Part shown: positions 1 through 64,000 of the stretch, one piece after another
Layout: each line of letters starts with the position of its first letter
Position numbering within the stretch: the stretch's first letter is position 1
Source: Bacteroidota bacterium
GTDB taxonomy: Bacteria; Bacteroidota; Bacteroidia; B-17B0; Aurantibacillaceae
Length of the DNA stretch: 64,000 nt
Direction of reading: 5' to 3'
Assembly (NCBI GenBank): GCA_019638705.1
Contig: JAHBTI010000017.1
Span: 1 to 64,000 of the forward strand
Made by a program: the position numbers and the translations under genes
Notes under the pieces: model-generated
Told to the model about the DNA's origin: nothing
Databases searched by the model: none
Seen by the model: the letters and a program-made list of their open reading frames with translations, nothing else

Positions 1-1
1 A

Positions 2-61
2 TTTAAAGCTCCTGACGGCAGCGGATTTAACCAAACCGGCAGCTTTACATTAGTGAGGTAA
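2..61 (+). CDS. C-terminal end of an upstream gene (partial)
   Basis: The first bases stay open in frame 2 for 19 codons and end at TAA (59-61). The last residues read GSGFNQTGSFTLVR. The frame is followed closely by a strong terminator, which fits the end of a gene entering from the left. The family cannot be told from this short tail. Confidence 0.5.
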   Translation, partial: FKAPDGSGFNQTGSFTLVR

Positions 62-72
62 TAGTGAGGTAA
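51..72 (+). repeat. 11-bp tandem duplication over a stop codon
   Basis: TAGTGAGGTAA occurs twice back to back (51-61 and 62-72) and covers the stop of the partial upstream frame. It is probably a small replication-slippage duplication. Confidence 0.7.
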
Positions 73-100
73 TGACTTAACTTTAAAAATTTTTGGAAAG

Positions 101-135
101 AAAGCCGTTTCATAGATAGTGAAACGGCTTTTTTT
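101..135 (+). terminator. Rho-independent terminator
   Basis: A perfect 12-bp stem (AAAGCCGTTTCA pairing with TGAAACGGCTTT) with a 7-nt loop is followed by a T run. It separates the gene entering from the left from thiL. Confidence 0.9.
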
Positions 136-147
136 GGTTAAGATACT

Positions 148-155
148 TACCTTTG
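148..155 (+). promoter_or_regulatory. Bacteroidota -7 element for thiL
   Basis: TACCTTTG matches the TAnnTTTG -7 consensus and lies 8 bp before the thiL ATG. The -33 element is not clear because the terminator occupies that position. Confidence 0.55.
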
Positions 156-162
156 CGCCCTC

Positions 163-1206
163 ATGGATTTTGACAACACAGTACGCACCGAACTATCAGA
201 CCTGGGAGAGTTTGGTTTAATTAAACATCTCACACAACACATTGACTTAAATCAATCATCAACCATTAAAGGCGTTGGCGATGATGCTGCCGTTATTGAC
301 AACACAAATTTACAAACCGTTATCACAACCGATATGCTGGTTGAAGGCGTTCATTTTGATTTAAGTTATGTGCCTCTGAAACATTTGGGTTACAAGAGTG
401 TGATTGTAAACCTCAGCGACATTTATGCGATGAATGCCGAACCGCGCCAAATCGTTGTATCCATAGCCATTTCAAGCCGCTTTGGTTTGGAAGCAGTTGA
501 AGAATTGTATGCAGGTATGTTACTTGCCTGTTCAAAATACAACGTTGATTTGGTGGGTGGCGATACGACTTCAAGCCTTAGCGGACTGGTAATAAACATT
601 ACTGCCGTTGGCGCAGCAAAAACAGAAGAGTTGGTTTTTCGCAACGGGGCAAAAGAGAAAAACCTGCTTTGCGTGAGTGGCGATTTGGGCGGTGCTTATA
701 TGGGTTTGCAAATTTTAGAACGCGAAAAAGCCGTGTTTAAAGAAAACCCAAACCTGCAACCTGACCTTTCAGGCAAAGATTATATTTTGGAACGCCAGCT
801 GAAACCCGAAGCAAGAAAAGATGTTATTGAATTGCTGAAAAGCCTGAACGTAAAACCAACGGCAATGATTGACGTGAGTGACGGTTTGTCTTCTGAAATT
901 TTACATATATGTTCACAATCCAATGTAGGTGTGGAATTGTACGAAGAAAAAATTCCAATTGACCCGCAAACCTTTGATACCGCCCGTGAATTTAATTTAG
1001 ACCCAACGCTTTGTGCCCTAAGCGGCGGCGAAGATTACGAACTGCTGTTTACCATTGACATGAGCGATTACGAAAAAATAAAACATTCTATGGAAATCAG
1101 CGTTATCGGGCATATTACCAACCACGAAAAAGCTTGCCTTATGGTTGCCAAAGACGGAAGCGTTCACGCATTAAAAGCGCAGGGGTGGAATGTTTTTGAC
1201 AGGTAA
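163..1206 (+). CDS. thiL: thiamine-monophosphate kinase
   Basis: ThiL phosphorylates thiamine monophosphate with ATP to give thiamine diphosphate, the last step of cofactor synthesis, in the cytosol. The 347-aa length is normal. The N-terminal AIR-synthase-like half carries GVGDDAAVID near residue 37 and VGGDTTSS near 131, the acidic Mg-ATP and substrate motifs. The C-terminal half has SGGEDYELLF near 287. The ATG follows a TAnnTTTG box by a few bases, so the leader is very short. The gene stands alone between a terminator and the TonB receptor; no other thi gene is in the window. Confidence 0.95.
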   Translation: MDFDNTVRTELSDLGEFGLIKHLTQHIDLNQSSTIKGVGDDAAVIDNTNLQTVITTDMLVEGVHFDLSYVPLKHLGYKSVIVNLSDIYAMNAEPRQIVVSIAISSRFGLEAVEELYAGMLLACSKYNVDLVGGDTTSSLSGLVINITAVGAAKTEELVFRNGAKEKNLLCVSGDLGGAYMGLQILEREKAVFKENPNLQPDLSGKDYILERQLKPEARKDVIELLKSLNVKPTAMIDVSDGLSSEILHICSQSNVGVELYEEKIPIDPQTFDTAREFNLDPTLCALSGGEDYELLFTIDMSDYEKIKHSMEISVIGHITNHEKACLMVAKDGSVHALKAQGWNVFDR

Positions 1207-1224
1207 ACATTCTCTTTAATTTTT

Positions 1225-1232
1225 TACATTTG
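1225..1232 (+). promoter_or_regulatory. -7 element for the TonB receptor gene
   Basis: TACATTTG fits TAnnTTTG and lies 13 bp before the ATG at 1246. No convincing -33 box is seen at the usual distance. Confidence 0.5.
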
Positions 1233-1245
1233 CCGCGCCTCTTTT

Positions 1246-3609
1246 ATGAAACGTAGTTGTACTTTTTTCCTCATTCTTTTTTTAGCAGTCTCTTTTCGGG
1301 GTTTTGCGCAAAACACGGGCAGCGTTAAAGGTTTTGTTTATGACAAAGCCAACGGTGAACCTGTGCCTTTTTGCAACGTGTTTCTTCAAAGTACTGTTAT
1401 TGGCGCAAATACCGATTTAAACGGCTTTTTCAGCATTACGCGCATTCCGCCGGGCGATTATATTTTGTTGGTTACAAGTTTTGATTACGATACCATTCGC
1501 GAAACTGTTTCCATTAAAGCAGGCGATGTGCTGAACAAAAAATTCTTTGCCAACAAAGGCGGCGTTATTTTGCAGGAAGTGGAAGTAAGCACCACCGCTG
1601 CACAAAAATTAGAACAAACGCAGGTTTCGGTAAACCGCATTGACCCAACTGTAATTAATAAACTGCCGAGTGTTGGCGAACCCGATTTGGCACAATACCT
1701 GCAAGTGTTGCCGGGTGTGGTTTCTACGGGCGACCAAGGCGGACAATTGTACATTCGGGGTGGTTTGCCCGTGCAAAACAAAGTGTTGTTAGACGGTTTG
1801 ATTGTGTATAATCCTTTTCACTCCATTGGTTTATTTTCGGTGTTTGACAATGACATTATGAAAAACGCCGATGTTTACAGTGCCGGATTTGGTGCGGAAT
1901 ACGGCGGAAGAACATCGTCCATTATGGACATTACCACCCGAGACGGGAACAAAAAACATACGGCAGGAAAAGTAGCACTCTCTACGTTCGGTGCAAAAGC
2001 CATGCTGGAAGGACCGCTTAAAAAACTGAAAGAAGACGGTAACACAAGTGCCTCTTATGTTTTTTCGGCTAAACATTCGTATTTGCCGACCACATCGAAA
2101 CTGCTGTATCCTTATGCCGATAACGGCAGCGGAAACGGATTACCGTTCTATTTCACCGATTTGTACGGAAAAGTTTCCATCAATTCCACAGGCGGAAGCA
2201 AGTTCAGCGTATTCGGTTTCAACTTTAACGACAAAGTAGATTTCAGCAGCATTGCTACATACTCGTGGACAAACATGGGTATCGGCACAAATTTTGTATT
2301 AGTGCCGGCGGCAAATAATTTATTGATTGAAGGTGTATTTGCGTACTCAAAGTATAAAATTAATTTCACCAATCCTTTGCTTAGGACAGACTCTAAAACA
2401 AGCGGTGTGAGCGGTGTAAACACGGGTTTTAATTTTGTGAAATTCATTGGCAAGCAAGAGTTGCGTTTTGGTTTTGAGGGCGTAATTACCAACACAGACT
2501 ACAACATCAGCAATCCGCTTGGTGCAAACATTAGTTTAAACCGTTCAACTATTGATGTGGCAGGTTTTTTGAAATATAAATTTGCCGATAAAAAATCGCG
2601 GGTGGTGTTTGAACCGAGTTTCCGCACGCAGTATTACGCCACGTTAGGCGTGTTTTCGCCCGAACCGCGTGCAGCATTAAAAATAAATGTTACTAAAAAA
2701 ATCCGTTTTAAAGGTGCTGCAGGTTTATACAGCCAAACCCTGATGAGTGCAAACAGCGACAGAGACATTGTGAATTTGTTTTACGGATTTATTAACGCGC
2801 CCGAAAGCCAAAACATTTCGGCAAGTTACCTTGACCGAAACAGAAATTCACAAAACGTAAATTCTTCGGTTCAAAAAGCGCGCCATGCTGTGGCAGGTTT
2901 TGAATTTGATTTATTTAAATACTTTGAACTGAACGTGGAGGCTTACGAAAAGTTTTTTAATACAATCATTAATATCAACCGTGATAAAATTTATGACGAC
3001 AACGACTTAAACGCATCGCGACCTGATGATGTGAAAAAAACGTTTGTGATTGAACAGGGCAGGGCGCGCGGTTTGGATTTTGCTTTGAAGTTTGAGAAAA
3101 AACGTTTTTACCTGTGGGCGGTTTACTCCATTACTTTTAATAATCGTTGGAGCGGAAACACACAAACAGGGGAAGTTATGAACTATCCGCCAAACTTTGA
3201 CCGCCGACACAACGTAAATTTTGTTGCCTCATACACCTTTGGCAAAAAGAAAAATTTTGAAGTAAACGCACGCTGGAATTACGGCACAGGTTTTCCGTTT
3301 ACGCAAACGCAGGGTTACATTAATCAGTTGAACCCGCAGGGAAACATTAATTACAACTTTGGTACAGGAAACGGAACGCTCAATTACATTCCTGCCGCAC
3401 TCAATCAGGGTCGCTTGCCCGATTACCACCGTTTTGATATTGGCATGAAATACAAATACAATATTGCCGAAAAAAGCACACTTGAAATTAACGCAGGCGC
3501 AACCAACATTTACAACCGTCAGAATATTTTTTATGTTGACCGTTTTACATTTAAGCGCATTAATCAATTGCCGATTATGCCAAATGTGAATGTGAGCATT
3601 ACGTTTTAG
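1246..3609 (+). CDS. TonB-dependent receptor with carboxypeptidase-like regulatory domain
   Basis: This is an outer-membrane TonB-dependent receptor of 787 aa. A Sec signal peptide ends at about residue 21 (SFRGFAQ). It is followed by a carboxypeptidase-regulatory-like beta-sandwich (about 25-105; GSVKGFVYDKANGEPVPFCN), a plug domain (about 120-240; YIRGGLPVQNKVLLDG) and a 22-strand-type barrel ending in the aromatic motif NVNVSITF. No SusD partner lies next to it, so it is not a classical Sus pair. The substrate cannot be read from sequence; siderophore, metal complex or oligosaccharide are all possible. It is likely monocistronic. Confidence 0.92.
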   Translation: MKRSCTFFLILFLAVSFRGFAQNTGSVKGFVYDKANGEPVPFCNVFLQSTVIGANTDLNGFFSITRIPPGDYILLVTSFDYDTIRETVSIKAGDVLNKKFFANKGGVILQEVEVSTTAAQKLEQTQVSVNRIDPTVINKLPSVGEPDLAQYLQVLPGVVSTGDQGGQLYIRGGLPVQNKVLLDGLIVYNPFHSIGLFSVFDNDIMKNADVYSAGFGAEYGGRTSSIMDITTRDGNKKHTAGKVALSTFGAKAMLEGPLKKLKEDGNTSASYVFSAKHSYLPTTSKLLYPYADNGSGNGLPFYFTDLYGKVSINSTGGSKFSVFGFNFNDKVDFSSIATYSWTNMGIGTNFVLVPAANNLLIEGVFAYSKYKINFTNPLLRTDSKTSGVSGVNTGFNFVKFIGKQELRFGFEGVITNTDYNISNPLGANISLNRSTIDVAGFLKYKFADKKSRVVFEPSFRTQYYATLGVFSPEPRAALKINVTKKIRFKGAAGLYSQTLMSANSDRDIVNLFYGFINAPESQNISASYLDRNRNSQNVNSSVQKARHAVAGFEFDLFKYFELNVEAYEKFFNTIININRDKIYDDNDLNASRPDDVKKTFVIEQGRARGLDFALKFEKKRFYLWAVYSITFNNRWSGNTQTGEVMNYPPNFDRRHNVNFVASYTFGKKKNFEVNARWNYGTGFPFTQTQGYINQLNPQGNINYNFGTGNGTLNYIPAALNQGRLPDYHRFDIGMKYKYNIAEKSTLEINAGATNIYNRQNIFYVDRFTFKRINQLPIMPNVNVSITF

Positions 3610-3888
3610 AAACGTTTAACTTTTTCCGAACACAATACCTTTATACTTTATCTTCTTGTGTAAGCAAGCGTTTTATCTTGAATTTAAAGCTGCCTTAATT
3701 TTTTTCTTAAAAAAACAATTCAAAAAAATTAAAATTTCAATTAAGCCGATATTAAACACATGCTTAAAATTCTGAATTATTGTTTTTTACTGAAACAGTT
3801 TTACAGAGTTCAAATGTTAAAAACCAATTTTTTCTTTTCGTTATCCTTTGAATGGTTTACTTTAGCCAAATTCTAAAAAAGGAGGTTT

Positions 3889-3972
3889 ATGGCAATGAAA
3901 ATCAAAAACACCTTGCGTTTTTTTACCGTAACCTGTTTGTTCTGTTTTTTCAAAGAAAATTTGATGACTTAA
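3889..3972 (+). CDS. possible 27-aa hydrophobic peptide
   Basis: ATG at 3889 is preceded by AAAAAAGGAGG at ideal spacing, which is unusually strong for Bacteroidota. The peptide has a basic start and a hydrophobic core (NTLRFFTVTCLFCFF). It resembles a free signal peptide or small membrane peptide. It may instead be the 5' remnant of a lost secreted-protein gene. No known family is recognised. Confidence 0.35.
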   Translation: MAMKIKNTLRFFTVTCLFCFFKENLMT

Positions 3973-4064
3973 TTCTTTTGTTTAGTTTTGGTTTAAACTT
4001 AAAAATAAAATTTGCTTATAGAAAAATAAAATTGAAATAACATATTGGCGTTAGCTGAAAAACT

Positions 4065-4176
4065 TGTAATCAAAAAGTCCAAAAATGAAGTACAACAAAG
4101 AAGTAAGCATAACGCTCCGCGAAGGCGTGAGCGTTGTTCTACTTTGTTGTACGGGATTTGGACTTCCTTGATTACA
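4065..4176. repeat. 112-bp multi-segment inverted repeat
   Basis: Four nested stem segments share one axis. TGTAATCAA (4065-4073) pairs with 4168-4176, AAGTCCAAA (4075-4083) with 4157-4165, GTACAACAAAG (4090-4100) with 4142-4152, and AACGCTC (4111-4117) with 4129-4135. All segments are perfect matches. The RNA would fold into one long hairpin just upstream of the HTH gene. It could be a MITE-like element or a structured leader. Confidence 0.8.
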
Positions 4177-4232
4177 GGTAAGCAATTATGCTCACGCTGA
4201 TTTTTTATATAAACCTTAAAAAAACAAAACAT

Positions 4233-4460
4233 ATGAATACAAACAATTATGAATTTTCAATTTATGAAAAGTTAAGTCCGAGAGAAGTAGAAGTTTTTAA
4301 CCTTATTGTTAGCGGAAAAACCTGCGAGGAAATTGCAGGCATACTTTGCATTAATGTTGAAACGGTGAAAACACACCGCAAAAACATTCGCAACAAAATA
4401 GATGTACACAGCATACGCGAGTTTATGTTGTTTGCAGAGCGGCACAAGTTGCGTAACTGA
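4233..4460 (+). CDS. small LuxR-type helix-turn-helix regulator
   Basis: The 75-aa protein consists almost entirely of a GerE/LuxR DNA-binding domain. LSPREVEVFNLIVSGKTCEE and VETVKTHRKNIRNKI are the typical scaffold and recognition helices. No receiver or sensor domain is attached, so it is a single-domain regulator. I chose the ATG at 4233 because the longer frame from 4188 adds residues outside the fold. It precedes the frameshifted tail-fibre-like gene and T9SS cargo genes on the same strand and may regulate them; that is inference from position. Confidence 0.85.
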   Translation: MNTNNYEFSIYEKLSPREVEVFNLIVSGKTCEEIAGILCINVETVKTHRKNIRNKIDVHSIREFMLFAERHKLRN

Positions 4461-4488
4461 TGTTATCTTAACAAACGGAATTACCCTA

Positions 4489-4520
4489 AAAATACTCCCA
4501 AAACACCCCCACGGGGGTAT
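4489..4520. promoter_or_regulatory. C/G-rich dyad between the HTH gene and the next gene
   Basis: In an AT-rich gap, CCCCCACGGGGG sits inside a larger imperfect dyad (AATACTCCC ... GGGGGTATT). It may be an operator for the adjacent LuxR-type protein or a short terminator, but no T tract follows. Function is inferred only. Confidence 0.4.
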
Positions 4521-4579
4521 TGACTTTGACACATTACGGCAGTAGGTTTACGGCATAAATTTTTAAAACTAAAATCAGT

Positions 4580-4927
4580 ATGACACACATTATTCAAAAA
4601 ATCAGAAACGCCAAAAGCGTATGTAAAAAAATTAAACATTTTGCCCTTGTGTTAATTACAGGCAGTGCATTAAATGCTTCAGCGCAAGAGATTACTCTTT
4701 CTGATACATGCCACACAATTCAAAATACTTTGCATGACGAACCGATAGAGAACATACACCAACTTATATATTATTTAAATACTAATCCTCATACTATATT
4801 AAACTTTGGTTGCGGTAATCAATATTATAATTCAGAAGCCTGTGTTCCCAACTCTAAACCCTGGCATCTTGGCGGTGATTATATTGCACCGCCCGTTATT
4901 ACGTTCACAATGGTGTTAGTGTTGTAG
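4580..4927 (+). CDS. N-terminal part of a frameshifted secreted tail-fibre-like protein
   Basis: This 115-aa frame begins with a basic stretch and hydrophobic signal-like segment ending near ALNASAQ, followed by a short domain ending in KPWHLGGDYIAPP. The last residues (TFTMVLVL) look out of frame. A coherent continuation (VHNGVSVVVDASQLDIGTC) is in the +1 register about 35 bases before the stop and runs into the ORF at 5002. A single missing base between about 4885 and 4910 would restore one protein of about 430 aa. It is either a pseudogene or a sequencing error. Confidence 0.6.
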   Translation: MTHIIQKIRNAKSVCKKIKHFALVLITGSALNASAQEITLSDTCHTIQNTLHDEPIENIHQLIYYLNTNPHTILNFGCGNQYYNSEACVPNSKPWHLGGDYIAPPVITFTMVLVL

Positions 4928-5001
4928 TAGATGCCTCACAATTAGATATAGGTACTTGTAACGAGTACCCTTTTGTACTGAAAGCAAACAATAACCGCTG
5001 T

Positions 5002-5865
5002 GTGTTTGTTACACCGCAGGGTAATATTGGCATAGGTTCGGGTAACGATGCACCCGCCGCGCCTTTGGATATAAGCAGCACGGCTACAAATGCAATTACA
5101 TCTCATTTTAAAATTTATGGAGATGCGGGAGGCAGCGTAGAAGCAACAGACAATTTGAATTTATATCAAAACGGAGAATTTGTTGTTTCGCAAGGTAATA
5201 TAACTTCAAGTTCGCGTGTGTTTGCTACACACAGCACAGGGTTTGATATTTACAACGGTATTGATTTTCATGTGCTGAACACAGCCAACAACGATTACGC
5301 TTTTAAAGTGCAAAGCGGCACAGGCAAAACAATTATTGGCAATCAAGCAAGCACACCCAGTGCACCAAACGCTGCGCAATTAAACGTAAATGTGGCAACT
5401 GCGCAAACAGGCACTCTTAATACACCTGTAAATGCTATTGATGTATATGACCAAACGGGGTTGGGAGTACGCTTTAGGGTAAAATCTGACGGAGCAACAC
5501 AAATTGGCGCAGGAATACCATTAAGCTCAGGCGTGGCAGCCAATGCTCACCTTTCGGTTGACGGTTTGATTTTGGCTAAAGACATTCGTGTTTCAATTTC
5601 TGCCACGCATTGGGCAGATTATGTGTTTGATAAAAATTACAAGCTAATGCCTTTAAGTGATTTGGAAAAATTTGTACATAAAAATAAGCACCTGCCCGAA
5701 GTGCCAAGCGAAAGCGAAGTGAAAGAACAAGGTGTGGATGTAGCAGCAATGAATGCGTTGCTGCTTAAAAAGGTGGAAGAACTCACGCTTTACATGATTG
5801 ATTTAAAAAAAGAAAGCCAAGCTTTGAAAGCAGAGATTGAAAATCTGAAAACGCAAAACAAATAA
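5002..5865 (+). CDS. C-terminal part of the frameshifted tail-fibre-like protein
   Basis: 287 aa from a GTG that is only the first in-frame start. The open frame extends upstream to about 4879 and carries the missing middle of the protein. It has glycine/serine-rich beta repeats (GNIGIGSGNDAPAAPLDIS), then a conserved C-terminal domain (WADYVFDKNYKLMPLSDLEK, HLPEVPSESEV), then a coiled coil (about 250-285). This arrangement is common in Bacteroidota secreted proteins related to phage tail-fibre trimers. The 3' end is 24 bases before the next gene. Confidence 0.6.
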   Translation: MFVTPQGNIGIGSGNDAPAAPLDISSTATNAITSHFKIYGDAGGSVEATDNLNLYQNGEFVVSQGNITSSSRVFATHSTGFDIYNGIDFHVLNTANNDYAFKVQSGTGKTIIGNQASTPSAPNAAQLNVNVATAQTGTLNTPVNAIDVYDQTGLGVRFRVKSDGATQIGAGIPLSSGVAANAHLSVDGLILAKDIRVSISATHWADYVFDKNYKLMPLSDLEKFVHKNKHLPEVPSESEVKEQGVDVAAMNALLLKKVEELTLYMIDLKKESQALKAEIENLKTQNK

Positions 5866-5889
5866 TTGTTTCATTTAATTTTTACTACG

Positions 5890-7386
5890 ATGAAAAATTT
5901 AAAAATTAAAACAATAGCGGTTTTGTTTTGCTGCGTGTTTACTCCTTTCGGAAAAATAATGGCACAAATTATAAATGGTTCAGACTACATTCACCCGGGT
6001 GTTGCAACTTCTTATAATTGTAGTTTTTTACCAACTAATGCCACTTTTGTCGGTTGGTCGTCCAATTGTTCAGGTGTAGCTTTTTCTACTGCCACTAATG
6101 TAACTACGGCGGTTACAATTCCAAAAACAACATCTTGCTGTTCTTTTATACTCTCTGCCACATACAGCACTACTTCAGGAACAAGTCAACTAAACAAAAC
6201 AATAAAGGTCATGCCTTTTTTGTTGGCAAAATATAATTCTGTAACAAGTAATGTTGTCTATCCCGGCGAAATAGCCACGCTAATAGTTACAAGTGCAAAC
6301 AACGGTGGGTGTCCCATGCCAAATTGTCCACCCCTAACTTCACAGGTTACTTGGTATGCTCCTTCATTCGGCACTTATACAAATACCCCTACCATGTGGT
6401 CGCAACAGCTTTATTGTCCAAGCAATAACATAAACACAAATCAAATAACAATTAATAATGTGGATTTTGATAATTGTGGATATGACGGAAGCGTAATGAA
6501 CTCCTATATAGCTTCGTTGGTATTACCAATAAAACTAAGAAACCCTACTCTTAGCGGTCCTGCTTCCATTGGTTGCAGCGGCTCGCCACCAAGCAGCGTT
6601 ACTTATTCGGTTACGCAGGTAACAGGGGCAAACTATTATGTATGGACTTATTCAACCACTCAATTTTCTGCCATTGGTGCGGTTAATGGCTCGTCTATCA
6701 CTTTAGATGCCATTGGGCTTGGCGCGGGTTCTGTATCTGTGCAGGCATTTTATTCGCAAGGCAGCTCTATTTCTTCTGCTGTAGTAAGCCAAAATGTGCA
6801 GGTGTGCTGCATTGGCACAATGGCTTTTTCTGATGTGGTAAACTCGGGTAATTCACCTTACACAAAGCAGGCTGCCACGCAAATAAACACCACCAATACC
6901 ATTACAGGCACAGGCTCAGCCACCATACACGCGGGTAATGAAGTACGTTTAATGGCAGGATTTGAAGCCCACTTAGGCAGCGAAGTGCATATATATAACG
7001 AGGGTTGCTCGGGCGTATTTTCCCGTATGGCATATTCTGACGATGATGAAACCGCAGATGAAAGCGAAGAAATTATTTATCAATATGAAAACGCAAACAT
7101 GGAAAGCAGTTTTGTTACCGAAGAAGTTGTGCCGCGCGAAAAATTTACCATTGCCCCAAACCCTACCAATGGCGATGTTACCGTAAATGTGTTTGACAAA
7201 AACAGCCCCTTGCTTTTTATTACCGTGTATAACACCTTAGGCAGCAAAGTGTATGAAATGCAAACTACCGATAATGGCACACATTATGTTTTTAGTTTAG
7301 CCGATTTGATAAACGGTGTATATGCCGTGAAACTTACCTTTGCCGATTACACGGCAAACAGGCTGCTGATAAAGCAAAACGATTAA
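5890..7386 (+). CDS. T9SS type A sorting-domain protein with 3-coathanger-like segment
   Basis: This secreted protein of about 498 aa starts at ATG 5890, where a signal peptide (IAVLFCCVFTPFGKIMAQ) begins properly; the upstream TTG at 5866 would spoil it. The middle has Cys-containing Ig-like or PKD-like repeats. A segment near residues 335-375 (INTTNTITGTGSATIHAGNE) resembles the 3-coathanger-stack domain of Bacteroidota surface proteins. The last 80 residues form a T9SS type A sorting domain (FTIAPNPTNGDVTV ... GVYAVKLTF), so it should cross the outer membrane by the type IX system and be surface-attached or released. The ligand is unknown. Confidence 0.85.
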   Translation: MKNLKIKTIAVLFCCVFTPFGKIMAQIINGSDYIHPGVATSYNCSFLPTNATFVGWSSNCSGVAFSTATNVTTAVTIPKTTSCCSFILSATYSTTSGTSQLNKTIKVMPFLLAKYNSVTSNVVYPGEIATLIVTSANNGGCPMPNCPPLTSQVTWYAPSFGTYTNTPTMWSQQLYCPSNNINTNQITINNVDFDNCGYDGSVMNSYIASLVLPIKLRNPTLSGPASIGCSGSPPSSVTYSVTQVTGANYYVWTYSTTQFSAIGAVNGSSITLDAIGLGAGSVSVQAFYSQGSSISSAVVSQNVQVCCIGTMAFSDVVNSGNSPYTKQAATQINTTNTITGTGSATIHAGNEVRLMAGFEAHLGSEVHIYNEGCSGVFSRMAYSDDDETADESEEIIYQYENANMESSFVTEEVVPREKFTIAPNPTNGDVTVNVFDKNSPLLFITVYNTLGSKVYEMQTTDNGTHYVFSLADLINGVYAVKLTFADYTANRLLIKQND

Positions 7387-7438
7387 TGAAACTATACAAT
7401 AATTTTTTTCTACTTTTGAAAAACAAAATTTTCCTGCC

Positions 7439-8812
7439 GTGAAAAAAATAATTTATACCCTCGCTTTTATCTCGTTTTCATGTTTTGCATTTTCTCAATG
7501 GAATGAGTTAGGAGGAACAAATTCTTTGTATAATTTGTTTAGCACTCCTATTTCAACTATCGTAACTGTTGGGGGGGTGTATGCTGATGATTTGGGAAAC
7601 ATTTACACAAGTTGTTATTACGACTATCCCGGACCAATGCCGAATTGGGATACAGGTGGGGTTGTAAAATGGAACGGTTCTTCGTGGCAAAGATTAGGAA
7701 AGGGAACGGGAGCTCCAATTGTAACGTACAGTACAAATAATGTGTATGCCGTTGGTGGCTATAACCCCTCAAATCTGAGATATGTTGCTCAGTGGGACGG
7801 AAATCATTCATGGTACGAATTGGGCGGGCAAAATGCTTTAGGTGCAAATGGTAGTATTTTCTCATTGTGTGTGGACAGCACGGGCAATTTATATGCCGCA
7901 GGAAATTTTAAAAACTCATCGGGAAAACCTTATGTGGCAAAATGGAACGGCAGCCAATGGTCGCAATTAGGTGGAAATATTTCCAATTTTTATTTGTATC
8001 CGCAGGATATGGGTCCGTCACCTAAGATTAGTTCTATATGCAGCGATGGGCAAGGCAATATTTACGCTGTTGGTAGTTTCACCAATGCAACAGGTCATTT
8101 TTATGTAGCTAAATGGGACGGTAATGTGTGGAGCGAATTAGGCGGAACAAATTCCTTAAACTCGCCTACTGTTGCCGTGAACGGTATTGTTCCGCTTCAA
8201 TGTGTTACAAGCGATAAATATGGAAATATATATACCGCAGGGCGTTTGGGTTATGTAGCTAAATGGAACGGAACAGTATGGGAAGAATTGACGGGAACAA
8301 ATGGAATACACGGTATTATAAATTCTCTTACCGTAGATAAATATGATAACGTGTATGCACTTAGTTTTAGAGATACTGTTGCTACACACAATATATACAA
8401 ATGGAACGGTAATGATTGGATAGCTCTGCCGAATTTTAATTCTGATGAAAGAGCTGGGTCTATTTGTATTGACACGGCAGGTAATCTTTACACCAGCGTA
8501 ATAGCCATTAACGGCTATGTTGCCAAATACGATAAGGCTTATACAGTAAGTATAGAAGAACATACAAACGAAAAATTGGTAGTGAAAATTTACCCCAACC
8601 ATGCAAGTGAAATTATAAATGTTGAATGTGAAATGTTAAATGAAGAAACAGAAATAAAAATAATTGATGTGCTTGGGAAAACAGTTATTCATCACTCAAC
8701 ATTTAACATTTCTAATTCCATTGATGTAAGCCATTTATCAAACGGCATTTATTTTTTGCAACTAAAAACCGATAAAAGCGTTGGCGTAAAAAAATTTGTA
8801 GTGCAGAGGTAA
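7439..8812 (+). CDS. T9SS type A sorting-domain protein with WNG-type propeller repeats
   Basis: 457 aa with a GTG start directly before a clear signal peptide ([15 protein letters not shown]). At least six repeats of the form YVAKWNG..W..LGG, spaced about 45-60 residues, suggest a beta-propeller. The C-terminal 75 residues are a T9SS type A sorting domain ([17 protein letters not shown] ... GIYFLQLKT). It lies 52 bp after another T9SS cargo gene and may be co-transcribed. It is probably a surface adhesin or binding protein; no catalytic motif is visible. Confidence 0.85.
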
Positions 8813-8838
8813 GAAATTACACCGTAACTTCGCGCCCG

Positions 8839-9858
8839 ATGTTAAAAAACGATTTACTGTTGCGTGCAGCAAAAGGACAGGAAACAGAACGCGTTCCTGT
8901 GTGGCTTATGCGCCAGGCGGGGCGGGTGCTGCCCGAATACAGAGCCACACGCGCCAAAGCAAAAAATTTTATTGAATTTGTAAAATCGCCCGAACTGGCT
9001 TGCGAAGTTACCGTGCAGCCTGTGGATAGTTTGGGTGTAGATGCCGCCATTATTTTCAGTGATATTTTGGTAATTCCCGAAGCTATGGGTTTGCCGTATC
9101 AAATGATTGAAGCCAAAGGACCCTGGTTTGAAAACACCGTAAAAAACAAAACAGATGTTGAAAAATTACGCATTGCCCAAGCAGACGATTTGAATTATGT
9201 GCTTGAAGCCATTCAGCTCACCAAAAAAGAACTGAATAACCGCGTGCCTTTAATTGGCTTTGCAGGCGCGCCGTGGACAATTTTCGCCTACATGATTGAG
9301 GGCAGCGGAAGCAAAACATTCAGCAAGGCAAAACAGTTTTTATACACGCAGCCCGAATTGGCGCACCAACTCTTGGAAAAAATTACACAAAGCACCATCA
9401 ACTATTTGCAAGCGCAGGTAAAAGCAGGCGCGGATTTAATTCAACTGTTTGATTCGTGGGCGGGGGTGTTGAGCGAAAAAATGTTTTACGAATTTTCATT
9501 AAAATATATGTCTAAAATTTGTGATGCTTTGCAGCCGCTTGTTCCTGTAACCGTGTTTGCCAAAGATGCGCATTACGCCCTTGAAAAAATTGCGGAAACA
9601 CATTGCAATACCATTGGTTTGGACTGGACGATTTCCCCAAAAAATGCCCGCCAACTTGCGCCAAATAAAACCTTGCAGGGCAACGCCGACCCCTGTTTGC
9701 TATACGCCGACGAGAAAAAAATAATTTCTGAAACACAGGAAATGTTGCGCACATTTGGGAAACACCGCTACATCTGCAATTTGGGGCATGGACTTTATCC
9801 TGACTTGGACAAGGAAAAAGTAAAGTTGTTTGTGAATGTGGTAAAGGAGTTTAAGTAA
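8839..9858 (+). CDS. hemE: uroporphyrinogen decarboxylase
   Basis: HemE removes four carboxyl groups from uroporphyrinogen III to make coproporphyrinogen III in haem synthesis; it is a cytosolic TIM barrel. The 339-aa length is normal. The substrate-binding motif [11 protein letters not shown] lies near residue 25. The second signature ([16 protein letters not shown]) is near 147, and DSWAG is near 204. The ATG at 8839 follows TAACTTCG, a weak -7-like box. The gene is convergent with the histidine kinase, with 6 bp between their stops. Confidence 0.96.
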
Positions 9859-9864
9859 ATTCGT

Positions 9865-11805
9865 TTACGCCAACAAGTTGCTCAAAGGCGCGCGTAATTG
9901 TATTTCCGTGCCTTTTTCATTTGAATTAATGTGGAATGTTGCGCCAATGCTTGAGGCACGTTGTTTCATGTTGTGCAAACCGTTACCCGAATGATTGCCC
10001 GAAATGCCTGTGCCATTATCGGCAATGTGTAAATGCAAACTCTCGTTATCGGCGGTAATGGTTATTCTCACTTCGGCGGCGTTGGCGTGTTTCACAATAT
10101 TTTGCAGGGCTTCTTTGGCAATAAATAAAATATTGCGGTGTGCCTGACTGTTTATTTTTTGCGCAGGAATATGTTCCGAAACATCTAACACCAATTTTTT
10201 GTCGGTGTCGCTTAAATAATCGTTGCTGTATTCGCGTATGCGCGCCACCAGGCTGTCCAACTGTGTGTTGTCGGGGTTTAATGCCCAAATTAAATCGCGC
10301 ATATTGTCCACCAAACGAATGGAGGTTTCGGAAATGGATTTTACGCTTGATAAAATTTCGGGATTGTTTTTTGATTTGGAAGAAATGACCTCGCTCATAA
10401 ATTTTATTTTAGACAAGCCCGAACCCAAATCATCGTGAATGTCTTTTGCCATGCGCTGCCTTTCTTTTTCCTCGGTTTGCTGCACGGCAAGTTTGCGCTG
10501 ATGCCTTTGATGCCGCACATAAAACATACTTACGGCACTTATCAGCAAAACAAGCAAGGTTAAGGCAATAAGCAAGTAATTTCTTTTTTGCAGTTGCAGG
10601 GTGTTTATTTCCTGTTGCTGTTTTAAATCTTTTATTTCGGTTTCTTTTTTTTCGGTTTCGTATTTGGTACGCATTTCCGCCATTTTATCAATATTATCCT
10701 GATTGTAAACCGAATCTTTATAATTACCGTACAGTTGATAATATTTTAAACAAGCGGGATAATTGCCTTTTGCTTCATAACACTCAGCCATTTTTCCATA
10801 AGCATCTTTCAGAAAAACAAAATTTTTAGCTTTTAAAAATATGTCCGCGCTTTTTTCCAAGTGATTTAATGCTTTGTCGTAAGATTGCTGTTTATATAAA
10901 ACATCCGATATATTAAGATGACATAATCCAATACCAAAAACATCATCTACTTCCATTCGGTTTTTCAAACTTTTTTCATAGTAGCTTAATGCAGAATTAT
11001 AATCACGGTTCATCATGTATATTCTGCCGATGTTGTTGTAAACCGCACCTAAATTATATGCCGCATTAAGTTGGTTAAATATGATTTCTGCAACTAAGAA
11101 ATCAGCAAGAGCACTATCAACTTTAGGTTTGTTTGTAATCGTGTTACCGCTGATTCCTTCTTCATATAAAATGCCGCCAATGTTTATTAAAACATTTGCT
11201 TTTGTGATAAGGTGATTGTTTTTTTCTGCAAGCTGGAGGGATTTATTAAAAAATTCAAGTGCGGCAGCGTTTTGTTCAAGTTCGTAATACAAGTTACCAA
11301 TGTTGCCTAATATAATAGCTTGTTTTACTTCATCATTAATTTGCTCAAAAATTTTCAGTGATTTAAAATTAATATCAAGTGCTTCTTTGAATTTATTTTG
11401 CCGCATATAAACGGTAGCTACATTATTGTATATGCCTGCAACTTTTACTTCTTGTTTAAGTTCTTCTCTTAATTTAATGGCTTTAAAATAATGCACCAAT
11501 GCCGAATCGTAATCGGCTTTGCGATTATATACATTTCCAATATCGCTTTGGGCTTGCGCAATGTCTGCTTTGCGGTTGTGCTTTACCGACAAAGCAAGTT
11601 CAAGTTGAGCATACTTTAATGATTGATTAATGTTTGAACTCATCAACTCCCAACTGATGTCACCATACAATTTTATTTTTGCTGTGTCGTGGAGGTTAGG
11701 TGTATCGGACAATTTAATTAAACTGTCAATGATGTTTTGCTGCGACCAACTGCCTGAAAAGGCAAACAGAAAAAATAAAACATAATATGTTCTTTTTTTA
11801 TTCAT
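9865..11805 (-). CDS. TPR-repeat sensor histidine kinase (HisKA_3 type)
   Basis: 646-aa membrane sensor kinase. It has a signal peptide to about residue 22 (FAFSGSWSQ), about eight tetratricopeptide repeats (30-370) in the periplasm, a coiled coil, one membrane helix (about 408-430; LLIALTLLVLLISAVSMFY), a NarL-type dimerisation domain with phospho-acceptor His near 457 (KDIHDDLGSGLSKIKFMSE) and an ATPase domain (KEALQNIVKHANA, DNGTGI). Kinases of this build usually pair with a LuxR-type response regulator, but none is adjacent. The small HTH at 4233 lacks a receiver domain. Confidence 0.9.
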   Translation of the reverse strand: MNKKRTYYVLFFLFAFSGSWSQQNIIDSLIKLSDTPNLHDTAKIKLYGDISWELMSSNINQSLKYAQLELALSVKHNRKADIAQAQSDIGNVYNRKADYDSALVHYFKAIKLREELKQEVKVAGIYNNVATVYMRQNKFKEALDINFKSLKIFEQINDEVKQAIILGNIGNLYYELEQNAAALEFFNKSLQLAEKNNHLITKANVLINIGGILYEEGISGNTITNKPKVDSALADFLVAEIIFNQLNAAYNLGAVYNNIGRIYMMNRDYNSALSYYEKSLKNRMEVDDVFGIGLCHLNISDVLYKQQSYDKALNHLEKSADIFLKAKNFVFLKDAYGKMAECYEAKGNYPACLKYYQLYGNYKDSVYNQDNIDKMAEMRTKYETEKKETEIKDLKQQQEINTLQLQKRNYLLIALTLLVLLISAVSMFYVRHQRHQRKLAVQQTEEKERQRMAKDIHDDLGSGLSKIKFMSEVISSKSKNNPEILSSVKSISETSIRLVDNMRDLIWALNPDNTQLDSLVARIREYSNDYLSDTDKKLVLDVSEHIPAQKINSQAHRNILFIAKEALQNIVKHANAAEVRITITADNESLHLHIADNGTGISGNHSGNGLHNMKQRASSIGATFHINSNEKGTEIQLRAPLSNLLA

Positions 11806-11820
11806 CTTTAAATCAACACA

Positions 11821-12750
11821 TCATTTTCCCATATCCTTTATCTGCTCTTCCAAAATTTTAATGCCTTCTACAAAACTGTGAGGATTGTAACCCAATTCGC
11901 GTACGGCTTTGTCAATAATGAACCCCGTAATGGGCGGGCGTTTGGCGGGTTGTTTAATATCTGCGCTTTTGCTCGGTTTGATTAAGTTTTTGTTTAAACC
12001 GTAATAATCTGCCACGGTATGTGCCAGTTCTAAAATGCTGTAAAAATCTTTTCCAGAAATGTTGTAAATACCTTTGGCGCGTTTTTGCGCCATTAAAATA
12101 CAGCCGTCTGCCAAATCTTCGGCAAGCGTTGGTGTGCGAAACTGGTCGTCCACCACATTAATTGTTTTGCCCTGCTCCAAATTTGATTTTACCCACAGCA
12201 CAATGTTGCTGCGGCTCATGTTGTCCACAATGCCAAACACCAAAACCGTTCGCGCAATTGCCCAATCCAACGAGGAAGCCTGCACACTGTTTTCGGCGGC
12301 TAATTTTGTTTCGGCGTAATAACTTAACGGATTGGGTTTTTCTTTTTCGTCCAAAGGTCCATGCGTACCGTCAAAAATAAAATCGGTGCTTAAATGAATA
12401 AAATGCGGATTGTAGTCGGTATGTTTTTGTTTCAAATTTTCTAACGCTTTTACCTGATATTCCACAGAAGTTGCGTTCATTAATAAAGCATTTTCGCGGT
12501 CGGTTTCGCAAGCGTCCACGTTGGTCATGGCGGCGGTGTTGATGATTACATCGGGCAAATGTTTTTCAAAAATTTGTTCTACGTTTTGTTTGTCGGTAAT
12601 GTCTAAACTTTCGTACACATAGCCGTCTGTTTTCACCAAACGGTTTTCGCCGCGTGCGGTGGCAATAAGCGTTACGTTGGTTTGGCTACGGAGTTTGTAA
12701 ACTAATTTTTGTCCTAATAAACCATTTGAACCTGTGATTAAAATTTTCAT
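11821..12750 (-). CDS. RmlD-like NAD(P)-dependent sugar-nucleotide reductase
   Basis: 309-aa extended short-chain dehydrogenase of the dTDP-4-dehydrorhamnose reductase group. The Rossmann motif GSNGLLGQK is at residues 7-15. The catalytic YxxxK pair is in YYAETK near 145, and TDFIFDGTHGPLDE precedes it. It would reduce a keto-sugar nucleotide for surface polysaccharide, but no other rml gene adjoins it, so the exact substrate is uncertain. It lies just upstream of the histidine kinase on the same strand (15-bp gap) and could share its transcript. Confidence 0.82.
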   Translation of the reverse strand: MKILITGSNGLLGQKLVYKLRSQTNVTLIATARGENRLVKTDGYVYESLDITDKQNVEQIFEKHLPDVIINTAAMTNVDACETDRENALLMNATSVEYQVKALENLKQKHTDYNPHFIHLSTDFIFDGTHGPLDEKEKPNPLSYYAETKLAAENSVQASSLDWAIARTVLVFGIVDNMSRSNIVLWVKSNLEQGKTINVVDDQFRTPTLAEDLADGCILMAQKRAKGIYNISGKDFYSILELAHTVADYYGLNKNLIKPSKSADIKQPAKRPPITGFIIDKAVRELGYNPHSFVEGIKILEEQIKDMGK

Positions 12751-12769
12751 TTTCTATGTTGTTTTTGCA

Positions 12770-12957
12770 GCCACGAATTACACTAAAAAAATCTTAAACC
12801 ACATAGACCACATAAGTTTTGTGTTGTCAGCTAAAGATTGTGCAAGTTTCACAATAGTACGTTCAGCTTCGCTGAACGCTATGTGTGTACTATGTTTTAA
12901 TACTTTAAGCCTATGTTTCTATGTGTTTAAATTTATGTCATTAGTGAAATTAGTGGC
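12770..12957. repeat. 188-bp imperfect inverted repeat
   Basis: The outer arms GCCACGAATTACACTAA (12770-12786) and TTAGTGAAATTAGTGGC (12941-12957) pair at most positions. Inner arms with CCACATAG/CTATGTG pair next. A perfect hairpin GTTCAGC-TTC-GCTGAAC (12861-12877) forms the tip. It fills the whole gap between two minus-strand genes and belongs to the long intergenic hairpin repeats common in this phylum. Confidence 0.75.
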
Positions 12958-12959
12958 TC

Positions 12960-13535
12960 TTATTTCTTCAAAAATAATTTTGCGTTGTTTTCTAATTTTT
13001 TATACCAATCTTGTCCGTATTTACGGGTGAGTGGCTCTTTTAAAAATTTGTAAACAGGCACATCTAATTTTTCGCCGCACTCACAGGCAGGTTTGCACAC
13101 GCTCCATTTGTCGTAGTTTACGGCATCGTATTTTTTGTGTTTGGTAATGCGCACAGGGTATAAATGACAGGATATTGGTTTTTTCCAGTCAATCACACCG
13201 TCGTAAAAGGCTTTTTCAATGGCGCATTTGGCAATGTTGTTTTCGTCAAAATATACAAAAGCACATTCTTCTTTTTCGCCCACTAAGGTTGTGGTGTAAT
13301 CACCGTCATCGTCCACCACATACGCACCATGTTTGTTTACGGCAGCCAGTCCTTTTTTTACCATGTAGGGTTTTACTTTTTCAAGCACCGAATTTAAAAC
13401 AGGCAGTTCGTCTTCGTTCAAAGGTGCGCCGCTGTCGCCTGCCACGCAACACGCGCCTTTGCAGGCGTTGAGGTCGCACACAAATTTTTTGTCAAAAAGG
13501 TCTTCGCTGATTAAGGTATTATCAATTGCAATCAT
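12960..13535 (-). CDS. DUF3109 family cysteine-rich protein
   Basis: 191 aa, matching DUF3109 by its conserved N-terminus (MIAIDNTLISEDLFDKKFVC) and a set of about eight cysteines: CDLNACKGACC near 19-30, ECAF near 89, C near 101, SCHLYPVRI near 121 and CKPACECG near 145. The pattern resembles YkgJ-type metal-cluster proteins, so a bound Fe-S or Zn centre is likely. The biochemical role is unknown. It is widely conserved in Bacteroidota. Confidence 0.88.
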   Translation of the reverse strand: MIAIDNTLISEDLFDKKFVCDLNACKGACCVAGDSGAPLNEDELPVLNSVLEKVKPYMVKKGLAAVNKHGAYVVDDDGDYTTTLVGEKEECAFVYFDENNIAKCAIEKAFYDGVIDWKKPISCHLYPVRITKHKKYDAVNYDKWSVCKPACECGEKLDVPVYKFLKEPLTRKYGQDWYKKLENNAKLFLKK

Positions 13536-13577
13536 GTAAGGAGCGCAAAGATAACAAGAAGAAGAACAACAAACGGT

Positions 13578-14390
13578 TTATTGTATTATCATATTTTGAG
13601 CCATAAATGTGCCCAAATGTTTTTCAAGAATTTGGCGGTACTCTGCCGTTGTTTTAAATGTGGCAAAAAACTCGTTAAACAGGACTTTGTGACGGCTGCC
13701 TTTCGGCATAATAAAACCCATTTCTTCGTTTAAACGGTTCATAACGCTTTGCACTTTAAAATATTTGTTAGGATTATTTTTTAAGTAATCGCGAAAGGTA
13801 ACGGCATCTACAAATCCGAAGCTAAGCACGCTTGTCGAAATTTTATCAAGAATTTTGCTTTCATCGCTCAAGTAAGAAATTTTTAAATCTTTGATGTAGG
13901 TTTTTTTTACATCGTTTACATAGTTACTTAACGATGTATTGGTTATGGTTAATGCGCTCATGCTTCCCATTACTTTCAGTATTTCGGCAGGTGTTTTGGT
14001 TTTTAATTCGGGGGCGTGCCCGTTGGTAATGCAAAGTGCCACACTTTTAATAGTGCCTGTTGTAAAATCAAGTTCCTCTGCGCGTTCGGGCAACACAGTA
14101 ACAGAACCCATGCCTATTATGTTTTTACGCGAACTTGTTTTTACTTCGGAATAAAAGCCCGAAAAATCGCGGTATTCAATGTATTTTGTATAAACAGAAA
14201 TTTTCTTTTTGTCGCGCAGCCACGCGGTGTATTCGCGTATAATGTCGGGTTCTATGCCAATTACTTCGTTATTTTCGCTGTATGCAAAAGGCGAGTGCGA
14301 ATAATACGGCAAATACAGGGTATCCACCGTCATGCTTTGCGCAATGCCAAACTGCGCAGCCAAAAATAGTATGGTAAGGTATTTTTTCAT
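13578..14390 (-). CDS. periplasmic solute-binding-like protein (family 3 type)
   Basis: About 270 aa. The start at 14390 is chosen because MKKYLTILFLAAQFGIAQS is a clean signal peptide and an AGGTG ribosome site precedes it; the frame stays open to 14486. The mature protein resembles amino-acid-type solute-binding domains: SPFAYSENNEVIGIEPDII near the start, ELDFTTGTI in the middle, and EEMGFIMPKGS near the end. No permease or ATPase is adjacent, so it may be an orphan sensor or binding protein rather than part of a transporter. Confidence 0.7.
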   Translation of the reverse strand: MKKYLTILFLAAQFGIAQSMTVDTLYLPYYSHSPFAYSENNEVIGIEPDIIREYTAWLRDKKKISVYTKYIEYRDFSGFYSEVKTSSRKNIIGMGSVTVLPERAEELDFTTGTIKSVALCITNGHAPELKTKTPAEILKVMGSMSALTITNTSLSNYVNDVKKTYIKDLKISYLSDESKILDKISTSVLSFGFVDAVTFRDYLKNNPNKYFKVQSVMNRLNEEMGFIMPKGSRHKVLFNEFFATFKTTAEYRQILEKHLGTFMAQNMIIQ

Positions 14391-14626
14391 ATTCATCACC
14401 TGAGATGAAAAATTTACGCGAAAGTAAAAATTCCGTTTCATGAACGTATCGGGTAATAAACAAATTTTGTGATTTATCTGTTTCATGTTTTCGTTCTAAA
14501 ATACGGTGTCAAAGTTGCAACATAAGCACGAACGGGAACATCACCATAAATGGGTATTTTTTGCAATTGTTCAAAACTTTTTTCTTTATAAAAAGTGTAA
14601 TTTTGAGGGAATTAACCACAGAGGTT

Positions 14627-15130
14627 ATGAGTGAAATAATAAATAAAGTTGCCAATAGCGGCATTGTAACGGTTGATTTGGAACATTTTTTTGTGCAGGG
14701 CGAGCGCGTGCTGTTTGACCTGAAACCGCATTTGTTTCAGGGGTTGATATTGAAAGAAAAAGATTTTCGCGAATTTGTAAAAACAAACGACTGGAGTGTG
14801 TATAACGATAAATTGGTGGGTATTGTTTGCACCGCCGAAGCTATTGTGCCAACGTGGGCGTATATGCTGCTGACATTGGCTTTAGAGCCGTATGCCAAGC
14901 GCGTGTTTTTTGGCAACCTCAACGATTTGGAAAATTTTTTGTTTACCGAAAGTTTATTAAAACTTAAGCCCCAAGATTATAAAGATGCGCGTATTGTTAT
15001 AAAAGGTTGCAGCAATAAGCCCGTGCCGCTCAACGCTTATGTGCAGCTTACGGCGTTATTAAAACCTGTCGCCAAAAGCATTATGTACGGCGAACCGTGC
15101 AGCACCGTGCCTTTGTATAAGGCAAAGTGA
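14627..15130 (+). CDS. DUF2480 family protein
   Basis: About 167 aa starting at ATG 14627 (MSEIINKVANSGIVTVDLE), where similarity to the family begins; the frame is open further upstream. DUF2480 proteins are small cytosolic proteins conserved in Bacteroidota with no known role. Conserved pieces seen are YNDKLVGIVCTAEAIVPTWA and IKGCSNKPVPLNAYVQLT. No membrane segment or catalytic motif is evident. Its end overlaps a hairpin with a T run that likely terminates transcription before the convergent hsdR. Confidence 0.85.
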   Translation: MSEIINKVANSGIVTVDLEHFFVQGERVLFDLKPHLFQGLILKEKDFREFVKTNDWSVYNDKLVGIVCTAEAIVPTWAYMLLTLALEPYAKRVFFGNLNDLENFLFTESLLKLKPQDYKDARIVIKGCSNKPVPLNAYVQLTALLKPVAKSIMYGEPCSTVPLYKAK

Positions 15131-15148
15131 AAATGGCTTTGCTTTTTT
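15122..15148 (+). terminator. Rho-independent terminator after the DUF2480 gene
   Basis: GCAAAG (15122-15127) pairs with CTTTGC (15137-15142) across a 9-nt loop and is followed by six T residues. The stem begins inside the last codons of the gene. Confidence 0.65.
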
Positions 15149-15160
15149 GTTGCCCTGCCA

Positions 15161-17716
15161 TTACGCTGCTTTCTGTTTGTAAAGATGTTCCTGAAATTCT
15201 ATAAACAGTTTGCTGATGTTTTTCACATCACCCAAAATTTCTTTTGCATCTTCTAATGATTGGTATTTGTTTGTGAGCAAAATTGGGAGTTTCTCTTGGT
15301 CAAGTTCGTCCACACCTGTTTCAATGTATTTGCTCAAAACAAAAGTGATAAACTCTTTTTGTTTGTTGTTGAGTAAGGCAAAAATGGTTGCTTCGGCTGC
15401 TTTAGCTCTGGCTTCTCTTGTCATGGCAATGTAGTCGCCGTTAAAAACGTATTCCAACACATCATACAAATCGCTGTTTTCCATATCCACCAACTTTTGC
15501 AAAGTCAGCAAATCACTTTTCGGAAAGCCTGCTTCTTCTAATTTCTCCAACAAAATTTTTCGGGTTAATGGATTGCTCCAAAGTTTGCGCAATTCTTCTT
15601 CGTCTTTAAACAATTTAGGCAACTCGCCAAACAGATTACCCAAAAATTCTTCGGCTGAAATGGGTTTGCCGTCTGCACTCCAAAACGAAGTAGAAGCAAT
15701 ATGTTGGATTTCCCTTTCTTTTCCGTTTCGCAATTTGATTTTTATTTTCTGTTTGCGTTCTTTTGGCTCGCCAACAACTGTAGGTTTTGGGTCGGGCGTT
15801 GGATAAGGTTTAGGTTCTCTTGGTTCTTCCCCAATCGGTTCACCGTCCCATTCGGGGTCGCTAAAATGTTTGTAAGCATCTACAAAATCGTAAATGGTAA
15901 AAAATTCTTTGCCGTCAAACAAGCGTGTGCCACGCCCCACAATTTGTTTAAACTCAATCATTGAATTAACAGGACGAAGCAAAACGATATTGCGAATGTT
16001 TCGTGCATCAACTCCGGTGGAAAGTTTTTGTGAAGTGGTGAGAATAGTCGGGATTGTTTTTTCGTTGTCTTGAAATTCTCTTAAAAGTCTTTCACCTTCT
16101 TCTCCGTCATTAGCAGTAACTCTTACGCAGTAAAACGGATTTTTTTCCTTTGCATATTGGTTTACCAAATCTCTTATCAAGGCTGCGTGTGCTTGATTAG
16201 CACAAAAAATAATGGCTTTTTCGTTTTGATTTACTTCGTCTAAAAACAGTTTTATGCGATACGTTTCCCGCTCCACAATTTCAATGCTGCGGTTAAAGTC
16301 TTTTTCTTCATACAACTTGCCTTCTTCAATTTCGCCTTCCACTATCGTATCATCTGAAGTGTAGCGATAATCGTCTAAAGTTGTTTTGATGCGTTTTACT
16401 TTGAATGGCGTTAAAAAACCATCGTTGATACCCTCTTTTAGCGAATAGATATAAACGGGTTCGCCAAAATATTTGTAAGTATCTGTATTGTCTTTTCGTT
16501 TGGGCGTGGCGGTTAAACCCAACTGCACTGCCGGACTGAAATATTCTAAAATGCTTCGCCAATTGCTTTCATCGTTTGCTCCACCTCTGTGACATTCGTC
16601 AATGATGATGAAATCAAAATAGTCGGCTGGATATTGTCCGAAATTGAATTGGTCGTTTTTAGCGAGGGGCGTTATCTTCTCGTTGATTTCATCGCCGTTG
16701 ATTGGCGTATTAGCGAGGGGCGTTGCCTTCTCGTTGATTTCATCGCCGTTGATTGGCGCATTAGCGAGGGGCGTTGCCACCTCGTTGATTTCATCGCCGT
16801 TGATTGGCGTATTAGCGAGGGGCGTTGCCACCTCGTTGATTTCATCGCCGTTGATTGGCGCATTAGCGAGGGGCGTTGCCACCTCGCTGTTAGATTTCGC
16901 CCTTTCAGGGCTTTGGGTCATAAAGGTTTGAAAAATGGTAAAGAAAATGCTGCCGTTGGTGGGCACTTTTCCATTTTTCTTTATCTCATTGGGTTTTATT
17001 CGTACCAAAGCATCTTCGGGAAACGCCGAAAATGAATTGTAGGCTTGGTTGGCTAATATGTTTCTGTCTGCTAAAAATAAAATTCTCGGGCGGCGGTTGC
17101 CGTCTCGTTTTAAGTTCCAACGGGTTTGAAACAGTTTCCACGCAATTTGAAAAGCAATTGCCGTTTTTCCTGTGCCTGTGGCAAGGGTGAGTAAAATTCG
17201 TTTTTTGTTTTGTGCAATGGCTTCAACGGTTCTTTGAACGGCTATTTCCTGATAGTATCTTAACTGCCAACTACCGCTTTTATCTTCAAACGGAACATTG
17301 GCAAATTGCTCTCTCCAATTATTTTGCTCGGCAAAGGTTTTATTCCAAAGTTGTTCGGGACTTAGAAAGTCTGTTACCAAACCTTCTGCGCCTGTTTTCA
17401 TACAGATTTGGTAAATGGCTTTTCCGTTGCTGCTGTATGTGGTTTCTAATTTTAGTTTCTCCGCATATTTCTTGGCTTGCATTACGCCTTCGCCCACTTC
17501 TAATTCATCGCTTTTGGCTTCAACCACAGCTAATTTAATGCCTTTGTAAACCAACACATAATCGGCAATTTCCCGTTTGCCCCTGCCACCGCCTGTTTGA
17601 ATTTTACCTTCCGTAATGTTGTATTCACGAAGAACCTTAGAGCCTTCTACAACGCCCCAACCGCAAGCCTTTAGCTTGGGGTCAATAAGTTCTGCTCTTG
17701 TTTCTGCTTCATTCAT
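15161..17716 (-). CDS. hsdR: type I restriction enzyme R subunit, with in-frame REP-derived repeat insert
   Basis: 851-aa motor and nuclease subunit of a type I restriction system; it translocates and cuts unmethylated DNA. The N-terminal PD-(D/E)XK nuclease has VVEAKSDE near 65. The helicase has Walker A (LATGTGKTAIAF), the DECH box (IIIDECHRGG), LTATPKR and motif VI (GRGTRL). A C-terminal EcoEI-type domain follows. Between QTFMTQ and FGQYPADYFDF sits an extra block of roughly 85 residues: SPERAK from a REP palindrome, then 17-residue repeats (ATPLANxPINGDEINE). It lies just before DECH and keeps the frame. The gene is separated from hsdS by about 1 kb of REPs and a transposase. Confidence 0.92.
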   Translation of the reverse strand: MNEAETRAELIDPKLKACGWGVVEGSKVLREYNITEGKIQTGGGRGKREIADYVLVYKGIKLAVVEAKSDELEVGEGVMQAKKYAEKLKLETTYSSNGKAIYQICMKTGAEGLVTDFLSPEQLWNKTFAEQNNWREQFANVPFEDKSGSWQLRYYQEIAVQRTVEAIAQNKKRILLTLATGTGKTAIAFQIAWKLFQTRWNLKRDGNRRPRILFLADRNILANQAYNSFSAFPEDALVRIKPNEIKKNGKVPTNGSIFFTIFQTFMTQSPERAKSNSEVATPLANAPINGDEINEVATPLANTPINGDEINEVATPLANAPINGDEINEKATPLANTPINGDEINEKITPLAKNDQFNFGQYPADYFDFIIIDECHRGGANDESNWRSILEYFSPAVQLGLTATPKRKDNTDTYKYFGEPVYIYSLKEGINDGFLTPFKVKRIKTTLDDYRYTSDDTIVEGEIEEGKLYEEKDFNRSIEIVERETYRIKLFLDEVNQNEKAIIFCANQAHAALIRDLVNQYAKEKNPFYCVRVTANDGEEGERLLREFQDNEKTIPTILTTSQKLSTGVDARNIRNIVLLRPVNSMIEFKQIVGRGTRLFDGKEFFTIYDFVDAYKHFSDPEWDGEPIGEEPREPKPYPTPDPKPTVVGEPKERKQKIKIKLRNGKEREIQHIASTSFWSADGKPISAEEFLGNLFGELPKLFKDEEELRKLWSNPLTRKILLEKLEEAGFPKSDLLTLQKLVDMENSDLYDVLEYVFNGDYIAMTREARAKAAEATIFALLNNKQKEFITFVLSKYIETGVDELDQEKLPILLTNKYQSLEDAKEILGDVKNISKLFIEFQEHLYKQKAA
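16661..16911 (-). repeat. in-frame REP composite plus 51-bp tandem array inside hsdR
   Basis: Units start at 16661, 16712, 16763, 16814 and 16865, an exact 51-bp period (17 codons), with four full copies and a fifth partial. Each starts with the REP palindrome AGCGAGGGGCGTTGCC. Units alternate GCGTATT and GCGCATT at their ends, which suggests growth by a 102-bp duplication. The fifth copy joins a GCCCTTTCAGGGC palindrome (16899-16911), as in the intergenic REP composite at 17828-17874. Confidence 0.92.
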
Positions 17717-17745
17717 AATTTCTTCTTTTTTTAATTGCTGAAGAT

Positions 17746-17967
17746 ATTACCGCCTCGCTATTATGTGCGAGAGGCGATGCCTCCTCGTTAATGTCGCGAG
17801 GGGCGTTGCCGCCTCGCTGATGTATATCGCGAGGGGTGATACCGCCTCGCTAACATATTTCGCCCTTTCAGGGCTATGAGGTGAAAGCCCTGAAAGGGCT
17901 GCATATCTTAACATAGAGTGTAGCCCTATGAAGTGGCAACGCCACGACATCAAAGCCCTGAAAGGGC
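17746..17967. repeat. REP cluster downstream of the RAYT gene
   Basis: This gap is packed with palindromes. Type A (GCGAGG...CCTCGC) occurs at 17767-17788, 17795-17818 and 17828-17851, with a half copy at 17746-17760. Type B (GCCCTGAAAGGGC or its complement) is at 17862-17874, 17887-17899 and 17955-17967. Type D (GTGGCAACGCCAC) is at 17933-17945. The cluster starts 30 bp upstream of the hsdR start codon. Confidence 0.9.
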
Positions 17968-17968
17968 G
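17932..17968 (+). repeat. left direct repeat flanking the RAYT
   Basis: Type D palindrome, short spacer and type B palindrome in the order AGTGGCAACGCCACGA ... CAAAGCCCTGAAAGGGCG. The same arrangement in the same orientation recurs at 18582-18617, on the other side of the transposase gene, with only small spacer differences. Confidence 0.85.
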
Positions 17969-17993
17969 GAAGACATCACAATCGGATGTATCT

Positions 17994-18446
17994 CTAATCC
18001 CAAACATACTTCTCATCATATTCAACATTATACTTTTTTAGAAAGGCACGGTATTCATCCTGAAAGACTTTCTTGCTGTGATGTTCGTGCTGATTAGCGA
18101 TGTACGCAATTACGGTATCTACTTCCGAAGGATTTACAGAAAAAGCACCATAGCCGTCTTGCCAATAAAAGTTTTCATAATCTATTCCTTTTGTCTTTAT
18201 CCATTTGGATGAATGTGATTTCAGTTCTTCCATCAACTTCATCAGGGCTATCTTTTTTGATAGCATACAAAGGATATGGATATGGTCGGTATAGCCGCCA
18301 ACTTTTATAACTGTGCATTCGAGTTTATTACATATACCACCGAGATAGGCGTGCAGTTCCGTTTCTACCGGTGGGTGTATCAGCGGCTGACGGTGCTTGG
18401 TGCTGAACACGATGTGTATGTAGTTTTTTACGAGCGACTGTCCCAT
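17994..18446 (-). CDS. REP-associated tyrosine transposase (IS200/IS605-like Y1)
   Basis: 150-aa single-domain Y1 transposase. It shows the HUH metal site (YTDHIHILCML near residue 65), the conserved WQDGYGAFSVN and a YxxxQ motif (AYIANQHEHH) whose tyrosine is the expected nucleophile for single-strand DNA transfer. ATG 18446 (MGQSLVKNYIHIVFSTKHRQ) is chosen because upstream residues in the open frame are translated REP sequence. REPs lie on both sides and a direct repeat of about 36 bp brackets the gene, so a RAYT role is likely. A simple IS200-type element is the alternative. Confidence 0.9.
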   Translation of the reverse strand: MGQSLVKNYIHIVFSTKHRQPLIHPPVETELHAYLGGICNKLECTVIKVGGYTDHIHILCMLSKKIALMKLMEELKSHSSKWIKTKGIDYENFYWQDGYGAFSVNPSEVDTVIAYIANQHEHHSKKVFQDEYRAFLKKYNVEYDEKYVWD

Positions 18447-18460
18447 AGTATTTGTATTAC

Positions 18461-18617
18461 GCCCCTTCGGGGTTCGATGGGCAATACCCATCGGTAGTAT
18501 ATCCCGCCCCTTCGGGGCTATGCGTCCAAGCCCTGAAAGGGCGTAATCTCGCAGCGAGGCGGTAACGCCCCTCGCTACTACAGTGGCAACGCCACGAAAC
18601 AAAGCCCTGAAAGGGCG
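18461..18617. repeat. REP cluster upstream of the RAYT gene
   Basis: Type C palindromes (GCCCCTTCGGGGC) lie at 18461-18473 (one mismatch) and 18506-18518, type B at 18530-18542 and 18604-18616, type A at 18553-18576 and type D at 18583-18595. A further hairpin CGATGGG...CCCATCG is at about 18475-18492. The block abuts the transposase start. Confidence 0.9.
18582..18617 (+). repeat. right direct repeat flanking the RAYT
   Basis: Second copy of the D-B palindrome pair seen at 17932-17968. The two copies bracket about 613 bp that includes the transposase gene and may mark the ends of the mobile or ancestral unit. Confidence 0.85.
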
Positions 18618-18664
18618 ATATATGGTTATATGTATGAGATGTATGTATCATCATAATGTATTAC

Positions 18665-18738
18665 GCCCCTTCGGGGCTGGTTATATGTGTATCGTTATAT
18701 GCGAGGGGCGATGCTGATGTATCCTGCCCCTTCGGGGC
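18665..18738. repeat. REP pair overlapping the 3' end of hsdS
   Basis: Type C palindromes (GCCCCTTCGGGGC) lie at 18665-18677 and 18726-18738, with a type A half copy (GCGAGGGGCGATGC) at 18701-18714. The second C copy and the half A copy are inside the hsdS reading frame. Confidence 0.88.
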
Positions 18739-19858
18739 TGCGCAACTCTCCTGCAAACGCCTTCCGCAAAACACTCTTTTTCAACTCTTCCAAATCATCT
18801 ATTTTCTTTTGATACACTGCTTCCAACTTTTGCGTTTCGGCTCGCAGGGCATCTAATTGGCGGACGATGGTTTGTTGCTCTTCAAGTGAAGGAAATGGGA
18901 AATACTGAGTTTCAAAAGTTCCCAAATTGATATTGTCTTGGGCACTTCCCTTTCCTAACTTCTGTAGTTCTGCTTTGAAATATTGCAACAAGTAATAAGC
19001 AAAATTCAAGTCGGCTTTTTTCTCATCAACTTCAAAACCGATAATGCTATCAGGAATACAAGCATCAAAATCTAAAATTGCTGTCTCTGCAATATTTGCA
19101 GCAATAGTTATGCAAATAGTTCCTTTCTTCCAAAGTTTACTTTGTGCTAATCCAGCTTCATTATATGTCTGAGTGTAATTTGAAATATATTTATTTGCAT
19201 TGCGAACTTCTCCCGTCTGAATAAATGGATATTTACCACCATACAATCCTTCCCAATTTCTTGGTCTGTGTTTTGATTTTCCACGTCCAAAAACTTTTGC
19301 AACATCTTGTAATTTCTTTTTTTCCCACTTCCCATTTTCAAACACCCCCTGCAAATAACTTTCAAAAAGCTCCTTCGTATTTTTCAGGTTTTGTTGGGCA
19401 TTGTTTTTTGCCTGCTCAGTAGCCGAAAAGGCTTTGTCTAAAATGGAAACAATGCGGTGTTGTACTTCAAGTGGAACGTAAGGAAAATATTCGTTTTGAT
19501 AATCTTTAAAATAAATATGCGGAATGGCTGCACCTGCAACATACTTTTTGAAATCTATGGTTTGTAAGTAGTAATACAAGTAATTCAAATCAATTCCGTC
19601 TTTTGGAAAAAGATATTGCAATGTTCCGATAACAGAAGTTTTAGCTTCCATTTTCGTTACACGCCCAACGCCCGAACCATCTTTCACGATTGATAAATAC
19701 GGTTTTTCATTATGATAAAAACTTACGTTTTTGATAAAACCGCTTGCACCAAAAATTGGATATTCGCCTTCTTCATTCGTCAACTGATTTTGTGAAACAT
19801 TTGACGAGCCTTTCTCGCAAACATCCCCCAACTTCTTTATTTGCCAACCTTGCTTCAT
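18695..19858 (-). CDS. hsdS: type I restriction-modification specificity subunit
   Basis: 387-aa S subunit that sets the DNA target for both methylation and cleavage. It has two target-recognition domains. The first runs from MKQGWQIKKLGDVCEKG to about 120, with a central helix (EVQHRIVSILDKAFSATEQA). The second begins at KKLQDVAKVFGRG near 182, with a distal helix (SLEEQQTIVRQLDALRAETQ). The family's usual end KAFAGEL is followed here by RSPEGAGYISIAPRI, which is translated REP sequence and brings its own stop. The start codon overlaps the stop of the ORF6N gene (ATGA), so they are translationally coupled. Confidence 0.93.
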   Translation of the reverse strand: MKQGWQIKKLGDVCEKGSSNVSQNQLTNEEGEYPIFGASGFIKNVSFYHNEKPYLSIVKDGSGVGRVTKMEAKTSVIGTLQYLFPKDGIDLNYLYYYLQTIDFKKYVAGAAIPHIYFKDYQNEYFPYVPLEVQHRIVSILDKAFSATEQAKNNAQQNLKNTKELFESYLQGVFENGKWEKKKLQDVAKVFGRGKSKHRPRNWEGLYGGKYPFIQTGEVRNANKYISNYTQTYNEAGLAQSKLWKKGTICITIAANIAETAILDFDACIPDSIIGFEVDEKKADLNFAYYLLQYFKAELQKLGKGSAQDNINLGTFETQYFPFPSLEEQQTIVRQLDALRAETQKLEAVYQKKIDDLEELKKSVLRKAFAGELRSPEGAGYISIAPRI

Positions 19859-20736
19859 ATCAATTTCAAAATTGCGTTCATAATATTGCTTACACTTTCT
19901 TTTTCCATTTTAGAAAAAGCAAACCATTTTTTGCCCAAATCTTTTAATGATGCACCCAAATGGTAAATTTCTTTTTGGTCAATTATCAAAAAGCGGTCGT
20001 GGCTTTGGGTAAAGGTTTTGGCGGTAAAATTGCCGTATTGTGTGTTGGCTTTTTGCACATCAAGCGTTAGTTGTTTGCTTATGTTTTTGCTGAGCAACAA
20101 TACGCTTGTGCCTTTTTTCTTTTTGGCTAAATGCGTAAGTGTGGTTTCGTCAATATAGTTATCAATCAACGCAATGTTTTGTTTAGCCGAGCGTATAATT
20201 TTAGAGGCGAGTTCGTAGGCATCAAACACCTGTCCGTCAAAAAACACACCTTGTGTGGGAATGGTGTTTCCTTCCAATGCTTTAAATACTTTTTCAAACT
20301 TTTGGTCGGTTTCAAGTTGTTTGCGTTCAATGCCGTCCATACGTTGCAATAGTCCGTTGTGGTTGGCAATAAGTTTACGCATTTCTACAAAAGCCCGCAT
20401 AATGGCAACGTGTATTTTTGAAGCTGTTTCACTTTTTAACACGCCCGATAAGCCCGAAACTCCCTGTTCAGTAAAAGCGAAAGGTAATTTTCTTCTGCCT
20501 CCGTGTTCACTTGATGTCACATTTTGTGATGTCAAGTTATTCCATTCTTCTTGTGTGAGTTGAAACATAAAATCACTAGGAAAACGGTCAATGTTTCGTT
20601 TTACAGCTTGATTAAGGGCTCTGGTTTCTACTTGATACATTTCCGCCAAATCGCTATCAATCATTACCTGCACGCCACGAATGTTGAAAATTTTGTTTTC
20701 AATTTGCTTTTGCGATATGCTTAATTCGTTGCTCAT
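19855..20736 (-). CDS. ORF6N-domain protein with PLD-like C-terminal domain
   Basis: About 293 aa. The N-terminal ORF6N domain (NIRGVQVMIDSDLAEMYQVE, RNIDRFPSDFMFQLT, FAFTEQGVSGLSGVLKSE) is the DNA-binding module of phage antirepressor-like proteins. The C-terminal half (FDAYELASKIIRSAKQNIAL, QSHDRFLIIDQKEIYHLG) resembles a phospholipase-D-like fold. I prefer ATG 20736 because a GTTGCA-N5-TGCAAC dyad covers the region of upstream starts. It sits between hsdM and hsdS and overlaps hsdS by 4 bp, so it is probably expressed with the system. A 29-bp quasi-palindrome lies within its coding sequence. Confidence 0.85.
   Translation of the reverse strand: MSNELSISQKQIENKIFNIRGVQVMIDSDLAEMYQVETRALNQAVKRNIDRFPSDFMFQLTQEEWNNLTSQNVTSSEHGGRRKLPFAFTEQGVSGLSGVLKSETASKIHVAIMRAFVEMRKLIANHNGLLQRMDGIERKQLETDQKFEKVFKALEGNTIPTQGVFFDGQVFDAYELASKIIRSAKQNIALIDNYIDETTLTHLAKKKKGTSVLLLSKNISKQLTLDVQKANTQYGNFTAKTFTQSHDRFLIIDQKEIYHLGASLKDLGKKWFAFSKMEKESVSNIMNAILKLI
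20509..20537. promoter_or_regulatory. 29-bp quasi-palindrome inside the ORF6N-PLD gene
   Basis: ACTTGATGTCACA ... TGTGATGTCAAGT is symmetric about 20523, with two G/T mismatch pairs and one central T/T pair. On the coding strand the axis falls on the first base of codon 72 (Asn), directly after TCA CAA (Ser-Gln). The same codon-relative position is palindromic in the other two ORF6N genes. Confidence 0.75.
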
Positions 20737-20753
20737 CTTTTCTTTTTTCAATG

Positions 20754-20770
20754 GTTGCATTTTTTGCAAC
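20754..20770. promoter_or_regulatory. dyad upstream of the ORF6N-PLD gene
   Basis: GTTGCA-N5-TGCAAC is a perfect 6+6 dyad located 18-34 bp before the preferred start codon. It shares the TTGC/GCAA half-sites seen upstream of other ORF6N genes here, but with a shorter spacer. Confidence 0.6.
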
Positions 20771-20814
20771 AGTTCATTTTCTTCTATGTGGGGACAAATT
20801 ATCCCTATGTAAAT

Positions 20815-22266
20815 TTATATCAGTTCTTTAATGGTATTTAAAATTTCTGCACTTTCTTTATCCAATGCTTTCATTTCTTTTAAAATGGCTTTCGGTTGGC
20901 GCAGGGCAGTTTCTTCTTTTTTATTTGGGTTTTTTACGCTTAAATCAAAGGTAGTTTGGTCAATGTCTTTTACATTTATCGTCCAGGAGTTTTCGCTGTC
21001 GGCAAAGTTTTTTTGCAGTTTTACAAACTCTGCCAAATCGTTTTCGTTCAGCGGATTGGTTTTGCCCAAATTGCGGTCGAGGTTCAGCGAGTAAAACCAA
21101 ACTTTTTGCGTGGGTTTTCCTTTTTCAAAAAACAACACAACGGTTTTTACGCCCGCACCGGTAAATGTTCCACCCGGCAAATCCAACACGGTGTGCAGGT
21201 TGCAACTTTCCAATAAGGTTTTGCGAATGGCAACGGTGGCGTTGTCGGTATTGCTCAAAAAGGTGTTTTTAATTACCACACCTGCTTTTCCGCCTGCTTT
21301 CAATATTTTAATGAAATGCTGCAAAAACAGCGATGCGGTTTCACCTGTTTTTATGGGGAAGTTTTGTTGCACTTCGGCACGTTCTTTCCCGCCAAATGGC
21401 GGATTGGCAAGCACCACATCGTAGCGGTCTTTTTCCTGTATGTCGGCAAGGTTTTCGGCAAGTGTATTGGTGTGTATGATGTTGGGTGCTTCCACACCGT
21501 GCAAAATCATATTCATAATGCCGATGATATAGGCTAATGATTTTTTCTCTTTGCCGTAAAAAGTTTTCTTCTGAAGCGTTACGGTGTCTTTGGTGGAAAG
21601 CCCTTTTTGGTTTAAGTACGCAAAGGCTTCGCACAAGAAACCTGCGCTGCCGCAAGCACCGTCATAAATTTTTTCACCAATTTTTGGGTTCACCACTTTT
21701 ACAATGGTAGTAATCAAGGGACGAGGCGTGTAGTATTCGCCGCCGTTTCGCCCGGCATTGCCCATATTTTTTATTTTGTCTTCGTAGAGGTGGCTCATTT
21801 CGTGCTTTTCGGCATGGGTACGAAAACGCAACTGATCGATGAGGTTAATCACTTCGCGCAAATTGTAGCCGCTTTGCAGTCGGTTTTTCAGTTCGCTGAA
21901 AATTTCGCCAATCTTATATTCAATGGTGTCGGCACTTTCGGCATTGGTCTTAAATTTTTTGAGGTAGGGGAAGAGTTTGTTGTTTACAAAATCGCTGAGG
22001 TCGTCGCCCGTAAGAGCCGTATGATGATTGAGTTTACCGTCTTTGCTTTTTGGCATTGCCCACACTGTCCATTGAAATTTTTTTTCAATAATGGGCGTGT
22101 ACGTTTTGCCTGTAAGTTCGGCAGCGGTGGCGCGGTCTTTCTCTAAGTCGTCCAAATATTTTAGAAACAAAATCCATGAGGTTTGTTCTACGTAATCCAG
22201 TTCACTGCCACAGCCTGCGTCTTTGTGCAGTATATCGTCTATATTTTTAAAAGTTTGCTCAAACAT
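20815..22266 (-). CDS. hsdM: type I restriction-modification DNA methyltransferase subunit
   Basis: About 483 aa from ATG 22266 (MFEQTFKNIDDILHKDAG), where family similarity begins. It is the N6-adenine methyltransferase subunit using S-adenosylmethionine. The N-terminal HsdM helical domain is followed by SAM motif I (KIYDGACGSAGFLCEAF near 200) and catalytic motif IV (VVLANPPFGG near 288). Length is normal for the family. A -7 box lies 22-29 bp upstream. It is the first gene of the restriction-modification operon. Confidence 0.95.
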   Translation of the reverse strand: MFEQTFKNIDDILHKDAGCGSELDYVEQTSWILFLKYLDDLEKDRATAAELTGKTYTPIIEKKFQWTVWAMPKSKDGKLNHHTALTGDDLSDFVNNKLFPYLKKFKTNAESADTIEYKIGEIFSELKNRLQSGYNLREVINLIDQLRFRTHAEKHEMSHLYEDKIKNMGNAGRNGGEYYTPRPLITTIVKVVNPKIGEKIYDGACGSAGFLCEAFAYLNQKGLSTKDTVTLQKKTFYGKEKKSLAYIIGIMNMILHGVEAPNIIHTNTLAENLADIQEKDRYDVVLANPPFGGKERAEVQQNFPIKTGETASLFLQHFIKILKAGGKAGVVIKNTFLSNTDNATVAIRKTLLESCNLHTVLDLPGGTFTGAGVKTVVLFFEKGKPTQKVWFYSLNLDRNLGKTNPLNENDLAEFVKLQKNFADSENSWTINVKDIDQTTFDLSVKNPNKKEETALRQPKAILKEMKALDKESAEILNTIKELI

Positions 22267-22287
22267 TTTGCTCAATAAAATAAGTTG

Positions 22288-22295
22288 CAAAGCTA
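22288..22295 (-). promoter_or_regulatory. -7 element for hsdM
   Basis: Read on the minus strand this is TAGCTTTG, matching TAnnTTTG, ending 21 bp before the hsdM ATG. It is the same octamer as the -7 box of the ORF6N gene at 31083. Confidence 0.5.
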
Positions 22296-22455
22296 ATCAA
22301 TTCAACAAACCAAGTCCTACAACCTTTCTTCCAACTTCAACAAAAAGAAAACCCCATATTTACCTGAACCTTGAACTTGCCATATTACTTGGTTTCGCAA
22401 ACCGAAAACTATCTTCATTAGTTTGAAACGGTTTACGGTAAAAAGAAGTGAATTG

Positions 22456-22983
22456 TTATTTGAAAGAAAGAACCTCCTCCCACTTCTCTTCCAATCTCAA
22501 CAAAGAAAATCCCGAATAAGAAAAAGCACCTTTCAATTTTCTTTCTGAAAAATCTTTTTGCAATTCATAAAACTTAGGTTTTTTTAAATCGCGGAAAGCA
22601 ACGGTTATGTGCGGGTGAAAACCCCGCAAGTCTTCGGCTTCGTTAAAGAGTTTCAGTTCACGTTTAGCGAAGTTTGTGAGTTGTGTGTGCAGTTCATTTA
22701 AAGTTTCGTTTGGCAACACATTTGCAAAAATTACACGCGGCTCAAAAAAAGAAAAACCGTTTATGTCAAGCGAAAATTGTTTTTTAAACTCAAATGTTTT
22801 CAGTTTTTCAATCAACACATTTTCTTTTTCTTCTTTCCACTCAAAAGGGCGATGCAGCGTAATGTGCGCGGGGCTTCGCAACGCACCTTTTAAATGGTGT
22901 TTTGAGAACAATTCTTGCTTGATGTTTTCTATTTCCTGAAACAAAGGTTCGGGAATAATAATTGCTATAAAATACTTTCTCAT
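22456..22983 (-). CDS. 2'-5' RNA ligase / cyclic phosphodiesterase family protein
   Basis: About 175 aa from ATG 22983 (MRKYFIAIIIPEPLF); longer in-frame starts lie in repeat DNA and are rejected. It is a 2H phosphoesterase with two HxT motifs, HITLHRPFEW near residue 44 and HPHITVAFRD near 126. Members open 2',3'-cyclic phosphates or join RNA ends with 2'-5' bonds; the physiological substrate is unclear. The gene is divergent from the nucleotidyltransferase, with a repeat hairpin in the shared gap. Confidence 0.87.
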   Translation of the reverse strand: MRKYFIAIIIPEPLFQEIENIKQELFSKHHLKGALRSPAHITLHRPFEWKEEKENVLIEKLKTFEFKKQFSLDINGFSFFEPRVIFANVLPNETLNELHTQLTNFAKRELKLFNEAEDLRGFHPHITVAFRDLKKPKFYELQKDFSERKLKGAFSYSGFSLLRLEEKWEEVLSFK

Positions 22984-22989
22984 TTTTTC

Positions 22990-23070
22990 AACACGGAGGC
23001 ACAGAGGCACGGAGTTTTTTACAAAGTAAATATAATTCTCTGTATCTCCGTGTCTTTGTGCCTCTGTGTT
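22990..23070. repeat. inverted repeat of the CACAGAGGCAC type
   Basis: A left arm of about 25 bp (AACACGGAGGCACAGAGG...) pairs imperfectly with the right arm ending GTGCCTCTGTGTT. It fills the divergent gap between two genes. Two related units are found at 49642-49770. Confidence 0.8.
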
Positions 23071-23084
23071 TAACCAAATTATAT

Positions 23085-23092
23085 TATTTTTG
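23085..23092 (+). promoter_or_regulatory. -7 element for the nucleotidyltransferase operon
   Basis: TATTTTTG fits TAnnTTTG and lies 19 bp before the ATG at 23112. Confidence 0.45.
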
Positions 23093-23111
23093 CCGAACAT
23101 TAAAATTAACC

Positions 23112-24122
23112 ATGCAAATCATTATTCCTATGGCAGGCAAAGGCAAACGTATGCGACCGCACACGCTCACCACTGCCAAGCCCTTAATTCCCGTTGCGGG
23201 GAAACCCATTGTGCAGCGGCTTGTAGAAGATATTACCAAAGTATGCGGGCAAAAGGTGAATGAAATTGCATTTGTGATTGCGCCCGATTTTGGCGCGGAA
23301 GTGGAACAAAACCTTATTAAAGTTGCTGAAAGTCAAGGCGCGAAGGGAAGTATTTATTATCAGGAAAAAGCATTGGGAACGGCTCACGCCATTATGTGCG
23401 CCAAAGATGCCATAAAAGGAAAAACAGTTGTGGCTTTTGCCGACACCTTATTTAAAGCCGATTTTGTGATGGACACCGAACAGGAAGGCGTAATTTGGGT
23501 TCAGAAGATTGACGACCCAAGTCAGTTTGGTGTGGTGAAATTAGACGACAAAGGCGTGATTACCGATTTCGTTGAAAAGCCAAAAGACTTTGTGAGCGAT
23601 TTGGCAATCATAGGCATTTATTATTTTAAAGACGGCGATTATCTGAAAAGTGAATTGCAATATTTATTGGATAACAACATCACCGAAAAAGGCGAATTTC
23701 AACTCACTAACGCTTTGGAAAACATGAAAGCCAAAGGCACAAAATTTACGCCGGGTAAAGTAAGCGAGTGGTTGGATTGCGGAAACAAAAACGCTACGGT
23801 TTACACCAATCAGCGTGTGTTGGAATTTGACAAAGGACAAGCGCACTTAAAAGGAAAAAACATAAAAAACAACAACAGCGTAATTATTGAGCCTTGTTTT
23901 ATCGGCGATAATGTGGAGTTAAATAATTCGGTTGTTGGACCTTATGCGGGCATTGGTGCAAACAGCAAAGTGAGCAACAGCATTATTAAAAATTCTATTG
24001 TGCAAAGCAATGCAAACATCTCAAACGCCAACATTGAAAACAGTATGTTGGGCATTGGCGCGGAAGTAAAAGGAAAAGCATTAGATTTAAGCATTAGCGA
24101 TTACACACAAATTATTGCGTAA
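23112..24122 (+). CDS. sugar-phosphate nucleotidyltransferase
   Basis: 336 aa from ATG 23112. The N-terminal Rossmann-like domain has GKGKRMRPHTLTTAKPLIPV (residues 9-28), the phosphate-binding loop and catalytic Lys of glucose-1-phosphate thymidylyl/uridylyltransferases. The C-terminal part has left-handed beta-helix hexapeptides (NNSVIIEPCFIGDNVELNNS). It would activate a sugar-1-phosphate with a nucleotide for envelope glycans. RmlA-like or GlmU/mannose-1-P guanylyltransferase-like activity cannot be separated by eye. It heads a tightly packed operon with three envelope genes. Confidence 0.88.
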   Translation: MQIIIPMAGKGKRMRPHTLTTAKPLIPVAGKPIVQRLVEDITKVCGQKVNEIAFVIAPDFGAEVEQNLIKVAESQGAKGSIYYQEKALGTAHAIMCAKDAIKGKTVVAFADTLFKADFVMDTEQEGVIWVQKIDDPSQFGVVKLDDKGVITDFVEKPKDFVSDLAIIGIYYFKDGDYLKSELQYLLDNNITEKGEFQLTNALENMKAKGTKFTPGKVSEWLDCGNKNATVYTNQRVLEFDKGQAHLKGKNIKNNNSVIIEPCFIGDNVELNNSVVGPYAGIGANSKVSNSIIKNSIVQSNANISNANIENSMLGIGAEVKGKALDLSISDYTQIIA

Positions 24123-25845
24123 CATTTTGGTAAAATATTTTTTCCTTGTTTTGATTTGCGGATTTATTTCCTGCAAAAGCAAAAAAAATGCTGTGCAAAC
24201 ACCAAATGCACACGAAGCCACACGCAAAGAAATGGAGTTTGGTTACAATTATGTAAGCGGCTGCACCGAGCGCATGAAAGGCAATTTGCAGGAAGCCTTA
24301 AAATTGTTTGAAACCTGCAAAAGCATTCATCCCGATAACGCCGCCGTGCATTACGAATTGGGAACAATTTACAAACTGCTCGGAAAAAATCAAACAGCTT
24401 TAGCACACGCAAAATTTTGTGCCGAAGCCGACAAAAAAAATGAATGGTATCAGCTCTTGTTGGTTGAATGTTATAACGCGCAGGGGCAATACAATCAATC
24501 GGTAAAAATACGCGAGCAATTGGTAAAAGATTTTCCGCACAGAGGCGATTTTAAAGAAGACCTTGCCATTGAATACGCCGTGCTTGGCAAATACGATGCG
24601 GCTTACAAGATTTACAATGAGTTGGAAAAAAATTACGGCATCAACGAGCAAATTACCATTAACAAAGTAAAATTGCTGAGAGGGCAACGGAAAAACAAAG
24701 AAGCCGAACAGGAACTCATTAAACTTTCTGACTCCGACAAAAACGAAACGCGCTATTATAATTACCTCGCCGATTTTTACATTGAACAAGGCAGTTTGGA
24801 AAAAGCAAAAGCCATGTACGATAAAATTGCAGAAGTTAATCCCAACGACCCTGCCGTTCATCTTTCCCTACACGATTATTACAGCGCGAAAGGAAACGAA
24901 AGCGAAGCATTTAATCATTTAAAAAAAGCCTTTCAGAATACGGAATTGGACATAAACGTAAAAGCAAATATTTTAAGCACCTTTTACGACAGAGCGCGCG
25001 AACAACCGCAATCGGAAGTGTATCGTCAAGGTATGGAGTTGGCAAAAATCATGTTGCAATCTCAGCCCAACGCACCCGAAAGCAATTCTGCTTACGCCGA
25101 TTTTTTGCTGTTGGATAATCAATTGGAAGAAGCCTCAAAACATTATTACATGGCTGCAATAAACGAAAGCAGAAACCCAAACGTGTGGATTAATTTGCTT
25201 GCAAGCGATTATGATTTGCACCGCTACGATTCGTTGGAACGCCACAGCACAACGGCATTAGAATTGTTTCCGAGTTATTCGTCTTTTTATTTTTACAACG
25301 GTATTGCCAACATTCAACTGCACGATTACAAAAAAGCGGCGCAATCACTCAATGAAGGTTTGGGTTTTGTGGTGGACAATAATCTTTTGCTGATTAGTTT
25401 TTATTCCAATTTGGGCGATGCCTATTTTAATCTGAAAGAATTTTCCAACTCCGACAAAGCCTTTGATGAAGCCCTGAAAATTGATGCGGACAATACTTAT
25501 GTGCTGAATAATTATGCCTATTATCTTTCGTTACGCAACGAACATTTGGACAAAGCAGAAAAATATTCAAAACGCACAAACGATTTGAAGCCCGACAACC
25601 GCAACTATCAGGACACTTACGCATGGATTTTGTTTCAGCAAAAAAAATATACCGAAGCCGAAACATGGATTTTAAAAGCTGTTACGGGAACAAACAATGC
25701 TACCATTTTAGAACATTACGGCGATATTCTTTTTAAACTCAACAAATCTGCCGAAGCCTTAAAACAATGGCAAGCCGCAAAAGAAGCAGGTGGCACATCA
25801 GAAGAATTGCTGAAAAAAATACAAGACAAAAAACTGAATGATTAA
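24115..25845 (+). CDS. TPR-repeat lipoprotein
   Basis: 576 aa with a non-ATG start: TTG at 24115 overlaps the preceding gene by 8 bp, and another TTG at 24127 is possible. A lipobox (GFISC) near residue 20 marks a lipoprotein. The rest is about twelve tetratricopeptide repeats (for example AVHYELGTIYKLLGKNQTAL), a protein-protein scaffold. It is conserved in this operon position in Bacteroidota next to DUF4292 and EnvC-like genes, pointing to a role in envelope assembly; the partner is unknown. Confidence 0.85.
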   Translation: MRNILVKYFFLVLICGFISCKSKKNAVQTPNAHEATRKEMEFGYNYVSGCTERMKGNLQEALKLFETCKSIHPDNAAVHYELGTIYKLLGKNQTALAHAKFCAEADKKNEWYQLLLVECYNAQGQYNQSVKIREQLVKDFPHRGDFKEDLAIEYAVLGKYDAAYKIYNELEKNYGINEQITINKVKLLRGQRKNKEAEQELIKLSDSDKNETRYYNYLADFYIEQGSLEKAKAMYDKIAEVNPNDPAVHLSLHDYYSAKGNESEAFNHLKKAFQNTELDINVKANILSTFYDRAREQPQSEVYRQGMELAKIMLQSQPNAPESNSAYADFLLLDNQLEEASKHYYMAAINESRNPNVWINLLASDYDLHRYDSLERHSTTALELFPSYSSFYFYNGIANIQLHDYKKAAQSLNEGLGFVVDNNLLLISFYSNLGDAYFNLKEFSNSDKAFDEALKIDADNTYVLNNYAYYLSLRNEHLDKAEKYSKRTNDLKPDNRNYQDTYAWILFQQKKYTEAETWILKAVTGTNNATILEHYGDILFKLNKSAEALKQWQAAKEAGGTSEELLKKIQDKKLND

Positions 25846-26704
25846 AAACGTACTCTATATTTTTTTACTTGTATGTGTATTTATTTCCTGCAGGCACAAA
25901 AAAGATATTCAAAAAACAAAAACCGATGTGGCGACAGAAGACACAACAAGCGTAAAATGTAAGTTGGATTTTAAATCTGCAAAAACACTGAGCCGCCATG
26001 TAAAAGAAAACGAATTTCAGTTTGACTGGATTATGGCAAAAGCCAATGTGGAAAGTTTGGTTGATGACAAAGAAGAAAGTTTTGACATCAGGGTTCGCGG
26101 AAGAAAAGACAGTGCGCTGCTGGTTTCCATTCAATATTTGTTGGGTGTGGAAGTGGCAAAAGTGCTGATAACGCGCGACAGCGTGAAGTTTGTGAACTAT
26201 GTGAACAAAACTTATTTTAAAGGCGATTTTAATTACATCAGCGAGCTGCTGAACGCCAACGTTGATTTTGATTTATTGCAAGCCGTGCTTTTTGGCAACA
26301 GCGCAGAGTTTCACGATGATGAAACAAAACTGAAACCTGCGGCTGACAGACAAAATTGTTTTTACTTATTAAGCACCGAACGCAAACGCCGCCTGAAAAA
26401 AATTCAAAGCGGAACAACAGACATAACAAACGATTTGCAAACGCTTACGTTAAACCCCGACAACTACAAAATTTTAAAAAACGAATTTGTAGAAGCCGGC
26501 AGTCCGCGCAAGTTTATTGCCAGCTACGGTAAGTTTATGCAAAAAGACAGCGTTTATGCACCATACCATGTTAATATTGATATAGTGGCACAGAAGAACG
26601 CCCACCTGAAAATTGAGTATGTTCGCATTGAGAAAAATACACCTCAAAAACTTACGTTAAACATTCCGTCAAGATATGACACCATTCAGATACAGAAAAA
26701 ATAA
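25838..26704 (+). CDS. DUF4292 family lipoprotein
   Basis: 288-aa lipoprotein with lipobox VFISC near residue 18. The mature part matches DUF4292, whose predicted fold resembles LolA/LolB-type lipid- or lipoprotein-binding barrels (FDIRVRGRKDSALLVSIQY, VEVAKVLITRDSVKFVN). The start ATG overlaps the stop of the TPR gene by 8 bp, and its end overlaps the EnvC-like gene by 29 bp. The function is unknown; an outer-membrane lipoprotein-handling role is inference from the fold. Confidence 0.85.
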   Translation: MIKNVLYIFLLVCVFISCRHKKDIQKTKTDVATEDTTSVKCKLDFKSAKTLSRHVKENEFQFDWIMAKANVESLVDDKEESFDIRVRGRKDSALLVSIQYLLGVEVAKVLITRDSVKFVNYVNKTYFKGDFNYISELLNANVDFDLLQAVLFGNSAEFHDDETKLKPAADRQNCFYLLSTERKRRLKKIQSGTTDITNDLQTLTLNPDNYKILKNEFVEAGSPRKFIASYGKFMQKDSVYAPYHVNIDIVAQKNAHLKIEYVRIEKNTPQKLTLNIPSRYDTIQIQKK

Positions 26705-27983
26705 TCCGCTCATTTTCTTTGCGCTTATTTTTTCTTTCGTTGTTTTTTCACCGCTTCACATTCACGCTCAAAAAAATTCTCAAAAAGAATTGCAGAAGAA
26801 ACAGGAAAAAATTAAAAAAGAGATTGATGAAATTAATAAAGTGTTGAAAGAAACTAAGGAAAACAAAGATGTTTCGCTTGGTACGCTGAAAACAATTAAC
26901 GTGAAACTGAAAAAGCGTCAAAGCCTTATCAATACTATTAATTCGGAGATTAATACTTTAAACGCAGACATTCGCAAAAATGAAAATCAGGTTCAAAACT
27001 TAAAAAGCGATTTGGAACGCCTGAAAAAAGAATACGCCAAAATGATTGTGTTTGCGCAACGCAATCAAAACGCTTACAGCAAACTGATGTTTATTTTTTC
27101 TGCCAAAGATTTTAATCAGGCATACTCACGCTTAAAGTATGTACAGCAATATTCGGAGTTTCGCAAAAAACAAGCCGACGAAATTATTAATACGCAAACA
27201 CAATTAATAGGCAAACTTGATGAATTAAAAACACAACATCAGGAGAAAAAAGTTTTGCTGGTGAGCGAAGAAACCGAAAAGAAACATTTGAGCAAAGAAA
27301 AAACAGAACAAGAACAGGTTTTGACATCGCTGCAACAAAAAGAAAAAGATTTAAAAAAGCAGTTGGAAAAAAAGAAACGCGATGCCGCCGAAATGCAGCT
27401 TGCCATTAAACGTTTAATTGCCGCCGAGATAAAACGCAAAGCCGATGAAGAAGCAGAGAAGAAAAAAATAGCCGATAAAATCACAAGTAAACCTAAACCA
27501 ACTCCTGAAAAAAAACCGGTAAAAACAGATGTTCCCGAGCTGAACGATGCCGCCATTGCTTTGAGTGCCGATTTTGCAAGCAATCGCGGGCGTTTGCCTT
27601 TTCCTGTAAATAAAGGCGTAATTTGCGAAGGTTACGGCGAACACGAACATCCTGCCATAAAAGGATTTATGATGTTTAACAACGGTGTGGATATTTGCAC
27701 AACAAAAGGTACACAAGCCCGCGCCGTGTTTGACGGTGAAGTTACAGGCATTGCCGCTTCGCCCACAGGCGGAAAATTGGTGATTATCCGTCATGGTGAA
27801 TATTTGAGTGTTTACAGCAACCTCAGCGATGTGCTGGTAAAAACAGGACAAAAAGTAAACAGCAAACAAACCATTGGCACAGTTATGTACGATGAGGACG
27901 AAGGAAAAACATCTATGAGCCTGCAAATTTGGAAAGGACAAAAAACCATGGACCCAAGCGCGTGGTTATATGGAGCACGATAA
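26676..27983 (+). CDS. EnvC-like M23 peptidase-domain protein
   Basis: 435 aa. A signal segment ends near SPLHIHAQ (about 32). It is followed by a long coiled coil (35-260) and a C-terminal LytM/M23 domain (about 315-435; GYGEHEHPAIKGFMMFNNGV, VIIRHGEYLSVYSNLSD). The motif is altered: HPAIKG stands where active enzymes have HxGxD and no full Zn ligand set is clear, so it is probably a degenerate, non-catalytic activator of amidases, like EnvC. The gene overlaps DUF4292 and ends the operon. Confidence 0.87.
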   Translation: MTPFRYRKNNPLIFFALIFSFVVFSPLHIHAQKNSQKELQKKQEKIKKEIDEINKVLKETKENKDVSLGTLKTINVKLKKRQSLINTINSEINTLNADIRKNENQVQNLKSDLERLKKEYAKMIVFAQRNQNAYSKLMFIFSAKDFNQAYSRLKYVQQYSEFRKKQADEIINTQTQLIGKLDELKTQHQEKKVLLVSEETEKKHLSKEKTEQEQVLTSLQQKEKDLKKQLEKKKRDAAEMQLAIKRLIAAEIKRKADEEAEKKKIADKITSKPKPTPEKKPVKTDVPELNDAAIALSADFASNRGRLPFPVNKGVICEGYGEHEHPAIKGFMMFNNGVDICTTKGTQARAVFDGEVTGIAASPTGGKLVIIRHGEYLSVYSNLSDVLVKTGQKVNSKQTIGTVMYDEDEGKTSMSLQIWKGQKTMDPSAWLYGAR

Positions 27984-27989
27984 TAATAA

Positions 27990-28072
27990 TTTACAATTTT
28001 TAGATTGACAATTTACGATTGATGTGTTACTCAAAATTGTCAATTGTAAATTCTTAAATCGTCAATCTTAAT
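27990..28072. repeat. imperfect inverted repeat between EnvC-like and kinase genes
   Basis: TTTACAATT/AATTGTAAA and AGATTGAC/GTCAATCT pairs form a long AT-rich stem-loop over about 85 bp. It may act as a weak terminator for the upstream operon. Confidence 0.55.
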
Positions 28073-28094
28073 TTTATATCTTCGCTCACTTCAA

Positions 28095-29612
28095 ATGAAC
28101 ATCTACACCCGCAAACAGCAATGGAAATACGGTTTGGCAATAGCCGCGCTGCTTATTGTGCTGGCTTCGTTTTGGTACACCAATAAGTTGGTAAAAAATA
28201 TTTCGGAAAATGAAAAACAAAAAGTGGAGTTGTGGGCAAAAGCCGTTCAGAAAAAAGCGAGCCTCGTAAAATTTACCAAAACACTTTTTGAACAAATAAA
28301 ATCGGGCGAAACAAAAAAAGCCGAACTCTTTGCCGAAGCCACCAAAGAAATTTCGCACGGCACAGATTTAACGCGCAACGACGGAATTTCATTTGCATTA
28401 AAAGTGTTGCAGGAAAACACCACCGTTCCTGTTATTCTTACCGATGACAACGACAAAATTCTCACACATCGCAATTTAGATTCGGCACAGGAAAAAAACT
28501 CTGCCTATTTGCAAGAGCAATTACAACTGATGAAAAATCTTTATCCGCCTGTGGAAATTGATGTGTACAAAGGCATTAAACAACGGTTGTATCACAAAGA
28601 CAGCCGCGTGTTTAACGATATAAAATTGGTGTTTGATAATTTGATTAAATCCTTTATTGATGAGGTGGCAATTAACTCCGCAGGTGTGCCTGTAATTTTT
28701 ACCAATCATAACCAAGACAGCATTATTGATATGGGAAAAATTGATGTGCATGAAATTGACACACCCGAAAAATTACAACTGAAATTGAAAGAGCTGGCAA
28801 ACGAAAACACACCCATTGAAATTGACATCGGCGAAAAAGAAACCAATTTTATTTTTTACGCGCCCTCCGAATTGCTCACGCAACTCAAATATTATCCGTA
28901 CATACAGTTTGGCATTATTGGTTTGTTTTTGTTGATTGCATACATTTTGTTCAGCACAGCGCGCAAAGCCGAGCAAGACCAAGTGTGGGTGGGCATGAGC
29001 AAAGAAACCGCACACCAACTCGGAACGCCGCTTTCATCTTTAATGGCGTGGAATGAGCATTTGCTGTCGCTTGGCGTTGATGAAAACATTGTGAGCGAAA
29101 TGCAACAAGATGTGAAGCGTTTAAATACAATCACCGACCGCTTTAGCAAAATCGGCTCTCAACCCACGTTGGCAAGCGAAAACATAAACGAGGTTTTGGC
29201 AAATGCCATTGAGTATTTAAGAAAGCGCACTTCCCGAAACGTGAATTACATTTTGAATTTACCCGAAGAAAATTTGTTGGTGAATTTAAGTGTGCCTTTG
29301 TTTGAATGGGTAATTGAAAACATTTGTAAAAACGCGGTGGACGCTATGGAAGGCAAAGGCACAATTACGGTTTCACTTTCTGAAATTCCAGAAGGCTTAA
29401 TAATTGACATCAGCGACACAGGCAAAGGCATTCCTAAATCAAAATTCAAAACCGTGTTTGAGCCGGGCTTCACTACCAAAAATCGCGGTTGGGGCTTGGG
29501 TTTGAGCCTTTGCAAACGCATTATTGAAACTTACCACAAAGGAAAAATATTTATCCTAAAAAGTGAATTGAATAAAGGTACTACGTTTAGAATTGAGTTG
29601 AAGAGAGAGTGA
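28095..29612 (+). CDS. membrane sensor histidine kinase
   Basis: 505 aa. The first membrane helix is at about 14-32 (LAIAALLIVLASFWYTNKL), then a periplasmic sensor region to about 270, a second helix (about 275-292; FGIIGLFLLIAYILFSTA), a dimerisation helix with phospho-acceptor His in KETAHQLGTPLSSL (near 311) and an ATPase domain (NICKNAVDAMEG, DTGKGIP, GWGLGLSLCKRII). No response regulator is adjacent. A copy of its last 35 codons survives at about 30330-30451. Confidence 0.92.
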   Translation: MNIYTRKQQWKYGLAIAALLIVLASFWYTNKLVKNISENEKQKVELWAKAVQKKASLVKFTKTLFEQIKSGETKKAELFAEATKEISHGTDLTRNDGISFALKVLQENTTVPVILTDDNDKILTHRNLDSAQEKNSAYLQEQLQLMKNLYPPVEIDVYKGIKQRLYHKDSRVFNDIKLVFDNLIKSFIDEVAINSAGVPVIFTNHNQDSIIDMGKIDVHEIDTPEKLQLKLKELANENTPIEIDIGEKETNFIFYAPSELLTQLKYYPYIQFGIIGLFLLIAYILFSTARKAEQDQVWVGMSKETAHQLGTPLSSLMAWNEHLLSLGVDENIVSEMQQDVKRLNTITDRFSKIGSQPTLASENINEVLANAIEYLRKRTSRNVNYILNLPEENLLVNLSVPLFEWVIENICKNAVDAMEGKGTITVSLSEIPEGLIIDISDTGKGIPKSKFKTVFEPGFTTKNRGWGLGLSLCKRIIETYHKGKIFILKSELNKGTTFRIELKRE

Positions 29613-29614
29613 AA

Positions 29615-30058
29615 ATGTTCAAAAACAAAATAAATAGTATTTTAATTTTCTTACTCCTTTTTGGATTCAATTCGTGTGACATGATGGATTCACAGGCACT
29701 TGAAGTTTATAATAACACAAATGATACATTATTCTGTTTTTGGGATACCGATAAGAGTTCGACTACAATTGGTAATAATCCTCTGAATTGGGCTTTAGAA
29801 ATTGAGGATAAAGACACGACATGGACAAAAGCGAATTTTCTTATGTTTCCAAAAGCGCAAAGCCAGTTTACAGATTACAATTGGCACTTAACTATTGATG
29901 AAAGCGAAACAAAAAGACTTTACTTACATTTTTATTCGGTGAGGAAATTTTATAATCAAGGAGTAAAATTGATTAAGCCGATAACACCTGATACAACGTT
30001 AGAATTTACATTAGATGAATTGCAAAAACTTAATTGGCAAGTTCATATTGGAAAATAA
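29615..30058 (+). CDS. lipoprotein of unknown function
   Basis: 147 aa from ATG 29615, 2 bp after the kinase stop; a GTG at 29609 is also in frame. A hydrophobic start ends in the lipobox GFNSC near residue 21. The mature part (ALEVYNNTNDTLFCFWDTD ... FYSVRKFYNQGVKLIKPI) has no recognisable motif. Tight spacing suggests translation with the kinase. Confidence 0.65.
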   Translation: MFKNKINSILIFLLLFGFNSCDMMDSQALEVYNNTNDTLFCFWDTDKSSTTIGNNPLNWALEIEDKDTTWTKANFLMFPKAQSQFTDYNWHLTIDESETKRLYLHFYSVRKFYNQGVKLIKPITPDTTLEFTLDELQKLNWQVHIGK

Positions 30059-30075
30059 TTTTTGGTAATCACAAA

Positions 30076-30122
30076 TTGCTACAAAATAAAGCAATCACAT
30101 TTTAAAATAGCTTGTAGCTTTG
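30076..30122 (+). promoter_or_regulatory. ORF6N-type promoter with dyad (decayed locus)
   Basis: The dyad TTGC-N11-GCAA (30076-30094) is followed 20 bp later by the -7 box TAGCTTTG (30115-30122). The block is nearly identical to that before the ORF6N gene at 31083 and drives only a 13-codon remnant. Confidence 0.7.
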
Positions 30123-30147
30123 TTCTATAAACAAATACTTTAAACGT

Positions 30148-30189
30148 ATGAGCGAAGCAGTAGCATTAACAGACGAAAACAACTTTTAG
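30148..30189 (+). pseudogene. ORF6N gene remnant (first 12 codons)
   Basis: ATG at 30148 encodes MSEAVALTDENNF and then stops. The start matches the conserved N-terminus of ORF6N proteins (compare IALADETVISK of the gene at 31083), and the upstream promoter is the same. The rest of the gene is missing; downstream sequence is unrelated until the kinase fragment. Confidence 0.65.
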
Positions 30190-30329
30190 TTTTTTTCTCT
30201 TAAAACATAAACGCTTCCTTTCCTTTTTCCAATCATTGTAAGTGCTTGTTCGTCCCGCAGGTATCCGTATTTTATCCGAAAAAAGGATTGGGTAAAGATA
30301 TGGAATATCCGTATTGTATCCATATTTTA

Positions 30330-30451
30330 TCCAAAATTGCGGTTTAGGTTTATGCAAACGCATTATTGAAACTTACCACAAAGGAAAAATCTTTATTCTG
30401 AAAAGTGAATTGAATAAAGGAACGACGTTTAGAATTGAGTTGAAGCGTTGA
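30330..30451 (+). pseudogene. fragment of a histidine-kinase 3' end
   Basis: Codons 30341-30451 read GLGLCKRIIETYHKGK and on to ELKR, then stop. They are almost identical to the last 35 residues of the kinase at 28095. Upstream homology fades within about 15 bp. It is a partial duplicate, probably left by recombination. Confidence 0.8.
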
Positions 30452-30505
30452 GCGTTTTTTTTAGTTCACAGATTAAATAAGCCTGCGCTTTTCAGAATAT
30501 CTGTT

Positions 30506-30934
30506 TTAAAACCCTACATCAACATTGGTTGTTTCACCTGCTTTAATTGTAAACACGCCGTCTTTAATAACAGTAGATGATGAACCGCAATATGCGGGAG
30601 AAGCAGTTCTTTTTTTAGCCCTGTAATAATATGTTCCGGGCGCAAGGTCTGATTTAGTATAATTTAAAGGAGATTGCTGAGTACTTCCGGATTGTGCAAA
30701 ATACACTTCGTTATTTATATCTGTCGAATTATATCCAAGCGCAATTTCCACCACATATTTTTGTTCGTATGGAGAACCATTAGAGCCACCAAGAGGACAA
30801 TGCGTGTTATTCCACGAAACAGCGATAATAGCTGTACCGTCTTCACGTTTATTTTTTTCTTCTTTTTTTTCTTTTTTGCAACTGCTTACGCTTACTAAAA
30901 CAAACGCAAAAATTAACAGGCTTACTTTTTTCAT
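30506..30934 (-). CDS. small lipoprotein of unknown function
   Basis: 142 aa with a clear lipoprotein signal (FAFVLVSVSSC, Cys near 19), then a lysine/glutamate-rich linker (KKEKKEEKNKRE). A beta-rich domain follows with two further cysteines (THCPLGG, AYCGSS). The end GETTNVDVGF suggests an Ig-like strand. No family recognised. It is convergent with the pseudogene fragment. Confidence 0.7.
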   Translation of the reverse strand: MKKVSLLIFAFVLVSVSSCKKEKKEEKNKREDGTAIIAVSWNNTHCPLGGSNGSPYEQKYVVEIALGYNSTDINNEVYFAQSGSTQQSPLNYTKSDLAPGTYYYRAKKRTASPAYCGSSSTVIKDGVFTIKAGETTNVDVGF

Positions 30935-31012
30935 TTTTAAATATTTTTCTGTTTTGAAACAAATGTATAAAATTCTATTTATATGTGGTGGTATTTCTAA
31001 GTCAATTCCAAA

Positions 31013-31059
31013 TTGCTACAAAACACAGCAATCACATTTTAAAATAGCTTGTAGCTTTG
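31013..31059 (+). promoter_or_regulatory. ORF6N-type promoter with dyad
   Basis: The dyad TTGC-N11-GCAA at 31013-31031 and -7 box TAGCTTTG at 31052-31059 lie 24 bp before the ATG. The first dyad base and the -7 box are 39 bp apart, as at 30076 and 40470. Confidence 0.7.
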
Positions 31060-31082
31060 TTTTTAATTTCAAAAAATAAAGC

Positions 31083-31634
31083 ATGAAAAAAACAATAGCT
31101 TTAGCGGACGAAACCGTCATCAGTAAAATTTACTTTATCAGAAGTAAAAAAGTAATGTTAGACAGGGATTTGGCAGAAATGTATAGTGTAGAAACCAAAC
31201 GCCTGAATGAACAGGTAAGGCGCAATCTCAAACGTTTCCCGCCCGATTTTATGTTTCAATTAACAGAGGAAGAAAGCAATTCTTTAAGGTCGCAAATTGC
31301 GACCTTAGAAAAGGGTCAGGGAAAACACACAAAATATTTGCCGTATGTTTTTACCGAACAAGGCGTAGCCATGCTTTCAAGCGTATTAAACAGCGAAACC
31401 GCTATTGAAGTAAACATTCAAATTATTCGCATTTTTACGCGAATGCGCGAAATTCTTTTAACGCACAAAGATGTTTTGATTAAGTTAGAACAATTGGAAA
31501 AGAACATGGTCATTCAAAATGAGATAACGAAAAAACACGAAAACGAAATTCAGGTTATCTTTAAAGCGTTGAAACAACTTTTAAATCCGACTGTGCCAAG
31601 AAAAAAAATTGGTTATAACGTAAAAGAAGATTGA
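31083..31634 (+). CDS. ORF6N-domain DNA-binding protein
   Basis: 183 aa. The N-terminal ORF6N domain (KVMLDRDLAEMYSVETKRLN, RNLKRFPPDFMFQLTEEE, YVFTEQGVAMLSSVLNSE) covers about residues 10-115. A helical tail predicted to form a coiled coil (about 120-165) follows. The domain is known from phage and viral antirepressors; chromosomal copies have no established role. A 23-bp perfect palindrome in codons 68-75 encodes LRSQIATL. The stop is 4 bp before dprA, so both are likely on one transcript. Confidence 0.88.
   Translation: MKKTIALADETVISKIYFIRSKKVMLDRDLAEMYSVETKRLNEQVRRNLKRFPPDFMFQLTEEESNSLRSQIATLEKGQGKHTKYLPYVFTEQGVAMLSSVLNSETAIEVNIQIIRIFTRMREILLTHKDVLIKLEQLEKNMVIQNEITKKHENEIQVIFKALKQLLNPTVPRKKIGYNVKED
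31285..31307. promoter_or_regulatory. perfect palindrome inside the ORF6N gene
   Basis: TAAGGTCGCAA-A-TTGCGACCTTA, 11+1+11 bp with no mismatch. The axis (31296) is the first base of codon 72 (Ile), directly after TCG CAA (Ser-Gln). A single-base loop excludes a normal RNA hairpin and favours recognition as DNA. Confidence 0.85.
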
Positions 31635-31638
31635 GAAA

Positions 31639-32748
31639 ATGACACACGACCTTTTATATCAAACAGGCTTAACATTGATTGACGGCGTTGGCGATGTAAA
31701 TGCTAAATCCCTGCTCGCCTATTGCGGCAACGCCGAAGAAGTATTTAAGCAAAAGAAAACGCATCTTCAAAAAATACCCGGCATTGGCGAAGTGCTTGCC
31801 AAATCGGTTATTGAAAGCAAACACGTTTTAAACCGCGCCGAAGAAGAAATAAAGTTTATTGAAAAATATCAAATTCAAACCTTGTTTTTCAGCGACGAAA
31901 ATTATCCTTCGCGCTTAAAGTATTGCAGCGACAGCCCCGTGATGCTTTACTACAAAGGCAATGCCAACTTAAACGCCGAACGCATTGTGAGCGTTGTGGG
32001 CACTCGCAACCCGACTGATTATGCCAAACAAAAAACACAAGAACTCGTAAAAGAATTAAGCGACAGCGGCGCACTCATCATCAGCGGTTTGGCGTACGGC
32101 GTTGATGTGTTGGCGCACAAAACTGCTTTGGAAAATAATTTGCAAACCGTTGGCGTGTTGGCTCACGGCTTAGACCGCATTTATCCGCAAACGCACGATA
32201 AAATTGCCAAACGCATGATTGCACAAGGCGGTTTGCTCACCGATTTTATGAGCGGCACAAATCCCGATGCGGTAAATTTCCCAAAACGAAACCGCATTGT
32301 GGCGGGGCTTTGCGATGGGCTGGTAGTAATAGAGAGCGGGCGCAAAGGCGGCAGCTTAATTACGGCAACCATTGCCAACAGCTATAATAAAGATGTGTTT
32401 GCTTTCCCCGGCAGAGCAGGCGAAACGCAAGCCGAAGGCTGCAACGGCTTAATAAAACAAAACCGCGCCGCATTAATTGAAAGTGCTGCCGATTTGTTAG
32501 ATGCCATGCAATGGCTGCCGCAAGAAACAAAAGAAAAAAAGAAATCTTCGCAAATTCCTTTGCCCGTTAATTTAAGCGAAGAAGAAAAAACCGTTTTAAA
32601 TTCATTTTCCGAAAAAACAATTTTGCATATTGACGAATTATGCAGCAATTCTCAATTTCCAATCAGCAAAGTATCTGCGCTTTTATTACAATTGGAATTT
32701 AGCAATCTGATAAAAAGCAAACCGGGGAAAATGTATGAAAGAGTGTAA
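31639..32748 (+). CDS. dprA: DNA-processing protein DprA
   Basis: 369 aa. DprA loads RecA on incoming single-stranded DNA in natural transformation. An N-terminal helix-hairpin-helix-like region (IDGVGDVNAKSLLAYCG) is followed by the Rossmann-type DprA core (VVGTRNPTDYAKQKTQELVK, SGLAYGVDVLAHKTAL, FPKRNRIVAGLCDG, GRKGGSLITA) and a C-terminal winged-helix-like domain. Length and motifs are normal. It begins 4 bp after the ORF6N stop. Confidence 0.95.
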   Translation: MTHDLLYQTGLTLIDGVGDVNAKSLLAYCGNAEEVFKQKKTHLQKIPGIGEVLAKSVIESKHVLNRAEEEIKFIEKYQIQTLFFSDENYPSRLKYCSDSPVMLYYKGNANLNAERIVSVVGTRNPTDYAKQKTQELVKELSDSGALIISGLAYGVDVLAHKTALENNLQTVGVLAHGLDRIYPQTHDKIAKRMIAQGGLLTDFMSGTNPDAVNFPKRNRIVAGLCDGLVVIESGRKGGSLITATIANSYNKDVFAFPGRAGETQAEGCNGLIKQNRAALIESAADLLDAMQWLPQETKEKKKSSQIPLPVNLSEEEKTVLNSFSEKTILHIDELCSNSQFPISKVSALLLQLEFSNLIKSKPGKMYERV

Positions 32749-32760
32749 AAAAACCATGAA

Positions 32761-32905
32761 GTTGTCTAAAGTCCCCTGTCACTTCGAGTAGCCGACGAAA
32801 GGAGGCGTATCGAGAAGTGATTTTACGGCTTCAGTTCTCGATAAGTTTTGCAAAGAGGCAGCAAACCTACTCGAACTGACAATTCTTCATTGGATTTTAG
32901 ACAAC
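32761..32905. repeat. 145-bp nested inverted repeat between convergent genes
   Basis: GTTGTCTAAA (32761-32770) pairs with 32896-32905, TGTCACTTCGAGTA with TACTCGAACTGACA, and TATCGAGAAGTG with CAGTTCTCGATA, with few mismatches. It fills the gap between dprA and the peptidase gene and could terminate transcription in both directions. Confidence 0.8.
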
Positions 32906-32907
32906 CT

Positions 32908-35541
32908 CTATTTCATTTTTTCCAAAATAGAAGCTAAAGTGTTTTTCGTTTCCGAAACGGTTTTTAATTCTTTTTCCGCTTCTGAAATATCCCTATTTTC
33001 TTCTTTGAGGGCTACAAGGACAGCTTTCAAAGCATCTTCTTGTATTTGCCACACGTTTAAAATATCTTTCAAACATTTTTGAGCGGCAAATTTTACAAAC
33101 TTGCTTGCGCCGCGACTTAGCATTTCAATATCATTAGCAGCGAGAATTGCGTTTTCGGGCTTTTCGCAACGTTTCGCCAATTTGCTGTATGCGCTAAAGA
33201 AAGTCATAAACTCAAATCCGTTTAAATATTTTATGCTGTTATGGAAAAACGCAATGTGTTCATCGTTTCCGTTTTCGGCATATAAATTAAAAATCGGGAA
33301 CAACACATCTTTGCCGCTTTCGTTTTCAAAGGCTTTTGCGCGTTGCATTGCCAATTTTACATCGGCTTTGGCAAAAGCTTGCAGGGCTTCGCCGATAATG
33401 GCATAGGATTGTTCGCTCAATGCTTTTTCGTTTAAAGCCATAACATCTGCATCGCCTTTATAATTTTTGTTTAATGCGTTTAGTGCTTTGGCGCGAACAC
33501 GAGTGTGAACATCGTTATTATAAATGCGCATTAAAATTTGTTTCACATTGTCTTTATCGTTTGTCGCTAATTCCAATTTGCTCAAAGCAAAATTTCTCAA
33601 CTGATAAAATTTATCGTGTTGTGCCGCGCTTTTAAATAATGCCAATACACTAATATCCGAAGAAATATGTGTTTCTAAATTTTTCAGAGCTTCCAAGCGG
33701 TCTTCGTATAAAGGCGCGTGCTTGTATTGAACCGCATATTCTGCTTTTGTTTTTTCATATTCCAAATCGCAAAGTAATTGGCGTTCTGCATCAAAATTTA
33801 CTAATTGCGGCGTTGTGGTTTGAATGGTAAATGTTTGTTTTACGTCATCAACTAAAATATGAGTTCGCGTTGCTTTGTCATTCGTGTAAACATCAATTTC
33901 CAAAGGCAACCTATAAAGCGGAACGTTTTTAAAATCCTGTGTTTGCTCAACGGTTAAATACAATTCATTTTTAGTTGTATCAAAGGTTTTGCTCACTTTC
34001 AGTTTCGGACGACCTTTGTTTAAAAACCATTGATTAAAAAACCAGTTCATGTCTTGTCCTGTGATTTCTTCAAACGCCAAACGCAAATCGTGAATTTCCG
34101 CACTTTTGAATTTTTTTGTTTCCAAATAATTTTTCAGCGATGCAAAAAACGCATCATCACCAACGGCTTTGCGCAATATGTGCAACACTTGCCCGCCTTT
34201 GTTGTAGCTGAACCCGTCAAACATATCTTCTTTGTTGTCGTAGTGAAAACGGACTAAATCCACTTCTTTGTTATAACCCAAATAACCTTGTTTGCTTTGC
34301 CAATGGTGATAATCGGCAGCATCGCGCCCATGTTTGTATTCGTACCATAAATATTCTCCGTAGGTGGCAAAACTTTCGTTCAAAGGCAAATTACTCCAAC
34401 TTTCAGCTGTAACAAGGTCGCCAAACCATTGATGAAATAATTCGTGCGCAATTACCGCTTCGCCTTTTTTGCCGTCAATAGTTTCGCGTGTGGTTTGATA
34501 CACCATAAAATCGCCGTGCAAGGTGGCACTTGTGTTTTCCATTGCACCGCTCACAAAATCACGCACCGCAATTTGCGCGTATTTATCCCAAGCATAAGGC
34601 ACGCCCAATTTGTTTGAATAAAATTCAATCATCTCTTTGGTGTCGCCAAAAATGGCTTTTGCGTGTGGTTCGTAATCTTTTTCAACGTAATAAGAAATTT
34701 CTTTTCCGTTCCAAGCCTTGTCGGTTACTTTTTTAAATTCACCAACCGCCATCATCGCCAAATAGGTAGAGTGTGGCTTGTCTTGTTTCCAATAATCGGT
34801 GCGCGTGTTGTCGGCATTTTTCTTTGAAGAAACAAGAATGCCGTTTGACAAGGTGGTGTATTTATCATCAACGGTCATAAAAATTTCCTGTGTCATTTTT
34901 TCGTTGGGACTGTCAATCGTTGGAAACCAAACGCTGCTTGCCTGTGTTTCGCCCTGTGTCCATAGTTGCGGCATTTTGTAAGGATTTTCACCTTTAGGAT
35001 TAATAAAGTACAAACCTTTGTCGCTGTGAATAGCGTTGCTTCCGCCAACACTTTCCAATTCATCGGGTTTGGCAATGTATTCAATCACCACAAAATAATT
35101 TTCTTTTGCGGTAAATGTTTTTCCGAGATTAATTTTCAAACTGTCGTTTTCATATTTGTAAGAAGCGTTTGTTTTGTTGCCTAAATTATTGTTCGCGGCT
35201 TCAAACACGTTCAGCGATTTTATTTCCATACCACGCGCATCTAAATACAACATTTGTGTGGGATAGAAATACGGTTTTAATTGAATGGTGGCTTTTCCGT
35301 TCATGCGCGATTTTTCCCAGTCAAAATTCACTTCTAATTTGGTGTGAATAATATCGTTGCTGCGCGGATTGGAAGCACGGTAAATTTCTTTTTTTACCGT
35401 TTCTTCTTTTGCAGTATCGGCTTGCTGTGTTGAACTTGCAGCAACAATTTCAGAAGATGGTGAAGTTTGATTTTTCTTTTGGCTGTTGCAGGAAAATGTA
35501 ATGGTGGCAACAAACGAGAGCGCGATTAAAATACGAAGCAT
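32908..35541 (-). CDS. M1 family metallopeptidase, lipoprotein
   Basis: 877-aa zinc aminopeptidase of the M1 (aminopeptidase N) family. The signal ends in a lipobox (ITFSC, Cys near 18), so it is anchored in the envelope. The exopeptidase motif GAMEN is near 320, the zinc site HELFHQW near 357 with the downstream Glu in NESFATY. The N-terminal beta domain and C-terminal helical repeats (about 560-860) are present. It trims N-terminal residues from peptides. Its 5' end is divergent from the MORN-repeat gene. Confidence 0.94.
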   Translation of the reverse strand: MLRILIALSFVATITFSCNSQKKNQTSPSSEIVAASSTQQADTAKEETVKKEIYRASNPRSNDIIHTKLEVNFDWEKSRMNGKATIQLKPYFYPTQMLYLDARGMEIKSLNVFEAANNNLGNKTNASYKYENDSLKINLGKTFTAKENYFVVIEYIAKPDELESVGGSNAIHSDKGLYFINPKGENPYKMPQLWTQGETQASSVWFPTIDSPNEKMTQEIFMTVDDKYTTLSNGILVSSKKNADNTRTDYWKQDKPHSTYLAMMAVGEFKKVTDKAWNGKEISYYVEKDYEPHAKAIFGDTKEMIEFYSNKLGVPYAWDKYAQIAVRDFVSGAMENTSATLHGDFMVYQTTRETIDGKKGEAVIAHELFHQWFGDLVTAESWSNLPLNESFATYGEYLWYEYKHGRDAADYHHWQSKQGYLGYNKEVDLVRFHYDNKEDMFDGFSYNKGGQVLHILRKAVGDDAFFASLKNYLETKKFKSAEIHDLRLAFEEITGQDMNWFFNQWFLNKGRPKLKVSKTFDTTKNELYLTVEQTQDFKNVPLYRLPLEIDVYTNDKATRTHILVDDVKQTFTIQTTTPQLVNFDAERQLLCDLEYEKTKAEYAVQYKHAPLYEDRLEALKNLETHISSDISVLALFKSAAQHDKFYQLRNFALSKLELATNDKDNVKQILMRIYNNDVHTRVRAKALNALNKNYKGDADVMALNEKALSEQSYAIIGEALQAFAKADVKLAMQRAKAFENESGKDVLFPIFNLYAENGNDEHIAFFHNSIKYLNGFEFMTFFSAYSKLAKRCEKPENAILAANDIEMLSRGASKFVKFAAQKCLKDILNVWQIQEDALKAVLVALKEENRDISEAEKELKTVSETKNTLASILEKMK

Positions 35542-35663
35542 GATAAAAAATTTAATTCCGCAAAAGTGAAATTTATTTAGTGAACGGCAAAATTAACCGC
35601 AGAGGCAAAAAGTTTTGTTTTGCTTACATTTATACGTTATTAAAATCAATTACACCTGACAGC

Positions 35664-36995
35664 ATGAAACCGATTATTGTCTTTTTATTTTTTTGCCTTG
35701 CCAACCTGACTATAAATGCACAGCATAAAACAACGTATTACAGTAACGGTAATGTAAAAGAAACAGGAAGAAAAAAACTGTTTAAGAACCGCGAAAAAAC
35801 AGGGGAATGGAAATACTATTACGAAAACGGACAACTGAAAGCGATTGGGAACTATGAAAAAAACAGGCGGACAGGGGAATGGAAATATTATAATCCTAAC
35901 AGAGAATTAATTTTTATAGCGAACTATGACAATGGTAAGGAACGGAATTATTATCATTTTTATTACCATGAGTACAGGGCGCGAAATTATTATGACTATG
36001 ATGAGGAATTAAAAGCAATTGAAGAATATGACAATGAGCTGCTGACAGGGGAATTAAACATTTATTTCAGCAAAGAGGAAACCATCTATTTCAAAAGCGA
36101 GGCATTAAGAGAAGTTGGTGCTGTTGAAAACACGCAACGGACAGGCGAATGGAAATTTTATTGGAGCGAAGGACACTTACAAGAAATTGGAAGCTATAAA
36201 AACAACAAGCGAACAGGTGAATGGAAACGTTATCATTACAAGGGAACATTAGCCCTGCATACAAATTATGAAAATGGACAACTGACAGGCGAGTTAAAAT
36301 CTTATTACGAAGACGGGCAGCTATGGAACATTGGCAACTATGAAAATGACAAGAAAACAGGCGAATGGAAAACCTATCACCCACACGGGCAGTTATTAGA
36401 AATCGGAAAATACGAAGACGGATTTAAAATAGGTGAATGGAAAAGCTATTTTCATCAAAGCAACCAAATTTCTGAAATTGGAACTTATGAAAGTAAAGAA
36501 CAACGAACAGGCGAGTGGAAACGCTATCATACCAACGGAAAATTAAAAGAAATAGGAAACTATGAAAACGGATTGGGTACAGGCGAATGGAAATACTATT
36601 ATGAAAACGGACAATTATTGCAGGTTATAGAAAGGAAAAACAGACGTTGGACAGGAGAAAATAAACGGTATTACGAAAACGGACAATTAATGGAAATTGG
36701 AGAATACAAAGACGGAGATAAAATTGGTGAATGGAAAACGTATTACGAAAACGGACAGTTAATGCGAATTGGAAATTACAGCGGCGGGGAAGATGGAGAA
36801 TGGAAGGTTTATCATCAAAACGGACAATTAAAAGAAATAAGAAAATATATAAATGGAGAAAAAACAGGTGAATGGAAACTATATGATGAAAAGGGACAAT
36901 TAATAAACATCACAGACCATAATTATATCAGACCTGACATTTACTATTATCAACGCGAAGAGCAGCGACATGAAATTAAACGTGTTCCCAAATGA
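35664..36995 (+). CDS. MORN-2/YwqK-like repeat protein
   Basis: About 443 aa from ATG 35664, where a signal peptide begins (FLFFCLANLTINAQ); the in-frame start at 35580 would bury it. The mature protein is about 17 repeats of roughly 23 residues with the core YYENGQL.EIGNYENG..TGEWK, the MORN_2 repeat annotated in YwqK-type proteins. These form an elongated beta sheet. It is secreted; the ligand is unknown. Repeats at the nucleotide level are diverged, so the array is old. Confidence 0.82.
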   Translation: MKPIIVFLFFCLANLTINAQHKTTYYSNGNVKETGRKKLFKNREKTGEWKYYYENGQLKAIGNYEKNRRTGEWKYYNPNRELIFIANYDNGKERNYYHFYYHEYRARNYYDYDEELKAIEEYDNELLTGELNIYFSKEETIYFKSEALREVGAVENTQRTGEWKFYWSEGHLQEIGSYKNNKRTGEWKRYHYKGTLALHTNYENGQLTGELKSYYEDGQLWNIGNYENDKKTGEWKTYHPHGQLLEIGKYEDGFKIGEWKSYFHQSNQISEIGTYESKEQRTGEWKRYHTNGKLKEIGNYENGLGTGEWKYYYENGQLLQVIERKNRRWTGENKRYYENGQLMEIGEYKDGDKIGEWKTYYENGQLMRIGNYSGGEDGEWKVYHQNGQLKEIRKYINGEKTGEWKLYDEKGQLINITDHNYIRPDIYYYQREEQRHEIKRVPK

Positions 36996-37053
36996 TAAAC
37001 TGGCAAAAAATTCAAAACTCTCAACTTTCATCTTTAAACTTTCAACTAAATAC

Positions 37054-37061
37054 TATCTTTG
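37054..37061 (+). promoter_or_regulatory. -7 element for prfB
   Basis: TATCTTTG fits TAnnTTTG and ends 7 bp before the prfB ATG at 37069, implying a very short leader. Confidence 0.5.
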
Positions 37062-37068
37062 CGCCCTT

Positions 37069-38161
37069 ATGTTTACAACCGAACAATTAAAAGATTTGAA
37101 CGACCGTTGCCTCGCGTTAAGGGGGTTTCTTTGACTACGACCGCAAGAAACACGATTTAGAATTATTAGAAGAAAAAACGCTTGACCCCAATTTTTGGAA
37201 CGAGCCAAAGCAAGCGGAAAAAACACTCAACGAAGTAAAGCAAATTAAAACTTGGACTACCGCTTACGAAGAACTATCGCGGCAGGCAGATGATTTGAAT
37301 ACTTTGTACGATTTCTACAAAAGCGGCGATGCCACAGAAGAAGAAACCAACGCAGAGTTTAATACTACGCTGAAACGCTTGGAAGATGTTGAGTTTAAAA
37401 ATATGCTTCGCAGCGATGAAGACAAATTGAATTGCGTGCTGCAAATCAATTCAGGAGCAGGCGGAACAGAAAGCTGCGATTGGGCAAGTATGCTCATGCG
37501 TATGTATTTGATGTGGGCAGAAAAGCAAGGCTTTAAAGTCCGCGAGTTAGATTACAATGCGGGCGATGTGGCGGGAATAAAATCTGTGTCATTGGAAATT
37601 GAAGGTGAATTTGCTTACGGTTTTTTGAAAGGCGAAAATGGCGTTCACCGCTTGGTGCGGATAAGTCCCTTTGATGCGAACGCCAAGCGGCACACGAGTT
37701 TTGCTTCCGTGTATGTTTATCCGATTGTGGACGATTCTATTGAAATTGAAATCAAACCTGCGGACATTGAAGTAACCACCTCGCGCAGCGGCGGCGCAGG
37801 CGGACAAAACGTGAACAAGGTGGAAACCAAAATTCAGATGTTGCACAAGCCAACGGGAATTGTGGTGGTGTGTCAGATAGAACGCTCGCAGCACGGCAAC
37901 CGCGAACGTGCGATGCAAATGTTGCGCTCACAATTATATGAGTTGGAATTGCGCAAACGCAACGAAGCAAAGAACGCGATTGAAGACGGCAAAATGAAAA
38001 TTGAATGGGGTTCGCAAATTCGCAGTTATGTGTTGCACCCCTACAAAATGGTAAACGACCACCGCACCGAATTAAAAATTACCAACGCCGAAGCCGTGCT
38101 GGACGGCGATTTGGACGAATTAATTAAAACGTGGCTAATGGCTTTGGGAGGGAAGAAATAA
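37069..38161 (+). CDS. prfB: peptide chain release factor 2, programmed +1 frameshift
   Basis: RF2 recognises UGA and UAA and triggers peptide release. The first frame runs from ATG 37069 for 21 codons to TGA at 37132. The ribosome shifts +1 on CTT (37129-37131) and continues from GAC at 37133, giving 363 aa. The SPF anticodon-like tripeptide ([10 protein letters not shown]) and the catalytic GGQ loop ([19 protein letters not shown]) are present. Gene finders that ignore the shift start at an internal ATG (37295). The 3' neighbours are a toxin-antitoxin module and rsmA. Confidence 0.96.
37120..37135 (+). promoter_or_regulatory. RF2 autoregulatory frameshift site
   Basis: AGGGGG (internal Shine-Dalgarno), TTT, the slippery CTT, then TGA followed by C. 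This is the classical prfB layout in which slow UGA reading by scarce RF2 promotes the +1 shift. Confidence 0.95.
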
Positions 38162-38213
38162 ATTTTGTTCCGTTTTTATATTTTCAGTAATTTCACTTAA
38201 AAGAATTATAAAG

Positions 38214-38459
38214 ATGAAGTCTTCGAGTTTACAATTAAGAAAAATTAGTCTTATTGAATTTTTGTTGGGAATTCAAGATGAAAAAGTTTTTGACAAAGTG
38301 GAATCAACTATTCATAAAAGTTTGAAAGCAGTAAAACCTATTGATATTGTTTTTACAAAAGAAGAATTGGTTGAACGTGCGGAATTTTCAAACAATCAAA
38401 TCAAAAAAGGACACGTACTAAATCAAAAAGAATTGGAAACTCAATCAAAAAAATGGTAA
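38214..38459 (+). CDS. probable antitoxin of a RelE/ParE module
   Basis: 81-aa protein with no strong family signal. It is helical and charged, ending KGHVLNQKELETQSKKW, which resembles the region of antitoxins that wraps its toxin. It ends 4 bp before the toxin gene. The call rests mainly on size and position. Confidence 0.65.
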   Translation: MKSSSLQLRKISLIEFLLGIQDEKVFDKVESTIHKSLKAVKPIDIVFTKEELVERAEFSNNQIKKGHVLNQKELETQSKKW

Positions 38460-38463
38460 TTGA

Positions 38464-38775
38464 ATGAGGCAAGTTATTTGGACTAATTTTGCAATTTCCG
38501 AGTTGAAAAACATCTTCTTGTATTACCGTATGGTTGCGGGAGACAAGGTTGCCAACAAAATCAAAAAATCAATATTTGATGCTACTAAACCGTTAGTTCA
38601 ACACCCTTTTATTGGTGCAGTTGAAGAAAATCTGACAGACTTAAAACAAGGACATCGTTATCTTGTTTCAGGTAATTACAAAATCATATATAAAATGGTA
38701 GATAATGATATTTACGTTACCGATGTTTTTGATTGCAGGCAAAATCCAACCAAAATGAAACTACGCGAATTGTAA
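38464..38775 (+). CDS. RelE/ParE family toxin
   Basis: 103 aa with the RelE/ParE core: WTNFAISELKNIFLYYR, the basic strand HPFIGAVEENL, and YLVSGNYKIIYKMVDNDIYV followed by DVFDCRQNPTKM. Members are mRNA interferases or gyrase poisons; which one cannot be told. Its TAA shares an A with the rsmA start codon (TAATG), so the toxin gene is translationally coupled to rsmA. Confidence 0.87.
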   Translation: MRQVIWTNFAISELKNIFLYYRMVAGDKVANKIKKSIFDATKPLVQHPFIGAVEENLTDLKQGHRYLVSGNYKIIYKMVDNDIYVTDVFDCRQNPTKMKLREL

Positions 38776-39557
38776 TGAAACACCAAGTAACAGCAAAAAA
38801 ACATTTGGGGCAACATTTTTTGAACGATGAAAACATTGCAAAAAATATTGTGAACGCTTTGCTTGAAAAAGACAAAGCCACGCCGATTATTGAAATTGGT
38901 GCGGGAACAGGCGTGCTCACACAATTTTTGATTAATGATGTTGAGAAATTTTTTGCTTTAGATGTGGACGAAGAATCGGTTGCGTTTTTAAAAAACAAAT
39001 ATCCCGACAAAGCAGAAAAAATTTTATTCTCTGATTTTTTGGAAACGGATTTGGAAAAATTAGCGGGAAATAAATTTAATGTTATCGGTAATTTTCCTTA
39101 CAACATTTCCAGTCAAATTATGTTTAAGGTGTTGGAGCATAAAGAAAATGTAAATGTTGTTGTGGGTATGTTTCAAAAAGAAGTGGCGCAGCGTTTGGCA
39201 GAAAAACCCGGCACAAAAACCTACGGCATTTTAAGCGTGTTGCTGCAAGCCTTTTACGACATTGAGTATTTATTTACCGTAAACGAAAATGTGTTTACGC
39301 CACCGCCAAAAGTAAAGAGTGCGGTTATTCGTCTTTCGCGCAACGGCGTAAAAAAATTAGATTGTGATGAAATTCTTTTTAAACAAGTGGTGAAAACTGC
39401 ATTTAATCAACGCCGTAAAACCATTCGCAATTCCATTCGCTCTTTGTTTAATAACAACGAAATCCGTTTTCCTTTATTGGACAAACGCCCCGAACAATTA
39501 TCGGTAGCGCAGTTTGTAGAATTGACACAGTTTGTGGATGGAAATTCTAAAAACTAA
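38775..39557 (+). CDS. rsmA: 16S rRNA (adenine1518/1519-N6)-dimethyltransferase
   Basis: 260-aa RsmA/KsgA, which dimethylates two adjacent adenines in helix 45 of 16S rRNA during 30S maturation. The start ATG 38775 gives the usual N-terminus (KKHLGQHFLNDENIAKNIV). SAM motif EIGAGTGVL is near 38 and the catalytic NFPY motif (IGNFPYNIS) near 104. Length is normal. It directly overlaps the toxin stop codon upstream. Confidence 0.96.
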   Translation: MKHQVTAKKHLGQHFLNDENIAKNIVNALLEKDKATPIIEIGAGTGVLTQFLINDVEKFFALDVDEESVAFLKNKYPDKAEKILFSDFLETDLEKLAGNKFNVIGNFPYNISSQIMFKVLEHKENVNVVVGMFQKEVAQRLAEKPGTKTYGILSVLLQAFYDIEYLFTVNENVFTPPPKVKSAVIRLSRNGVKKLDCDEILFKQVVKTAFNQRRKTIRNSIRSLFNNNEIRFPLLDKRPEQLSVAQFVELTQFVDGNSKN

Positions 39558-39652
39558 ATTCTAAAGAAAATTATTTGCTGTTGTTTTTTATTTCAAAAAA
39601 CGGATAGAGGTATTATGCAATAAAAAAACTCTTTCTGCGTTTTCTTTGATAA

Positions 39653-40435
39653 ATGCTTAAACGATTATTCAAATATTTTTCAAACCCGATAAGACTTGCC
39701 GTATTAAACGGAGTTTTAATTGCCTTAATGATTTTAAGCAATATTTGTTTTCAAGCCTTTTGTATTCCTACAACTTGGGCAATGATAGTATTGACAATTT
39801 GTTTTGTAAACGCAATTATTTCGCCAATCATTTCAAAAAATAAACGGCTCGTTCCGTTTACAGGTTTTATAAATGGAATCTCATTATTTGTTTTTGTTTA
39901 TTGCATTATTTTCACAGAAGTAATTCCTGTTTTGGGTATATTACTATTAATTGTTCCGCTGTTTGGTTGGGTAATAAATATGCCGTATTTTTTTGTTGCT
40001 CAAATAGTGTGGAATAATTTAATTAAGCCTGTTTCTAATGTTGTAAGGTATTCGTTTTTGTTGGCGGTTTTCGTTTGTACCTTGATTACTTTTTATGTAG
40101 GATATGAATACAAAAAAGCAATTGCTTCCATAGAATTATGTAAGCAAAGCAATTACACGCAACTTGAAAAAAATTTTATGACAGAAAAAATTCTTGGTAT
40201 GCACTTTATTTATCACACAAGAATTTGTATTTATGACGGTTGGAGACCACCTAAACATGAGCCTGCTTTAGTGGTCGGATTGTGGTTCACTAATTGGAAA
40301 GACCCATTAGACATTGACCTTAAAACTCGGCTTGAACTTTATAAAAAGTTTTTCCCTGAAAGAACGTATAAGTTTGAATGTAGTTGCGCAATTGGATATA
40401 GTAAGAATTATCACAATGATAATTTGTGGAAATAA
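39653..40435 (+). CDS. integral membrane protein of unknown function
   Basis: 260 aa. Five hydrophobic segments occupy the first 155 residues (for example LNGVLIALMILSNICFQAF and SFLLAVFVCTLITFYVGY). A soluble C-terminal domain of about 100 residues (YHTRICIYDGWRPPKHEP ... FKFECSCAIGYSKN) follows. No family is recognised. Confidence 0.6.
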   Translation: MLKRLFKYFSNPIRLAVLNGVLIALMILSNICFQAFCIPTTWAMIVLTICFVNAIISPIISKNKRLVPFTGFINGISLFVFVYCIIFTEVIPVLGILLLIVPLFGWVINMPYFFVAQIVWNNLIKPVSNVVRYSFLLAVFVCTLITFYVGYEYKKAIASIELCKQSNYTQLEKNFMTEKILGMHFIYHTRICIYDGWRPPKHEPALVVGLWFTNWKDPLDIDLKTRLELYKKFFPERTYKFECSCAIGYSKNYHNDNLWK

Positions 40436-40469
40436 AATCAAACTATTCCAAAAATACCTTTTTCTTCAT

Positions 40470-40516
40470 TTGCTACAAATTATGGCAAGACTTTGTTTAA
40501 TAAGGTTTTAGTTTTG
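40470..40516 (+). promoter_or_regulatory. ORF6N-type promoter with dyad
   Basis: The dyad TTGC-N11-GCAA at 40470-40488 and -7 box TAGTTTTG at 40509-40516 have the same 39-bp spacing as the copies at 30076 and 31013, although the surrounding bases differ. The ATG at 40524 is 7 bp after the -7 box. Confidence 0.7.
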
Positions 40517-40523
40517 TAGTATC

Positions 40524-41048
40524 ATGCAAATACAAAACATACATTCAAAAATTTATGAAGTGCGCGGGCAAAAAGTAATGCTTGACTTTGACCTTGCGGA
40601 ACTTTACGAAGTGGAAACACGGGTTTTAAATCAAGCCGTAAAACGAAACATTGATATTTTTCCCGAAGATTTTATGTTTCAACTTAGCCCAAAAGAATGG
40701 GAAATGAACTCATCACAAATTGTGATGAGTTCTAAAAAACACAGAGGCAGCGCGTATTTGCCGCTTGCTTTTACCGAACACGGCGTTACCATGCTTGCCA
40801 ATGTTTTGAAAAGTAAAAAAGCGAGGCAAACGAGCATTGCCATAGTAAGAGCATTTATTGCGCTTAAACAATTTGCGTTGAATTACAAGGAAATTGCCGA
40901 GAAACTGCACGAGCTTGAAAGCAAATACAACACGCATTTTAAAGATGTGCAGCAAGCTTTGGATTATTTGCTGAAAAAAGACAAACAAAAAGTGCAACAG
41001 GAAATTGTGCAAACAGAAAGAGAACGCATCGGCTACAAAAACAAGTAA
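40524..41048 (+). CDS. ORF6N-domain DNA-binding protein
   Basis: 174 aa. The ORF6N domain spans about residues 5-110 (EVRGQKVMLDFDLAELYEVE, RNIDIFPEDFMFQLSPKEWE, LAFTEHGVTMLANVLKSKKA). A helical, coiled-coil-prone tail (115-170) follows. It is a paralogue of the genes at 31083 and 19855. A perfect 27-bp palindrome in codons 61-70 encodes part of MNSSQIVMSS. It stands alone, with unrelated neighbours. Confidence 0.88.
   Translation: MQIQNIHSKIYEVRGQKVMLDFDLAELYEVETRVLNQAVKRNIDIFPEDFMFQLSPKEWEMNSSQIVMSSKKHRGSAYLPLAFTEHGVTMLANVLKSKKARQTSIAIVRAFIALKQFALNYKEIAEKLHELESKYNTHFKDVQQALDYLLKKDKQKVQQEIVQTERERIGYKNK
40706..40732. promoter_or_regulatory. perfect 27-bp palindrome inside the ORF6N gene
   Basis: GAACTCATCACAA-A-TTGTGATGAGTTC, 13+1+13 bp with no mismatch. 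The axis (40719) is the first base of the Ile codon after TCA CAA. Compared with 31285-31307, the Ser codon changes TCG to TCA while the Ala/Val codon changes GCG to GTG, which keeps the symmetry. Confidence 0.88.
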
Positions 41049-41086
41049 TTTTCGCTTTTGCCGACTTCACAATAAATATTACTTTC

Positions 41087-43060
41087 GTGCGTTTCTCAAA
41101 CGCTCTGAAACTCTCAATAATCATAGTCAATTACAATGTAAAGCACTTTTTGGAACAGTGCTTGTTTTCCGTTTTTAACGCGCTTAAAAACTTGGAGGCT
41201 TCCGAAGTATTTGTGGTGGACAATAATTCGGTGGACGGCTCGCTGCAATTGGTGAAAGAAAAATTTCCGCAAGTGAAATTAATTGCCAACACCACAAACA
41301 CGGGTTTTTCTGTTGCCAACAACCAAGCCATTCGCCAAGCTTCGGGCGAATATATTTTGCTTTTAAACCCCGATACCGTTGTGCAGGAAGATACTTTTGA
41401 CAAAGTTGTTTCGTTCATGGAAACTCACCCCCAAGCAGGCGGATTGGGCATAAAAATGTTAGACGGCAAAGGGCGTTTTCTTCCTGAAAGCAAACGCGGA
41501 TTGCCAACACCTGCTGTGGCTTTCTACAAAATTTTTGGTTTGGCAAAATTGTTTCCGCAGTCAAAAAAATTCGGGCAATATCACGCCACGTTTTTAGACA
41601 AAAACAAAAATCACGAAGTGGAAATTTTGAGCGGTGCTTTTATGTTGTTGCGCAAAGAAGTGTTGAATAAAATCGGTTTGTTGGACGAAACGTTTTTTAT
41701 GTACGGCGAAGACATTGACCTGTCATATCGTATTACACAGGGCGGCTACAAAAATTATTACTTTGCTGAAAGCAGCATTATTCACTACAAAGGCGAGAGC
41801 ACCAAAAAAAGCAGCGTAAATTATGTGATTGTGTTTTACAAAGCTATGGCAATTTTCGCCAAAAAACATTTCAGCCAAAACAATGCGCGGCTGTTTAATG
41901 TTTTAATTCATCTGGCAATTTATTTGCGTGCGGCAGTCGCCATTACGGCGCGTTTCATCAAACAACTATTTTTTCCTGCCATAGATTTTGTGTTGATTTT
42001 ATTGGGCTTGTATTGGTGCAAAGATGTTTACGAAATAAAATTTAAGCTCTACCCGAATTTTTATTCCAAAGAAATTTTGCAACTCTTTTTCCCGATTTAT
42101 ACCTTGATTTGGCAAGCCTTTGTGTATTTCAGCGGCGGTTATGATGTGCCGCAAAAACTCGGAAAAATATTTCGTGGCGTGCTTTTGGGAACAATTTTTA
42201 TTTTGGTTATTTACTCCCTCTTGCCCGAATATTACCGTTTTTCACGCGCCTTAATTTTAATCGGTTCAGTTTTCACGGCGTTAATTTTTGTCGGCACACG
42301 TTTGATGTATCACGCGCTTAAAATAAAACGTTTTAAACTGAGCGGAAATAAAATTAACATACGCATTGGCATTATTGGCAGCGAAGCGGAATTTAAGCGC
42401 GTGAACGATTTGCTGAAACAAACAAATATTAACGCGGAGTTTATCGGCTTTATCAGTAATGAAATTAACGGTGTGAAAAACACAGATTACATCGGGCATT
42501 TCGGGCAAATTACCGAAGCCATTGACATTCATCACCTCAACGAAATTATTTTTTGCGCCCGCGATATTTCTTCGCAACAAATTATTGATAACATGATGAC
42601 GCTTGTAACCACAGGTGTTGAATTTAAAATTGCGCCGCCCGAAAGCCTTTCCATTATTGGCAGCAACAGCATTGACACGGCAGGCGATTTGTATGTGATT
42701 GATGTAAACAACATCGGCAAATCTGAAAACAGACGGAAAAAACGTTTGCTTGATGTGAGCGTAAGTTTGTTTTTGCTGCTGTTCTTTTGGATTTTTATTT
42801 GGTTTCAAAAAAACAAAAGCAATTTTATTGCCAATAGTTTTAAAGTTCTGTTTGGTATATACGCTTGGGTTGGTTTCGGGAAAAATACACGGAAAGATTT
42901 GCCCGCCATTCGCCCCTCTATTCTCACCCCCGCCGATACATTGGAAAAAAACAATTCGGAAGAACGCATAAACAAAGCCTTTTTAAATTATTCCAAAGAT
43001 TACAGAATTGAAAATGATTTGAGGATTGTTGCGAAGCAGATTTCTAATCTTGGCAGATAG
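41087..43060 (+). CDS. membrane glycosyltransferase family 2 protein
   Basis: 657 aa. The N-terminal GT2 domain (LSIIIVNYNVKHFLEQCLFS, VFVVDNNSVDGS, YILLLNPDTVVQED, FFMYGEDIDLSYRI) covers about 8-240. Several membrane helices follow (about 280-400). Then a Rossmann-like CoA/NAD-binding domain (IRIGIIGSEAEFKRVNDLL) of the kind seen in polyisoprenyl-phosphate sugar transferases, and a further helix near 560. It probably extends a lipid-linked surface glycan. The GTG at 41087 lies inside a possible -7 box (TACTTTCG), so the start is uncertain. Confidence 0.85.
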   Translation: MRFSNALKLSIIIVNYNVKHFLEQCLFSVFNALKNLEASEVFVVDNNSVDGSLQLVKEKFPQVKLIANTTNTGFSVANNQAIRQASGEYILLLNPDTVVQEDTFDKVVSFMETHPQAGGLGIKMLDGKGRFLPESKRGLPTPAVAFYKIFGLAKLFPQSKKFGQYHATFLDKNKNHEVEILSGAFMLLRKEVLNKIGLLDETFFMYGEDIDLSYRITQGGYKNYYFAESSIIHYKGESTKKSSVNYVIVFYKAMAIFAKKHFSQNNARLFNVLIHLAIYLRAAVAITARFIKQLFFPAIDFVLILLGLYWCKDVYEIKFKLYPNFYSKEILQLFFPIYTLIWQAFVYFSGGYDVPQKLGKIFRGVLLGTIFILVIYSLLPEYYRFSRALILIGSVFTALIFVGTRLMYHALKIKRFKLSGNKINIRIGIIGSEAEFKRVNDLLKQTNINAEFIGFISNEINGVKNTDYIGHFGQITEAIDIHHLNEIIFCARDISSQQIIDNMMTLVTTGVEFKIAPPESLSIIGSNSIDTAGDLYVIDVNNIGKSENRRKKRLLDVSVSLFLLLFFWIFIWFQKNKSNFIANSFKVLFGIYAWVGFGKNTRKDLPAIRPSILTPADTLEKNNSEERINKAFLNYSKDYRIENDLRIVAKQISNLGR

Positions 43061-43138
43061 TTGTTAAACAATGTTTAGCCCTTTGCTTAAGCCAAATAAT
43101 AGCCTCAACTTAGCTTATCTCAAAAAATGTAATTGTAT

Positions 43139-43603
43139 ATGAAAAAAATTAGTGCTCTTTGTTTTTCTCTTGCCGCATTTTTTTCGCTGAATGCACAAAT
43201 TCAAGTAAAAAACAATCAAAACCCTGTAACGTGGTCGTCAACTTATAAAAGCGTTTCCGCCAGCGAAGGAGAAATTATTATTTCCGCTAACATTGAAAAA
43301 GGCTGGCACACCTATTCGCAACGCGAAACCGATGCAGGACCAATTCCAACTTCGTTTTCTTTCCCCGCTTCAAATAATTATGAATTAATTGGCAAAACCG
43401 AAGAAACCGATGCGCACGAAGAATTTGTAAAAGCCTTTGAGGCAACTATTTTTGTGTTTACCGACAAAGCCGAGTTCAAACAAAAAATAAAACTAAAAGG
43501 CAAAGCGGGTTTCAACATTTCGTTTCAGGTAGGATATATGACTTGCAACGATATGATGTGTTTGCCGCCGAACACGGTTGAGTTAAGTATAAAAGTTCAG
43601 TAA
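43139..43603 (+). CDS. DsbD alpha-type (N-terminal) domain protein
   Basis: 154-aa secreted protein from ATG 43139, with a signal peptide ending SLNAQ. The mature part is a stand-alone DsbD N-terminal immunoglobulin-like domain (EKGWHTYSQRETDAGPIPTS) with a possible redox cysteine pair in YMTCNDMMCLPP. It would accept electrons from the membrane DsbD encoded next. It is separated from dsbD by a short repeat hairpin. Confidence 0.83.
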   Translation: MKKISALCFSLAAFFSLNAQIQVKNNQNPVTWSSTYKSVSASEGEIIISANIEKGWHTYSQRETDAGPIPTSFSFPASNNYELIGKTEETDAHEEFVKAFEATIFVFTDKAEFKQKIKLKGKAGFNISFQVGYMTCNDMMCLPPNTVELSIKVQ

Positions 43604-43613
43604 CCGCCGTGGC

Positions 43614-43671
43614 TGTCATGCTGACGAAGGAAGCATCTCAAAGAACAGATTCTTCGTTCCTCAGAATGACA
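43614..43671. repeat. 58-bp inverted repeat of the TGTCAT...ATGACA type
   Basis: TGTCATGCTGACGAAGGAAG and its partner ending TCCTCAGAATGACA pair at about three quarters of positions over 24 bp. It belongs to the widespread intergenic hairpins with a TGTCAT end seen in many Bacteroidota genomes. Confidence 0.75.
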
Positions 43672-43724
43672 ATATAAGGCTATAATAAAATAGTATTTTT
43701 GTCATTCAAAATTTCACAAACAAT

Positions 43725-45785
43725 ATGAAACGTATTTTTCTTCTCTTCTTAATTTTCACGTTAAATCTTTCGGCGCAAAAAACCCATATAAAATGGAGTT
43801 TTGAATCCAAAAAAATTTCCAACTGCGAATATGATTTAATATTTAAAGCCAATATTGATAAACATTATCATATTTTTTCTATCGTAGAGTCGGGCGACAC
43901 AAGACCTACTATTTTTACGTTTACCCCTTCGTCTGATTATGCCTTAACAGGTAAAATGAAAGAACCCAAGCCACACGAAGTGGACGATGAAGTCATGGGA
44001 AAAATGCTTGAACATTACGGCAATGTAACGTTTACACAAAGAATTAAACTTTTAACAGATAAAAAAATAAGTATTAAAGGTGAGTTTGAATACCAAATTT
44101 GTGATACCGTTGCCTGTACCTTTCCGCCCACAGAGGAGTTTGAATTTTCGTTGCAAGGCGCGGCAGATTGTGTTTCGCAAACAGCCAATGCCGCAGCTTC
44201 CGAAACAAACGCAGTCAGCAGCGACACACCAACTGCAAACACGGTTGATGAAAATTTAACAAACGTTTCTTCAAGTTCTTTAACTCCGCAAACTGAAATA
44301 AAAGAAAAATCTCCCGACGAACCAACCATCGGCGACATGGGCTGGCTGTCAATTTTCTTAACAGGATTTATCGGCGGATTTGCTGCGTTGCTTACGCCCT
44401 GCGTGTTCCCCATGATACCGATGAACGTGAGTTTTTTTACCAAACAATCTAAAACAAAAAAACAAGGCATTAAAAACGCATTTATTTACGCCATATTTTT
44501 AATTACCCTGTATGTTGGTTTAGGGCTTGGCGTAACGCTTATTTTCGGTGCGGGCGCATTACATTCTTTATCAACCAATGTGTGGTTTAATCTTGCATTT
44601 TTTGCCTTGCTCTTGGTTTTCGCGGCTTCCTTTCTCGGCGCGTTTGAAATTGTATTGCCAAGTTCATTCGTCAATAAAATGGACGCGAAATCTGATAAAG
44701 GCGGATTAATCGGCATTTTCTTTATGGCATTTACATTAGCGTTAGTTTCATTTTCTTGCACAGGTCCAATCATCGGAACGCTCTTAGTACAGGCGGCAAG
44801 CGGTGGCAGTATGTCCGGTCCGTTTTGGGGAATGTTCGGGTTTTCGCTCGCCTTGGCTTTGCCGTTTGGTTTGTTTGCAGCCTTTCCGGGTTGGTTAAAT
44901 TCTTTGCCGAAATCGGGTGGTTGGCTCAATTCGGTAAAAGTTGTTTTGGGATTTTTGGAATTGGCATTGGCTCTCAAATTCGCTTCAAACGCCGATTTGG
45001 TAGTGCAGGCAGGAATTTTAACCCGCGAAGTTTTTATTGCTTTGTGGATTGTGATTTTTGGTTTGCTTGCTGCCTACTTGCTTGGTATGTTTAAAACGGC
45101 GCACGACAGCGAGGTGAAACATTTATCGGTTACACGTTTGTTTTTCGCGATTGTTTCATTAACCGTTACCGTGTATTTAGTTCCGGGATTGTGGGGCGCA
45201 CCATTAAAAATTTTCAGCGGTGTTCTTCCGCCAATGGAATATTCTGAATCTCCGCACGGCTTTGGCGGACAAGGTTCTGCGGCGGTATCGCAAACAAACA
45301 TTGACCCTGAATTTAGCGCACACATTGAAGTAAACAAAAACGGCATTGTATATTTTAAAAACGATTACGACAAGGCATTAGCTTACGCCAAAAAAACAAA
45401 CAAGCCTTTGCTCGTTGATTTTACGGGCTACGCCTGTGCCAACTGCCGTAAAACGGAAGATTATGTGTGGATTGACCCCGAAATAACCAAACGCCTGAAC
45501 AACGATGTGGTGCTGGTTTCGCTGTATGTGGACGACAAAAAGAAATTAGACCCGAAAGATTACATGACCGTAAAATGGTACGGCAAAGAGCGCGTAATTA
45601 AAGACATTGGCGACAAGTTTAAATACATGGAAGAAACGCGCTACAAACAAAGCACGCAACCTTTATACGTCATGCTTGACCACAACGAAAATCTGTTAAG
45701 CCCCGTGCGCGGCTACAATGCAAGCATTGAAGAATATATTAAATGGTTGGATAAGGGGATTGGGGAGTTTAAGAGGGGGGGGTAG
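43725..45785 (+). CDS. dsbD: thiol:disulfide interchange protein DsbD
   Basis: 686 aa. DsbD carries electrons from cytoplasmic thioredoxin to envelope thiol proteins. A signal peptide and N-terminal Ig-like domain (20-150) are followed by a Ser/Thr-rich linker, an eight-helix membrane domain with the active cysteines in LTPCVFPMIPMNV and FSCTGPIIGT, and a C-terminal thioredoxin domain with CxxC (YACANCRKTED near 570). All redox parts are present. A terminator follows. Confidence 0.93.
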   Translation: MKRIFLLFLIFTLNLSAQKTHIKWSFESKKISNCEYDLIFKANIDKHYHIFSIVESGDTRPTIFTFTPSSDYALTGKMKEPKPHEVDDEVMGKMLEHYGNVTFTQRIKLLTDKKISIKGEFEYQICDTVACTFPPTEEFEFSLQGAADCVSQTANAAASETNAVSSDTPTANTVDENLTNVSSSSLTPQTEIKEKSPDEPTIGDMGWLSIFLTGFIGGFAALLTPCVFPMIPMNVSFFTKQSKTKKQGIKNAFIYAIFLITLYVGLGLGVTLIFGAGALHSLSTNVWFNLAFFALLLVFAASFLGAFEIVLPSSFVNKMDAKSDKGGLIGIFFMAFTLALVSFSCTGPIIGTLLVQAASGGSMSGPFWGMFGFSLALALPFGLFAAFPGWLNSLPKSGGWLNSVKVVLGFLELALALKFASNADLVVQAGILTREVFIALWIVIFGLLAAYLLGMFKTAHDSEVKHLSVTRLFFAIVSLTVTVYLVPGLWGAPLKIFSGVLPPMEYSESPHGFGGQGSAAVSQTNIDPEFSAHIEVNKNGIVYFKNDYDKALAYAKKTNKPLLVDFTGYACANCRKTEDYVWIDPEITKRLNNDVVLVSLYVDDKKKLDPKDYMTVKWYGKERVIKDIGDKFKYMEETRYKQSTQPLYVMLDHNENLLSPVRGYNASIEEYIKWLDKGIGEFKRGG

Positions 45786-45811
45786 TTTAGTGCCGAAATG
45801 TGAAGCGCAAA

Positions 45812-45842
45812 AAACCCCGAAAACATTTCCGTTTCGGGGTTT
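45812..45842. terminator. bidirectional terminator
   Basis: AAACCCCGAAA pairs with TTTCGGGGTTT across a 9-nt loop, with A and T runs on either side. It lies between the convergent dsbD and lipoprotein genes. Confidence 0.85.
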
Positions 45843-45867
45843 AATTTTATTTTAGAACTTAAACTAT

Positions 45868-46551
45868 TTACTCAAAGTGGTCGGTGAAATAAACAAACAC
45901 ACAGCCTTTTACTATTGCCGTTGCTGATGTGCTAAGTTCGCGTATATGAACATGGTTGTCGTGGTCTATAATATATTCAAAGTTAAGGCTGTGCGCGCCT
46001 ATGGGAACAGATACAACGGGATAGCCTTGTGAAAAACAGTTTGTGGGAGCTGCTGCCTGTTGTGAAATTATCGGAATGCTTATTACGCTGTGCATTTTTC
46101 CGTTAATGCTAAGAGTGCCTGTAACAGTAGCAGGACTAACAGGAACTACCGTGCTTGTGGTGCGCCCGAATAACACCATGTTTCCCAAAGTGGGATTTAC
46201 TTTTACGTTTTTTACAATGTAATCCGATTTTGTTCCGTTTTCCGAAATAGCTTCTAATTTGAATTGAAAAGATTGTTCGTGTCCTGCCGTGTCGGTTAGC
46301 CAACTCACGCTGTTTGATTTTGCGGTTGTTCCGTCGGGTAAGGTCCAGCGCAAACTTGCAACGTTTGATGACGAACTTGTTAATACAAGCGTTTCACCGC
46401 CTTTGTAATCAGATTTTCCAACGGTAAAATCGGCGGTGGGAATGGCATCGCCCTCTATTTTAACCGTTTTTGTTTTGTTGCAGCTGTTTACCATTAACAG
46501 CAGCGCGGCAAATACGGTTGTTTTTGCTGTGGTTTTAATTACATTAGTCAT
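45868..46551 (-). CDS. PKD-like-domain lipoprotein (paralogue 1)
   Basis: 227 aa with lipobox MVNSC near residue 24. A PKD/Ig-like domain (PTADFTVGKSDYKGGETLVL, LRWTLPDGTTAKSNSVSWLT, KSDYIVKNVKVNP) covers about 38-118. A second beta-rich domain (about 130-225) has two cysteines (TNCFSQGYP, KGCVFVYF). Two paralogues lie at 47177 and 47902. It is probably a surface or periplasmic binding lipoprotein; the ligand is unknown. Confidence 0.75.
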   Translation of the reverse strand: MTNVIKTTAKTTVFAALLLMVNSCNKTKTVKIEGDAIPTADFTVGKSDYKGGETLVLTSSSSNVASLRWTLPDGTTAKSNSVSWLTDTAGHEQSFQFKLEAISENGTKSDYIVKNVKVNPTLGNMVLFGRTTSTVVPVSPATVTGTLSINGKMHSVISIPIISQQAAAPTNCFSQGYPVVSVPIGAHSLNFEYIIDHDNHVHIRELSTSATAIVKGCVFVYFTDHFE

Positions 46552-46640
46552 TGCTTGCTTTATTTGTTTTGCGTAAATGTATCAAAAACCGAGCCAATTG
46601 TAAAAAAACAAATGATTATCTTTGTTTAAAATTAAAAACC

Positions 46641-46850
46641 ATGCAAACAACCTATTCCCTTAGAGTAAGTGAGCTTAACAATGATTTTTTGGAAAGCCTG
46701 AAAGCCTTGTTTAAAAACAAAAAAAAGGTTGTTACTGTTGTTGTAAGCGATGAAGAAGATGTAAACGAAAACCTTGTGTTTAAACAAACCGCACAAAAAC
46801 AATTTTTGGCAGGTTACGCCGACAGCGACTCTGTTTACGACACCGATTAA
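46641..46850 (+). CDS. probable antitoxin of a MazF/PemK module
   Basis: 69 aa from ATG 46641, where the conserved start (MQTTYSLRVSELNNDFLESL) begins; the frame is open further upstream. It has an acidic C-terminus (GYADSDSVYDTD), typical of the toxin-binding tail. It ends 3 bp before the toxin gene. Confidence 0.75.
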   Translation: MQTTYSLRVSELNNDFLESLKALFKNKKKVVTVVVSDEEDVNENLVFKQTAQKQFLAGYADSDSVYDTD

Positions 46851-46853
46851 TCA

Positions 46854-47180
46854 ATGAACAAACTGCATTTTGGCGATATTGTTTTATTAAAGTTTCCGTT
46901 TACCGAAACCACTACCTTTAAACGAAGACCTGCACTTATCATCAATCACGGTAACGACGGCGACATTATTGTTTGCAGAATAACAAGTCAGCTATACAGC
47001 ACGCAAAACGATGTAGCAATTACCGATTGGAAAAACGCAGGATTAAAGTTACCCTCCGTCATTCGCGTACATAAAATAGCCACACTTGAAAGCAGTATAA
47101 TTGAAACTATTATGGGAAAAATAGACAGCACAACAAAAAATAAAGTGAAAACTGTCTTTTCAAAACTTTCAGTCGATTAA
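46854..47180 (+). CDS. MazF/PemK family toxin
   Basis: 108 aa. The PemK/MazF fold is shown by HFGDIVLLKFPFTET, RRPALIINHGNDGDIIVCRI and the C-terminal MGKIDSTTKNKVKTVFSKL. These proteins are mRNA endoribonucleases; R in KRRPALII and T in RITSQ are the expected active-site positions. Its last codon overlaps the end of the convergent paralogue-2 gene by 4 bp. The module sits between two paralogous lipoprotein genes. Confidence 0.87.
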   Translation: MNKLHFGDIVLLKFPFTETTTFKRRPALIINHGNDGDIIVCRITSQLYSTQNDVAITDWKNAGLKLPSVIRVHKIATLESSIIETIMGKIDSTTKNKVKTVFSKLSVD

Positions 47181-47866
47181 TTGAAATAATAAGTATAAAT
47201 CGCCTCAACGCTGCAAGCATTGCTGCTAACATATACGCTTCCCGAATTCGTGCTTATGTTGCCACCGCTGTTAGATACAAATTTAAAATCAAACGAGTGG
47301 TAGCCTATTGCTAATGATAAAGTAGGATAGCCTGCTTGATTACAGCCTGTGGGGGCATTTGCCGTATTTTCCACTCTTGGAAGCGTTACCTCGCCGTATA
47401 ATTTTCCGTCAATGGAAAGTGTGCCCGTAACAGTAGCGGGAATTCCCGGAGAAGATGTATAACTGTAAAAAGTAACATTGCCAGTTGTTGGGTTTACTTT
47501 TACGTTTTTTACAATGTAATCAGATTTTGTGCCGTTTTGCGAAATGGCTTCTAACTTGAACTGAAAAGTTTGCTCGTATCCTGCCGTATCAGTTACCCAA
47601 CTCACACTATCCGTTTTTGCCGTTGTTCCGTCGGGTAAAGTCCAGCGCACACTTGCCGCTTTTAAAGACGAGTTTTTTAATACAAGTGTTTCGCCGCCTT
47701 TGTAGTCAGATTTGCCTGTGGTAAAATCAGCCGTTGGCACTCCGTCTTCTTTTACCGTTACAGGCTCTTTTATGGTTACGGGTTCTTTAACTATTACTGT
47801 TTTTTCTTTTTTACAGCCGCCTATTATCAGCACCGCCATCGCGGCAATTTTTATTACATTGTTCAT
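47177..47866 (-). CDS. PKD-like-domain lipoprotein (paralogue 2)
   Basis: 229 aa. The signal ends at MAVLIIGGC (Cys near 18). A linker of near-identical VKEPVTIKEPVTVKE repeats is followed by a PKD-like domain closely matching paralogue 1 (GVPTADFTTGKSDYKGGETL, WTLPDGTTAKTDSVSW) and a C-terminal beta domain with paired cysteines (TGCNQAGYP, SNACSVEA). It arose by duplication with its neighbours. Confidence 0.75.
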   Translation of the reverse strand: MNNVIKIAAMAVLIIGGCKKEKTVIVKEPVTIKEPVTVKEDGVPTADFTTGKSDYKGGETLVLKNSSLKAASVRWTLPDGTTAKTDSVSWVTDTAGYEQTFQFKLEAISQNGTKSDYIVKNVKVNPTTGNVTFYSYTSSPGIPATVTGTLSIDGKLYGEVTLPRVENTANAPTGCNQAGYPTLSLAIGYHSFDFKFVSNSGGNISTNSGSVYVSSNACSVEAIYTYYFN

Positions 47867-47901
47867 TGTTATGTTTTTTAATTTAGTTTACACGGTATTA
47901 C

Positions 47902-48807
47902 TTAAAACTGTACTAGACTACAAAAGTTTGTGTAAACATTTGCGTAACCTGTAATGGGCGTTGGTATGCCGGGTATTACAAGAGAAAAGCTGTATTGACC
48001 GGCAGGAAGCGACAGTTTAAAAAGTCCCTGATGGCTGCAATCAACAGAAGTAACTTCATCGTCAATTTTTGGAATTGTAATTTCGCCATACACCGTTGAA
48101 CCTATGGTGAGTGTTCCTGTTACAGTACCCGAATTATCAATGTGTTTTTTGTACATAGCCACAGTTCCTTCGGTAGGGGTTACTTTAATGCTTTTGGTAA
48201 CATTATGTGTTTTTGTGCCTTTGGGCGAAGTAGCTTCTAATTTAAAAGATAAATTCTGTTCGGCAGAAGTTGTTGCTGTAACGTAACTGAGCACTTTTTC
48301 GGTGCTTGTAGAGTTGTCGGGTAAAGTCCATGTAACAGTTCCTGTGCCTGTTGAAGTGCTTGTTAAAATTATGGTTTCGCCGCCTTTATATTCTGCTTTG
48401 TCGGTAGTGAAACTTGCCACAGGTTGCTCTTCTTCGGGTTCAGCCTTTACCTTAATGTTTTTAATAACATAATCTGTTTTTGTGCCTTTGGGCGATGTGG
48501 CGTGTAAGGTAACAGGCAACTCCATGTCTATTACAGTAGTTGAAGTAACAAAACTCACCACCTTATCATTGCTCGTAGTGCCGTTAGGCAAAATCCACTT
48601 AACGCTGCCTGCGTTTTGCGAGGTGCTTGTTAGTATAATGGTTTCACCGCCGTCATATTCTGCCTTATCGGTAGTAAAACTTGCTACGGGCTGTGTTTCT
48701 TCCTTGTCTTCTTCTTTCTCTTTTTTCTTACAACCGATTATCAGCAATAAGCCAAGCGTTGCAATAAACATTGCTTTCGCTGTGTTTTTAACTATCTTTT
48801 TCATCAT
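47902..48807 (-). CDS. PKD-like-domain lipoprotein with two tandem domains (paralogue 3)
   Basis: 301 aa. The lipobox LLLIIGC is near residue 26. It has two copies of the PKD-like domain (QPVASFTTDKAEYDGGETII near 40 and QPVASFTTDKAEYKGGETII near 130), so one has been duplicated internally compared with the two paralogues. A C-terminal beta domain has VDCSHQGLF. ATG 48804 (MKKIVKN) is an equally likely start. Confidence 0.75.
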   Translation of the reverse strand: MMKKIVKNTAKAMFIATLGLLLIIGCKKKEKEEDKEETQPVASFTTDKAEYDGGETIILTSTSQNAGSVKWILPNGTTSNDKVVSFVTSTTVIDMELPVTLHATSPKGTKTDYVIKNIKVKAEPEEEQPVASFTTDKAEYKGGETIILTSTSTGTGTVTWTLPDNSTSTEKVLSYVTATTSAEQNLSFKLEATSPKGTKTHNVTKSIKVTPTEGTVAMYKKHIDNSGTVTGTLTIGSTVYGEITIPKIDDEVTSVDCSHQGLFKLSLPAGQYSFSLVIPGIPTPITGYANVYTNFCSLVQF

Positions 48808-48873
48808 TTTTATTTATTGCGACAAAGGTATAAAAAAGGAAAAACAGGCACAGGTAACTTTTTTCTCAACTTT

Positions 48874-48905
48874 TTTGTTCACAATAGAATAAAACCCTAC
48901 ATTTG
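48874..48905 (+). promoter_or_regulatory. promoter of rpmI-rplT
   Basis: The -33 box TTTG (48874-48877) and -7 box TACATTTG (48898-48905) are separated by 20 bp. This is the best match in the window to the Bacteroidota sigma-A consensus. Transcription would start about 20 bp before rpmI. Confidence 0.75.
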
Positions 48906-48927
48906 CCGTCCTTAAAAAAAGAATAAG

Positions 48928-49122
48928 ATGCCAAAAACAAAAACTAATTCCAGTGCTAAAAAACGTTTTAGCTTAACCGGAAGCGGTAAAATTAAAAGAA
49001 AGCATGCGTATAAACGCCATATCCTTACCAAAAAGGAAAAAGACCGCAAACGCGGGCTTACCAAAAGCGGCTTAGTACACGCATCAGATACGCCTAATGT
49101 AAAATTCATGTTAGGAATTTAA
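48928..49122 (+). CDS. rpmI: 50S ribosomal protein L35
   Basis: 64-aa basic protein with the L35 signature ([39 protein letters not shown]). It binds 23S rRNA in the large subunit. It is followed by rplT as in most bacteria; infC is not adjacent. Confidence 0.96.
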
Positions 49123-49242
49123 GCGAAAGCACTTTTAAAATTATCAATATCGGTTATTAAAAAACAAAATGTTTAACCCGAATTTTAGTAAAAAAGATTC
49201 CGAATAAGGGAACACTAAAATTCAAAATCAAAAAAAGAAGAA

Positions 49243-49587
49243 ATGCCAAGAAGCGTCAATCATGTAGCCAGCAGGGCTCGCAGAAAAAAAATCCTCAACC
49301 TTACCAAAGGTTATTGGGGTGCAAGAGGAAACGTTTGGACTATTGCCAAAAACACTCTTGAAAAAGGTTTAACGTATGCTTACCGCGACCGCAAAAACAA
49401 AAAGCGCGCCATGCGTGGCTTGTGGATTCAGCGTATAAATGCAGGTGTTCGCGAACACGGCATGAGCTACTCTGAGTTTATGGGTAAATTAAATGCCAAA
49501 GGTTTACAATTGAACCGCAAAGTGTTAGCCGATTTAGCCATGAACCACCCTGAAGCCTTTACGGCGGTTATCAATCAGGTAAAATAA
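49243..49587 (+). CDS. rplT: 50S ribosomal protein L20
   Basis: 114 aa. L20 is an early assembly protein of the large subunit. The N-terminal basic helix ([20 protein letters not shown]) and the globular part ([20 protein letters not shown]) are typical. The 120-bp gap after rpmI could hold a leader, but I see no clear structure. A strong terminator follows. Confidence 0.97.
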
Positions 49588-49611
49588 TTCCATTATCAAC
49601 ATTAATGTTTA

Positions 49612-49636
49612 AAGCCCGCAAATGCGGGCTTTTTTA
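49612..49636 (+). terminator. Rho-independent terminator after rplT
   Basis: AAGCCCGC pairs with GCGGGCTT around a 4-nt loop and runs directly into a T tract. It ends the rpmI-rplT transcript. Confidence 0.92.
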
Positions 49637-49641
49637 TTATA

Positions 49642-49770
49642 AACACAGAGGCACAGAGATACAGAGACACAGAGGATTACTCCGTGCCTTAGTGCCTCCG
49701 TGTCTTTTTTTATAAACACAGAGGCACAGAGGATTACTCCGTAACTCCGTGCCTTAGTGCCTCTGTGTCA
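49642..49770. repeat. two tandem CACAGAGGCAC inverted repeats
   Basis: Two hairpin units (49642-49705 and 49714-49770) each have a left arm rich in ACACAGAGGCACAGAG and a right arm ending GTGCCTCNGTGTC. They share the core GGATTACTCCGT...GCCTTAGTGCCT. They are related to the single unit at 22990-23070. Confidence 0.85.
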
Positions 49771-49884
49771 AAAAAACGTGTCAAAAAATAAATTCACACT
49801 TATTTACATTTAACTTAACTTTTTTAACATTAGTCAAACACACAAATGGTTTTATTTGTAACAGAATTTTAAAAAACAGAAAAA

Positions 49885-50040
49885 ATGATACAAGTAAAAA
49901 CACCCATCAGAAAAGAAGTAAAAGGTTCAACTTACCTTACAAAACTTCGCATTGACAACCGCACGGTTGTAACTGTAAGAACCAAAGAAAGTTTGAAAAA
50001 CTGGAAAGAAAAATATCCCGAAGCGGTGGAAGTGGCGTAA
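49885..50040 (+). CDS. 51-aa conserved-looking small protein
   Basis: An ORF of 52 codons including stop, from ATG 49885: MIQVKTPIRKEVKGSTYLTK, ending EKYPEAVEVA. The mix of charged and hydrophobic residues and normal codon use indicate a real gene. A beta-hairpin region (KLRIDNRTVVTVRTKE) is followed by a short amphipathic helix. Function unknown. It is convergent with rsmI, with 2 bp between stops. Confidence 0.65.
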   Translation: MIQVKTPIRKEVKGSTYLTKLRIDNRTVVTVRTKESLKNWKEKYPEAVEVA

Positions 50041-50042
50041 AC

Positions 50043-50717
50043 TCATTCACTTCCCTGCACCACCACCACAATTTCACCTTTTACCGTTTTACTTGCATAA
50101 AAAGTAATCAGTTCTTCCAGCGTTCCGCGTTTTGTTTCTTCAAATAACTTGGTGAGTTCGCGCGACACCGCCGCTTTACGCTCCGCACCCAAATAGTCTT
50201 TCAGTTCCTGCAACAATTTTACCAAACGGAAAGGCGATTCGTACAGCACAAAGGTTTTTTCTTCCTGCGCCAAAAGTTTTAATTTAGTTTGTCTGCCTTT
50301 TTTTTGCGGAAGAAAACCGTAGAAAGAAAATTCATTGCAAGGCAAACCGCTGTTTACCAAAGCAGGCACAAACGCCGTTGCGCCGGGTAAAGAAATTACC
50401 GAAACATCATGTGCAATAGCTTCGCGGATTAACAAAAACCCGGGGTCTGAAATACCCGGTGTACCTGCATCGGAAACCAAGGCAATATTTTTTCCCGAAT
50501 TTAAAAGCGCAATTATTTCTTCCAGAATTTTGTGTTCGTTGTGCTGATGATACGATTTTAAAGGCTTTTCAATTTGCAGATGCTTTAGTAAAAACGATGA
50601 AGTGCGCGTGTCTTCCGCCAAAATTAAATCGGCATTTTTCAACACATTAACGGCTCGCAGGGTAATGTCTTCCAAATTGCCGATTGGCGTGGGAACTATA
50701 AATAATTGTCCGTTCAT
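50043..50717 (-). CDS. rsmI: 16S rRNA (cytidine1402-2'-O)-methyltransferase
   Basis: 224-aa tetrapyrrole-methylase-fold enzyme that adds the 2'-O-methyl group to C1402 in the decoding centre, with S-adenosylmethionine. The N-terminus (LFIVPTPIGNLEDITLRAVN), AEDTRTSSFLLKHL and SDAGTPGISDPG are diagnostic. Length is near the minimal family size. It sits 3 bp downstream of the ABC transporter stop and is likely co-transcribed. Confidence 0.95.
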   Translation of the reverse strand: MNGQLFIVPTPIGNLEDITLRAVNVLKNADLILAEDTRTSSFLLKHLQIEKPLKSYHQHNEHKILEEIIALLNSGKNIALVSDAGTPGISDPGFLLIREAIAHDVSVISLPGATAFVPALVNSGLPCNEFSFYGFLPQKKGRQTKLKLLAQEEKTFVLYESPFRLVKLLQELKDYLGAERKAAVSRELTKLFEETKRGTLEELITFYASKTVKGEIVVVVQGSE

Positions 50718-50720
50718 ACC

Positions 50721-52556
50721 TTATTTAAAACTTTGCATATCGCACAACTTTTTGTAAGTGCCGTTTTGCGCCAATAACTCCGCGTGATTGCCGCGTTCAA
50801 TAATTTCGCCTTTGTGCATCACAATAATTTCATCGGCGTTGGCTATGGTGGACAGGCGATGCGCAATAACAATGCTGGTGCGGTTTCTCATTAAATTACT
50901 CAACGCCTCTTGCACCAATTTTTCGCTTTCGGTGTCCAACGCAGAGGTTGCTTCATCTAAAATTAAAATATCGGGATTTTTCAATACTGCCCGCGCAATG
51001 CTTAAACGCTGGCGTTGTCCGCCGCTTAATTTTCCGCCACGGTCGCCAATGGTGGTGTTGTAACCTTGCGGTAATTGTGTAATAAATTCATGCGCGTTGG
51101 CAATTTTTGCAGCTTCGGTAATTTGTTCCTGGCTCACATTTGGCAAACCAAATACAATGTTGTTTTGAACGGTGTCGTTAAACAACACGCTTTCCTGCGT
51201 AACAATGCCAATGTTGTGCCGCAAATTTTCTAAGGCAATGTCTTTAATATTTATGCCGTCAATCAGCAATTCGCCTTTGTCGCAATCGTAAAATCGCGGC
51301 AACATATCGGCAAGTGTGGTTTTTCCGCTGCCGCTTTGCCCCACCAGCGCAATGGTTTTTCCTTTCGCAATTTTCAGATTTATGTTTTTCAGCACATAAC
51401 CGTTATCGCCTTTGTGATAAGCAAACGATAAATTTTTGTATTCAATGGCTTGGCTGAATTTTTCAAAAGGCACAGGTTTGTTTGGATTTGTAATGTTAAT
51501 CGGTGTATCTAAAATATCAAAAATGCGTTCGCAGGAAGCCAATGCTTTTTGAATGTTTGAAACCGCCACAGTAATGTTTTTTGCAGGATTTAATATCATG
51601 GAAAATACAATGAGGTAAGTAAGAAACTGCGCCCCGCTTAATTCGCCCGAATCGCTTAATACCAAACTTCCGCCGTAAATAATTAATCCGATAACTGCGA
51701 GTACGCCCAATACTTCCGACACAGGCGAGGCTAACTCTCTTTTGTTAATGATTGATTTTGAAAGGCGGCGGTATTTTTCGTTTTCCTTATCAAACTTATT
51801 GGCAAAAAAACGAAAGTTGTTAAAGGCTTTTATAATGCGTATGCTTGAAATGGATTCTTCCACCAAGCTCAATAAATCGCCTTGCAACGACATGAGTTCA
51901 CCTGCTTTTTTTCGCAAACTGCGCGTGAGCAAGGCAATGAGCAAGCCCACACACGGAAAATAAACAATGGAGAACAAGGTAAGCGGCACGGAAATAGTAA
52001 ACAACAAAACAAAATAAGAAATGATGATAAACGGTTCTCTGAAAATAATTTGAATGCTGCCCACAATGGAATTTTCAATCTCGTGAACATCAGACGACAT
52101 CACGGTAAGCAAATTTCCTTTTCGGGCATTGGTAAAAAAAGAAACGTCTAACTGTGTCATTTTTTCGTAAGTAGCTTTTTTTAATCGGTACACCAATTTA
52201 GTCCTCACATTGGTAAGAATAAATTGCGAAAAATATCTGAACACATTTGAGAGCAGCACGCTGATACCGATAACCACACACAAAGTAAGCAGGGCTTTGT
52301 GTTTGTCTTGTCCGCCAAATTTGTAAACAACATAATCCAATAACTGTTTTAAGGCATCTTTTGAAAAACCAATATCAGGAAAAACCGTTACCGCTTTAAT
52401 TTCATTTTTGGGATTAAATAAATTATCCAGCAAGGGAATGAGTATGCCAAAATTTAATACGCCGAAAACAACCGCCAATAAGGTTAAAACAAGGTATAAA
52501 GGAATAAAAGACGAAAACGGTTTTGAAAACGATAATACTCTGAAAAATAATTTCAT
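50721..52556 (-). CDS. ABC exporter, fused permease and ATPase (MsbA-like)
   Basis: 611 aa. Six membrane helices in the first about 330 residues form a type I exporter domain. The ATPase domain has Walker A GQSGSGKTT near 396, signature LSGGQRQRLS near 500, Walker B ILILDEATSALD and the H-loop IAHRLST. Half-transporters of this kind dimerise and export lipids, peptides or drugs; MsbA-type lipid A flipping is possible but not demonstrable here. Confidence 0.9.
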   Translation of the reverse strand: MKLFFRVLSFSKPFSSFIPLYLVLTLLAVVFGVLNFGILIPLLDNLFNPKNEIKAVTVFPDIGFSKDALKQLLDYVVYKFGGQDKHKALLTLCVVIGISVLLSNVFRYFSQFILTNVRTKLVYRLKKATYEKMTQLDVSFFTNARKGNLLTVMSSDVHEIENSIVGSIQIIFREPFIIISYFVLLFTISVPLTLFSIVYFPCVGLLIALLTRSLRKKAGELMSLQGDLLSLVEESISSIRIIKAFNNFRFFANKFDKENEKYRRLSKSIINKRELASPVSEVLGVLAVIGLIIYGGSLVLSDSGELSGAQFLTYLIVFSMILNPAKNITVAVSNIQKALASCERIFDILDTPINITNPNKPVPFEKFSQAIEYKNLSFAYHKGDNGYVLKNINLKIAKGKTIALVGQSGSGKTTLADMLPRFYDCDKGELLIDGINIKDIALENLRHNIGIVTQESVLFNDTVQNNIVFGLPNVSQEQITEAAKIANAHEFITQLPQGYNTTIGDRGGKLSGGQRQRLSIARAVLKNPDILILDEATSALDTESEKLVQEALSNLMRNRTSIVIAHRLSTIANADEIIVMHKGEIIERGNHAELLAQNGTYKKLCDMQSFK

Positions 52557-52647
52557 AACTTTAAAACACCGCCCAAGCTGCCAAAACGCTTTGTTTGCAA
52601 AAAGAGCGGCTTAGTTTTTTTTTGTAAATTTAGCATTTAAAATTCAA

Positions 52648-53472
52648 ATGATTAGCGTTATCACAGCAATTCACAATGGGCTTGAGATGAACAAAGTGTT
52701 TTTTCATTACCTGAAAAAATATACCAAAAACAATTTTGAACTGATTATTATTGACAATGCTTCTGACGACGGCAGCCCGGAATTTTTTGAAGCAAACGGA
52801 GCGGTTGTAAAACGCAACACACAAAATTTTTCTTATCCTGTATCGCAAAACATGGGCATACAGCTTGCCACAAACGAACATCTTTTTTTCTTGAACAACG
52901 ATATTATTGTGTCGCCAAACTGGGACGAACGTCTGCTGCAAGTGTCGCAAGAAAATAAAATGGAAGTAATTACCTGCACAGGCATAGAGCGTTTGGAAAC
53001 GGATACTAAAACTCAAAGCACACGTTTGCGCTGGAGTGTGATAAAATCTTTGTTTAAATTTTTTCCCGACACCGCGTGGAAATTTAAAGCCATGCACAAA
53101 CTCATGTACGGAAATTGGGAAACCTTTTGCAACACACGTTTTTCAACATTCGGAACGGAAGTTTTAGAAGGATTTGTGGGAAACACGGTTTATATACACC
53201 GCAACGCCATTGAAAAAATTGGTGTGTGGGACGAACACATTCAAGCTGCCGATTTTGATTTATACATCAGAACCAAAAAAAGAAACATGGAAATTGGCGA
53301 CATAAAACCCTGCCACATTGCGCTTGGCGTGTTTATTCATCACTTTATAAAAATGACGGTAAAGAGCAAACCTGTTCCTTTTTACGATGCGAAAAATTTA
53401 ATCAGCTTGGATAAAAAATGGGGCAAAGAGAAATTAAGTGTGTACCTTGCTCAAAACAATACTCAGGGATAA
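52648..53472 (+). CDS. glycosyltransferase family 2 protein
   Basis: 274 aa GT-A fold enzyme. MISVITAIHNGLEMNKVFFH, ELIIIDNASDDGSPEFFEAN and the LFFLNNDIIVSP metal-binding segment are present, and GVWDEHIQAADFDLYIRTK is the acceptor/catalytic region. It lacks membrane segments, so it is likely a cytosolic or peripheral sugar transferase for surface glycans. It ends just before rbfA. Confidence 0.88.
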   Translation: MISVITAIHNGLEMNKVFFHYLKKYTKNNFELIIIDNASDDGSPEFFEANGAVVKRNTQNFSYPVSQNMGIQLATNEHLFFLNNDIIVSPNWDERLLQVSQENKMEVITCTGIERLETDTKTQSTRLRWSVIKSLFKFFPDTAWKFKAMHKLMYGNWETFCNTRFSTFGTEVLEGFVGNTVYIHRNAIEKIGVWDEHIQAADFDLYIRTKKRNMEIGDIKPCHIALGVFIHHFIKMTVKSKPVPFYDAKNLISLDKKWGKEKLSVYLAQNNTQG

Positions 53473-53476
53473 AAAA

Positions 53477-53824
53477 ATGGAAAGCGTAAGACAACAAAAA
53501 ATAAATAAACTTTTAGCTAAAGAATTAGCAGAAATTTTCAGAAGCGAAGCACGCACGCTGTTTGGCGGCGGTTTCATTACGGTAACAACGGTTCGCGTAA
53601 GTGCCGATTTAAGTTTGGCAAAAGTGTATGTGAGCATTATGCCTGTTTCGGGGCAAGACAGAAATCATATTTTTAAACTGATTGAAGAACAAAATCATGT
53701 TATTCGCCATAAGTTGGGAAGCATTATAGCCAAGCAATTACGCATTGTTCCCGAGCTGATGTTTTACATTGACGACTCGCTGGATTATGCCATGAAAATT
53801 GAAGAACTCCTGAAAAACAAGTGA
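53477..53824 (+). CDS. rbfA: 30S ribosome-binding factor A
   Basis: 115 aa from ATG 53477 (MESVRQQKINKLLAKELAEI); the longer open frame overlaps the glycosyltransferase and is rejected. RbfA is a KH-fold late 30S maturation and cold-shock factor. FITVTTVRVSADLSLAKVYV and RIVPELMFYIDDSLDYAMKI are typical. Its stop overlaps the GTG start of the permease (GTGA). Confidence 0.95.
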   Translation: MESVRQQKINKLLAKELAEIFRSEARTLFGGGFITVTTVRVSADLSLAKVYVSIMPVSGQDRNHIFKLIEEQNHVIRHKLGSIIAKQLRIVPELMFYIDDSLDYAMKIEELLKNK

Positions 53825-55032
53825 GCGTTTCTCTTTACATAGCGCGGCGTTACCTCATTTCCAAAAAATCAAACAACGCCATTAACATTATCAGCTGGAT
53901 TAGCATTATTGCCATTGCCGTTACCACAGGCGCACTCATTGTTATTCTCTCTGCCATGAACGGTTTAACAGGCGTGGTAGCCAATCTTTATAATGCTTTT
54001 GAACCCGACATAAAAATTACTTCGGCAACAGGCAAATATTTTTCGGCAGACGAACATTTTATTCAAAAAGTAAAAAACGTGGCGGGTGTGAATATTGTGT
54101 CGCAAACTTTGAGCGACAAAGCCCTGATTAAAAATATTGACAAACAAACCTTGGTTTCGGTAAAAGGCATTGACGAAAATTTTAATAAAATTACGCAAAT
54201 TGATTCTGCCATTATTGAAGGAACATTTGGTTTGAACGACAAACAAAGTCCTAAAATTCTTTTGGGGCGCGGCATTGCCAACCAAATACAGGTGAGTATG
54301 CACGTTTTTTCAAACGAAGTAAGTTTGTACAGTCCGGTGCGCGGAAAAACCAGCAGCCTTAATCCTGACGATAACCTGAACCAAATATATTGCACACCAA
54401 GCGGCATTTTTTCGCTGAACGACGATTTGGATTTTCAGTTTGCCTTTGTGAATTTGGAAACCGCAAAAAAATTATTTGATATTCCCGACCAAATCAGCGC
54501 ACTTGAAATTGCGTGTGAAAAGGGCAAAACAGAGCAGGCGCAAAAAGCCTTGCAGGAAATTTTGGGCGAGGATTTTATCGTAAAAAACCGCTATCAGTTA
54601 AACGACACACTTTTTAAATCGTTGGAAACAGAAAAATTAGCCACCTTTATTATTCTCGCGTTTATTTTAGTCATTGCCACATTCAACATCATCGGCGCGC
54701 TCACCATGCTGATTATTGAAAAACGCAAAGACATTAAAACGCTATACAGCATGGGCGCAAACTTGCGTTTAATACGCAGCATTTTTATGCGCGAAGGCTT
54801 GCTGATTACAGGAATTGGCGCGGTTATAGGCTTATTGCTTGGTTTGTTTGTGTGCTGGCTGCAACTGCAATTTCACTTGGTAAAATTCGGCGATGATTTT
54901 GTTGTACCGTATTATCCTATTGTATTGCAGGCAAAAGATTTCATCAAAATTTTTGCCCTGATTATGCTCATTGGTTTTTTGGCTGCGCTTTATCCTGTAA
55001 GGGTTTTTACGAAAACGGATTTGGTGCATTGA
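53821..55032 (+). CDS. FtsX-family ABC permease (LolC/E-like)
   Basis: 403 aa with a GTG start overlapping the rbfA stop by 4 bp. The build is one N-terminal helix (about 24-46), a large periplasmic MacB-like domain (50-260) and three C-terminal helices (about 275-395), as in LolC/LolE. These release lipoproteins from the inner membrane with LolD. No ATPase gene is adjacent, so the partner must be elsewhere. rbfA next to this permease is a common Bacteroidota arrangement. Confidence 0.88.
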   Translation: MSVSLYIARRYLISKKSNNAINIISWISIIAIAVTTGALIVILSAMNGLTGVVANLYNAFEPDIKITSATGKYFSADEHFIQKVKNVAGVNIVSQTLSDKALIKNIDKQTLVSVKGIDENFNKITQIDSAIIEGTFGLNDKQSPKILLGRGIANQIQVSMHVFSNEVSLYSPVRGKTSSLNPDDNLNQIYCTPSGIFSLNDDLDFQFAFVNLETAKKLFDIPDQISALEIACEKGKTEQAQKALQEILGEDFIVKNRYQLNDTLFKSLETEKLATFIILAFILVIATFNIIGALTMLIIEKRKDIKTLYSMGANLRLIRSIFMREGLLITGIGAVIGLLLGLFVCWLQLQFHLVKFGDDFVVPYYPIVLQAKDFIKIFALIMLIGFLAALYPVRVFTKTDLVH

Positions 55033-55104
55033 GTTTCTACCGCGCCAACAGCAACGTTTGCTGCAATTTCTTTTCTTCTTTGCATTTTACCTATATTTAC
55101 GTTT

Positions 55105-56430
55105 GTGCTAAAAAAGTTTATATCAAACGTAGAGAAAAACAACTTGTTTACCAAAGATGATAAACTATTGCTGGCTATCAGCGGTGGCGCAGATTCCGTA
55201 ACCTTGGCTCATTTTTTAAAACACACAGGCTTTACCTTTTCTTTGGCGCATTGCAACTTTAAACTGCGCGGAAAAGACAGTAACAAAGATGAAGCCTTTT
55301 GCAGAAAGTTAGCCGAAGAATTAAAGGTTGAAATTTTTGTAAAGGCATTTGATACCAAAAAATATGCCAAACAAAACGGTGCAAGCACACAAATGGCAGC
55401 ACGCAATTTGCGTTACCGGTGGTTTAACGAACTGATTAACACGCACCAATTTGATTATTTGGTTACGGCACATCACGCCAACGATGTGGTGGAAACTGTT
55501 TTTATTAATCTTTTGCGAGGCACAGGAATAAAGGGTTTGCGCGGTATTCCCAAAAAAAACGGAAAAATTGTGCGTCCGCTTTTACCTTTTACAAAAGAAG
55601 ACATTGAAGCATATACCAAAACCAAAAAATTGAAATTCAGATTGGATAAAAGCAATTTGGAAGACAAATACGAACGGAATTTTTTGCGCTTAAAGGTTAT
55701 TCCGAAACTGAAAAAAATAAACCCGAATATTGAAAAAACATTTTCAGAAAACGTGTTTCGTTTTGAGCAGGAAGCAGACATTGTGCAAGAGTATTTGAGC
55801 ACCCGCTTAAAAGCATTGCTGAATGACGGCGTGCATTTTGCCTCAATAGACAAAGCCAAGCTGAGGCAAGAAAAATATAAAGAAAGCCTGTTGCATTATA
55901 TATTGGGTTCTTTGGGTTTTAATGCCACGCAGCAGCAAAACGTTTTAGAAAACATTACAAGCAATTCGCTTTCGGGGAAAAAGTTTTATACAGAATTTTT
56001 TGTGCTCACCATTGACCGAAAAGCCCTGATAATTGAGTATAAACAGAAGTACCAAGCAAAATTTAATTCGCAGTTTATTTTGTCGTTAGCAGACTTGAAA
56101 AAACAAACATTGTGTTCGGTTTCAACATTAAAAGCCTTTCAAATTCCAAAAAAAAATGAACTGATTGTTTGCACCGATAAATTAATTTTTCCTTTGGAAA
56201 TTCGCACCAAAAAAACAGGCGATAAGTTTAAACCCTTTGGCATGAAAGGTTTTAAGCTGTTGAGCGATTTTTTTAAAGACGAAAAACTGAATGCCTTTGA
56301 AAAAGAAAACGTAAAATTACTTGTAAACGGAAACGGTGAAATTATTTGGGTTATCAATCATCGCAGCGATGAGCGTTACCGTGTAAACAAAGAAGATAAA
56401 CACCTTTTAAAACTTACATTTAGTGATTAA
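55105..56430 (+). CDS. tilS: tRNA(Ile)-lysidine synthase
   Basis: 441 aa. TilS uses ATP and lysine to turn the wobble C of tRNA-Ile(CAU) into lysidine, so it reads AUA. The PP-loop motif LLLAISGGADSVTLAH is at about residues 22-37, followed by AHHANDVVETVFINLLRGTG and the C-terminal TilS domain (KTGDKFKPFGMKGFKLLSDF). The GTG start shares a base with a TACGTTTG box (55098-55105), so either the box is not the promoter or translation begins elsewhere. Confidence 0.94.
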   Translation: MLKKFISNVEKNNLFTKDDKLLLAISGGADSVTLAHFLKHTGFTFSLAHCNFKLRGKDSNKDEAFCRKLAEELKVEIFVKAFDTKKYAKQNGASTQMAARNLRYRWFNELINTHQFDYLVTAHHANDVVETVFINLLRGTGIKGLRGIPKKNGKIVRPLLPFTKEDIEAYTKTKKLKFRLDKSNLEDKYERNFLRLKVIPKLKKINPNIEKTFSENVFRFEQEADIVQEYLSTRLKALLNDGVHFASIDKAKLRQEKYKESLLHYILGSLGFNATQQQNVLENITSNSLSGKKFYTEFFVLTIDRKALIIEYKQKYQAKFNSQFILSLADLKKQTLCSVSTLKAFQIPKKNELIVCTDKLIFPLEIRTKKTGDKFKPFGMKGFKLLSDFFKDEKLNAFEKENVKLLVNGNGEIIWVINHRSDERYRVNKEDKHLLKLTFSD

Positions 56431-56968
56431 GCCCGACGACATACTATTTGAAGAAAAACAATATTTGGGGCACAACCGCTTTAGCATTCTCATTCGCACC
56501 ATACTGGCATTGTTTTGTTTTTTGGGTTACTATTGGAGCGAAAACCCAAATCCTGTTCATTTGGAGTTTGTAAAAATCGGTTCTTATCCCATTCGGCATT
56601 ACAGCAATTCGGGTTTAATGTTTTTTATTTTGGGCATTTGCATTTTACTGTTAAGTGCAGGATTAACCTTTGTGCTTCACATACAAACCACCGTTTACAG
56701 AGGCTATATGATTGTGGACGGATTTTGGACATCGCGCAAGGTAAAAATTGATTTTAACACCATTATTACCGTTCGCAAAAGCCGTTACAAAAAAAATATT
56801 TTTCGCCGAGCCGTGTATAATTTGCACAACAGCGGCATTATACGCTTTTACACCAGTGGCGAGGATTTTGTGGAACTATCTGATAATGCAGGATTTGTAT
56901 ATAGAATTGGCAGCCAAAAATCGCAGGAATTGTACAACGTATTAAAAAATGAATTAAACTTGAAATAA
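56423..56968 (+). CDS. membrane protein with PH-like domain, unknown function
   Basis: 181 aa with a GTG start overlapping the tilS stop. Two membrane helices (about 22-40, RTILALFCFLGYYW, and 65-88, GLMFFILGICILLLSAGLTF) are followed by a cytosolic beta-rich domain (TTVYRGYMIVDGFWTSRKVK ... ELSDNAGFVYRIGS) resembling bacterial PH-like domains. No catalytic motif. Confidence 0.6.
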   Translation: MIKPDDILFEEKQYLGHNRFSILIRTILALFCFLGYYWSENPNPVHLEFVKIGSYPIRHYSNSGLMFFILGICILLLSAGLTFVLHIQTTVYRGYMIVDGFWTSRKVKIDFNTIITVRKSRYKKNIFRRAVYNLHNSGIIRFYTSGEDFVELSDNAGFVYRIGSQKSQELYNVLKNELNLK

Positions 56969-57055
56969 AATTGAACCTTTTTCCATTTCCCGCGTTTAAG
57001 TCGTACATTTCTAAACAAAAAAACAAACTCAGCAACAAAAAATATTTTAGGAGCG

Positions 57056-57343
57056 ATGGTAATTACAGGTTTTGAAAAAATTGAAAAGGAAAAATTAGAA
57101 GATTTAAAATTTCCTGAAACAGATGTTCTCATAAATCCCGAACACATAAAACAACGCCAAACCGATTTGGAAAAAGCACTGGCTTTGGGAAATTTGGAAC
57201 ACACCAAAATTAAAATTTATTTTGAAGACGACATCTCCTGCAAGTGCGTTGAAACAACGGTTTGGGGCATTACCGACAAGCGCGTAATTTTAAAACAAGG
57301 CTTGGTAATTCCTATTGCCAGAATACATTCCGTTCGGTTGTAA
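57056..57343 (+). CDS. 95-aa protein of unknown function
   Basis: ATG 57056 with AGGAG upstream. The N-terminal half is helical and charged (FEKIEKEKLEDLKFPETDVL). The C-terminal half (CKCVETTVWGITDKRVILKQ) looks like a small beta sheet. The last 37 codons are duplicated, with few changes, at 59968-60080. No family recognised. Confidence 0.65.
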   Translation: MVITGFEKIEKEKLEDLKFPETDVLINPEHIKQRQTDLEKALALGNLEHTKIKIYFEDDISCKCVETTVWGITDKRVILKQGLVIPIARIHSVRL

Positions 57344-57544
57344 TTATTTGCCTGCTTACACAAACAAAAAATGCAAACATTGAACATCTTAACTGTTCAA
57401 TTTCAATCCTCCATTTTACTTCTTTTTTTAGTCCTTTTGTGCGAAATACCTGTTTTATTGTGTGAAATGCACTAAAAACTGTGTGAATAATTTTTTTGCC
57501 CAACTCCGTTTTTATAATTTGGTGAAATACAAAAACTAAATGTT

Positions 57545-59869
57545 ATGAAAACTTTACGCCAAACCTTTTTACTGCTTTGTGTGTGTTGCTCAGTGCAAAC
57601 ATTTTCGCAAAACGAAAACACGAAATGGTATTTTGGCGGACACGCTGCTTTGGATTTTATGACCAACCCACCTACTATTTTAAATAATAGCGCAATGAAT
57701 GTGCTTGAAGGTTGTTCAAGTATAGCCGATGCCACAGGTAACTTATTATTTTATACCGACGGTGTAACCGTATGGAATCAACAACATATTATTATGGCAA
57801 ACGGTACGGGATTATTGGGAGGAGGCACAGCCGCTCAATCCAGTTTTATTGTAAAGCGACCCGGAAGTGCTAACCTGTATTATATTTTTACGGTGCAAGG
57901 TGCAGGTGGCACGGCAGGATTAAATTATTCTGTTGTGGATATGAACTTAGCAGCAGGTATGGGTTCTGTAACGGTGCTTAATTCGCCGTTATATTCAGGA
58001 CAATGCGCTGAAAAAATTGCTGTAACTAAGCATAGCAATGGAACGGATTATTGGATAATGACACATGATTATGATTGGAACGGAGGTTTTATTTGGAATT
58101 GTAATCATTTTAATGCTTACCTTTTAACTTCTGCGGGAGTAAATACTACGGCAGTAGTTTCTACTATAGGGCAAATGTATTCTTCTTTTTTCAGTTGCAT
58201 GAAATTTTCTCCTACAGGGCAAAAACTTGGGGCAGTTGTTGATTTGGGTTCTATTGGTGGAATTGCGGAGTTATATGATTTTGATAACAGTACAGGTGTA
58301 GTGAGCAATTCTTTGACTTTAATTAATTCTTTGACTTCAACATCTGCTTTTCCTTCGGTTTATGGTTGTGAGTTTTCCCCTGATGGAACAAAATTTTATA
58401 GTAGCGGCTCATACGGCACTATAATACAATGGGATTTAAGCACAGGCTCTAATCCGGCTATTCTTGCATCTGCCGCAATATTAGGCTATGGCGTATTTCG
58501 CAGTATGCAATTAGCTCCTAATGGCAAAATATACATTGCCGCAATTAATTCTCAATCTATCAGTATCATTAACAATCCTAACATAGCCGGTTCAGGCTGC
58601 AATCTTGTTTATCTCGGACAAGCGGTTTCTGCCCTTAATATCAATAACAATTCAAACTCTGTTTCACAATATGGTTTGCCTAATATACTGACACAACCTT
58701 GTTTTATTGATTTCACAATTCAGGGTAACAATACAATTTGTCAAGGAAATTTAGCTAATGCAGCTATTAATGTTCTGGGAAACTCAGGCAGTGTAAACTA
58801 TTTTTGGACTAACGGTACAATAACTCATACTACCTCACAGGCAAGTTTAACAACAGGTAGCTGGAGTATTAGTATAAAGGATAGTACAGGGTGTATGACA
58901 AATAGTGTATTCGCTGTTTCTCAGTACCCCACATTCACGGCAAATATTTCAAGCAGCGGACTAAATGTTTGTGTCGGCAATTCTGTTGTTTTAACGGCAA
59001 GCGGCGCAAACACCTACACTTGGAGTACAGGTTCACAGGTACAAAGCATTGTAGTAAGCCCAACTGTTCCTACACAATATTCCGTGTCCGCAACCGACCA
59101 ATATGGTTGCGTGTTAAGCAGCACGGTTTTTATCAATGCAATGGCAACTCCCGAAATTTCACTTAACACAAGTAATGGCAATTATTTTGCTTGTGTTGGC
59201 GATACGCTTGTTTTATCTGTAAATGGCGCAAACGCTTATGCGTGGAGTGCAAACGGTAATGTTATAGCAAACACGCAAACGCTTGCCGTTGCACCAACAA
59301 ACAATACAACCTATTACGTTACAGGCATAGCACCAAACGGCTGCGAAAGCTTGAGTATTCCTGTTTCTGTAACGGTTGCACCGAAGCCCGCATTAAGCAT
59401 AAGAGGCTCTACTATTTATTGCAGCGCGCAAATAGTTACGCTCACCGCTTCGGGTGCATACAATTATTATTGGCAATGGGGCGGTGCTCATGCCCATGCT
59501 TCCTCACCCAACATTGTTTTAAAACAGGGCGTAACAACCCAATACACCCTTACAGGCACAAGTGAATACGGCTGCAAAAGTGTAGAAATGATTACGGTTG
59601 TTATTGGCTGCGTTGGAGTTGATGGGTTGAAAGATGAAAGTTTAGAGTTGAGGGTTTACCCAAACCCAAGTAACGGCGAAATTTTTGTTGAAGGAAATTT
59701 TGAACAGGGAACAAAAGTTTTAATCACCAACGTTCTTGGGCAACAAGTAGTGATAAGCGATTTAAGCAACACAAAAAATTCTGTTTGTTTAAAAGCAAAA
59801 GGAATTTATTTCTATAAAATTCTTTCAAGCAACAAACAAACTGCCACAGGAAAAATAATTGTGGAATAA
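57545..59869 (+). CDS. large T9SS type A sorting-domain protein (copy 1)
   Basis: 774-aa secreted protein. The signal peptide ends at SVQTFSQ (about 22). The N-terminal 400 residues look like a beta-propeller (KWYFGGHAALDFMTNPP, repeated GNLLFYTDGVTVW-like motifs). Four or so Ig-like repeats follow (LTASGANTYTWSTGSQVQSI), then a T9SS type A sorting domain (LELRVYPNPSNGEIFVEGNF ... GIYFYKILSS). It should be surface-exposed. The last about 85 codons and the upstream DNA are nearly identical to copy 2 at 60270, but the centres differ. Confidence 0.85.
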   Translation: MKTLRQTFLLLCVCCSVQTFSQNENTKWYFGGHAALDFMTNPPTILNNSAMNVLEGCSSIADATGNLLFYTDGVTVWNQQHIIMANGTGLLGGGTAAQSSFIVKRPGSANLYYIFTVQGAGGTAGLNYSVVDMNLAAGMGSVTVLNSPLYSGQCAEKIAVTKHSNGTDYWIMTHDYDWNGGFIWNCNHFNAYLLTSAGVNTTAVVSTIGQMYSSFFSCMKFSPTGQKLGAVVDLGSIGGIAELYDFDNSTGVVSNSLTLINSLTSTSAFPSVYGCEFSPDGTKFYSSGSYGTIIQWDLSTGSNPAILASAAILGYGVFRSMQLAPNGKIYIAAINSQSISIINNPNIAGSGCNLVYLGQAVSALNINNNSNSVSQYGLPNILTQPCFIDFTIQGNNTICQGNLANAAINVLGNSGSVNYFWTNGTITHTTSQASLTTGSWSISIKDSTGCMTNSVFAVSQYPTFTANISSSGLNVCVGNSVVLTASGANTYTWSTGSQVQSIVVSPTVPTQYSVSATDQYGCVLSSTVFINAMATPEISLNTSNGNYFACVGDTLVLSVNGANAYAWSANGNVIANTQTLAVAPTNNTTYYVTGIAPNGCESLSIPVSVTVAPKPALSIRGSTIYCSAQIVTLTASGAYNYYWQWGGAHAHASSPNIVLKQGVTTQYTLTGTSEYGCKSVEMITVVIGCVGVDGLKDESLELRVYPNPSNGEIFVEGNFEQGTKVLITNVLGQQVVISDLSNTKNSVCLKAKGIYFYKILSSNKQTATGKIIVE

Positions 59870-59962
59870 AATTTCTCTACGAAGACAGAAATCTGTTAAT
59901 GTCGTAAACGGTAAGTATTACAAACACAAAAGGCGACACAAAAATCAAACTGTCAAAGCGGT
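59870..59962 (-). pseudogene. 3'-end fragment of cdsA
   Basis: About 93 bp nearly identical to the end of cdsA at 63657-63750, in the same position after a T9SS gene. It stops matching at CGGT (59962), where it fuses to the duplicated piece of the 95-aa gene. This is the junction of a tandem duplication. Confidence 0.85.
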
Positions 59963-60080
59963 AAACAACATCTCCTGCAAGTGCGTTGAAACAACGGTTT
60001 GGGGCATTACCGACAAGCGCGTAATTTTAAAACAAGGTTTGGTAATTCCTATCGCAAGAATACATTCCGTTAGGTTGTAA
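59963..60080 (+). pseudogene. duplicated 3' end of the 95-aa gene
   Basis: From the junction on, the sequence repeats 57228-57343 with few changes and encodes the same last 37 residues (CKCVETTVWGITDKRVILKQ). It has no own start. The following 100 bp of non-coding DNA also match those upstream of copy 1. Confidence 0.85.
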
Positions 60081-60269
60081 TTATTTGCCTGCTTACACAA
60101 ACAAAAAATGCAAACATTGAACATCTTAACTGTTCAATTTCAATCCTCCATTTTACTTCTTTTTTTAGTCCTTTTGTACGAAATGCCCCAAAAACTGTGT
60201 GAAATACCCTTTTGACTGTGTGAATAAATTTTTCGTTCACCAAACATCAGTTATTTTTGTAAAAGCACC
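60081..60269. other. duplicated promoter region of T9SS copy 2
   Basis: The first 105 bp match 57344-57450 almost exactly, including ACTGTTCAATTTCAATCCTC. After GTCCTTTTGT the two diverge, apart from patches with ACTGTGTGAATA. Similarity therefore ends about 85 bp before the start codon. Confidence 0.75.
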
Positions 60270-63200
60270 ATGCGTAAAATTTCGTTACATATTTTTTTAT
60301 GGCTTTGTTTGTTTTCAAGTTTTACAAGTAGGGCACAAGCATTATGGAATGTTGGTGTCAATGTCGGTTTTGAAGCTGCCACGCCCGGCACCTATACCAC
60401 CGCTAATGCAGTAAGTGGTTGGACAATCAGCAGCCAAACCGTAACAAGTTGCAACACATCAACCGTATGGCAAGCGGGCAGCCCTGAGTTTTCGGTAATG
60501 TCCACTCCAATTTCCAATTTACCGTATATCGGCACTTTGCTTAACTCTCCTTTGGGAGGAACAAATATTGCGTGTTTAAATAACACCGTTGCCAATAGCA
60601 ACTGCACAAAAATTGCACAAACGTTTACCTTGAGCAATGCGCCTCACATGGCTCAAATAGCTGTTGCAGGTATGTGGGAAGACGGTGGGCACAACTGCTG
60701 CCAACAACCATCTTTCAAAATTCAATTTCGTGATAGCTTAGGAAATTTGTTTTCTTGCCCGATGTATAGCGTAACAGGGGTTGGCTGTTCAAATACTTTG
60801 ATGACCTATACTTTGCAAAACGGCGTAGCATGGAGTAACTGGCAGGTTTTTTATCTTGACATGAGTATATTTTCCGGGGGTCAAGTAACAATGGAAGTAA
60901 TAAATCAAGACTGTACTTTAGGCGACCATTACAGCAGTATTTTTTTTGATGCCAATGTAATTGGATATTTTGGGGACTTGCAGCCGCCATGGTTTAGTTA
61001 TAATAATTACAATAATACTCACTCAATAGATATATGTCCAGGTGCAACAACGGCTACCTATTCACTTTCACCTGCTATTTCCCAATATTATTCTATTTTA
61101 TGGACAGCACCCCCCGGTTCGCCTATCAGTCAAGCGCAATCAACCATGTCAGTTTTGAGTTTAACGAATGCCGTACCAAGCAATGTTTATACTTTAACTC
61201 TCACTTCACCATACCCCAACATTTGTCCTCTTATAAGTTATTATACTATACAAACTAACACTATCAGTCCAATAACTTACACTAATTTAACCTGCCCCAA
61301 TGGTGCGAGCGGCTCTGCTACAGTTTTGCCGAATATTGGAGGGATAAGTTATAATTACTCGTGGGTAAATTCAAATAATACGGTGGTGAGTACAAATTCT
61401 TTTGCACCAAATTTAGCAGCGGGTGTATATAGTGTTACGGTAAGTTCACCAAATAATTATTTATGCGGTTTTTTTGCTTCTACGGTTATGATTGGTACTG
61501 CGCCAAGTTTGTCTTATACAGTACTTAGACCGTTTTGCGGTAATGAAGCGTATTTAGTCGGTAACACCACTAATGCTTCAAATTTTCAATGGTATAGTGG
61601 AACACTTGCCATTCCTCCAAATCAAGGTGGAACTGCACCAATATATACGGTTACTTCCCCCGTTAATAATTCGGCATTATACTCCGTAGCTTATGATACT
61701 CCTCAAGGCTGTCGTGATTCGATAAAAATATTTCTTCAAGCCGCCAATCCGAGTTACATTATGGTGAGCAGCACAGCACCCGCTTGTCAGGGTATATCAA
61801 ACGGAATTGTAACGGTGTCTATTACGCCAACTTTAAACAGTCCTAATGTTTTAGGAGGATACATCTTTGCGCAAAACAGCGGAACTTCAGCTCCTGTTTA
61901 TACTTACTCCGGTTCGTATAATCCAACTGTAACACTTTCAAATTTGTATGCAGGTGGCGTTTATAGCATAAATGCTTTTAACGGCTCGTGTAAGTCCAAT
62001 GTTACTTTCACGGTAGATACTCTTGCAGCCTTTGATTTTACATTAACAACACCAAACCCGATTAATATGTGCGCGGGAACAAGCACCCTTGTACAAGCAA
62101 TTACTTCGGGTTCGGCAAGTTATACTTATTCGTGGTCGCCTATTAATTTTTTAAGCAATCCTATCGGACAATTAACTGCTGTAACACCTTTTATTGCGGG
62201 AGGTTCAAGTATAAATATTGTATATAGTGTTGCGGTTTCGCCTACAATTAATTATTGCCCGCTTACAAAAACGTTATCCCTTTCTGTTTATAATCCCATA
62301 ACACCGACATTAACACCGCTTTCGGAACTTTGCTCTAATGCGGGACAAATTGATATTTCAGCAAGTGCAAGCCCCACAGGTGGAATTTTTTATTTTAACG
62401 GTTACTCAAACAATAACGGAATATTGAACACGGCTTTAGCAAACTTTGGAAACAACACTTATACATACAGCAATGTTATGGAAACCTGTACAGTTTCAGC
62501 AACAGGAAATTATACCGTTAATGAAATTTCAGTTAATATGCTTGGAAATAATCCTATGTGTATTGGTCAATCACAAACATTAACGGCTTCGGGGATTAAT
62601 ACATTAAGCGTAAATTCCAACACTTGGAGTACAAGTTCAAATTCCATATCGGTTGTTTTATCTCCCACAAGCAACATTACGTACAACATTGAGGCTGCAA
62701 ATTTACTGAATGGCTGTTCCATTTCAACTGTTATTGCTATTTCTGTTTATCCTTTGTCGCAGTATAGTGTATCGGGAAATACGGTATTATGCAAGGGGCA
62801 AACAACCACACTTAGTATCAACGGCAACTATTCTTACGTTTGGGACAATTCAAACATATCTCTCGAAATAAGTCCAAGCGCAGATACCGTTTGTTTTTTC
62901 TACACATTAGATTATTGTTCATCGGAAGCAGACTCCGTCATTATTCATGTTATTCCTGTACCTACGGTTAGTATAGCAGGAAACACATTAATTTGTCGCG
63001 GCGATGCAACATTACTAAATGCAAACGGTGCAAACACTTATACTTGGAGTAACGGCGCACAAACGCCAAACATTATAAGTTTCCCGACAACTACTTCGCA
63101 ATATTCTGTTTCGGGAACGGGCGGAAACGGTTGTATAGCCAATAGTTCTGCTGTTATCGTAAGCGTTGCGCCTCTGCCAATACTTGATGTAAGCGGTAAT

Positions 63201-63656
63201 TATACACTTTGCAGTCCGCAAATACTCACACTTACGGCTTCAGGAGCATACAATTATTATTGGCAATGGGGAGTTAATACTCACGCTACCTCAACGGCTA
63301 TTATTGTTAAACCCAATATAACTACACACTATACCGTTACAGGCACAAGCCAAATCGGTTGCAAAAGTACAAGGTTTGTTAGTATTACTATTGGCTGCGT
63401 GGGGGTTGATGGGTTGAAAAATGAAAGTTTAGAGTTGAGGGTTTATCCAAACCCAAGCAAGGGCGAAATTTTCGTTGAAGGAAATTTTGAACAGGGAACA
63501 ACCATTTTAATTACCAACGTTCTTGGGCAACAAGTAGTGATAAGCGATTTAAGCAACACAAAAAATTCTGTTTGTTTAAAAGCAAAAGGAATTTATTTCT
63601 ACAAAATTCTTTCAAACAACAAACAAACTGCCACAGGAAAAATAATTGTGGAATAA
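60270..63656 (+). CDS. large T9SS type A sorting-domain protein (copy 2)
   Basis: 1128-aa secreted protein. The signal peptide ends near SFTSRAQ (22). The N-terminal domain (about 25-230; VNVGFEAATPGTYTTANAVS) is unrelated to that of copy 1 and resembles carbohydrate-binding or jelly-roll domains. A long run of Ig/PKD-like repeats follows (LNANGANTYTWSNGAQTPNI, LTASGAYNYYWQWG), then a T9SS type A sorting domain identical in most residues to copy 1. It is a probable adhesin or glycan-binding surface protein. It is convergent with cdsA, 5 bp apart. Confidence 0.85.
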   Translation: MRKISLHIFLWLCLFSSFTSRAQALWNVGVNVGFEAATPGTYTTANAVSGWTISSQTVTSCNTSTVWQAGSPEFSVMSTPISNLPYIGTLLNSPLGGTNIACLNNTVANSNCTKIAQTFTLSNAPHMAQIAVAGMWEDGGHNCCQQPSFKIQFRDSLGNLFSCPMYSVTGVGCSNTLMTYTLQNGVAWSNWQVFYLDMSIFSGGQVTMEVINQDCTLGDHYSSIFFDANVIGYFGDLQPPWFSYNNYNNTHSIDICPGATTATYSLSPAISQYYSILWTAPPGSPISQAQSTMSVLSLTNAVPSNVYTLTLTSPYPNICPLISYYTIQTNTISPITYTNLTCPNGASGSATVLPNIGGISYNYSWVNSNNTVVSTNSFAPNLAAGVYSVTVSSPNNYLCGFFASTVMIGTAPSLSYTVLRPFCGNEAYLVGNTTNASNFQWYSGTLAIPPNQGGTAPIYTVTSPVNNSALYSVAYDTPQGCRDSIKIFLQAANPSYIMVSSTAPACQGISNGIVTVSITPTLNSPNVLGGYIFAQNSGTSAPVYTYSGSYNPTVTLSNLYAGGVYSINAFNGSCKSNVTFTVDTLAAFDFTLTTPNPINMCAGTSTLVQAITSGSASYTYSWSPINFLSNPIGQLTAVTPFIAGGSSINIVYSVAVSPTINYCPLTKTLSLSVYNPITPTLTPLSELCSNAGQIDISASASPTGGIFYFNGYSNNNGILNTALANFGNNTYTYSNVMETCTVSATGNYTVNEISVNMLGNNPMCIGQSQTLTASGINTLSVNSNTWSTSSNSISVVLSPTSNITYNIEAANLLNGCSISTVIAISVYPLSQYSVSGNTVLCKGQTTTLSINGNYSYVWDNSNISLEISPSADTVCFFYTLDYCSSEADSVIIHVIPVPTVSIAGNTLICRGDATLLNANGANTYTWSNGAQTPNIISFPTTTSQYSVSGTGGNGCIANSSAVIVSVAPLPILDVSGNYTLCSPQILTLTASGAYNYYWQWGVNTHATSTAIIVKPNITTHYTVTGTSQIGCKSTRFVSITIGCVGVDGLKNESLELRVYPNPSKGEIFVEGNFEQGTTILITNVLGQQVVISDLSNTKNSVCLKAKGIYFYKILSNNKQTATGKIIVE

Positions 63657-63661
63657 TTTCT

Positions 63662-64000
63662 CTACGAAAACAGAAATCTGTTAATGTCGTAAACGGTAAG
63701 TATTACAAACACAAAAGGCGACACAAAAATCAAACTGTCAAAACGGTCTAAAATACCACCGTGTCCGGGCATAATGTTGCCGCTGTCTTTTATACCTGCC
63801 TGTCGTTTCAACATACTTTCAACTAAATCGCCGATTGTAGCTAAAATCGGCACACTCACACCAAAAATTATCCATAAAACCTCGTCGCTTTTAATCCAAA
63901 ATTTTTGAATTAAAAAACTTACGCCAACCGTCATTAAAATGCCGAAAATTGTTCCTTCCCACGTTTTGCCGGGTGAAATACGCGGTATCATTTTGTGTTT
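63662..64000 (-). CDS. cdsA: phosphatidate cytidylyltransferase (partial, runs off the right edge)
   Basis: The C-terminal 112 residues. CdsA makes CDP-diacylglycerol from phosphatidate and CTP in the inner membrane. The family signature is present: SMLKRQAGIKDSGNIMPGHG followed by GILDRFDS. ISPGKTWEG precedes it and membrane segments flank it. The frame is still open at base 64000. Its last 93 bp are duplicated at 59870-59962. Confidence 0.93.
   Translation of the reverse strand, partial: KHKMIPRISPGKTWEGTIFGILMTVGVSFLIQKFWIKSDEVLWIIFGVSVPILATIGDLVESMLKRQAGIKDSGNIMPGHGGILDRFDSLIFVSPFVFVILTVYDINRFLFS

Follow-up and report, generated by a model that had tools for sequence, protein, structure and literature searches.

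A putative SOS box in front of, and a candidate self-operator inside, ORF6N regulator genes of a Bacteroidota genus

For Bacteroidetes, Sanchez-Osuna et al. described a repressor type consisting of HTH and S24 domains, with CTAA-N5-TTAG and GGA-N5-TCC as the main motifs, and reported a diverged motif, TTAC-AAATT-GTAA (PMC8565304); the main text of that study makes no mention of ORF6N, KilA or DinD. LexA-controlled prophage antirepressors are known from the Gifsy phages (PMC3121763), and C.Kpn2I, the C protein of a restriction-modification system, binds within its own coding region, where it acts as an elongation roadblock (PMC6237814). Proteins of the ORF6N, KilA-N, Bro-N, RhuM and DinD families, to which we assigned members by Pfam/NCBIfam profile matches, abound in bacteria and phages. 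We found no binding site for a prokaryotic member of these families in the literature searched, and no description of an intragenic operator or palindrome in any of them in the open full-text literature.

As in the non-canonical LexA regulons of Bacteroidetes (PMC8565304), a palindrome of 4-N5-4 geometry is found here before recA, umuD, dinB and ruvB, together with an HTH plus S24 repressor and the absence of canonical LexA, whereas the motif itself differs, being CTAC(T)-N5-GTAG with TTG/CAA flanks. The likeness to the Gifsy antirepressors (PMC3121763) is that small phage-type regulator genes appear to be under SOS control, with an SOS box in front of them; the Gifsy proteins, however, bind a repressor protein, while the genes described here are mostly stand-alone and chromosomal and show evidence of a DNA site of their own. 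As for C.Kpn2I (PMC6237814), the candidate binding site of ORF6N lies within the coding region of the regulator, but ORF6N is another family, its candidate site covaries with the recognition helix across phyla, and the roadblock is in this case what we infer.

The window, by which we mean the whole stretch of 64,000 nucleotides that was analyzed, encodes three ORF6N proteins with PF10543 profile scores of 123.3, 117.5 and 122.5 bits (curated cut-off 27.8), and their genes and upstream elements are the following.

19855..20769, minus strand: ORF6N gene of the restriction locus, 304 aa, with a Q in the helix and without an SOS box
30076..30094, plus strand: degenerate candidate SOS box preceding an ORF6N remnant
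30115..30122, plus strand: -7 box TAGCTTTG of the ORF6N remnant
30148..30189, plus strand: truncated ORF6N start (MSEAVALTDENNF, then a stop), a 13-codon remnant
31013..31031, plus strand: candidate SOS box TTGCTACAAAACACAGCAA of the ORF6N gene at 31083-31634, with the right half-site one mismatch from the consensus
31052..31059, plus strand: Bacteroidota -7 box TAGCTTTG, 39 bp past the first dyad base
31083..31634, plus strand: ORF6N (PF10543) regulator gene, 183 aa
40470..40488, plus strand: candidate SOS box TTGCTACAAATTATGGCAA of the second ORF6N gene, a complete match to the consensus
40509..40516, plus strand: -7 box TAGTTTTG, 39 bp past the first dyad base
40524..41048, plus strand: ORF6N gene, 174 aa, in which helix residue Q37 predicts TCAC

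An earlier sequence-only reading had drawn attention to a dyad, TTGC-N11-GCAA, at 30076, 31013 and 40470, followed in each case by a TAnnTTTG box exactly 39 bp from the first dyad base. Both the dyads and the spacing were confirmed, with TAnnTTTG starting at 30115, 31052 and 40509. As evidence on its own the bare dyad had to be rejected, because it occurs in the window at chance frequency (5 matches against 4.55 ± 2.06 expected). In the upstream regions of ORF6N genes from the genus we found a longer imperfect palindrome, TTGCTACAAWTTGTAGCAA, and in 40 genomes of the genus TGCTAYAAWNYNTRGCMA gave 83 sites, summed over both strands, as compared to 4 when the pattern was reversed as a control. 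At 30076 and 31013 the right half-site (AAAGCAA and ACAGCAA, respectively) deviates from RTRGCAA by one mismatch. Of 75 distinct sites, 39 have a TAnnTTTG that begins at +39, 4 have it at +40 and 3 at another place within 95 bp; the background of the exact TAnnTTTG is 0.0007 per position, and it is therefore clear that the spacing rule is real and general. The box is present upstream of 27 of the 53 ORF6N genes of the genus, as opposed to none of 53 in the downstream control, so that the dyad is not missing before orthologous genes; outside the genus it precedes 2 of 86. The view of a promoter-linked, operator-like dyad located at a constant position over the -33 region, amounting to more than recent duplication, thus holds. 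A further dyad pointed out at the restriction locus, GTTGCA-N5-TGCAAC, is indeed present, but it lies at or slightly over the gene start; with its different geometry it was rejected as another form of the module. A duplication at 29500-30460 repeats the tail of a histidine-kinase-like gene around the truncated ORF6N start, which keeps its promoter and the degenerate box. Elsewhere in the window a gene for a ParE-type toxin (PF05016, 38464-38775) adjoins a small upstream ORF.

The idea that the module belongs to ORF6N promoters was not borne out, because the identical box stands at the same distance before recA (TIGR02012), radA, ruvB, an S24 UmuD-like gene, a Y-family polymerase gene (dinB/IMS) and dinD (NF008573), the latter twice, and the original interpretation as a whole is thus partly supported. 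Also behind the box are YifB, a PA0069-type radical SAM gene and a Pif1-like helicase gene, as well as RhuM, KilA-N and Bro-N genes. SOS boxes were in addition seen before genes for IS200-like (Y1_Tnp) transposases, PDDEXK_3, DUF6934 and DUF2851 (L189, L205, L226, L235, L229, L276, L220). The DNA-binding domain of canonical LexA had no match in a profile search of the genome, and the single S24 match is a protein with HTH_3 and S24 domains, whose gene carries the variant box CTATATTTTGTAGCAATG (CTAT-N5-GTAG) over its own start codon, with a left flank other than TTG. Since one box at equal distance precedes recA, radA, ruvB, umuD, dinB and dinD, this single HTH+S24 (LexA-like) protein is the repressor to be expected. 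Our verdict, judged from these sites, is that the upstream dyad represents a diverged Bacteroidota SOS box, CTAC-N5-GTAG with an AAWTT spacer. The Bacteroidetes SOS regulon is characterized by a shared palindrome upstream of core SOS genes and by an HTH+S24 repressor in place of canonical LexA, all of which were found; neither of the two main published motifs was matched, the motif here being CTAC/T-N5-RTRG with the 4-N5-4 geometry kept.

Inside the ORF6N genes there is a second palindrome, which is near-perfect, extends up to 31-35 bp and occupies one fixed coding place in nearly all of the ORF6N genes examined, from many phyla and from phages. The corresponding features in the window, with the helix codons referred to below, are as follows.

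20510..20536, minus strand: intragenic palindrome CTTGACATCACAAAATGTGACATCAAG of the restriction-locus ORF6N gene, with TCAC, matching the Q prediction
31194..31223, plus strand: codons for residues 38-47 (TKRLNEQVRR), the predicted recognition helix of the HTH
31209-31211, plus strand: codon of E43, which predicts TCGC
31285..31307, plus strand: intragenic perfect palindrome TAAGGTCGCAAATTGCGACCTTA, centre 31296, the proposed own operator
40706..40732, plus strand: intragenic perfect palindrome GAACTCATCACAAATTGTGATGAGTTC, centre 40719, which ranks first in strength among the palindromes of the window by the measure used

In 106 of 117 ORF6N genes from many phyla, sampled outward from one query's relatives and a single genus, the palindrome scores 12-15 of 15 at the same codon, while synonymous-codon controls obtained by resampling reach at least 12 of 15 in 0.9%. 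Among 142 distinct proteins the arms show Watson-Crick pairing at d4-d13 in 84-98%, where 37-86% would be expected from the column composition, with compensating changes and a sharp end at d16. Five ORF6N genes retain the identical DNA palindrome in a different reading frame, from which it follows that the constraint is on the DNA and not on the peptide. Copies also occur outside ORF6N coding spans, 32 in the fetched loci as compared to 2 and 0 for control cores, and some of these have a core that is mismatched to the neighbouring gene. ORF6N-type palindromes with several cores were seen as intergenic arrays or singles in L236, L237 (G024) and L238 (G031), either away from or directly upstream of an ORF6N gene, and the ORF6N genes L029, L089, L095, L284, L285 and L418 have two or three palindrome-coded segments in tandem. 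L418 has SQIATLE as its first segment, like the E-type TCGC genes, while its helix has Q and its second palindrome has TCAC, as if specificity had been changed through addition of a new site.

The bases of the palindrome can be foretold from the protein. Mutual information between the d4/d5 bases and the protein columns peaks at column -40 (1.53 bits, z 64) and is also high at columns -43 and -39; in the window protein these three columns correspond to E43, R40 and Q44, all within the predicted helix 38-47. At column -40, Q goes with TCAC in 62/62 and E with TCGC in 53/53 genes, R with TGCC in 14/17 and K with TTCC in 7/8, and this one helix residue predicts the d4/d5 class correctly in 136 of 142 genes. 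Column -44 tracks d7 (K with G in 75/75), and the wing columns +31 to +34 track d8-d11, as seen at d10 for column +33 (R with G in 77/77, K with A in 38/40). On a tree inferred with the helix and palindrome columns left out, the base class changes 45 times and the residue 47 times, and the supported independent contrasts agree in direction in practically every case (on average 9.0/9, 8.9/9, 5.9/6 and 3.0/3). When the code was applied to genes unused in deriving it (viral contigs and named plasmid/phage records from Bacteroidota, Legionella, Fusobacteriota, Spirochaetota and Campylobacterota), both arms fitted in 37 of 39 and one arm in the remaining 2, after re-centring with a tie-break for an A/T pair at d2 that was adopted once the first result had been seen; before this centring fix, 29 of 32 viral genes fitted, and one of the apparent misses, L285, proved to be a mis-centred palindrome.

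A fold model of moderate quality (mean pLDDT 76.5) makes residues 38-47 the second helix of the HTH and places the palindrome-coded segment, residues 72-81, in a low-confidence loop. No convincing PDB relative was found by sequence, and the fold matches in the PDB are weak (Dachshund/Ski, Z 7.0; RacA and pSK1 Par, Z 5.4). Paralogs within one genome are not clearly kept apart, as 15 of 41 pairs share the d4/d5 class as compared to 32% between genomes, and orthogonality among paralogs as a selective force was rejected because this signal is not significant. Taken from the sequence side, the code is strong evidence that each ORF6N protein would bind the palindrome of its own gene.

The code also bears on whether the upstream dyad could itself be an operator specific to ORF6N genes and a target of the ORF6N protein, which would agree with its presence before about half of the ORF6N genes of the genus (27 of 53) and with the CAAWTTG centre that it shares with many intragenic sites. 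This appears very improbable to us, because the same box has the same spacing before recA, radA, ruvB, umuD, dinB and dinD, because it stays constant although the ORF6N helices vary (Q, E, R, K), and because its bases outside the core, CTAC as opposed to TCRC, deviate from the helix code. We likewise give hardly any credence to the intragenic palindrome being an mRNA hairpin, with a role in decay, translation or anti-termination, rather than a DNA site. Long perfect arms around an AAWTT centre could certainly fold as RNA, but G-T combinations, the G-U pairs of such a hairpin, show no excess over A-C in the arms (9 against 8 at d7, 5 against 3 at d12), and it would be left unexplained why residues of a predicted DNA-reading helix foretell the bases at ±4/5.

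The copies outside ORF6N coding spans, the tandem palindromes of some genes and the arrays in G024 could instead reflect a small mobile or concerted-evolution element, either REP-like or arising from template-switching symmetry, that resides in ORF6N genes by chance. Such an element would hardly keep a fixed codon position across phyla, nor covary in its bases with helix residues encoded some 120 bp (40 alignment columns) away, and we find this explanation highly unlikely, though mobility or concerted evolution may act alongside selection for binding. As a RAYT/REP element the palindrome was rejected after a scan of four Y1_Tnp loci, two of which were without a palindrome, one had weak ones and one had two with other cores. 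Binding of ORF6N within its own gene might also serve a role other than repression, at a partition- or recombination-type site or in activation of transcription, as the weak similarity of its fold to the DNA-binding domains of RacA and pSK1 Par and the additional palindromes close to some genes could suggest. We regard this as unlikely but conceivable, given that no partition ATPase or nuclease domain is present in the ORF6N proteins scanned and that a site well within the transcribed region suits a roadblock best. Autorepression by ORF6N at its own site is the most likely reading.

Motif, spacing, regulon, intragenic palindrome, arm covariation and residue-to-base code can all be read off the DNA; binding by a LexA-like protein and by ORF6N, dimer formation and repression are what we infer in addition. 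In the circuit that we propose, the non-canonical LexA of the genus (HTH+S24) would sit on the dyad over the -33 region and block the promoter, and upon DNA damage it would cleave itself, turning the ORF6N gene on. The ORF6N protein, presumably a winged-helix dimer, would then bind the palindrome of about 31 bp within its own coding sequence, with helix residues reading positions ±4, 5 and 7 and wing residues reading ±8 to 11. Bound ORF6N would most likely stall RNA polymerase some 200 bp past the start codon, a roadblock being the best fit for a site so deep in the transcribed region, and expression of the ORF6N gene and of co-transcribed genes would become a self-limited pulse. We consider this whole circuit, a non-canonical LexA box upstream combined with a self-binding intragenic operator, to be highly probable. 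A dprA-like gene begins at 31639, 5 bp past the stop of the ORF6N gene at 31083-31634, and the SOS box and intragenic site of this gene may also govern it.

ORF6N regulators, which are widespread and uncharacterised, thus appear, as far as their genes tell, to have their own target sequence written into the genes that encode them. If each gene of the ORF6N, KilA-N, Bro-N, RhuM and DinD families does hold its own operator, the targets would be readable from sequence, and a naturally occurring code of protein-DNA recognition, comprising hundreds of cognate pairs, would become available. Each copy would bring its own control, and this would give a simple explanation for the spread and duplication of such genes. 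The SOS box would link the set of these genes in at least one genus to DNA damage.

Palindromes at a fixed position were also found in the other antirepressor-like families, in 20 of 28 RhuM genes (10-11 of 11; null 4%), 18 of 28 Bro-N genes (null 4%), 14 of 18 KilA-N genes (null 1%) and 4 of 9 DinD genes (null 0%), some of the DinD loci being counted under Bro-N too. These palindromes are family-specific. In RhuM, Bro-N and KilA-N their bases covary with residues ahead of the palindrome, in small numbers of 11-13 genes per family, which hints at a recognition code there as well. Scans of viral sequences contributed no RhuM, two Bro-N and one KilA-N loci. It is probable that ORF6N, RhuM, Bro-N, KilA-N and DinD share the principle of an operator inside their own gene that co-evolves with recognition helix and wing, in which case specificity and site would be passed on jointly within a single gene, from which the target of its protein could be read. 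In one Bro-N gene with an SOS box (L275, around 2240) the centre of the intragenic palindrome, CTACAAATTGTAG, equals the SOS-box core.
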